The notes under the pieces: model-generated
What the model was told of the DNA's origin: nothing
Databases searched by the model: none
Seen by the model: the letters and a program-made list of their open reading frames with translations, nothing else
Part shown: piece by piece, positions 1 to 30,325 of the stretch
How the letters are laid out: each line of letters begins with the position of its first letter
Numbering within the stretch: the stretch's first letter is position 1
Source of the DNA: a virus
DNA: 30,325 nt
Strand: one strand, 5' to 3'
IMG/VR virus record: IMGVR_UViG_3300047325_000116
Coordinates: 1 to 30,325 of that record
Position numbers and translations under genes: made by a program

Positions 1-124
1 GATTGTGAAAGGCAGTCGTAATGGCTGGATCGGTCTGGAGAACGCCGACGCCCTGCGCGTACGAGACAGAGTTTAGGCACGCCAGCGCGAAGGCCAGCCC
101 GAAGACGGGAAGCAGGTTTTTCAT
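1..124 (-). CDS. N-terminus of a secreted hypothetical protein (partial)
   Basis: Only the first 41 codons are inside the window; the gene runs off the left edge. The ATG at 124-122 follows GGAG with a short spacer. The protein begins MKNLLPVFGLAF and has a positive residue, a hydrophobic core and a SYA-QG junction near residue 23, which looks like a Sec signal peptide with signal peptidase I cleavage. A Cys at about residue 16 lies in the h-region, but the preceding residues do not make a good lipobox. It follows the SGNH-type tail gene by about 43 bases and is probably cotranscribed. The rest of the protein is unseen, so no function is assigned. Confidence 0.6.
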   Translation of the reverse strand, partial: MKNLLPVFGLAFALACLNSVSYAQGVGVLQTDPAITTAFHN

Positions 125-167
125 GGGATCTCCGTGGAGCCTGATGGGTTGGAACGAAGCTGGACCG

Positions 168-2003
168 CTAGTTGAGCTTTAGAGAAGTTGGGGTGCTGGA
201 ACCGCAGTCGGAAGCAACCACCGTAAGCGCCCCGACGGGCAATGCTCCCGCTGCAGTGCAGCGATAAACCACGTTGGCGCCCTCATTCACGGACAGCCCC
301 GACGGGAAATCGCACACAGACGTAGCGGAGTTGCACGCCATCGCGTCCGCTCCTGCCTGGTAGTTGAAGAGATGGTAATTAGAATCTCCAGCCCGCAATC
401 CTGCCTGCCAGTAGGTCGTAGTCCCCTGCAGGTAGGAATTCTGCGCGCCCCCCGCCGTCGTCGCTCGTGCAACCTCCACGCCGCCCGCATCGTTCGGCGC
501 GAGTGAGATATTGCCAGCGGCGAACTCTGAACCATTCAGCTGGATGCAGGATGGATTTGCGCCGCCTACGGTATGAGTTCCAACGATGAAGTTCTGTCCG
601 CATAAGGAAATGATTGCCTGGCCCTGCGCGTTCGCCCCGATGAATGGAGCGCTTGATGGGAAGAGGGCCCCATTTATTCCGCCAACAAAGACATGTGGGT
701 ATTCTCCATATACGTCGCTATATCCAGCCATGGCGCTGCCGACAACTCCCGCGAGCCCTCGGCTAGTCGAGCGAGCGGCAACGCCATGGATCGGTGCCGT
801 CCCAAACACTCCCATCTGCGTCGCAAAGGCGTTTGCGATGACTTGCGATTCCACTGTGTTGGGATGCGGGTTGTTGGTCGGATTGGTGCAGTTGTAGACG
901 TTCCCTCCGGTGTAGCAGGCCCCGCGAAGATCGACAACCGACATCCCCAGTCCATCGCCCTCGAGCTCCTCCGCCGTATCGCGGATATTCGCAACCAGAT
1001 ACTCATAGTTGACATTCGGGGTCGTCATGTCCTGGTAGGGATAAGCCCCGTACATGTAGGGTCCGGTCGCGGTCAACTGTCCAGCGTTGCCGGTAACGGC
1101 GAGCACGGTGAGCGGCGCATTCCCAGGTGCGGCGACCGGCGAGTAAGTGATGGTGACCTGGTGGTCGGCATAGTTCAAACCGCCGATGCGAATCGCGTAA
1201 GGCGAGGTGCAGGCAGCATAGGATGGAACTCCGGGGCAGGAACTCGGACGGCCAGGTCCTGTAACAGTGTGCCAGTTGACTTGCGCATAGTTCGCGTAGG
1301 TCTTCGGCGCGTTCGCGTCGACCTGGATCGTTAAGTTGGGGTAGGCATCGATCGTCTCCATGACGAGCGCATAGACAGCCGTCCCGACAACATGAAAGGT
1401 CAGCGTCGATCCGGCCGTCGAGGTGGTTCTCCCGTACGCATTGACAGCCGCAGGGACAGTAGTTGAGGCCGCCCATGTCCCGCTAGGGGTCGCAGTGCTT
1501 GCATTCCCCGCGATCGGTGTCCCATTCGCAGACTGCCAGTTGGGCGCAAGCCGCCAGAGATACGCCGCACGGAGAGCTCCCTGCCACCACCACTGCCCAT
1601 TCAGCTGCCAGGGGTAGTAGAGAAGTCCGGATTCCGAGGAAGCATCATTCTGGCCGATCAACATGAAGCTGTTGTCTGCAGCCACAGCGGGCGGGTCAGA
1701 GAAGACATGCTGAATCTGGTCCATCAGTTGGTCGCCAGCGTTCGCCTCTGTCAACGCTGGCACAGTTGCGCCCTTTGCGAAGGTATTGCCAGTTGCAGCC
1801 TCCAGGAACTGGACATAGCATTCACCGCCCGCAACGTTGGGGCAGTCCGCAGTTATCGAGTCACCGTTGCCATATCCGCTGAGGCCTTCGATAGCAGCGC
1901 CGTTCGGCCACCTGATGTCAGTGCCAGGGTTGATCTTCGTCTGCGCTTCGACCACAGAGAACGCGAGAATGAGCAGCATAGCTGCAAACAGAGAACGGCG
2001 CAT
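168..2003 (-). CDS. SGNH/GDSL-hydrolase-like tail fibre or secreted esterase with signal peptide
   Basis: The product is about 611 aa from the ATG at 2003, which has AAGGA upstream; in-frame starts further upstream run back into the fibre gene. Residues 1-20 (RR, then a hydrophobic run ending VEA-Q) form a clear Sec signal peptide. SGNH blocks are visible: GDSI at 47-50 (nucleophile Ser49), GQND at 117-120, and NNPHPN around 377-382 with the catalytic His380. The usual Asp three residues before that His is Asn here. A beta-rich stretch at about 170-300 separates the blocks and resembles an inserted jelly-roll carbohydrate-binding domain. Residues from about 400 onward are Gly/Ala-rich and fibre-like. 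Known SGNH enzymes deacetylate or de-esterify surface glycans, so a depolymerase-like role in host recognition is inferred. The signal peptide is odd for a virion protein. Confidence 0.65.
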   Translation of the reverse strand: MRRSLFAAMLLILAFSVVEAQTKINPGTDIRWPNGAAIEGLSGYGNGDSITADCPNVAGGECYVQFLEAATGNTFAKGATVPALTEANAGDQLMDQIQHVFSDPPAVAADNSFMLIGQNDASSESGLLYYPWQLNGQWWWQGALRAAYLWRLAPNWQSANGTPIAGNASTATPSGTWAASTTVPAAVNAYGRTTSTAGSTLTFHVVGTAVYALVMETIDAYPNLTIQVDANAPKTYANYAQVNWHTVTGPGRPSSCPGVPSYAACTSPYAIRIGGLNYADHQVTITYSPVAAPGNAPLTVLAVTGNAGQLTATGPYMYGAYPYQDMTTPNVNYEYLVANIRDTAEELEGDGLGMSVVDLRGACYTGGNVYNCTNPTNNPHPNTVESQVIANAFATQMGVFGTAPIHGVAARSTSRGLAGVVGSAMAGYSDVYGEYPHVFVGGINGALFPSSAPFIGANAQGQAIISLCGQNFIVGTHTVGGANPSCIQLNGSEFAAGNISLAPNDAGGVEVARATTAGGAQNSYLQGTTTYWQAGLRAGDSNYHLFNYQAGADAMACNSATSVCDFPSGLSVNEGANVVYRCTAAGALPVGALTVVASDCGSSTPTSLKLN

Positions 2004-2016
2004 CGGGCATCCTTCC

Positions 2017-2976
2017 TTAGTAAACATATTGGGCAAAGTGGTTATCGCCGGGCTGCGGGGCGATCCCATAAGTGATGGTGTTTCCAGCGAGCGTATAGTC
2101 CACGCCGCCAGGCATTCGAAACAGCCCATTGCGGAAAAGTGAAAGAAGCACAGGAGCGTGCGTGAGCGTAAACACGGTATTGACACCGTTCACCGCTCCA
2201 GCAGGCACCTCGGCAAAGTTGTTATTTCCGAAACCCGCGCCCGCGCCCAACGAGGTGATGACGTAGGTCCCGCTTGCCATCGTGAGAGTGCGTATCCGCT
2301 GTGCGGCCACGTCATAGAAGCTCACACTCGCAACGGGAAACAGCGCGCTCGAAACGAGCGTGAAGGTGACGCGGTTTACTCCGGCGGAATCCGCGGCAAC
2401 CCCTAGCTGCCAAAGCTGGCCGGTGATGGAATCGATCAGCACGGGCTGCGTCGGCATCAGCGCGAGCTCCCCACCGGAGATGCCGAGCGTGAACGGCACC
2501 GACGTCGAGGTGTTGATGAGCACCATGCCACTGGATGGACTCGGAGATCCCGGAGGCCCTGCCGGGCCAGTCGCGCCAACCACAGTCGTCGTAAGGCTGC
2601 CATTGTTCGGCTGGTACGTGTCCAGAGACCACGTCGTTCCGGTCGGCTGCACCAGGCCGTAGCCCGGACCCTGCACGTCGACGCCAGAGGCATCGGTGAT
2701 CGTGATCCGGTACGCGATGTTCTGCGGCGAGGTCAGCGAGGTATCCGCAACCTGCGGAGGATTGCCGAAGAGGTCGGTCGTGATCGCCCCGTTTACCACG
2801 AGGAAGACGACGCCGGATTGCAGGATCGCCCCTCCGCCGTCAGCGGGGTCCGCGATCGCCGAGATCGGCACTCCCTGGCTGCTGACCGGGTAGAACGTGA
2901 CGCGGCCGCCGGCCAGTAGCGCGCCCGAAGCGTCCTGAATCTTGGACGCCGTTACGGTTGTGTATCCAGTTGGCAT
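2017..2976 (-). CDS. Tail fibre protein with short collagen-like linker
   Basis: The product is about 319 aa. The ATG at 2976 is chosen because GGAG lies just upstream; the longer frame starting at 3078 would overlap the tail-tip gene. The N-terminal ~140 residues look like a beta-sandwich adaptor (GALLAGGRVTFYPV region) of the kind used to join fibres to tail tips. A short Gly-Pro-rich collagen-type stretch (GATGPAGPPGSPS) follows near residue 150. The C-terminal half contains a hydrophobic beta-rich segment ending in a Gly/Asn-rich fold (VNGVNTVFTLTHAP) resembling phage receptor-binding domains. It lies 17 bases after the tail-tip gene. A receptor-binding or fibre role is inferred from position and architecture; no catalytic motif was seen. 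Confidence 0.65.
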   Translation of the reverse strand: MPTGYTTVTASKIQDASGALLAGGRVTFYPVSSQGVPISAIADPADGGGAILQSGVVFLVVNGAITTDLFGNPPQVADTSLTSPQNIAYRITITDASGVDVQGPGYGLVQPTGTTWSLDTYQPNNGSLTTTVVGATGPAGPPGSPSPSSGMVLINTSTSVPFTLGISGGELALMPTQPVLIDSITGQLWQLGVAADSAGVNRVTFTLVSSALFPVASVSFYDVAAQRIRTLTMASGTYVITSLGAGAGFGNNNFAEVPAGAVNGVNTVFTLTHAPVLLSLFRNGLFRMPGGVDYTLAGNTITYGIAPQPGDNHFAQYVY

Positions 2977-2993
2977 GGCTCTCCGATGTGCGG

Positions 2994-5900
2994 CTAGGCG
3001 ATGTTGATGTTGGCGAGCGTCAGGGACGCGCTGCTGGAGGTACTGTTGGTGCCGCCCGACGCTGCGAAGCTGCTGCAACTCGCCCGGACCTGGACCAGGG
3101 ACAGGTTCTGGCCGGACGGAACCGACGCGGTGTAGGCCGCCGAGGCGGTGGTTACGCCTGCGGTAAGCAGGATGGTCCAGGTCGACCCGCCGTCGAGGCT
3201 GTACTCCAGCAGGCAGGAGCTGTGCGCCGTGGACCCTGTCGATGTGACGGTGACGGCTGCAGTGACCGAGAGCGTCTTCGCGGCCGTCAGCGTCCCGGCG
3301 AAGCCGAAGACAGTGAACAGCCCGTTCGCGCTGTTGTTGATCGGAGGCTGCGAGAAACCGTGACCGATCGCAGGCGCCGGAATGTACAGGGCAAAGCTAG
3401 ACACATCGGCGCTGCCGGATCCGCTCCACGCGCTGGTCGGCGTCGTGGTTGCTCTCGAGCCCAGGTCGGAGTACTCCGTGGGAAGGAAGCCGGTGCTGCC
3501 CGAGGAAGGCGTCGTGGTGCTGCCGATCGGCACCATGCCGGTGTGCTGGTCCGCCAGCCACGCCGCGGCGCTGGTGTAGACGACGAAGGCGAGCGCCGTC
3601 GGGCTGAAGTTGACCGCATAGAAGGTGCCGAGCGCCTCGCCGGTGTAGCTCTGCGCAGCAACCGCGACGGTCGCGCCGTTGGGCAGCGTAACATTGCCGC
3701 CCGTGGTGGTCGAAGCGCCCGCCTGGTAGACGCGCACGATCGCCGTGGTTCCAGTGGACGGATCGAGGACGCTGTCGACGGTGAGGTTCGTCGCTGCGCT
3801 CACGCTACCGCCAAAGCTGAAGGTCTGCGGAGCCACGTTGTCCAGCGTCTGCCTCTGCAGGCCATACAGGTTGAAGCTGAGGAACTTCAGGTAGACCGTC
3901 TTGCCGGCCAGCGTGGGATCCGCGACATACTTGAAGACGCTGTCGTCGAGCCGCACGAAGACCTCCCCAGGGGAGTGCGCCGCGACGGAGGTACTGAAGA
4001 TGCCGCGGTGCAGTGTCGTAAGGCCGTAGGAGTTCGTGGTCGACGTACTTCCGGTGAGCGTCGCGGTCTCGTAGCTGACGAGCTCCGAACCGAGCAGCGA
4101 GAGCGTCGCATAGCCATCGTTTGCGGCGGAGGAGACAGGGGTGAGCGAACCGGTGATGGTCACGTCCGCTGTCGACGTCGTGTCGGGATCCGCGACGGCC
4201 CCGATGCTGTTCGTCAGATTGCCTGCGCGCGCGCTGCCGTACTGCGTGCCGATCTGGTTATAACTGGTGCCGTCCAGCGAGATATAGACATCGCAGCCGC
4301 CCCAGTTCGGGCCGCCGGTCAGCGCCAGCCACAGCTCCATGTCGCCGCCGGTCACGCGCGAGTTGGGCAGGAAGGCCGCCAGCAGCGTCGTCGCCAACGG
4401 CAGGTTGTTCGCGCCAGGCTGCGTGCGAGCCGGCGCGCCCACGGGGTACTGCACGCCGTCGGCGACGCCGTACAGAAAGTCTTCCGCCTCGATCTTCAGG
4501 TTGTAGTCTTCGTCTTCCTCCACGCTGACGATGCGCACGGGCACCTGGCCGACGTTCCCGACCGTCGTGTTGAGCACGATAATGTCCATGGGCTCGAGGA
4601 GCTGGTAATACCACTTCAGCGTGAACTCGTAGGTGCGCAGCTGGACGGACTTGCGGCGCAGCAGCATATTCATGGCGATCGCCGCGTAGAGCTGCACGCA
4701 GTACTCATGCGCGGTGATGGTCTGCATCGGCAGCAGCAGGTTGGTCAGGATCGAGGCCTCGTCCTGCTGGTGGATGATCTGGGTGTTGTAGTTGTCGTTG
4801 CGCGCGGAGAACTCAAACTGCACACGGTTGAAGTTGTCGGCGAGATCCTGCCAGCCCAGCTTGACTGCCTCTTCGCCCTCGGCGCAGATGCAGTCGTCTT
4901 CGTCGATGGAATAGACCGGTTGTGTGGGCGGCGTAAAGGTGCGGCCATTGCCAACAGCAGTGGTATCGCCGTAGGGAACGATCTTCAGCGATGGGCCGCT
5001 CCACACCGGAGCGGCGTTCGTGAGGTCGCAGATCTTCTGCACGAAGCCCAGCACCTTCGTCACCGAATCCATGAAGGGCGACATGAACAGGTTGTTCGCG
5101 ACGCAGAAGTTCGAATAGCTGGTTAGATCGCCGAGGTAGGCCCAGTTGCACCCGGCCAGCGGGTCCGTGAGCAGATCGGCGATGACAACAGAGGGATCGC
5201 AGTCCGCGATGCCGCTGCCGAAGGCCTTCATGCGTCCGTTGAGCACCTCGACGCTGAGGCTGGGAGTGGTCGCCGTGCTGCCCAGATCGAGCGACTCGCA
5301 CACAAGGCGCGCAAGACCCGCATAGCCGATCGCGCGGCCGGGGTTCGCGGACTCCATGTAGCCCCAGACGGAGCCAGCCTCCGCACCCAGAATGGGCGAA
5401 AGGTTGTACTGCTGCACCGGCGAAAGCGGAGCGTTGGTGCCCGGGCCGCTGTTGATGTTCGAGAGGTCGGCGATGGTATACGCATAAGTGATGGAGACCG
5501 TCTTGCCGGCGTCCGCTCCACTGAAGGTGTAGAGGCCGTACTCCGTCACCGAGTACTCAAGCGCGCCGACAGAGCCCGTCGTCTTTTCGAAGGGCGCGGG
5601 AAAGCTCCCCGTCAGGTCAACCGAGCCGTCGGAGCCGAAGTCATTCGCCGTGACGCTGTAACTCTCGGGATAGGTCACGCCTTCGTCGTAGTAGAAGGCG
5701 TTGATGCCGTAGCCGCCGTTCGATACCTGGTAGGTGCCGCCGCCGCCGGGGATGGTAAAGGTCTCGACGGTGCCCACCAGCGAGGACGCTCCGCCCTCGC
5801 CGTAGATGTCGCCAATGCCGCCGATCGGGCCTCGCGCGAGCAGCAGGTCGCACGCGGCGTAGTACTCATAGCTGGAGACCGGCGAACCCTTGCCGCCATC

Positions 5901-6065
5901 CTTCACCGCGACGGACGAGAAGTTCGTATAGTCGAGCAGCTTGATCGGGATCTTGAAACTGCCCCAGCCGATGGGCACAGCTACGCCGTACTCGCTGGTG
6001 CCCACCTGAATAGATCCAAGGCGATTGGGCTGGTACGAGCGACTTCCGAGTCCGAAGAGTGCCAT
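2994..6065 (-). CDS. Tail tip / host-specificity protein (J-like, Phage-tail_3 type)
   Basis: The product is 1023 aa, the second largest in the window after adding no neighbours, and lies directly after NlpC/P60 as gpJ-like proteins do. The first ~560 residues carry the hub-like core; the segment around 430-545, with the [20 protein letters not shown] helix and the following EPMDIIVL strand, is typical of siphovirus and gene-transfer-agent tail-tip proteins. The second half is Thr/Ser/Gly-rich and beta-rich, with repeated sandwich-like segments such as the one containing [12 protein letters not shown]. It probably forms the central tail tip and contributes to receptor recognition. The start is the ATG at 6065, about 22 bases after the previous stop. 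Family assignment is from pattern memory plus gene order. Confidence 0.8.
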
Positions 6066-6087
6066 TGTCGCTTCCTAAAGTCGTTTC

Positions 6088-6525
6088 CTAGAAGGTGAAG
6101 AAGAGCGGCTTGCTGATTGCGGTGCGGCTAAGCCGCTCGTCGATCGAGGCGTCGGCCAGGATGACGCCGCGCGGGTTGACTGCGTGAAGGATCTTCGGCC
6201 ACGCGAGGACGATGGCCCCATGCGAATACACCCGGCCGATACGGAAGAGCGCGAAGTCTCCGGGCTCAGGTATTGCGACCTCGATTGCACCCAGGTTGCG
6301 GACGTACTCGAGGTAAAGCTCTTCGCTGCGGTGCAGGTGCCACTGCATCACATACTTCGGCACCTGCGGCATATGCAGAGTCAGCGCGCGGCTGTAGACC
6401 TCGAGCGGCATCAGCGCGCAGTCAGCGCCTGCGCCCTTCACGCGGCCGTGATCGTGGTACGGCGTGCCGAGCCAGGAACGCGCCTCGGCGACGACCGCTT
6501 TGCGCTGGTCGGGTGTCATCGGCAT
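6088..6525 (-). CDS. NlpC/P60-family tail-associated cell wall peptidase
   Basis: The product is 145 aa. Catalytic features of NlpC/P60 cysteine peptidases are visible: GADC with Cys36, SHGAIVL with His102, and ILHAVN supplying a third polar residue near 114-117. The N-terminus (EARSWLGTPYHDHG) is typical of the phage NlpC family that sits between the DUF2163 and J-like genes. The enzyme cleaves peptidoglycan stem peptides and is thought to help the tail penetrate the wall during DNA injection. ATG at 6525 and a second ATG at 6519 are both possible; no strong ribosome site distinguishes them. The gene lies 6 bases after DUF2163. Confidence 0.88.
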   Translation of the reverse strand: MPMTPDQRKAVVAEARSWLGTPYHDHGRVKGAGADCALMPLEVYSRALTLHMPQVPKYVMQWHLHRSEELYLEYVRNLGAIEVAIPEPGDFALFRIGRVYSHGAIVLAWPKILHAVNPRGVILADASIDERLSRTAISKPLFFTF

Positions 6526-6531
6526 ATTGGC

Positions 6532-7392
6532 TCAATAAGTAACGGTTGGGTCCGGGACAAAGGGCATGCCGCGAAAGAACGGTGCATGCCCGGCGCTGGG
6601 GTTGTAGCCGTACTTCGACTGGCACGTCGCCAGCGTCTTATCGCAGCCCGGGGTTACGGTAAACGTGGTACCCGCGGCCGGTGCGGTGAGGAACGGATAT
6701 GACGGCACAATCACGCCGCCGGTATAGCTCTTCACCATATAGCTGATGCCCGACATCGGGCCGCTCGTGAAGGTGACGACGCCCTGAGTGAAGTAAACAT
6801 CTGGGTTGCTGAGCCCGGAGAGCAGCTTGACTTTCGTGCATCCCGCGGCGGCCGCACTGGAGACGATGTAACTTGCGCGGCTCAGGCCGCAGGTCTGATC
6901 GAACAGGACGGCATTGCAGTCCGCCGCGAGGACTTGGCGAGGATAGTCATTGTCCAGATCGTCAAGCATGCACTTGATAGTGAGCTGCGCCTCCGAACGC
7001 GTGATGCCGTCGATCGAGTTCACGCGGCCGCAGAAGCGATTCATCGGCTGCGTCCACTGCAGGGTTGCGTCGGCGGCGAAGATGCGGTCCATGCGATAGA
7101 GAGCCCGATTGAAGAAGCCCTGAGCGAGCATGGTGATGACTGTGCTGTTCGCCTCCTGAATCTTGACCTGCTGCGTGGAGACGTTCGTCCCACGCTCCAC
7201 ACGCACCGTACCGCGCACCAGGCGAGGCGTAGGGCTGTAGACGGTGCCTGCGACCCTGATCGGCCTGCGCCAATCCGTATACGTCAGCACCGGACCCGAG
7301 AGCAGCGAGAACGTGAACAGGTTTGCGACCACGGCAGTCGCCGGCTGCGCGTTCAGCAGGTCGACGACATCGATTGGCGCGGACATGCTCAC
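6532..7392 (-). CDS. DUF2163 baseplate hub / distal tail protein
   Basis: The product is 286 aa. It matches the DUF2163 type by order and features: an N-terminal beta-rich domain (RPIRVAGTVYSP) and a C-terminal part containing conserved Cys residues (DQTCGLSRASY and PGCDKTLATCQSKYG) ending in a GHAPFFRGMPFVPDP motif typical of the family. These proteins form part of the tail-tip hub below the distal tail protein. The start is GTG at 7392, which overlaps the upstream stop (GTGA) and has GAGGTG five bases away; ATG at 7386 is an alternative. Translation is probably coupled to the DUF2460 gene. Confidence 0.85.
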   Translation of the reverse strand: MSMSAPIDVVDLLNAQPATAVVANLFTFSLLSGPVLTYTDWRRPIRVAGTVYSPTPRLVRGTVRVERGTNVSTQQVKIQEANSTVITMLAQGFFNRALYRMDRIFAADATLQWTQPMNRFCGRVNSIDGITRSEAQLTIKCMLDDLDNDYPRQVLAADCNAVLFDQTCGLSRASYIVSSAAAAGCTKVKLLSGLSNPDVYFTQGVVTFTSGPMSGISYMVKSYTGGVIVPSYPFLTAPAAGTTFTVTPGCDKTLATCQSKYGYNPSAGHAPFFRGMPFVPDPTVTY

Positions 7393-8054
7393 AGCTTCAC
7401 CTCTTCCAGCTTCAGGCTCTGCAGTTCGTAGAGCTGGTACATAAACCCTTCCAGCCCCAGCGAGTCCTCCGCGAAGCAGCAGCGGAAGCGCCAGTGGAAG
7501 TCTGCCGTGATGACGGCGTTCAGCGCCGGCGCGGCAGTAAAGTTGATCGCGCCATTCGCGCCCGGCGTCCAGGCGGGGATGGATCCGGTTCCTGGGCTCA
7601 GGACGCCGTTGACGGTGATGAAGACGGGCCCGACGGGGTTCTGGACTTCGTCCATGAATCCGCCGTACTCGCGCTGCAGGTAGAACGTCGTCGTGGTGCC
7701 GTCGCCGGTGCCGATCTGCACGCCGCGCACGGTGCTCTCGCCCGGGCGCTGGGTGAGCTGGCCCAGGTCCAACAGGAAGTTGTCGAAGCTGCCGCGCATC
7801 TGGTTATAGAAGCCGACGATCTGGTCGAGCTCGCTGTAGCCCTGCGGGTTGTTGGTGCTGGCCGGAGGCTGCGGCTGCGGGTAGGCAGGACCGCGCAGAA
7901 ACTCGTAACTCAGCTCGAAGGTCCAGAGCGGGTACGGATCGTTCAACAGCGCCGTGCGGGCGCGATTCTTGCTCTTCTGCACCACGGTCGACCAGGTAGG
8001 CACGGGCTTGATGTCCCAGGTCAAACCCGCGAGAGTCGGAAAGATCAGGTTGCT
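7389..8054 (-). CDS. DUF2460 distal tail protein
   Basis: The product is about 221 aa from the ATG at 8054 (MSNLIFPTLAGL). The frame is open to 8117, but the extra 21 residues would be encoded by the terminator hairpin of the preceding gene, so the shorter form is preferred. Family features are the N-terminal FPTLAGLTWDI with a Trp-rich, basic stretch (TWSTVVQKSKNRA), the central QIVGFYNQMRGSFDNFLL segment, and a C-terminal FHWRFRCCFAEDSL followed by an Leu/Glu-rich tail. DUF2460 proteins form the distal tail ring linking tail tube to tip, as in Rhodobacter gene transfer agent. Its stop overlaps the DUF2163 start. Confidence 0.85.
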   Translation of the reverse strand, partial: SNLIFPTLAGLTWDIKPVPTWSTVVQKSKNRARTALLNDPYPLWTFELSYEFLRGPAYPQPQPPASTNNPQGYSELDQIVGFYNQMRGSFDNFLLDLGQLTQRPGESTVRGVQIGTGDGTTTTFYLQREYGGFMDEVQNPVGPVFITVNGVLSPGTGSIPAWTPGANGAINFTAAPALNAVITADFHWRFRCCFAEDSLGLEGFMYQLYELQSLKLEEVKL

Positions 8055-8085
8055 CATAGTTACCATTTCCGGCTTGAGGGCAATA

Positions 8086-8108
8086 GAAAACCGCCCCGGG
8101 GGGCGGTT
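8086..8108 (-). terminator. Rho-independent terminator after the insert gene
   Basis: On the minus strand the sequence forms an AACCGCCCC / GGGGCGGTT stem (8108-8089) with a very small C-rich loop, followed directly by TTTTC. It lies 22 bases after the stop of the 8130-8666 gene and just before the ribosome site of DUF2460. It can end or attenuate transcription of the insert gene and may lower tail-tip expression. Confidence 0.7.
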
Positions 8109-8129
8109 CGTATTCAACTTTTGATATTT

Positions 8130-8666
8130 CTACAGTAATTTCCTAGCGGCATTACAGATCGCCGGATCGTCCGTCAGACTTGCGACGTACGTTGCGCCTT
8201 TTACAGTCAGCCGCCACCGCATCTCCTCAGGATTTTCCGTTTGCGGCGCTTTTATCATACGAGCTTGAATCAACATGACCATGGCATCGGTCAACGGAAA
8301 GGAAAGATATTCATCCCAAGGCATTTCTCGATTTGTCGTTAGATACCCAAAGGTTCTTGGCCGCACAAACTCTGAAAGCAAATCAAGTCCAGCACCGGCT
8401 CCGAAATGAATCGGTATTAGCACTTCTAACTGGGCATCACTCCAACTAGGCCTTCCATTCGTCATTGTCGGGTCTAGGCTGGCCGGTGCGGCAGGTTGCG
8501 AAATCGCCACCTTACTTGCTGGATCGATCCAGGGAATTACTGTTTGCGGGTCCTGAGTCTCGAGCAATGGCGTATTGGTCGGGCGCTGCATCCATTTAGC
8601 GAACGCAACGCAAAGTACAGTTACAACCAATGCGCTAAAAGCGATAATTAGCTGCGTGTCGGACAT
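8130..8666 (-). CDS. Hypothetical membrane-anchored protein inserted in tail module (moron candidate)
   Basis: The product is 178 aa and not recognised. Residues 5-24 (IIAFSALVVTVLCVAFAKWM) form one N-terminal membrane segment. A Pro-rich linker to about residue 65 and a soluble domain follow, with features such as GRPSWSDAQLEVLIPIHFGAGAG and MRWRLTVKGATYVASLTDDP, the latter like a winged-helix or effector tail. Composition differs from its neighbours: 8281-8400 is 56/120 G+C by hand count against 43/60 at 9001-9060 in the tape measure gene. It interrupts the normally contiguous tape measure to DUF2460 order and is followed by its own terminator. No ribosome site precedes the ATG; GATACC 7 bases upstream could be a -10 for a leaderless message. 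A lysogenic-conversion or exclusion role is only inference. Confidence 0.6.
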   Translation of the reverse strand: MSDTQLIIAFSALVVTVLCVAFAKWMQRPTNTPLLETQDPQTVIPWIDPASKVAISQPAAPASLDPTMTNGRPSWSDAQLEVLIPIHFGAGAGLDLLSEFVRPRTFGYLTTNREMPWDEYLSFPLTDAMVMLIQARMIKAPQTENPEEMRWRLTVKGATYVASLTDDPAICNAARKLL

Positions 8667-8678
8667 GGCCGCAGGGTA

Positions 8679-11366
8679 TCACAGCTTGCCCTCCCGCCGT
8701 AAGACCTTCAGGCGCTTTACGATGTGACGCTCGTGCGCGGCCCACTGCGACTTGAAATCGTTGCCAGCCTGCGAAAAGTTGTTACCACCATAATTATGGA
8801 TATGCGTTTCACCCGCCGAACCGCGGCCATTGACCATGCTCTCGAACTTCTGGGTCTGGTCGTAGCTCAGCACACGCTCTCCGGCGTGCGCGAGGATCGG
8901 CACACCCATCTGGTACGTGGAACCGCCTCCGACGATACCGCCGTCCTCGAAGGCCGCCAGCGCCATGACGCCCGCGAAGGCAGCGCCGGCAGCGATCGGG
9001 GCCAACACGGGACCGACGAAGGGAATGGGCGCAACCGCGGCAAAGGCTCCAGCGGCCGCCTGCTTGGCGTCGATGAACATCTGCTGCAGCGCCGATGCTT
9101 TCTTGATGCCGGTCGAGGTCGCCGCGGCCGCCGCGTCGTCGGTCACGTTCTGCATGTTCGCGGCGCGGTGGGCGATGACGCGCCGCATATCGGTCTGGAG
9201 CTGCTGGACGAGCATCTTCTCGAAGTTCTGAGCCATGGTCTGCACCAGGCCAAGACCCATCTGGGCGAAGTCGCGGGAGATATTCCGGTTGCCCTGAATA
9301 AGATCGCGCTGCACCTTTAGCCAGCCGCTATTGATTGCGTCGAAGGCAGTGAGGTACGGTTTCGAGATGGCAGTGCCGATCGCCGCCTGGTCCGCCTGCG
9401 CCTGGACCTGTCCCTGCCCCGTCTCCTGCTGGATCTGGTTCTGGACGTTCTGCTGCTGCGTTGCGTTCTGCTCGTAACCCTTGTCGCCCGGCTTCAGGTT
9501 GGCACCGGCGGCCTGAAGGGCCGCGAGCTCGTCCTGCAGCACCTTGAGGGCGCGGGCATGCTCCTGCGCGTGAATCGCCGCCTGTTGCTGCGCGGCGCCG
9601 AGCGCGGAGATGCCGTGCTCCTGCTCCAGGATCCGGAGGCGGCCTTCCTCCATGGACTCCTGCAGCTTCGCCGCAATCTCTGCGCCCTTGGCGACGGCGG
9701 CGTTGTAGCTCTGCCAGCGCTCGCCGGTGCGGGACGCATCTTCAGCCTGTTCGCGCAGCAGGCGATTCACATCCTCCATCGCCTTCGCGACGCTGGCCGC
9801 GGCTTCGGGGTCTGCGGCGGATCCTGCCTTTTCGGCGGCAATCAGCTTACTCAGCGACTCATGGGCCTTCGCCGCGCCCTCGACGTCGATCTGCGCGATC
9901 TTGTCCTGGACCTGCTTATACTGCTCACTCCCCTTCCTGAACTCATCCACACGCTGCGCCCAGAAGTCGTGCTCTTCCTTCAGGGCGACGCCGTGCCGCT
10001 CCTTCAGGCCGTCGTACTCGAGCTCGAGCGCACGCAGGCGCTGCTCGGAAGCCTTGTTCGATGCGGTCTCGCCTTCCTTATCGCCCTTCAAGCCGCCAAC
10101 CACCTGCGTCTTTTCGAACGAAGAACCCGAGAGCTGCGCCCGCCGCTGGATCTTATCGAACTCCACGGCAGCATCTTCAAACGAGGACCGCTGCTGCGTA
10201 AGATCCGGGTCGATACTGAGCTTCCCGCGCTGGGCGTTCGCTACCGACGCCTGGTCCAGGCTCGCCTGCTCGTTTGCGATGTCCGTCGCGCGTGCGCGCA
10301 TCTTCCGGGCTGCGCCGGCAGCGATCTCATCCATTCGCGCATAGTAGGCCCGTGTCGCCGCTTCCTGCTCCTCCTGCGACGCCCCAGCCGCGCGGAGCTG
10401 CTGAGCATACGCCGCCTCGGCAATCTGACCCTGCTTCTCGACGCCGCGTTGAAACTCCGTGATCTCCTTCGACGTGCCCTTTGTAGGCGCGATATTGTTC
10501 AGCGCGCCTTCAAAAAAGGAGACGTCATGCTCCTTCATCAAAGCCTGGAAGGTTTTCAGATCAGAGGCCAATGCCTCCTGCAACTTGTCGGCCTCGACAA
10601 CTCCGAGATGCAGGGCTGTCTGCAGCCCGTTCGTAGGATGGCCGGACAGCTTCGCAATCTCGTCATCCAGCTTCGAGTTCTGCAGCTCGAGCTCATCGTT
10701 CGACGCAGAAAGCTTGTCTTTCATCTCGCCAAAGCCGCGAGCGAATTCATCTGCGGAGTTCTTCCCCTTCTCGTAAAGCTCATCGAGCTTCGTGCCCATT
10801 CCGAAGAGGATATCGAGGAAAGCTAGGCCGCCGATGATCGGGAAGAGATTCTTCATGATCGAGCCAAGGCCCAAAGTCTTGGCGACAAAGTTCTCCATGG
10901 CACGAATGCCAGGGTTGCCCTCAAAGGACCGGATTGCCGCGGAGGTTGCCTGCACGTCCGTGACAGACTTATGCGAGACCACGGCGACGGCTTCCTGAGC
11001 CTCCTTCAACTCCAGCGTCTTCGTGCGCACGTTCGCCTGCGCCGCAGCGAGCAGCGCCATGCTCGCGGCTTCGTCAACGCTGCTGTTGCGAGCAAGCGAC
11101 ATCGCGGCGGACATCTCTCGCTGCGCCGTAGTGACCGCCTTTGTGGCTTCTGCGATCTTCAGGGACTCCGCACTGACAGCCGATGCGGCGGTTCGCGTGT
11201 CATCGGAGATCTTCTTCCAGGCACTGGATGCACGGCTCTGAAGGTCCTGGAAGTAGACGGAGATGTTCGTCGTGGCCTGCTTGACGCCAGCCGCGCCCTC
11301 CGCCATACCAGAGGTGATCGCGTCTTTGTCGACGACTGCGCCGATATTGAGGACTGCATCTGACAT
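8679..11366 (-). CDS. Tape measure protein
   Basis: The product is 895 aa, fixed by position after the G/T chaperone genes and by composition. It has long Ala/Glu/Gln/Lys-rich helical and coiled-coil stretches (for example residues 40-140 and 220-700), a hydrophobic segment near 170-190 (NLFPIIGGLAFLDILFGMG) and a second at about 770-806 (PIPFVGPVLAPIAAGAAFAG). The C-terminus is characteristic: FEDGGIVGGGSTYQMGVP, then a His/Asn-rich tail (THIHNYGG). It spans the tail tube lumen and sets tail length; at about 1.5 angstrom per residue a tail of roughly 130 nm is expected, which is inference. The ATG at 11366 is preceded by AAAGG. Confidence 0.9.
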   Translation of the reverse strand: MSDAVLNIGAVVDKDAITSGMAEGAAGVKQATTNISVYFQDLQSRASSAWKKISDDTRTAASAVSAESLKIAEATKAVTTAQREMSAAMSLARNSSVDEAASMALLAAAQANVRTKTLELKEAQEAVAVVSHKSVTDVQATSAAIRSFEGNPGIRAMENFVAKTLGLGSIMKNLFPIIGGLAFLDILFGMGTKLDELYEKGKNSADEFARGFGEMKDKLSASNDELELQNSKLDDEIAKLSGHPTNGLQTALHLGVVEADKLQEALASDLKTFQALMKEHDVSFFEGALNNIAPTKGTSKEITEFQRGVEKQGQIAEAAYAQQLRAAGASQEEQEAATRAYYARMDEIAAGAARKMRARATDIANEQASLDQASVANAQRGKLSIDPDLTQQRSSFEDAAVEFDKIQRRAQLSGSSFEKTQVVGGLKGDKEGETASNKASEQRLRALELEYDGLKERHGVALKEEHDFWAQRVDEFRKGSEQYKQVQDKIAQIDVEGAAKAHESLSKLIAAEKAGSAADPEAAASVAKAMEDVNRLLREQAEDASRTGERWQSYNAAVAKGAEIAAKLQESMEEGRLRILEQEHGISALGAAQQQAAIHAQEHARALKVLQDELAALQAAGANLKPGDKGYEQNATQQQNVQNQIQQETGQGQVQAQADQAAIGTAISKPYLTAFDAINSGWLKVQRDLIQGNRNISRDFAQMGLGLVQTMAQNFEKMLVQQLQTDMRRVIAHRAANMQNVTDDAAAAATSTGIKKASALQQMFIDAKQAAAGAFAAVAPIPFVGPVLAPIAAGAAFAGVMALAAFEDGGIVGGGSTYQMGVPILAHAGERVLSYDQTQKFESMVNGRGSAGETHIHNYGGNNFSQAGNDFKSQWAAHERHIVKRLKVLRREGKL

Positions 11367-11378
11367 GGAATTGCCTTT

Positions 11379-11705
11379 CTAGTTCGGGAGTTTCTTCCCG
11401 AAGCTCTCCGCCCAGTCGATCATCTTGCGGATGTGTTCTGGCAGCGGCTGCGCGGGACCCATGACGGCAGAGAGCGCCTTGAGGCCTTCCTGCTCCATCG
11501 CGGCCTGTCGCTTCGTCTCGGGCCGCTTAGGAACGCCATAATAGCCAGCCAGGATGACGTAGTCCGGAGGAAAGGCTGCAAGATGGTCGAGAAACTCGAA
11601 GACATCGATCGCGGGCTGCTCGCTGCACTCGTAGAACGTCCAGCCGGCGTTACGGACGAGGGTGCCGTAGAGATACCCCCAGTCCATCTCGCCGGCTTCT
11701 ATTCC
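11379..11705 (-). CDS. Tail assembly chaperone, T-like part expressed by -1 frameshift
   Basis: This is the -1 frame extension of the G-like gene, entered at the GGGGGAA run; it adds about 108 residues beginning GIEAGEMDWGYL. Without the shift the only start is ATG at 11687, which lacks a good ribosome site. The segment contains DWGYLYGTLVRNAGWTFYE, like the short C-terminal chaperone domains of siphoviruses, and ends KMIDWAESFGKKLPN. In lambda the gpGT fusion binds the tape measure and recruits the tube protein; position directly upstream of the tape measure gene agrees. Homology to gpT was not recognised by sequence, so function rests on gene order, frame relation and the slippery site. Confidence 0.65.
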   Translation of the reverse strand, partial: GIEAGEMDWGYLYGTLVRNAGWTFYECSEQPAIDVFEFLDHLAAFPPDYVILAGYYGVPKRPETKRQAAMEQEGLKALSAVMGPAQPLPEHIRKMIDWAESFGKKLPN

Positions 11706-12043
11706 CCCGGCTCGGCCTGCTTCATGCCGGAGGCGCCCTGCACCGTCAGGAGCATGTCCCGGAAGGTACTTAGATCGAGCCAATCGTAGAGGTTCTCTTC
11801 CGTGACGTCCGGATAGTTCCTCTTGAAGGCCAGAAGGATGATGGGGACGTAGCGCGCGAACTGCGCGGACATCGAGGATGCGTCGCCCGCATCGACCGGC
11901 GCAGTGAGCGCGTCATAGTTCTGCTGGAACTGCTTGAGCGAGAGCGATGGCACAATGTACGTCTTGCCGTTGAGGAAGAACGGGACACCCCGGAAGGGAG
12001 CATCCGGATGCGAAGTATTCGGAACGACTGCGAGCGTAGACAT
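11699..12043 (-). CDS. Tail assembly chaperone (gpG-like)
   Basis: The product is 114 aa starting MSTLAVVPNTSHPD, between the major tail and tape measure genes, the invariant site of siphovirus tail assembly chaperones. It has a beta-rich start (GVPFFLNGKTYIVPSLSL), a helical middle and a YPDVTEENLYDWLDLSTFRDML segment like many phage G-type chaperones. Its last codons lie in a G-rich run followed at once by TAG, with a T-like frame continuing in -1. The zero-frame product would be abundant and the fusion minor. AAGG lies about 9 bases before the ATG. A UUCG hairpin separates it from the major tail gene. Confidence 0.75.
   Translation of the reverse strand: MSTLAVVPNTSHPDAPFRGVPFFLNGKTYIVPSLSLKQFQQNYDALTAPVDAGDASSMSAQFARYVPIILLAFKRNYPDVTEENLYDWLDLSTFRDMLLTVQGASGMKQAEPGE
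11702..11708 (-). promoter_or_regulatory. Candidate -1 ribosomal slippery site
   Basis: On the minus strand the heptamer is G GGG GAA in the zero frame, immediately before the TAG stop of the G-like gene. A P-site glycyl-tRNA on GGG re-pairs perfectly after slipping back one base, and the next codon becomes GGA in the T-like frame. The A-site GAA re-pairing is imperfect, so this is not a textbook X XXY YYZ site. A stop directly downstream would favour pausing. Confidence 0.5.
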
Positions 12044-12073
12044 GAAGGCTTACCTTTCGGTGCTTTTCGAAGA

Positions 12074-12101
12074 GAAACGAAGGGGCCGACGAATCGGCCC
12101 C
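12074..12101 (-). terminator. UUCG-loop hairpin after major tail gene
   Basis: The minus strand reads GGGGCCGA, TTCG, TCGGCCCC (12101-12082), a perfect 8-bp stem with a TTCG loop, followed by TTCGTTTCTC. It begins 7 bases after the major tail protein stop codon. The T-run is imperfect, so it probably acts as an attenuator or mRNA 3'-end protector rather than a full terminator. Confidence 0.65.
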
Positions 12102-12107
12102 GGCCGG

Positions 12108-12875
12108 TTAGCTGTTGTAGAGCGTGCCGATGTTGCCGGCGGCGTCGGCGTTGGCGGAGAAGTCCAGGTCCGAGACCCAGAAGTCTTCCTGCTTGGTCGG
12201 AATGCTCATCATGCCCAGCGTGACCGAGTTCAACGTAACCACCGACACGGCGGAGCGGAACGAGTTGTAGAGCATCGCCGCGCAGACCGGCGCATAGCCC
12301 ATAAGCTGGCTGGTGAGTGAAAGCGTGGAACCCGTAGTCACTGGAAGCTGGAAGGCAATCTGCACCGAGGCGGCCGTCTCAGCGGCGTTGAAGATGTAGG
12401 CCGCAGGCGTTGGAGATCCGCCGGTTGTCGCCGGGGTAAAAGAGTACTGCCCAACGGCTGGCGCTGACGGGACCTTCAACATGCTGAGGCCGGTCGAGCC
12501 GTTGATGACGCCGAGGTCGGTTACGATGCCCGCGCCGGCGGCGGCAGTGGGTGTGACAGAGGCCGCAGGCGTGTGCGTCTCGAAGGTCGGCAGATTGCCG
12601 CCGGCCGTCTGCGTCTGGCCCCAGTAGATCTGGTTGATATCGTTCTGGTCGAGCGCGGCGACCTTGCACTTGCCGGAGATATCGATCTTGCCGCGCGCGG
12701 TGGCGACCGCGATCTGCTTCTGGCCGAAGAGCTTCTTAAGATCGCCCTTGAACTCGACCGATGCCTCCTGGAGCACCTTGAGCTGGATCGGCGTTGGGTT
12801 GGCGGCGAGGTTGCCGGCGTTCGGCGTGAACACAAAGACCCCCGAACCAAATTGGATGTTTGTCTGCGTCTGCAT
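12108..12875 (-). CDS. Major tail (tube) protein
   Basis: The product is 255 aa from an ATG with perfect AAGGAG spacing, consistent with high expression. The N-terminus (FGSGVFVFTPNAG) and the segment with VEFKGDLKKLFGQKQIAVATA are typical of siphovirus tail tube subunits. A Gly/Ala/Thr/Pro-rich insertion spans about residues 100-175, possibly a surface domain. The C-terminus ends in FWVSDLDFSANADAAGNI. Position before the G/T chaperones and the strong hairpin directly after the gene support the assignment. It polymerises into the tail tube around the tape measure. Confidence 0.8.
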   Translation of the reverse strand: MQTQTNIQFGSGVFVFTPNAGNLAANPTPIQLKVLQEASVEFKGDLKKLFGQKQIAVATARGKIDISGKCKVAALDQNDINQIYWGQTQTAGGNLPTFETHTPAASVTPTAAAGAGIVTDLGVINGSTGLSMLKVPSAPAVGQYSFTPATTGGSPTPAAYIFNAAETAASVQIAFQLPVTTGSTLSLTSQLMGYAPVCAAMLYNSFRSAVSVVTLNSVTLGMMSIPTKQEDFWVSDLDFSANADAAGNIGTLYNS

Positions 12876-12903
12876 GGTTGAATCTCCTTATTTGCGTTGC
12901 GGG

Positions 12904-13389
12904 TTATGGGACGAGAATCTTTACCGGCAGAATCGCCGCGCCCTGCTGCGTGTAGATACCGGGGTCTTCGTCGGCATCGCCCTCCAGCCAGCAGTGCGTG
13001 ACCAGACCGCCGAGCGTCAGCTTGCCGGTAAGCGTGTCGTCCGGAGCGAACGCCGCGGCCACACCATCCGCGAGCTGGTTGAGCGTCGTCGCGCCCAATA
13101 CCGTCTCCGCACCGACCGGGTCGAGACCAGGGGCCGGGCACTGGAAGTACAGGATCACGAAGCCCGAGAGCGTCAGCTTGACCGGCACACCCGGCGGCCT
13201 CGGCGTAAACGTGCGCCGCGCCTGCACCAGGAACAACGCCGGCTGCTGGTCCGCGACCAACGCCGGCGGCCGGGTATGACGCCGCGACATGGTGACGTAG
13301 CTTGCCGCGAGCTTCGCCTGCAGGAGCGCGAAGAGCGCGGCCCAGATAGGTTCCGTCGGCGGTGCGGCATATGCTGGCTGGCTAGGCAC
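12904..13389 (-). CDS. Tail completion / terminator protein
   Basis: The product is 161 aa with a GTG start at 13389, overlapping the upstream gene by 8 bases. It begins with a helix (EPIWAALFALLQAKLAASY) followed by an alternating strand pattern (PALFLVQARRTF, KLTLSGFVILYFQ) and ends GIYTQQGAAILPVKILVP. This fold pattern and the place immediately before the major tail gene fit the gpU/HK97 gp10-neighbour tail terminator class that caps the tube and joins it to the head. Assignment rests on position more than on sequence motifs. Confidence 0.6.
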   Translation of the reverse strand: MPSQPAYAAPPTEPIWAALFALLQAKLAASYVTMSRRHTRPPALVADQQPALFLVQARRTFTPRPPGVPVKLTLSGFVILYFQCPAPGLDPVGAETVLGATTLNQLADGVAAAFAPDDTLTGKLTLGGLVTHCWLEGDADEDPGIYTQQGAAILPVKILVP

Positions 13390-13852
13390 TCACAGCCTCC
13401 GCAACCTTTGCCTGGATGATGTCCAGGATCGTCGGCGAGTACTCCCGCAGCGATGGGTTCATGATCGGGTGCGGCGCGACCTGGAACGCGCCATGGCCAT
13501 GGGTGTAGACGCTTGCACCGTCCGAGGCCGTGAAGTGAAACAGATTGCCCGCAACCGCTGGGACGCTGGTGCCTTCGTCGAACCACAAGCCCATCGGCTT
13601 GCGGCCGACCAGACCCGATACCGAACCGCGGATAAACGAATCATTCTCCTGCACCTTCGGGCTGCTCAAAACGGCAGCGATAAACTCGCCGGACCGGCTG
13701 ACGATCGGATCGCCACCGGTATGTCCCGCAACCGTCGCGGCGAGGCCTTCCATGGCCTCGAACATGCCCACGCGGATTCCCGCGAGGATGTTCTCCCGCG
13801 TCTGTACGAGGTAGTCCTGGACGCCGGTATCGTCGATGGTGAACTGGATCAC
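13382..13852 (-). CDS. HK97 gp10-like head-tail joining protein
   Basis: The product is about 156 aa. The start is GTG at 13852, overlapping the upstream TGA (GTGA), so translation is probably coupled; longer versions of this frame only extend through the connector gene. Features are an N-terminal helix after VIQFTIDDTGV, the SRSGEFIAAVLSSPKVQ segment, WFDEGTS with GASVYTHGHGAFQVAPHP in the middle, and a helical C-terminus (LDIIQAKVAEAVSA). The W-x-x-x-GT and HP motifs are typical of HK97-gp10_like proteins that act at the head-tail interface. It was absent as a separate unit in a simple longest-ORF reading. Confidence 0.7.
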   Translation of the reverse strand: MIQFTIDDTGVQDYLVQTRENILAGIRVGMFEAMEGLAATVAGHTGGDPIVSRSGEFIAAVLSSPKVQENDSFIRGSVSGLVGRKPMGLWFDEGTSVPAVAGNLFHFTASDGASVYTHGHGAFQVAPHPIMNPSLREYSPTILDIIQAKVAEAVSA

Positions 13853-14514
13853 TGAGCCTTCTCCGAGATCGTCTGCGTGTACGTCCGGTTGATGCGGGTG
13901 ATGCGGTAGTTGCGATCCTCGTTCCGCTTGTCGAGCGACGGCCACGTCCGGCGATAGCGTTCGACCACGGCGGCCGTCGTCGCAGGCATGGAAAGCTCCT
14001 TCGAGTACGCGACGTGCTCCCCGCCGGCGTCGCGCTGCGAACTGACGCCATCCGCCGGGCGGCCACGGTAGCGATCGGCGACCCACTCCACGACGGCCTG
14101 CGCGATGTCGGCCGGGCATGCCTCGTATCCGGCGAGGTAGTTGACGATGACCTGCGCGAGATCCGTGAAGACCAGATTGTTGAGATAGAGCTGGTTGGTA
14201 CGCTCGGGGTCGAGATTCGGCTCGATGTACCACCCGGGCACGGTCGCGGCCGTCGACTGCGCAATCGCGGTTCCCGCGACGGTGAGCGACGTGATCGCCG
14301 TGACCGGCCAGTGGCGCAGCGCCAGCCGGCTGCCGCCGTCGCCCTCGCGAACCTCGGAGTAGCTGTTCTCAAGCAGGTCGACGCGGTCGATCGCGCGGAG
14401 AAAGTCCGCAGAGGTCGCGGTGACGAGCGTGGCGAGGTTGGCATCGGAGCCCGTTTGCGTGGGCGCGATGCTGAGCCACTGCTTGACCGCCGAGACTGTG
14501 GTGAGATCGGGCAT
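13849..14514 (-). CDS. Gp6-like head-tail connector protein (second copy)
   Basis: The product is 221 aa: MPDLTTVSAVKQWLSIAP with an N-terminal helical bundle (ANLATLVTATSADFLRAIDR), a beta-rich middle (RLALRHWPVTAITSLTVAG) and a helical segment CPADIAQAVVEWVADRYR. This is the standard layout of gp6-type adaptors that form the ring under the portal. The C-terminal ~50 residues are basic and extended (ERYRRTWPSLDKRNEDRNYR). It lies 3 bases after the phiE125 gp8-type gene, so the phage has two consecutive connector-type proteins, which may form successive rings. Confidence 0.7.
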   Translation of the reverse strand: MPDLTTVSAVKQWLSIAPTQTGSDANLATLVTATSADFLRAIDRVDLLENSYSEVREGDGGSRLALRHWPVTAITSLTVAGTAIAQSTAATVPGWYIEPNLDPERTNQLYLNNLVFTDLAQVIVNYLAGYEACPADIAQAVVEWVADRYRGRPADGVSSQRDAGGEHVAYSKELSMPATTAAVVERYRRTWPSLDKRNEDRNYRITRINRTYTQTISEKAQ

Positions 14515-14517
14515 CTG

Positions 14518-15174
14518 CTAGCTGATCCTGTTCACGTACGGGTTCAGAAGGCTGTCGACCAGGGCGTCCACATTCTTGTAGGCCGTGGGGTCGTAGTAGG
14601 AGTGCGCAAGAAAGAGGATCGCCTGCGTGATGGGCGCGGGAACCGACGCGCCAGTGTCGCCATAGCCTGCGGTGAACTGGATGAGCACGTTCGACTGCAC
14701 ATACCGCGTGGGCGGCCAGGGCACGAGCCAGGAGGGCGCGATGCGGGCTGGCTGATGGTCGGAGCCCGGATCGAGCTGGAACGAGTACTGCGGCAGCGCT
14801 CCGTTGCCGTAGTCGGTGTCCTGCGCCAGCGTCTGCAGTGCGCCGGTGGTGTCCACGTACTGCACCGAGCCAAGGGACTGGAACGGCTGCTTCGGCAGCT
14901 TGAGGCCGTGACGCTCCCAGTGCTCCGCATAGTGCCGGTTCGGGCACGGAAAGCCATCGAGCTTCCAGAGCCACGTCTGCGTGATGAAGACGCGGCGGGT
15001 GCGGTTCTCGCACTCCGTACGCGCAATCGTGATAAACGGGCGCAGCTGGTCGCGAACCTGCTTTTCCTTGATGTGGTCCTGATCCTCCACGGGCGAGAGG
15101 CCGCACTGCAGCTTGAGCTGGTAGAGCGAGACCGGTTCCACGGCTGGCGGCGTGATGAGGACGAGATCTTCCAT
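14518..15174 (-). CDS. Head-tail connector, phiE125 gp8 family
   Basis: The product is 218 aa. Family features are visible in order: ITPPAVEPVSLYQLKLQCGL at the start, ARTECENRTRRVFITQTW at about 50-68, LDGFPCP, the SLGSVQYVDTTGALQTL strand pair, and VLIQFTAGYGD plus VPAPITQAILFLAHSYY near the C-terminus. Proteins of this family belong to the gp6-like adaptor superfamily and dock to the portal after DNA packaging. The ATG at 15174 overlaps the upstream TGA by one base, implying coupled translation. Confidence 0.82.
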   Translation of the reverse strand: MEDLVLITPPAVEPVSLYQLKLQCGLSPVEDQDHIKEKQVRDQLRPFITIARTECENRTRRVFITQTWLWKLDGFPCPNRHYAEHWERHGLKLPKQPFQSLGSVQYVDTTGALQTLAQDTDYGNGALPQYSFQLDPGSDHQPARIAPSWLVPWPPTRYVQSNVLIQFTAGYGDTGASVPAPITQAILFLAHSYYDPTAYKNVDALVDSLLNPYVNRIS

Positions 15175-15446
15175 CAGGCCTTCTTCCGTTTGCTGGAAAC
15201 ATGAAAGTGCTGCGTCCCGGAGCCGCCAACGCTCGCGACAGCTTCTTCAAACTTGGCGGCCAAAGAAGCGGGCAGGCGTAAACCTTGTACGCGTTCGCCG
15301 ACAATGAGCGTCTTGTCCGATGGGACAATGCCGCCGATCGCGAAAGGCAACTCGGCGCGGCCGTCCGCGAGCATGACACGCGCAGCATCGGCGCGGATGT
15401 CGCGCTCTTCACCGGCATAGCGGCCTGTTAGCAAACGAACGTACAT
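15174..15446 (-). CDS. Hypothetical small protein between decoration and connector genes
   Basis: The product is 90 aa and not recognised. It begins MYVRLLTGRYAGEERDIRAD, a short beta-rich motif, and ends with a basic tail (SSKRKKA). No membrane segment or catalytic motif is seen. It follows a hairpin terminator by about 25 bases and overlaps the connector gene by one base, so it is probably a minor head or neck component or an assembly factor. Function is not assigned. Confidence 0.6.
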   Translation of the reverse strand: MYVRLLTGRYAGEERDIRADAARVMLADGRAELPFAIGGIVPSDKTLIVGERVQGLRLPASLAAKFEEAVASVGGSGTQHFHVSSKRKKA

Positions 15447-15471
15447 GGCAGAACCTCAAGAAAAATCGAGA

Positions 15472-15509
15472 AGGAAAAAGACCGGCGACCCTATGCCAGA
15501 GCCGCCGGC
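15472..15509 (-). terminator. Rho-independent terminator/attenuator after decoration gene
   Basis: On the minus strand GCCGGCGGC (15509-15501) pairs with GTCGCCGGT (15489-15481), 9 bp with two G-U pairs and an 11-base loop, followed by CTTTTTCC. It begins 10 bases after the stop of the 15519-16019 gene. It would reduce transcription from the capsid genes into the connector genes. Confidence 0.65.
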
Positions 15510-15518
15510 TAGGGAAAG

Positions 15519-16019
15519 CTAGACCAGGACGGTGGGGTTCTGATCGCCGGCGTAGCGCAGGCCGGAGAGCACAAACGCGATCGCCGCGAAGTCGGTATCG
15601 GCGCCGTCAGCGATGCTGACGCGCAGATAGTTCAACCCCAGCGGAGAGCCGGTCGTCGGCGAGTTCGAGGGGATCGCGGCGGTATCGATCTCGATCGAAT
15701 AGTTGATGTTGGGCGTGTTCGGCGGCTGGTAGCCCGAGGCCGGAACCGAAACCGCGGCGCCTAGCACGTCGCCGCCGCTGGTCTCCTGCGGAAACAGCGT
15801 GAACGGGATGGCAACCGGCCCCGCGCCAGCCTGCGAGGTGCATACCTCCACCGTGATGACGCCGGTCTGCGCGGAGAGGGCCCCGAAGAGCACCAGCGCG
15901 GAGAGATGCTTGAAGTTCTTCGTGTTGATGGCAGCGCTGTGCACGCCACCGCTGATGTTCTGCGGGGGCAACGCCATTACGAGATGCCCCTCCTGCGGTA
16001 GATAGAAACGGTCGGTCAT
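15519..16019 (-). CDS. Putative capsid decoration protein
   Basis: The product is 166 aa, about 100 bases after the major capsid gene. It is beta-rich and Gly/Pro/Ala-rich, with YLPQEGHLVMALPPQNISGG at the start and strands such as HLSALVLFGAL and GVITVEVCTSQAG. It ends with FVLSGLRYAGDQNPTVLV. No signal peptide or membrane segment is present. Position after the capsid gene and the terminator behind it suggest a highly expressed head component such as a decoration or stabilisation protein. This is inference; no family motif was recognised. Confidence 0.55.
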   Translation of the reverse strand: MTDRFYLPQEGHLVMALPPQNISGGVHSAAINTKNFKHLSALVLFGALSAQTGVITVEVCTSQAGAGPVAIPFTLFPQETSGGDVLGAAVSVPASGYQPPNTPNINYSIEIDTAAIPSNSPTTGSPLGLNYLRVSIADGADTDFAAIAFVLSGLRYAGDQNPTVLV

Positions 16020-16121
16020 GATGTCCCTTTCGCGGAGTTTTTCCGGGGGTTTTCAGGAGCAAACGGACGCCGCGCGTCAGGCGACGCCCGCACTCGGTGC
16101 GATGGCTAGGCCGCGCGCGGA

Positions 16122-17387
16122 TTAGGCGTGGAGCTGGATGAAGGGCGACTGCAGCTTGGTGCTGTTCTTCGGGGTGACCGGCTTATCCCAGAGGGTCTCG
16201 CCCGCGACCCGGAGTTGCCAGCGGTAGGCCTTCTCGCCAGTTTGGAATGCGACGTGGATCGACGTGTCGCTGTTGACGCCTCCGCGCCGCCCAAGCATGT
16301 ACTGGCTGAATGCGCCGAGCGTGATGTCGCCCTGCGTGCCGGTGGTTGCGGCCTGCTCGATGGGGATGATGGGAAGGCCGAGCAGCGTGCCGTAGTCGCT
16401 GGACGGGTTGCTGGTCGAGCCGGGGGCCTTGTACAGCAGCTCCACGGCAGTGCCCGCACCGCGGGTCATGTTCCAGAGCGTCGGTTCGAGGTCCTGGTTG
16501 ACATACCAGGCAGCATCTTTGCGCAGATAGTAAGGCATCTGCGAGTACATCTGGAAGACATCGGCCGGGGTTACAGTACCAGCCGTCTGCCGCGCCACAG
16601 CGAGGATGGCGCTGGAGTTGTAGATACCCAGCGGGCCGCCGCCCGTGCCGGGGCCGTTGAGGATCGCGTCGTCGACCTTGAACGCGAACTCGTCCGGCAC
16701 CACATCGTTGACGTAAGCCTCCCACGCAGGGCCGTCTTCGAGTTGCTCAGTCGTCGCAAACGTAAGGACGGTGAGCTTGTCGATTTGCAACGCGATCTGG
16801 CGGAAGGTCGGTTTCGACTTGGTGTAGAGGCCGGCCTCATACGTCCAGAAGGACGTAATGCCGCCATTGCGCTGCCCGTCGGCACGGCTTGCGTCGTTTG
16901 CACCGTTCATGACGAGCCGATTGGAACTCATCGGCATCACCTTGCACTTGCTGGCAAGAACCCCGTTCGCGAATGTGCGGCGCACGATGGTTTCGGAGAA
17001 CTGCGGAGCGATGAGGAAGCCGCCATCGGCGTCGACCGCCTCAGACGCGCCCTGCGCGGCGAAGAGCCGGGCATCGGCACGATGTGGAGCATTGACCGCA
17101 GCCTGAATCGCGGTCATCTGCTCCGCGAGGGACGCCCAGGGCTTGTCTTCCGCGTTGTTGTGGCCGACGACGGCAGTGGTCGCAGAAGCCTCGCGCTCGG
17201 CTTCGACCAGGGCTTCAGCGATCAGAATGTCCGTGTCGAGCGACGCGCAGAGCGCGATGCTGGCCTGCATCTGGGTCTTTTCGTCGGCGGTCAGGTCGCG
17301 GTTCTCGCGAGTGGCGAGGGCGTCCAGCGCCAGCATCTTTGCCTTCTCCGCAGCCTTTTGCTGGCGGAGCTTGAGCAGCTTATTCAT
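16122..17387 (-). CDS. Major capsid protein, HK97 family
   Basis: The product is about 421 aa. The ATG at 17387 (MNKLLKLRQQKAAEK) has a perfect AAGGAGG, so the longer in-frame start at 17435 is rejected. The first ~105 residues are a charged helical delta/scaffold domain, expected to be cut by the prohead protease near HRADARLFAAQ. The HK97 fold follows: DADGGFLIAPQFSETIV (N-arm and start of fold), a central QIDKLTVLTFATTEQLEDG, GTGGGPLGIYN, and SQYMLGRRGGVNSDTSIHVAF in the P-domain. The C-terminus ends FIQLHA. It builds the icosahedral shell. Confidence 0.93.
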   Translation of the reverse strand: MNKLLKLRQQKAAEKAKMLALDALATRENRDLTADEKTQMQASIALCASLDTDILIAEALVEAEREASATTAVVGHNNAEDKPWASLAEQMTAIQAAVNAPHRADARLFAAQGASEAVDADGGFLIAPQFSETIVRRTFANGVLASKCKVMPMSSNRLVMNGANDASRADGQRNGGITSFWTYEAGLYTKSKPTFRQIALQIDKLTVLTFATTEQLEDGPAWEAYVNDVVPDEFAFKVDDAILNGPGTGGGPLGIYNSSAILAVARQTAGTVTPADVFQMYSQMPYYLRKDAAWYVNQDLEPTLWNMTRGAGTAVELLYKAPGSTSNPSSDYGTLLGLPIIPIEQAATTGTQGDITLGAFSQYMLGRRGGVNSDTSIHVAFQTGEKAYRWQLRVAGETLWDKPVTPKNSTKLQSPFIQLHA

Positions 17388-17481
17388 AACGTCCCTCCTT
17401 GGGGATGTTGGGCTGAGAAATCGGTTGAGAGACACACGCCGGCGAAGGCTGCCATGGGGCAGACCCGCTAACGCTCCTGAT

Positions 17482-17497
17482 ACCGGCTTAGGCCGGT
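17482..17497 (-). other. Hairpin between protease and capsid genes
   Basis: ACCGGC and GCCGGT flank TTAG (CTAA on the minus strand) in a perfect 6-bp stem, 14 bases after the protease stop. No T-run follows, so it is not a clear terminator. It could protect the 5' end of a processed capsid message. The 123-base gap to the capsid start holds no gene. Confidence 0.35.
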
Positions 17498-17510
17498 TTG
17501 CGATGTGGTT

Positions 17511-18632
17511 CTAAAGTGAGGCGATCAACGCCTTTCGGCTGAGCGCAGCGCGATCGATGTTCGCCTGCTCCAACTTCTTTTGCTTCGCCACGCTATCCGG
17601 GCAAGTACAGCCCGCGAAGTTGCAATCATCGGTCGAGCAATCATCGCAATCACCCGCCATGCAGCCGTCACAGTCGCACTCGCATGCCGGCCCGTCGCTC
17701 CCCGAACCGTCCGCTCGAGCGGCCAGCGGCTGCGGGACAATGGACGCCATCTGCGACGATGCCGAGCCGCTGGAGATGCCGAAGCGAGCAAGGACCGAAT
17801 CGAGCGTGCCGATGGTATCGACCAGGCCGAGCGCCTTCGCCTGCTTGGCTCCGAAGACCAAACCCTGGCCGAACTTGTCGTGAACGTCCTTTTTGCTGAT
17901 CTTGCGGCCTGCAGCGACAGCCGCTTCGAACATATTGCCCGCTTCATCCACGCTCGCCTGGATGTGTGCGAGCGCGGCCTCTGAAAGCGGCTCGTAGGGG
18001 TTGCCTTCGGCCTTGTTTTCGCCGAATTTGATCATCGTGACCTTGACGCCAAGCTTCTTCAGGTACTCCGAAGCGTCTTCATGCACGCAATACACGCCGA
18101 TCGAGCCGGTCTTCGAGGACGGGCTGGCAACAATCTCATCGCAGGCCGACGCAATGTAGTAAGCGGCCGACGCGCACATCATGTTGGACACGGCGATCGT
18201 CTTTTTCTTGCCCCGCGTCGCGCGGATCTCCGCCGCGAGCTCGTCGACGCCTTCTACTGTGCCGCCAGGTGAATCGACATCGATGACGATGGCCTGGACG
18301 GAAGGATCTTCCGCAGCGGCACGGAACTGGCGCAGGAAACGAGCAGTAGAGGTCGCCTGCGGACCCGAGATGTCGCCCATCGAGCTGCCGCGATGCAAAA
18401 TGAGGCCGTAGAGGGGCATCACAGCGACAGAGCCGGTGCTCGAGGCCGAAACCTTCTGCGCTTTCGCGGCTTTTAGCTCTGCCGCGCCGTGGATCTCCGC
18501 GAACGTGTCGGCTTCGACGGATTTTCCTTCCGCCTTGAGGCCTAGAAACGCGACGAGCGCGTGAAGCTTGTCCTCATGAAGCATCCACAACTGCGACCGC
18601 ATGGCGTTCAAAATGCTCGTATATTGCTTCAT
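17511..18632 (-). CDS. S49-family (SppA/ClpP-fold) prohead maturation protease
   Basis: The product is 373 aa. S49 features are visible: VAVMPLYGLILHRG (start of the core), VIDVDSPGGTVEG around 116-128, catalytic Ser155 in MMCASAAYYIAS, general-base Lys174 in SSKTGSIGVY. It lies between portal and capsid genes, so it is the prohead protease that removes the capsid delta domain. Its C-terminal extension has nine Cys in 28 residues (317-344), interleaved with Asp/Glu, then a basic helix. Similar Cys-rich tails occur in some phage maturation proteases, as far as I recall; metal binding is inferred. The ATG overlaps the portal stop by ATGA. Confidence 0.88.
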   Translation of the reverse strand: MKQYTSILNAMRSQLWMLHEDKLHALVAFLGLKAEGKSVEADTFAEIHGAAELKAAKAQKVSASSTGSVAVMPLYGLILHRGSSMGDISGPQATSTARFLRQFRAAAEDPSVQAIVIDVDSPGGTVEGVDELAAEIRATRGKKKTIAVSNMMCASAAYYIASACDEIVASPSSKTGSIGVYCVHEDASEYLKKLGVKVTMIKFGENKAEGNPYEPLSEAALAHIQASVDEAGNMFEAAVAAGRKISKKDVHDKFGQGLVFGAKQAKALGLVDTIGTLDSVLARFGISSGSASSQMASIVPQPLAARADGSGSDGPACECDCDGCMAGDCDDCSTDDCNFAGCTCPDSVAKQKKLEQANIDRAALSRKALIASL

Positions 18633-20281
18633 TTCGCTCCTTCTACAGCCAATGCTGCGAGCTTCTGCGGTTCGTTCACAGCAACCGAGTCGATCCAGGC
18701 ATGCGCAATGACTGGCTCATCCGCGTCGATCAGGCTGGCGAGATGCTGAGCGCGACCATCGAGCGCCAGCTTGCTCGAAAGCGCGGTCTGCGCGTCGAAA
18801 TGGAAGACTTCCACGACGAAGCGCTGCTGCTCCGCGTAAAACTGCGACACCTCAAGAAAACTCGCCTCGCGCTCGACGAGCTTGCGAGCTCCTGCGACCT
18901 CGCGCCGCACGCAGCGGTCCGCAGCTCCCGAAGCCATGAGCTGCAGCCTCGCCTGTGTGGCTGCGTTCGCTCCGGAGTCGCCACCGGAGCCGTCTTCGTC
19001 ATCCTCGTCCGGGTCGTCTTCGTCATCGCCGTCAGCTGCGGCCGGTTTCGCAGGCTGCGGGTTGGTGAGTTGTTGGAGCGGCGCCCAGTTCAACGGGCGC
19101 CAGTAGTTTTTGCCCCAACCGTTCGGGATCGGATTCAGATCCTCAAGCTCGCGGACGTCGTCCTGCGACATCCACCCGTTCGCGATGGCGACGGCATAGG
19201 CCGCGTAACGCGTCGCCTGGTCGCCCCGCAGCAACGAAGCCATGGAGAACTTCGCAAAGAACTCCTCGTCGTCGATGAGGTCGCGGCCGATCGCCTGCTC
19301 CCACATGATGACGATAGGAAGAGCGCACTGCACCGCGTGCATGATATTGAACTGCTCCACCGAAGCGTAGGTCGCCGCCTTGCCGGCGTCCACGCCGACC
19401 ACATGAGGCAGCACGCCCATCAGCGTGCAGATCCGAACGTCCGAAGCCTTCTCTGCGTCGAGCGCCTGCATATCGGCCATCGAGAAACCGATGCTCTTGA
19501 CGTCGACGCCCGGCGGCAGCATCTTAACCTTGTGCCGGTTCTCGCCGGTACCACCCTCCTGCCACGCCTTCCGGTAGTCGTTTTCGTCCTGCTTGGTTGC
19601 AAACTTTGTTCCCGTGACGACCGTGTTCGGCGTTGCATCGTTCTTCAGGAACTTTGCGTGATAGTCCTGCAGTCCGAGTCCGACGCCGATCGTCTCCCTC
19701 GCGGCCGAGATGCGCGACTGGCCGATGCCGGCCGCATCGCAGTGCGCGCGGGCGTGAAAAACCTCTTCCTGGACCAGCTTGCGATCGGTTCCCGTAAGCG
19801 GATCGCTGTAGATGTAGCGCAGCTTGCCAGTCTCTTTGATGACCTCGACTTTGACCCGGTCGGGGTGCATCGGAATCAGCTCCGAGATGTTCCACTTGCG
19901 ATCGAAGTGCTTCTCGCAATAGGCATTGCCGCGCAGGTCGACATGCCCCTGCAACATTTCGAAGAACTCGTACGGAGTCTGCAGGCTGTTGGGCGCGGCG
20001 TTGACAAGCCTGTAGACAGAGTGATTCTTGACCAGTTTCTTTCCGCCGCCGGCGACGTCGGTGTAGATCTTGCACGGCATCGTGGCCGGGATGCGACCGC
20101 GAGCTGCGAGGCAGGCCCACATCGTGGAGAGCCGCTTTGCAGTCTCCGGCGTGACGCGCATGCCGCTGGCAGCGCCACCTTCGATGTGGCTGTACCAGAA
20201 GTCATCCCAGGGCGCGGGCGTTCCGCCAGCGTCCGCGCGGAGCTGGAACGCGCCTTGAACCATGCTTGAGATAAGGTTCAA
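18629..20281 (-). CDS. Portal protein, HK97 family
   Basis: The product is 550 aa. It matches the phage_portal family: TPETAKRLSTMWACLAARG near 44-62, PYEFFEMLQGHVDLRGNAYC, ELIPMHPDRVKVEV, FHARAHCDAAGIGQSRISAA, and GVLPHVVGVDAGKAATYASVEQ near 300. The C-terminal third has a very acidic stretch (DGDDEDDPDEDDEDGSG, about 418-434), then a helical region. It forms the dodecameric ring at the packaging vertex and docks the terminase. The ATG at 20281 overlaps the upstream small gene and its own stop overlaps the protease start, both by ATGA. Confidence 0.92.
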   Translation of the reverse strand: MNLISSMVQGAFQLRADAGGTPAPWDDFWYSHIEGGAASGMRVTPETAKRLSTMWACLAARGRIPATMPCKIYTDVAGGGKKLVKNHSVYRLVNAAPNSLQTPYEFFEMLQGHVDLRGNAYCEKHFDRKWNISELIPMHPDRVKVEVIKETGKLRYIYSDPLTGTDRKLVQEEVFHARAHCDAAGIGQSRISAARETIGVGLGLQDYHAKFLKNDATPNTVVTGTKFATKQDENDYRKAWQEGGTGENRHKVKMLPPGVDVKSIGFSMADMQALDAEKASDVRICTLMGVLPHVVGVDAGKAATYASVEQFNIMHAVQCALPIVIMWEQAIGRDLIDDEEFFAKFSMASLLRGDQATRYAAYAVAIANGWMSQDDVRELEDLNPIPNGWGKNYWRPLNWAPLQQLTNPQPAKPAAADGDDEDDPDEDDEDGSGGDSGANAATQARLQLMASGAADRCVRREVAGARKLVEREASFLEVSQFYAEQQRFVVEVFHFDAQTALSSKLALDGRAQHLASLIDADEPVIAHAWIDSVAVNEPQKLAALAVEGAK

Positions 20282-20463
20282 CGGCGGCTCCGCTTGAGAT
20301 CAAGGTTCCAATACCCAACGAGAAAGGCAACCGTTGCAACCGCGATGCCACCGATGACGAACGCCAGCGGCTTGCTCCAGAGAGCGATGCCGTAGATGAC
20401 CGAGGCTAGTCCCGCAACGAAGAAGATCTGTGCGAGAACCGAGATAACAGACTTCGACGTCAT
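20278..20463 (-). CDS. Small two-TM membrane protein between TerL and portal
   Basis: The product is 61 aa with two hydrophobic segments, about residues 9-27 (VLAQIFFVAGLASVIYGIA) and 33-50 (LAFVIGGIAVATVAFLVG), followed by a basic tail LKRSRR. It overlaps TerL and portal by ATGA at both ends, so it is embedded in a coupled translation chain. Function is unknown. Holin, superinfection exclusion or membrane tethering of packaging are all possible. No homologue is recalled. Confidence 0.7.
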   Translation of the reverse strand: MTSKSVISVLAQIFFVAGLASVIYGIALWSKPLAFVIGGIAVATVAFLVGYWNLDLKRSRR

Positions 20464-22136
20464 AAGTACCCAATGTGCGGCTGAGTGAAAGGCCGCGAGA
20501 TATCACCTACCTGCATGCCCCGGCCAAGCGCCATGATCGTGCCGACGATGCCGTCGATCTTCTCGCGCGATCGCGATTTATCCGGCTTGATGTTGCCAGC
20601 CGGATCGACGTAAGAGACCGTATTCTTCGCCATCCAGCGAAGAATGGGATTGGCGCCGTGCGCGAACTCCTGGGTGAGCACGAGCTCCAGCAGGCGCTTA
20701 GTAGGGGCGTTCATATCCAATAAACCTTGACCCCACTTCACCATCGTGAAGCCGTCATTCTCCAAGTGCCTGACCAAATCGCTGGAGTTGTAGCGGTCGA
20801 AGACGATCTCCTGGACGTCGAACTTCTCTGCATCGGCCTGAATCTGCAGCCTCATTGCGTCGTAGTCAATCACTCGACCCGGCGTGAGGTTGAACAAGCC
20901 CTGCCGCCGCCACACGTCATAAGGGACGCGGTCCCGTCGAACGCGTTCCTGCAGATTGTCTTCAGGCAGGAAGAATCGCGGCAGTATCCTCCAAAAAAGA
21001 TCATCTTCATGCGGCGGAAACAACAGCCCCCAGAAGCTGATATCCGTCGTGGTCGAGAGATCCAGTCCTCCAAAGCACGGACGGCCAGCGAGATCCGCTT
21101 CATCAACAGGACCGTTGCAGCGATCCCACATATCCATCGGCATCCACTGCGAATGCGACTCCGTCCAGACCGACATGCGAAAGCGCAAAAAGGCGCTGAG
21201 CGCTGTCGGATCGTTCTTCGCACGGTTCGATTGCTCCTGCAGCTCCTTCGGCATCACCATGACGCCGAGGCCCGGGTTGGCTTTGATCCAAACCTTCGGA
21301 TCGTGCGGATCGTCGCCTTCGTCGAGGCCGCAGATCCAGGCGAACCAGGTATCGTCGTCGAAGATCCGGTTGAGGACGTTGACCGAGTACTCGCGCTGCT
21401 TGTAGCAGACCGAGTTTCGATCGAAGCCACTGTTCGTGCTGACGTACATCAGCGGATTCTTACGCTTGCCCATCGCCGAGGTAAGCACGTTCCAGAGGTC
21501 CGCATTCGGCTGGACGTGGAGCTCGTCGAAGAGAAAGCATGAAGGACGCAGACCGAGCTGCAGATCGGCGTCAGCGGCCAACGGCTCAAAGATGGCAGCC
21601 GTGTCCGGGATGTGCATGTTGTCTTTATGGCAGACAACGCGCTCGGCCAGGTACGGCGAACGCTTGAGCATCAAAACAGCAGAATCAAAGATCAGCCGCG
21701 CCGTGTCCTTATCGGTGGCTACGGAATAGACTTGTGGTCCGGACTCACCGAACGCAAGGAACTCATAAAGACCCAGACCGGAGGACTCGAGCGACTTGCA
21801 GTTGCCGCGGCCGATTTCGTTATACGCATACTTGAAGCGCCGATAGCCAGTATCCTTCCACTTCCAGCCGTACAAGATCCAGAGTTTTGCCTGCTGGAAC
21901 GGCTCCAAGATGAAGGGCTGGCCATCGAGCTCGCCTTCCGGGAAGCAGAGAAACTCCTCAAAGAAATCAATGACGTGCTGCGCAGCGCGGCGATCGAAGA
22001 CCAACCCGCGTTCGTGACCGTCGACCAGGTCACGTTCGTGGCGCTCGACGGCCTGACGGACGAGCTTGGACGTGACGATCTTGCCGGCAAGCACATCGCG
22101 GATATACCGCTCGGCGACTGAAAGCTTTCTGGCCAT
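20460..22136 (-). CDS. terL: Terminase large subunit
   Basis: The product is 558 aa, of the HK97-type Terminase_1 family. The ATPase has a Walker A at GRGNCKS (109-115, Lys114) and a Walker B at FLFDE (201-205, Asp204/Glu205), preceded by LGLRPSC. The RNase H-like nuclease shows Asp359 in GGLDLSTTTD, Asp447 in IVFDRYNS, and Asp528 in KIDGIVGTIMALGRG. It powers DNA translocation into proheads and cuts the concatemer. The ATG at 22136 is 16 bases after the TerS stop, and its stop overlaps the small membrane gene by ATGA. Confidence 0.95.
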   Translation of the reverse strand: MARKLSVAERYIRDVLAGKIVTSKLVRQAVERHERDLVDGHERGLVFDRRAAQHVIDFFEEFLCFPEGELDGQPFILEPFQQAKLWILYGWKWKDTGYRRFKYAYNEIGRGNCKSLESSGLGLYEFLAFGESGPQVYSVATDKDTARLIFDSAVLMLKRSPYLAERVVCHKDNMHIPDTAAIFEPLAADADLQLGLRPSCFLFDELHVQPNADLWNVLTSAMGKRKNPLMYVSTNSGFDRNSVCYKQREYSVNVLNRIFDDDTWFAWICGLDEGDDPHDPKVWIKANPGLGVMVMPKELQEQSNRAKNDPTALSAFLRFRMSVWTESHSQWMPMDMWDRCNGPVDEADLAGRPCFGGLDLSTTTDISFWGLLFPPHEDDLFWRILPRFFLPEDNLQERVRRDRVPYDVWRRQGLFNLTPGRVIDYDAMRLQIQADAEKFDVQEIVFDRYNSSDLVRHLENDGFTMVKWGQGLLDMNAPTKRLLELVLTQEFAHGANPILRWMAKNTVSYVDPAGNIKPDKSRSREKIDGIVGTIMALGRGMQVGDISRPFTQPHIGYL

Positions 22137-22151
22137 GCGTCACTTCGGCGG

Positions 22152-22601
22152 CTAGGCTGTCCTCCGCTTCCCTTTCGCCAGGAACGAATCCAGCTTGTTG
22201 GCGACACTCTTGCTGGGGTTGACCTTGCCTCCGATACCGAGAGCGGCGCGGCCGTCCGGCGTGCCGCCCATCCGCCTAAGCGCCTGGTAGTACAGCGCGC
22301 TCGAACGAATGGCCGTCTTGCTGAAACTCTTCGCATCCACGCCCCACCGGCACACTTGCTCTAGAGCCTCGCGATCCGAGGATGTGAGCATGCTGCTGGG
22401 AAGCTCCGATACGAGCTTCTCCCAGAGCGTGGTCAACGCAATCCGCTGGGAGCTGTTCTTGAAGGACTCTGGAGGAGCACCGATCGGACCTTTAGTCTCG
22501 ATCTGGTTCTCCACGCGGTCCTTGAACCGCGCCGGGTTGCGCTTGGTGCTGCCGGACATTTCCAGCAAGACGAGCGGTTTTGGGGGACGTCCGGCGGGCA
22601 T
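22152..22601 (-). CDS. terS: Terminase small subunit (P27 family)
   Basis: The product is about 149 aa from ATG 22601, with GGAG 8 bases upstream; the longer frame to 22652 is rejected. It begins MPAGRPPKP followed by SGSTKRNPARFKDR, the typical P27-family N-terminus. The middle helices (LTSSDREALEQVCRWG) and the Gly-rich C-terminus ending with FLAKGKRRTA also fit. It recognises the packaging site and feeds DNA to TerL. It directly follows the candidate cos region and precedes TerL. Confidence 0.88.
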   Translation of the reverse strand: MPAGRPPKPLVLLEMSGSTKRNPARFKDRVENQIETKGPIGAPPESFKNSSQRIALTTLWEKLVSELPSSMLTSSDREALEQVCRWGVDAKSFSKTAIRSSALYYQALRRMGGTPDGRAALGIGGKVNPSKSVANKLDSFLAKGKRRTA

Positions 22602-22901
22602 AGGGAAGGCTCCAACACTTACAGAATGGCGACATCGTTTTTGCCCAAACATGGGCCAAAGACCTTTCCTGTCGCCTGCAACGCTGATCTATCAACACTT
22701 CTCAAAGGCATGCCCATTTGGCCACGCTCAAGAAATGCTGTTTTCCTCACGAAAACTTTCGAATTTTGCAGAATTGTGTGTGTGGTTGAAGAACGGTCTA
22801 GCGCGGCGCGCCCGTAGAGATTTGACCCGCCCCCGGGTACCATGACGGACGGCAGCGCTCAATAGGCGATGACGACCTTTGGAGACATAGCTTTTGCGTC
22901 G
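22602..22901 (-). other. Non-coding interval, candidate cos/packaging region
   Basis: About 300 bases between HNH and TerS with no convincing gene. It contains an interrupted inverted repeat TTTGCCCA...TGGGCCAAA at 22640-22660, two copies of CAACACTT (22613-22620 and 22693-22700), a GC-rich palindromic stretch GCGCGGCGCGC at about 22801-22811, and a lower-GC middle part. Cos sites of HNH-carrying HK97-like phages lie beside terS, so a cos site here is plausible. No clear promoter was found. Confidence 0.35.
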
Positions 22902-23291
22902 TCACTGCCTCGCGCCGCCGATATCTCGTCGCGCAGGTGCATGTCCGAATCCACCATCCTCCATAGCCGTCTTGCGGTCATGGTCCGACTTCGTCAGCCC
23001 TTGCCAATTCATCGGATCCCAGAACAGATCCATGTTTCCCTTATGAGGAATGATGTGATCAACAACCTCAGCTGGATACAAACGCCCTTGATGCTCACCA
23101 AACCAATCGACAGCGATCGGATGCGCAACCAGATAAGCCTTACTGGCTTTCTGCCACTTCGAGCCATACCCGCGCTGCGTGGAATTGGGCCTGTTTTCCT
23201 TACCGACCCCACTCGCCACGCAGGATGCACAGAGTCCCCGCTCTACAAGGTTCACGCAGCGAGGCCTGTTCGCACATACCTGTTTCGGCAC
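22902..23291 (-). CDS. HNH endonuclease
   Basis: The product is 129 aa with a GTG start directly after the upstream stop. HNH residues are His79 in VVDHIIPHKG, Asn95 in DPMNWQGL, and His104 in SDHDRKTA. An N-terminal Cys set (Cys6, Cys12, Cys21, Cys24) probably binds zinc. It resembles phage HNH enzymes that lie beside terminase genes and assist cos cleavage by TerL. Proximity to the candidate cos interval fits that role. Confidence 0.88.
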   Translation of the reverse strand: MPKQVCANRPRCVNLVERGLCASCVASGVGKENRPNSTQRGYGSKWQKASKAYLVAHPIAVDWFGEHQGRLYPAEVVDHIIPHKGNMDLFWDPMNWQGLTKSDHDRKTAMEDGGFGHAPARRDIGGARQ

Positions 23292-23948
23292 TTAGAACCA
23301 TCCACCAATCGTGTGCGCAACCGTCGCCGACCAATTGAACACGCGGACCTTCCAGCTCGGGTGCAGATACGTATGCACAGCGTCCTGCACATCACCGGCT
23401 GTCGCGCTCAGATGCTGCGTCGTATCGGCCGTGTTCCTCAGCGTGCGCGTCACATCCGGATCAGCCAGCAGCTTGGTCGCTGCCTGCAGCATCTCCTGCG
23501 AATCACGCAGCGTCTGCGCCGACTCCTGCAGCGCCGGGTCAATCTGCTGCACCGAACTCTTCACCTGGTCAGCCGTCGCGCTCAGCGCCTGCAGCGTCTG
23601 TACAGCGCTTCCGGAGACGGCCGCAGTACTGTCGTTCGCCGTGACAATCGCAGCATCCAGATCGCCCAGCGTATGCGTCATCTGACGGTTCCACACATCG
23701 AGCATGTCCGCTTCCTTCTTGCTGGTCAGACCTGCCTGCAGGATCGGATACTGCGCTTCCTTGATCGTCACATCGACCTTCTCGATGGTCGAATCCAGCT
23801 TTATAACAGTAACGTGAACCTCGTCGAGCTCATCGCTGACGCGACCCAGAACTTCGTCGGAACGATACGACGTGACCGACAACGCCAGGCACAGCAGCGC
23901 CGCAGACAGCAAAAGCAACAGCTTCGCGATCTGCAGCGCTCGTGTCAT
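23292..23948 (-). CDS. Membrane-anchored coiled-coil protein
   Basis: The product is 218 aa. Residues 7-25 (IAKLLLLLSAALLCLALSV) form an N-terminal membrane segment. A long Asp/Thr/Gln-rich helical region then spans about 30-190, with heptad-like spacing (VLGRVSDELDEVHVTVIKLD, LQALSATADQVKSSVQ). The C-terminus is mildly hydrophobic (FNWSATVAHTIGGWF). The topology resembles methyl-accepting-type or spanin-like coiled coils in the periplasm. It sits between small membrane proteins and HNH, downstream of the endolysin. A lysis role is possible but not shown. Confidence 0.65.
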   Translation of the reverse strand: MTRALQIAKLLLLLSAALLCLALSVTSYRSDEVLGRVSDELDEVHVTVIKLDSTIEKVDVTIKEAQYPILQAGLTSKKEADMLDVWNRQMTHTLGDLDAAIVTANDSTAAVSGSAVQTLQALSATADQVKSSVQQIDPALQESAQTLRDSQEMLQAATKLLADPDVTRTLRNTADTTQHLSATAGDVQDAVHTYLHPSWKVRVFNWSATVAHTIGGWF

Positions 23949-23951
23949 GGT

Positions 23952-24236
23952 TTAGATCTTCACGCCAAACGTTGTGAGCAGCCCTTTGACCGCCGGCCAG
24001 ACAGCCTTGATGTCAGCGACATCGGTTCCGAAGTTGAGGACCAGCGTCGTCGGATTCGCCGCTCCTGCAGCCACGTCAGACAACGCCTTATCGACCGCGC
24101 CAGCGACAACCGCGATTCCCGCGATCGCCGAGGGACCGCCGCTCGCGACCTTCGCGTTTGCCCCGTTCACGTACTTCAGAACGTCTTCCGCCGCTACCTC
24201 GATACCTTTTTCGACATCAACCAGAATATTTGCCAT
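23952..24236 (-). CDS. Hypothetical small amphipathic protein
   Basis: The product is about 94 aa, ATG 24236 (MANILVDVEKGIEVAAEDVL), with GGAG about 9 bases upstream; the much longer frame to 24509 overlaps another gene and is rejected. It contains a Gly/Ala-rich hydrophobic helix (SAIAGIAVVAGAVDKALSDV, residues 33-52) and ends VWPAVKGLLTTFGVKI. Similar short proteins occur in phage lysis regions from memory, but no family name is recalled. A holin-like or accessory role is possible. Confidence 0.6.
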   Translation of the reverse strand: MANILVDVEKGIEVAAEDVLKYVNGANAKVASGGPSAIAGIAVVAGAVDKALSDVAAGAANPTTLVLNFGTDVADIKAVWPAVKGLLTTFGVKI

Positions 24237-24264
24237 GTTCACCTTCTCCTCCGCTTTCGCGGCA

Positions 24265-24540
24265 CTACTCACTTCCGGGCCTAACTCCAATTTGTGCTGA
24301 TCGCGCTTCGGATACGTCACGCTGTCCGACTTCACCGGGGCCGGTACCACCGATGCCTGGGATCGCTCCAAATCTGGCTCGTGCCACTTGAGTAGCGTTT
24401 GCAGCGACTGCCTGAAGGAAGCGATATAGCCAGCCATAGAAACTCCGCTTCTGCTCTTCCGTCGGCTCGGACATCGCACCGACCGCAGCCGAAAACACAA
24501 AGTACCCAAGCAGCGACAGCATGATCTGCATCGTCATCAT
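24265..24540 (-). CDS. Hypothetical small membrane protein
   Basis: The product is about 91 aa. ATG 24540 is chosen, with GAGG 8 bases upstream; ATG 24600 is an in-frame alternative. The N-terminal region (MQIMLSLLGYFVFSAAVGAM) is one membrane segment. The soluble part FYGWLYRFLQAVAANATQVARARFG is an amphipathic helix common to small phage proteins. The last ~25 residues are basic and Gly-rich. Function is unknown; membrane location is inferred. Confidence 0.6.
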   Translation of the reverse strand: MMTMQIMLSLLGYFVFSAAVGAMSEPTEEQKRSFYGWLYRFLQAVAANATQVARARFGAIPGIGGTGPGEVGQRDVSEARSAQIGVRPGSE

Positions 24541-24611
24541 CAGACCGTCCTCGTACTGCCGTTCCCCTAACTCTGCCTGGTCGACGGCCCAGGCCCTCAT
24601 CTGTTCGGAAT

Positions 24612-24683
24612 TTACTCCGATGTGTGTTGGCGCGGCAGCGGGTTCGTCGCCCGGTCCATCTCAATGCTGATCGTCAATTGCAT
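24612..24683 (-). CDS. Possible 23-residue peptide gene
   Basis: A short frame ATG 24683 to TAA 24614-24612 encodes MQLTISIEMDRATNPLPRQH plus TSE. Its ATG overlaps the second, downstream TGA of the interrupted gene (GCATGCAATTGA) by a few bases, in the pattern seen between real genes here. No ribosome site is obvious and nothing is recognised, so this is weak. Confidence 0.25.
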   Translation of the reverse strand: MQLTISIEMDRATNPLPRQHTSE

Positions 24684-24757
24684 GCCGTGGCCTCACTCTC
24701 TTCCAGCACCGCGACCCAGGTCGGATGCTCCGGGTCACGCTGGATCAGTCCACGCAG

Positions 24758-25198
24758 TTAGAGGTACTTCACTGCCTCGTCAATCTCGCCCTGCGGTGCG
24801 TCCGGGTCGGGATTCAACGTGTTGAACCAATCGGGCATATCTTCGTCGTCGACGCCGACGCAATTGCTCTCGATGATCGAGACCGCCGACTCATACGCCA
24901 TACCGTGCGCCAGCTTGTCGACCTCGCGCTGCGCCTGTAGCTCTTCGACCATTCGTTGGCGGGTGTACTGGGTGACGATAACTTCATCGCCTTTGCGCTC
25001 GGCACTGTAGAAGAGATCGCGCACAGGGTTGACGCATTGAGCCAGCAGATCCATATCGACGCGTACTCCATCGATCACAATCACGTGGAGCTCCGCATCG
25101 AGCCAGACCTTACCGGCCCTGTCCAGCTGGACGAGACCAGGCAGAGGAACAGCTCCGCAAAATCCTCGTTCAATTGGCGAATCGAAATTCTTACTCAT
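24758..25198 (-). CDS. Hypothetical protein, interrupted by in-frame TAA near its C-terminus
   Basis: The product is about 146 aa from ATG 25198, which has AGGAAA upstream and an ATGA overlap with the small gene before it. The acidic C-terminal part ends PQGEIDEAVKYL followed by TAA at 24760-24758. The same frame continues for 27 further codons (LRGLIQRDPEHPTWVAVLEE and so on) to TGA at 24676-24674, and that peptide reads like a natural continuation with Glu at the stop (GAA to TAA). The gene therefore looks like one carrying a nonsense mutation or a leaky stop. No function is assigned. Membrane segments are absent. Confidence 0.6.
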   Translation of the reverse strand: MSKNFDSPIERGFCGAVPLPGLVQLDRAGKVWLDAELHVIVIDGVRVDMDLLAQCVNPVRDLFYSAERKGDEVIVTQYTRQRMVEELQAQREVDKLAHGMAYESAVSIIESNCVGVDDEDMPDWFNTLNPDPDAPQGEIDEAVKYL

Positions 25199-25335
25199 GA
25201 CTTTCCTTTCTCGCGGCGCATCGCGCACGCCAGTTCCTTCAATTGCTTCGCATCGAAACCAGCGTCACGCGCGATGCGCCATGTCGCGTGGAATCCGCTG
25301 CCGTCGCAGCATCGCTTCACTTGCTCACAGCCCAC
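25195..25335 (-). CDS. Small Cys-containing protein missed by size filters
   Basis: A frame from GTG 25335 to TGA 25197-25195 encodes about 46 aa starting VGCEQVKRCCDGSGF and ending CAMRREKGKS. It has four Cys (CCDG plus two others) and a basic tail. Its stop overlaps the next gene by ATGA, as real neighbours do, and it fills an otherwise empty stretch between 25371 and 25199. The start is uncertain, with no strong ribosome site; the frame is open back to a TAG upstream of 25335. Confidence 0.45.
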   Translation of the reverse strand: MGCEQVKRCCDGSGFHATWRIARDAGFDAKQLKELACAMRREKGKS

Positions 25336-25371
25336 CGAACCGGTTACTGCGCGCTGTTTAGGGGAAAACTG

Positions 25372-25605
25372 CTATTCGTCGATCGCGGTGAAATCGACGT
25401 AAAACTTCTTTCCGATCGGCAAGCGCTTGATCGCCTCCGGATTGGTGATCGTCATGTCGATGCGTGCGGTCGGTGTCGCAGCCGCAAACGTGTTGTCTTC
25501 AGCGCTCCCGGTATATCGCGCCTCGAGCGTGACATCCGCAACACCAGGGAAAAACTCGGACGTCGCAACCCTCGTTACCTCGAACTTGCCTCGCACATCA
25601 GCCAT
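25372..25605 (-). CDS. Hypothetical small beta-rich protein
   Basis: The product is 77 aa beginning MADVRGKFEVTRVATSE, with VTLEARYTGS and FAAATPTARIDMTI strands and ending KRLPIGKKFYVDFTAIDE. The layout resembles small phage proteins of similar length that I have seen but cannot name. Start ATG 25605, 23 bases after the endolysin stop, within the lysis gene run. No function assigned. Confidence 0.6.
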   Translation of the reverse strand: MADVRGKFEVTRVATSEFFPGVADVTLEARYTGSAEDNTFAAATPTARIDMTITNPEAIKRLPIGKKFYVDFTAIDE

Positions 25606-25628
25606 TGCCTTGCTCCTCTGCAGCGTGA

Positions 25629-26144
25629 CTACTGAATCACATCTGCGTACTTGCTCCAGATCACCGCGAGCTCCGACGCATCAGCCTCTGCGCCGATACT
25701 CGTTGCATCTGCCATCGCCTTCATCGCCGCGGCGTCCGGACTCACCGGAATACCCGCCAACTGAAAGTGCGGCTTGTCCGGCATGTGGATCCACTTCGCG
25801 CCCGACACCAGACCTTGCGCGATACCGGCCTCAATCATGGCCTGAAAGTCAGGATGCTCGGCGTCCCAGTTCGGCGCCCAGGCATCATCGCCGCGCAACC
25901 CGGGAATGCAGTCAACGGCGAAGCCGTAGTTGTGCCAGGACTGGCCCGCGATCGCGTTTGTCACCTTCTCTCCAGGAGTCGTTCGCCCCTGGTTGTACAG
26001 CCTGTTCTGCTCCGCGAACGTGCGCAGCCCCTGGACGACGCGAATCACGATGCCCTGCGCTGCCAGCGCATCCGCCATCGCACGCACCTTATCCGCAAGC
26101 AATGGATGCACTAGCGCCAGACGGGTTTCGCTTATCGCATCCAT
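25629..26144 (-). CDS. M15-family L-alanyl-D-glutamate endopeptidase (endolysin)
   Basis: The product is 171 aa. Zinc and catalytic motifs are SWHNYGFAVD (His71, Asp78) and PDKPHF (Asp123, His126), as in T5-type M15 endolysins where the second Asp is catalytic. The N-terminal VQGLRTFAEQNRLYNQGR segment is also characteristic. It has no signal peptide or membrane segment, so it needs a holin. The preceding gene overlaps it as TGATG and encodes a single-TM protein, fitting a holin-endolysin pair. It cleaves peptidoglycan stem peptides at the end of infection. Confidence 0.9.
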   Translation of the reverse strand: MDAISETRLALVHPLLADKVRAMADALAAQGIVIRVVQGLRTFAEQNRLYNQGRTTPGEKVTNAIAGQSWHNYGFAVDCIPGLRGDDAWAPNWDAEHPDFQAMIEAGIAQGLVSGAKWIHMPDKPHFQLAGIPVSPDAAAMKAMADATSIGAEADASELAVIWSKYADVIQ

Positions 26145-26401
26145 CAGGATCGCCTCTCCGGGTTGCCGCTTACCGCCGCGGCGGCGTTATAGCCGTTCTT
26201 CCACTCCACCAGCTTCGCGATCTCGACCTCATGGCTGATGTGCCGGATGTCGTGTCCATCCAGACGCAGCTTGTGGTCGCGCAGATCGTTCACGTTGTCA
26301 TCGATCCGCTGCGCCATCTTGCCGCCCGCATACACGATTCCAAACACCAGCACAACGAGCGTCACGATAGAAACCACAGCTGCGATCGCAGACCAATTCA
26401 T
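26144..26401 (-). CDS. Small single-TM protein, putative holin or holin-like
   Basis: The product is 85 aa. Residues 5-25 (AIAAVVSIVTLVVLVFGIVYA) are one membrane segment; the remainder is a charged coiled coil (RIDDNVNDLRDHKLRLDGHD). It overlaps the zinc-ribbon gene upstream (ATGA) and the endolysin downstream (TGATG), so it is translated with the endolysin. An N-terminal membrane anchor with a cytoplasmic or periplasmic coil fits class III holin-like or accessory lysis proteins. Holin function is inferred from position. Confidence 0.6.
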   Translation of the reverse strand: MNWSAIAAVVSIVTLVVLVFGIVYAGGKMAQRIDDNVNDLRDHKLRLDGHDIRHISHEVEIAKLVEWKNGYNAAAAVSGNPERRS

Positions 26402-26583
26402 CCCTTGACCTCGGCACCGTTCTTTGCTCTGGGCTTGCAGTGCTTGTGGCTCTCAGCCAATCGCCGCTTGTACTCGATCAGCTCGTTCAACTCCGACTCC
26501 CGGCCTCGCGATCGCGGAATCTCGTACAGCTTCCCGCACACGTCGCACTCAAACGCCTGCAGGTCTCTCCGGTGCACGATCAT
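26398..26583 (-). CDS. Small zinc-finger-like protein
   Basis: The product is 61 aa with a Cys-x2-Cys pair in FECDVCGKLYEIP and a His-x-His-Cys (HKHC) near residue 47-50, a likely zinc site. A helix (RESELNELIEYKRRLAES) lies between. It ends in a Lys-rich tail. It overlaps the candidate holin start by ATGA and lies 3 bases after the previous stop. Function is unknown. Confidence 0.6.
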   Translation of the reverse strand: MIVHRRDLQAFECDVCGKLYEIPRSRGRESELNELIEYKRRLAESHKHCKPRAKNGAEVKG

Positions 26584-26586
26584 GGT

Positions 26587-27027
26587 TTACTCCGCGATCG
26601 CACGCAAAACGACAACCCGTCCATACCGTGGATCGAAGGCGCGCAGCTTGACCTGGGCACGCTCCACGAAGTCGTGCGTCTCCTGATTCAAATCTCTCAG
26701 AATCCTCCGCTGCGCATCGCTCAGCCCGGCCGTCTTCGATTCGCCGAAGAAGCCGACGACCGCTTCGGTCTCGATCTTCGTCAGGACCGAAGACGATTCG
26801 TGGCTCACATCCTCAGTGCGCTTCGACGCTCCATTGTCCGGTTCGGCCACCAGCTGGTAAACATACCGCCCGCACTCTTCGGAGAAGATCAGCTTCGCCT
26901 TCCCGGCGTCTACCAGGGTATCCCCTTCCTTCACGCCTATCCGGCGGATGAAGCGCACACCCAGCACACATGGCGCGGAATACAGCTCGAACTCCGTCGA
27001 CTCCGAACGACGATTGCGGCGACCCAT
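26587..27027 (-). CDS. Hypothetical protein at start of lysis/late gene run
   Basis: The product is about 146 aa from ATG 27027 (MGRRNRRSESTEFEL), chosen because GGGAG lies 5 bases upstream; in-frame ATG 27075 and TTG 27117 are alternatives. It is a mixed alpha/beta protein with YSAPCVLGVRFIRRIGVKEG, EECGRYVYQLVAEP and ETHDFVERAQVKLRAFDPRYGRVVVL. No domain is recognised. It is the first gene after the long non-coding interval, so its transcript may begin there. Confidence 0.6.
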   Translation of the reverse strand: MGRRNRRSESTEFELYSAPCVLGVRFIRRIGVKEGDTLVDAGKAKLIFSEECGRYVYQLVAEPDNGASKRTEDVSHESSSVLTKIETEAVVGFFGESKTAGLSDAQRRILRDLNQETHDFVERAQVKLRAFDPRYGRVVVLRAIAE

Positions 27028-27309
27028 AAAATCTCCCGGTACCAAAGACTCACGCTCGAGCCGCAGCTCAGCCATCTCCCCAGGTTTGAGGAGGGACCGG
27101 ACGAGCCATGGGCTCAAGTCCGGCTTTGGGGATGAGCTACGTCGAGGAGCCCTTCATCCGCCATACAAAAACAGGGAATGTAAGGGGGGCAGTACGAGCC
27201 ACTCTCGCAGGCTCAGGGTCAGTCCAGTTTCGAAATGACCTCGCCGCTTTCGCGGTTACACTGTGCAACGAATTCGAACTTAGGATAATCCGCCGCACTT
27301 TGCAAGAGT

Positions 27310-27335
27310 CGCGTGCTACGGAGAGTAGCACCGCG
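27310..27335. repeat. Stem-loop in non-coding region
   Basis: GTGCTAC (27313-27319) and GTAGCAC (27325-27331) form a perfect 7-bp stem with a 5-base loop; CGC/GCG outside extends it by 3 bp across a one-base bulge. No T-run follows on either strand. It may be a regulatory hairpin or protein-binding site. Confidence 0.5.
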
Positions 27336-27459
27336 CATAAAACCCGCGCCGTTACTGGCGATTTATTTTCGACTATTTTTAGCGAGTGTCCACGATTCGC
27401 CACACTTCGAAGATAAAAAAGGAAATTCTTTTCGAAAACAATTGCAGGAATAGCCATGG

Positions 27460-27481
27460 AAAAGGGCCTCCGAAGAGGCCC
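27460..27481 (-). terminator. UUCG-tetraloop terminator after replication gene
   Basis: The minus strand reads GGGCCTC, TTCG, GAGGCCC then TTTTCC: a perfect 7-bp stem (27481-27464) with a TTCG loop and T4. It lies about 60 bases after the replication gene stop and should end early transcription. Confidence 0.85.
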
Positions 27482-27541
27482 CACATACTTGCGAAAGTGC
27501 CGGTAAGCTTAGCACAGCGATTGACAATCCCAAAGAAGAAT

Positions 27542-28579
27542 TTACCCCTGGTAGGTACCTACCAGGGCCTCTCTGCTCCTCGCCGAGTCCCGGTCCGCCG
27601 GCCACGATCGCGGATCGAGCCAGTAACCCTCGCTGAAGAACCGCTTCGGGCCCCACGCGTAGCGCAGACTCCCGGCCTGCGCGCGGTATGCCAGGAAGCT
27701 CACGCAGGCCCTCTCGCCCACCGCGCCGGCCGCAACCCCGGTCCGCTGCATCTCGCTCAACAGCGCCCCCGCAATCACCGGCAGCAGCCGCATCTCGAGC
27801 AGGCCGCACCGCCGCATCACCAGCTCGGCCGCCTCGTTGCAGTCCGCGCACCGCGCAAACTCCTGGTCCGGCGCAGCGTCCGGCGTCCCTGCATCCGGCC
27901 AGCTTCCGCCGGCGATCTGCTGCTGCACCCAGGCCGCCCAGCCGATCGCCGCGCGACCCTCCCGCGCCCTCGTCCGGTTCACGAGCTCCCAGATGCCGCG
28001 CTGCTTGCCATCCGGATCCGGCGGTTCGAGCTCGTCCTGCGCGTCCCCCCGCAGGGGGGTAGGGGGTTGTATGGGTTCTAATGATGGTTCCTTATGGTTC
28101 TTCAATATAGGGAACAGCGTTTTGTCACCTGAGTCTGGCGTTTTTGTCACCTGACTCCCCTGTGGATTGTCACCTGACTCCGCCTTAGCAGGCTCTTTCT
28201 CAGGTGACATTTTGTCACCTGACTTTTGCAGCTTCTCAGCCTCACGCTCCTGCAGCAGCTTCGCGATATCGACATGCAGCTGGCTCCTTCGCATTCGCGC
28301 GTTCTCCACCACTCCCAGCTTCGCAATATCGATGAAATAGACGCTGCCCTTGCCATTGAGCACGCGCCGGCACACCTTCACCCAGCCCGTACGCTCCAGC
28401 TCCTGGACAAGCCGCATGGCCGTCCGCTCGTCGCAGCACACCTTCGCCGCAATCGTCGCGATCGACGGACACGCAAAGCCGAAGTCGTCCGCGTTATCGG
28501 CGATCGCCACCAGCGCCGGGCGCAGCGATCTCTTATTAGGCCCGCAGCTCATCGCCGCGCCCATCAGTATGGCACTCAT
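27542..28579 (-). CDS. Phage replication initiator with winged-helix domain
   Basis: The product is about 345 aa from ATG 28579 (MSAILMGAAMSCGPNKRS); upstream TTG 28606 is possible. The N-terminal ~90 residues are a HTH_36-type winged helix: LRPALVAIADNADDFGFACP, SIATIAAKVCCDERTAMRLV and a LERTGWVKV wing. A charged linker (about 115-190) is encoded by the iteron region. The C-terminal part is helical with a Cys-x2-Cys (RCADC) and ends SREALVGTYQG. Lambda O-type initiators have the same layout: DNA-binding N-terminus, origin in the middle of the gene, and a helicase-contact C-terminus. No helicase loader is recognised nearby. A perfect palindrome overlaps its 3' end and a terminator follows. 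Confidence 0.7.
   Translation of the reverse strand: MSAILMGAAMSCGPNKRSLRPALVAIADNADDFGFACPSIATIAAKVCCDERTAMRLVQELERTGWVKVCRRVLNGKGSVYFIDIAKLGVVENARMRRSQLHVDIAKLLQEREAEKLQKSGDKMSPEKEPAKAESGDNPQGSQVTKTPDSGDKTLFPILKNHKEPSLEPIQPPTPLRGDAQDELEPPDPDGKQRGIWELVNRTRAREGRAAIGWAAWVQQQIAGGSWPDAGTPDAAPDQEFARCADCNEAAELVMRRCGLLEMRLLPVIAGALLSEMQRTGVAAGAVGERACVSFLAYRAQAGSLRYAWGPKRFFSEGYWLDPRSWPADRDSARSREALVGTYQG
27546..27567. promoter_or_regulatory. Perfect 22-bp palindrome at 3' end of initiator gene
   Basis: The half site is CCCTGGTAGGT, followed immediately by its exact complement, centred between 27556 and 27557. It encodes the last residues of the initiator (LVGTYQ). No spacer loop and no T-run argue against a terminator. 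A dimeric DNA-binding protein site is inferred. Confidence 0.55.
28045..28224. other. Candidate replication origin: iterons plus AT-rich tract within initiator gene
   Basis: Four direct copies of TTGTCACCTGA(C/G)T start at 28122, 28144, 28167 and 28212, spaced 22, 23 and 45 bases. An inverted copy at 28200-28208 forms a 9-bp perfect inverted repeat with the last copy around ATTTT. The adjacent 28067-28121 is about 62% A+T by count and has three ATGG(G)TTC repeats (28071, 28084, 28094). CCCCCC-GCA-GGGGGG at 28045-28059 forms a GC hairpin. Order and orientation match the lambda origin inside gene O. One copy (28144) is read in a different frame, so DNA rather than protein is conserved. Confidence 0.65.
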
Positions 28580-28622
28580 CGTCCTGGACCCATTCCTTCC
28601 CACCAACCAGCCATCACACCCA

Positions 28623-29033
28623 CTACACAGCGCTGCTCAAAGCCGCTGGATTGCTCAGCCCACGCGCCGGACCCTTCGGCCCACGCCTGCGCACCGCCAG
28701 CACGCGCAGCCGCTCGAGCAGCAGCGCCACGTCCGGGCCGCCCAGGATCACATCCGCCTGCGACATGCTCACGGCGTTCTCCCGCGCCACGAAGATCACC
28801 TTCGTCTCCGGCCGAAACGCCTTCAGCGCGCTCACCACCGCATTCGCCTCGTGCGGCCACTGCATCCCCATCACGATCGCCAGCTCGAACTCCGTCGCGG
28901 CCGCCGCAGCCAACGCCGCGCTCGCGCTGGTGGCCACCGTGGCGGCGTACTTCCGCAGCCACAACACGTAGCCCAGCCGGGATATCTCGTCCTCGTCGCA
29001 GCCAAACACCAGCACCTGCTTCTTCGGTCTCAC
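28623..29033 (-). CDS. Degenerate CheY-like receiver protein
   Basis: The product is about 136 aa from GTG 29033, which overlaps the upstream TGA (GTGA); longer starts in this frame run through neighbours and are rejected. The fold pattern is that of a response-regulator receiver: first strand QVLVFG followed by acidic CDEDE, second FELAIVMGMQWP, third PETKVIFVAREN, and a C-terminal helix LLLERLRVLAVRR. The phospho-acceptor Asp expected after the FELAIV strand is absent (Met/Gly instead), and the conserved Lys is not obvious. It is therefore a pseudo-receiver. The C-terminus is basic and Ala-rich. It lies between a Cys-rich gene and the initiator; a role in host signalling or replication control is unproven. 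Confidence 0.65.
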   Translation of the reverse strand: MRPKKQVLVFGCDEDEISRLGYVLWLRKYAATVATSASAALAAAAATEFELAIVMGMQWPHEANAVVSALKAFRPETKVIFVARENAVSMSQADVILGGPDVALLLERLRVLAVRRRGPKGPARGLSNPAALSSAV

Positions 29034-29206
29034 GCGCCCTCCTTGCGTTCGCTGCTCACCGCCCCGAAGTCGAGCGCGGCCTGACCCTTCGGCGCGGCGA
29101 TCGCGAACTTCGCCGGCTTCCCGCAGCCCTCGCACTCCGGACGCCCCGGACCACGCGAGCAGTTCTTCCGCCCGCACCCACACGTCCACCATGTCGGCTT
29201 GCTCAT
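29030..29206 (-). CDS. Small Cys-rich protein with zinc-ribbon pattern
   Basis: The product is 58 aa, ATG 29206 (MSKPTWWTCGCGRKNC), overlapping the upstream gene by ATGA; the longer frame to 29224 is not preferred. Five Cys are visible: Cys9, Cys11, Cys16 and the ECEGCGKP pair at about 25-28. Metal binding is likely. The rest is short and Lys/Ala-rich. Its stop overlaps the receiver gene as GTGA. Function is unknown. Confidence 0.6.
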   Translation of the reverse strand: MSKPTWWTCGCGRKNCSRGPGRPECEGCGKPAKFAIAAPKGQAALDFGAVSSERKEGA

Positions 29207-29718
29207 GCGGGCATCTCGTTCCACTCACGCCCATCGAGCAGGCGACCTGCCGCCTTCTTGCCAACGCGATAAAACAGCGCATCCGATGCATTCCACAAAG
29301 TCGGGTCATTGCTCGGGTTGCCTGCAACATCGATGCGAGTGAACAATGCGCCCTTACGCGAGTAGTCCGCCTGCTGTGCGCCGGGGGCCAAATCGCCCCA
29401 CTGCTTGAAGAAGAACGGCACGCCAGCGGCGACGCACTGGTCGCGCAAGCTGCGAGCCCAACGAGGATGCATCGGTCGCGCGCCAGGCCCACTCTCGCCG
29501 CCGACGATCACCCAGTCAAGACACCCGTGCTCGGGTCCATCGCTCACGAGCCCATCTTCCGTGAAATAGAAGTCATTTTCATCGAGACAACCCTCGCCGC
29601 CGAAGCGATGCGCGACCTTCTCCGCGTAGCAGTTGAGGCAGCCTTCACTCACGCGGCTGCACCCACGAATCGGGTTCCAGGTCGCGTCCGTCCACTCAAT
29701 GTTGCTCTTATCGCCCAT
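29203..29718 (-). CDS. Phage Gp37/Gp68-family protein (DUF5131), internally shortened
   Basis: The product is 171 aa. The N-terminus (NIEWTDATWNPIRGC) and CX6CX2C (Cys20, Cys27, Cys30) followed by YAE are characteristic of the Gp37/Gp68 family, whose members are usually about 230-300 aa. The C-terminal signature follows directly: LDWVIVGGESGPGARPMHP, then PFFFKQWG and RLLDGREWNEMP. The central part with the LFHE and ILTKR motifs typical of the family, roughly 100-130 residues, is absent, replaced by a short segment (DENDFYFTEDGLVSDGPEHG). This looks like an in-frame internal deletion. The function of the family is not established. It overlaps the genes on both sides. Confidence 0.78.
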   Translation of the reverse strand: MGDKSNIEWTDATWNPIRGCSRVSEGCLNCYAEKVAHRFGGEGCLDENDFYFTEDGLVSDGPEHGCLDWVIVGGESGPGARPMHPRWARSLRDQCVAAGVPFFFKQWGDLAPGAQQADYSRKGALFTRIDVAGNPSNDPTLWNASDALFYRVGKKAAGRLLDGREWNEMPA

Positions 29719-29974
29719 CGCTCCCCTTACGCTTTCCCGCCGCCTTCAACCTGGCCTCTTCCCGCCGCTCCTCGAGCTGCGCCTGCGTTGCTGGCAACAC
29801 CAGCTCGACCATCTGAATCGCCTCGAACGGTCGCACATCCTCATGCACCGCGAAGGCGATATCCTCGCGCCGAACCACCAGCACCAGCAGCGCGTCGCTG
29901 TTCTTGCGGATCCACTCCGCCGCGCCCTCGAGCGAGTGCAGGCTTGTCAGGTCCCAACCTTTGCCCTTGCTCAT
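29708..29974 (-). CDS. Hypothetical small protein
   Basis: The product is 88 aa starting MSKGKGWDLTSLHSLEGAAE, with a hydrophobic strand LLVLVVRREDIAFAVH and a basic helical C-terminus (QLEERREEARLKAAGKRKG). It is not recognised. The ATG overlaps the upstream stop (TAATG) and its end overlaps the Gp37/Gp68 start by 11 bases, so it is in a coupled early operon. Confidence 0.6.
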   Translation of the reverse strand: MSKGKGWDLTSLHSLEGAAEWIRKNSDALLVLVVRREDIAFAVHEDVRPFEAIQMVELVLPATQAQLEERREEARLKAAGKRKGSDGR

Positions 29975-30325
29975 TAGCTAGCCTCGCGGAGTGCAAGGAA
30001 CTCCTCAACCCACCCCGCAGCCATACGAGCCTTTTCATTGTTCGCTGGAGTATCTCCTTTATTTATCCCCACAAACCATTGCTCTGCCGGACGGGACGAG
30101 CGATGAGGAAGAGATACTTTGCCCGATCGCTCGAGAGTACCCACCAGACACCTGCAAGCTCCATCGTAGGTAGACCCGTCTACAAGTCCTTCAGCGAGAG
30201 CCTTTTGCAGTGCCGGGATTTCCTCATAGGCCGTCTTTAGAATCTCAAACAAATCGTTTTTGATTTTGCTTATCAAACCCGCCGGGAGCGGGTGCGCGTA
30301 GCTGCCGAGGGAGAGGTCGCCCGTC
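29974..30325 (-). CDS. C-terminal part of an unrecognised protein (partial at right edge)
   Basis: The frame is open from the right window edge to TAA at 29976-29974, about 116 codons visible. A TTG at 30276 could be read as a start (100 aa), but the preceding in-frame residues (GDLSLGSYAHPLPAGL) run smoothly into LISKIKNDLFEILKTAYEEI, so a longer protein entering from outside is more likely. The visible part is alpha-helical with VDGSTYDGACRCLVGTLE. Similar C-termini occur in some phage proteins with leading leucine-rich-type repeats, from memory and uncertain. Function is not assigned. Confidence 0.55.
   Translation of the reverse strand, partial: TGDLSLGSYAHPLPAGLISKIKNDLFEILKTAYEEIPALQKALAEGLVDGSTYDGACRCLVGTLERSGKVSLPHRSSRPAEQWFVGINKGDTPANNEKARMAAGWVEEFLALREAS

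Follow-up and report, generated by a model that had tools for sequence, protein, structure and literature searches.

A putative lambda-type replication origin embedded in the initiator gene of an IMG/VR virus

Does a cluster of short repeats in the middle of a viral replication initiator gene mark an origin at which the encoded protein acts, or do the repeats serve the peptide that they encode or the control of the gene? The question is raised by the window analyzed here, the whole 30,325-base stretch of an IMG/VR virus record (a linear contig, possibly incomplete), in which an ORF profile search detected terminase, portal and capsid genes. The original prediction had read the repeats as a lambda-like iteron origin embedded in the initiator gene and as a candidate new iteron-initiator pair. 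The best explanation, to which we assign a probability of about 0.87, is a lambda-type origin lying within its own initiator gene, where the iterons would be bound, the adjoining A-rich tract would melt and a helicase would be recruited, with a C-run/G-run (C/G) element as a further part. The features concerned are the following:

27542..28579, minus strand: O-like winged-helix replication initiator gene (ORF; phrog_391, HTH_36; AlphaFold2 model)
28212..28222, minus strand: iteron 1, gene sense TCAGGTGACAA, encodes SGDK
28200..28210, plus strand: inverted iteron, gene sense TGTCACCTGA, encodes MSPE
28167..28177, minus strand: iteron 2, encodes SGDN
28144..28154, minus strand: iteron 3, in the other reading frame, encodes SQVTK
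28122..28132, minus strand: iteron 4, encodes SGDK
28067..28117, minus strand: putative unwinding tract, A-rich, containing GAACC(C)AT three times in gene sense
28045..28066, minus strand: C-run/G-run element, in gene sense CCCCC-TA-CCCCCC-TGC-GGGGGG, bordering the A-rich tract on the side away from the iterons

The initiator gene and its iterons

Counted from its ATG, the initiator has 345 amino acids; an alternative TTG start is possible at 28606. The protein matched phrog_391 ("replication initiation O-like", 2.6e-16) and Pfam HTH_36 (6.9e-8), and gave no match to Pfam Phage_rep_O (PF04492) at E <= 1. In an AlphaFold2 model built with ten aligned sequences, residues 1-85 form a confident winged helix and residues 239-316 a confident C-terminal helical domain, and the linker between them (residues ~121-212), in which the repeats are encoded, was mostly modeled at low confidence. 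Profile matches and model thus bear out the predicted winged-helix initiator and, because the low-confidence linker coincides with the repeats, the putative origin sits within the linker-coding part of the gene. A Foldseek search against the PDB returned only generic winged-helix matches, mostly of the MarR family and none at E <= 0.001. Among the scanned ORFs of this linear, possibly incomplete record no helicase or helicase loader gene was recognized. An ORF at 29203-29718 strongly matched phrog_2045 (8.7e-58), a family whose function is unknown.

Five copies of TCAGGTGACA, four direct and one inverted, lie inside the linker-coding DNA. An exact pattern search for TTGTCACCTGA placed the direct copies on the plus strand at 28122, 28144, 28167 and 28212, with start-to-start distances of 22, 23 and 45, as had been predicted. 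The inverted copy (28200-28210) is an 11-mer with one mismatch whose 10-mer core is perfect, and together with iteron 1 it forms a 23-bp inverted pair; in gene sense the offsets of TCAGGTGACA are +414, -428, +459, +482 and +504. The iteron pattern reversed, that is, read backwards, had zero matches within the record. The iterons are read in three ways, as SGD in three copies, as QVT in one and as MSPE in the inverted one, and translation agreed with the prediction that the copy at 28144 encodes SQVTK instead of SGDK. When synonymous codons were shuffled in 4000 trials, with both the protein and its codon set kept, the number of exact 10-mers averaged 0.14 and reached a maximum of 2, compared to the five observed. 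Thus, the iterons are DNA constrained beyond the encoded peptide and are not a product of chance, and the claim that nucleotide conservation outweighs protein constraint at this site holds, given these shuffles and the mixed reading frames.

In gene sense, the A-rich tract comes after the iterons. All three of the predicted ATGG(G)TTC repeats (the complement of the gene-sense copies) are present, at 28071-28078, 28084-28090 and 28094-28100, whereas the predicted AT-richness proved modest, the best 45-mer containing 29/45 AT versus a gene mean of 35%. As the initiator is encoded on the minus strand, the order of features (initiator 5' end, iterons, A-rich tract, 3' end) agrees with that in lambda gene O, as had been claimed. 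Gene O, with ori-lambda, likewise holds four iterons and an A-rich tract within the initiator gene and in the same orientation. However, each iteron of lambda is an inverted repeat of 18 bp to which O binds as a dimer (PMC7466680, PMC5043065), whereas those of the window are non-palindromic 10-11-mers arranged as one inverted pair plus single copies, and "lambda-like" is therefore true of the layout but not of the iteron form.

Relatives and modularity of the origin

Scanning for two TTGTCACCTGA copies close together retrieved the prophage-type initiator gene of Bradyrhizobium erythrophlei GAS478 (L018/L075). It encodes a distant HTH_36 winged-helix protein, lacks the C/G element and carries TCAGGTGACA seven times (six exact copies and one near, two of them inverted), at the same place in the gene and in mixed frames. 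The iteron is thus kept while the encoded peptide varies, the check that the original prediction had proposed. With this Bradyrhizobium protein as query, IMG/VR gave zero matches. The same scan found the TTGTCACCTGA core at 21-bp spacing ahead of a Rep_3 initiator gene in Falsigemmobacter (L026:1480-1640); this iteron plasmid shares the core with the window and differs in its Rep_3 initiator and in the placement of the repeats ahead of the likely rep start and not mid-gene. Of the proposed "new iteron-initiator pair", what stands is that the initiator has its own in-gene iteron; exclusivity does not, since the iteron also occurs elsewhere, as in this plasmid. Doubled TTGTCACCTGA matches in ORFs of collagen-like or simple-repeat type (L006, L012, L022, L024, L030 and others) were rejected as coding repeats.

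Searching IMG/VR with the window's initiator protein returned one locus as a close relative, which shares the C-terminal domain. In L005 the C-terminal domain is common with the window (41%), the N-terminal domain is different and the iterons are CTGTCGCTC. Furthermore, five phages with related terminases (identity 54-61% in the nearest nine loci) carry a homologous initiator at the corresponding place. Their arrays exceed codon shuffles in L113, L117 and L116 but not in L112 and L119, and GAACCATC of the A-rich tract recurs in L113. Across these terminase-linked relatives the layout is kept and the iterons differ, as would be expected if the winged helix and the iterons change together, and the lambda-like reading therefore holds; judged from the sequences, the modular pattern seen in L005 and the relatives is what lambda O would lead one to expect. 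Other Bradyrhizobium O-like genes contain in-gene arrays of very different sequence, often an inverted pair and then direct copies spaced ~22 bp apart, and part of this gene set shows no array above shuffles. One phage initiator (L187:1975-3096) combines an N-terminal HTH_36 winged helix (below cut-off), in-gene TGAGGGGCA iterons and a C/G element with a C-terminal DnaA domain I (DnaA_N 2.6e-7), which is possibly a borrowed helicase-recruiting part.

Could the repeats be something other than an origin? Were they only a repeated SGDK-type linker peptide kept by protein selection, this would account for the one frame, SGD(K/N), that three of the five copies share. Yet the remaining two are inverted or in another frame, synonymous shuffles yield two copies at most, identical DNA stands in mixed frames in the distant Bradyrhizobium gene, and the low modeling confidence of the linker is consistent with disorder. 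Already disfavored, this explanation is now extremely improbable; conservation through the peptide alone, which the original prediction had named as the case against itself, failed under synonymous-codon shuffling. Operator sites for autoregulation or for another regulator can also be a mixture of inverted and direct sites, and binding of a protein to its own gene would be expected to influence that gene's expression as well. However, the repeats lie mid-gene, ~350-450 bp past the start, where an A-rich tract and hairpin adjoin them as they do in the P22 and lambda origins, and the protein belongs to a replication initiation family, so that operators in place of an origin are very unlikely.

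For the lambda-type origin, a mechanism may be drawn on the model of lambda (PMC5043065, PMC7466680). An O-some would form when the initiator's winged helix binds the TCAGGTGACA iterons (one inverted pair and three direct copies spaced by about two helical turns); the A-rich tract beside them would melt, and the C-terminal domain of the initiator would recruit a helicase or helicase loader. Beyond the tract, the C/G element may act as DNA or RNA, in the position that the palindrome occupies in lambda. Sequence comparison supports the earlier reading of a lambda-like in-gene origin, which is of a kind already known, with binding by the initiator putative.

The C-run/G-run element and its distribution

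The original prediction made no mention of the C/G hairpin at 28045-28066. It immediately follows the A-rich tract and has the form found in P22 and HK97: C5-6, an AT spacer, C5-6 and, no more than 16 nt on, a G-run. The A-rich tract terminates in two C-runs with a TA or AA spacer and then a G-run in the window and in L005, L112, L113, L116 and L119, and among those loci the element is translated in three frames (PPTPL, TPLPP and PPYPP). The P22 gene 18 origin (BK000583) resembles the window in having in-gene iterons, then an A-rich tract, then ACCCCCTTACCCCCTAAAGGGGG; its iteron sequence is unrelated, and the next gene after gene 18 encodes a DnaB-like helicase, whereas none was seen in the window. 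With a TTA spacer, the element is present in P22 gene 18 and HK97 gene 54, and variants, some with a weak or absent G-run, are found in Proteus V3, Aaphi23, BUCT708, a Bordetella phage, GZ7, Rac YdaU and SPN3UB; these named phages were found via element-bearing query proteins and hence give no estimate of frequency. In contrast, lambda lacks the element and has an unrelated imperfect palindrome to the right of its A-rich tract. The annotated P22 rep_origin ends exactly at the G-run of ACCCCCTTACCCCCTAAAGGGGG, and the hairpin has therefore probably been noticed there already. In titles, abstracts and passages of the literature, no description of the element as a general feature was found, and the matches listed for the C-run string were mostly mitochondrial-genome papers and one miRNA, with no phage title among them.

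IMG/VR was scanned at the DNA level only, once for ACCCCCCTACCCCCN{2,16}GGGG and once with the TTA spacer of P22, and each scan returned at least 120 stretches. To be scored, the element had to lie in-sense in an ORF encoding 200 aa or more and no earlier than codon 90. Among the matches listed, 62/80 loci from the first scan were in-sense inside a long ORF compared to 4/70 for the spacer-permuted control, and 60/80 from the second, for which the control gave 16 stretches and 1/16. About three quarters of the 160 loci listed were thus in-sense in long ORFs, mostly of replication initiators and in all three frames. Removal of near-duplicates left 47 and 43 genes, respectively, still in all three phases. 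In these 90 element-bearing genes (drawn from L124-L203 and L357-L436), the 54 nt before the element are A-rich (42% A, 17% T), the tract shows a 6-nt periodicity (lag-6 autocorrelation 0.389 versus 0.281 elsewhere in the genes), and in 63/90 a repeat array upstream of the element exceeded all 20 codon shuffles. Among 55 element-bearing proteins (including those of the window, L113 and L005), 27 match a single O-like family alone and others match primosomal or DnaD-like families; their Pfam domains include HTH_36 (13), DUF1376 (9) and Phage_rep_O (7). When the ten most doubtful ORFs were scanned singly, seven matched replication-initiation or replication families, and L145, L185 and L193 had zero family matches. 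A 2,692-base entry named as a Staphylococcus phage (OR850084.1) codes for a protein that shares 62% identity with an O protein of enterobacterial type and is possibly mislabeled.

Thirty prophage loci chosen by phrog_678 alone were tested for a loose C/G pattern. This was present in 6/30 O-like genes, of which three (3/30) were counted as true elements by inspection, and codon shuffles of the same genes produced it at 0.01 per gene. The element is missing from 27/30 of these prophage genes, from nearly all Bradyrhizobium ones and from lambda; with so many O-like genes lacking it, it is not essential to the class. The exact pattern occurred zero times in 398 Pseudomonadota genomes, a result that gives no estimate of the element's frequency there.

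Selection on the element and its possible roles

CCC runs encode proline in every frame, which makes a proline-rich hinge under protein-level selection a real rival, and Pro-rich peptides (TPLPP, PPTP, PPYPP) are indeed encoded in every frame at the border of linker and C-terminal domain. We located the hinge by proline density alone in an initiator set made up of terminase-linked genes, lambda and matches of element-bearing queries; hinge prolines used CCC or CCT in 39/51 cases, compared to 70/185 in the rest of the gene (Fisher p ~1e-6). This preference tells against a hinge, as do the loss of enrichment on spacer permutation and the G-run that often comes after the C-runs. The codon bias is not proof, because the gene set is mixed and a similar, weaker bias (odds ratio 2.2) is seen in the Bradyrhizobium set, and part of it may be general. 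Proline codon use thus supports, but does not prove, selection at the nucleic-acid level, for which the spacer-permuted controls likewise argue, and a hinge is quite unlikely to be the explanation. It is unlikely, too, that the element is an intrinsic terminator of leftward (antisense) transcription into the origin. In P22 it is the region's sole terminator-like site, on the minus strand, a score it reaches because the A-rich tract supplies a T-rich tail; however, shuffles predict 0.6 such sites by chance, the stem and T-tract are often separated by the G-run and a spacer, and a promoter-like site was not found in that P22 region. Finally, the element could mark the border between exchangeable modules, serving as a linker for recombination. 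HK97-type O proteins are 97% identical to that of L134 from about residue 198, near the element, and on one side the winged helix and iterons vary among relatives, but swaps between elements in different frames would cause frameshifts unless compensated, and the hairpin and its A-rich neighbor would be left unexplained; we consider this as doubtful as the hinge.

The element is most likely a structured right-hand boundary of the origin, which is the reading we favor. The folding energy of single elements is unexceptional compared to dinucleotide shuffles, lambda's palindrome being the exception, and Rfam gave zero matches in P22 or HK97. The G-rich strand might conceivably adopt an intramolecular G*G-C triplex. 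A bolder proposal, on which we place long odds, is that C5-W(2-6)-C5-(hairpin)-G5 is a widespread functional part of O-type origins, a CSB-2-like G-tract plus T-rich tract where leftward transcription would stall and an R-loop or hybrid quadruplex would prime or open the origin. Teleost mitochondrial CSB-2, ACCCCCCTACCCCC, is a poly-C split by TA or TTA, the same string as the C-run element (PMC3739747), and human CSB 2 has a strand with a G-tract and then a T-tract at the replication-priming region (PMC5027508). The CSB-2 sequences listed, in contrast to the C/G element, are without a subsequent G-run, and no homology is implied; short simple sequences such as these can converge.

The iteron-initiator pair is ordinary in kind yet useful: as the DNA site lies inside the gene of its own reader, many such genes could tie winged-helix residues to DNA sites. 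The C/G element is the more interesting lead and could surprise a specialist. A pattern defined by DNA alone retrieves initiator genes that belong to several domain families, and does so in every reading frame; the element is also present in the textbook origins of P22 and HK97, where its role is testable.
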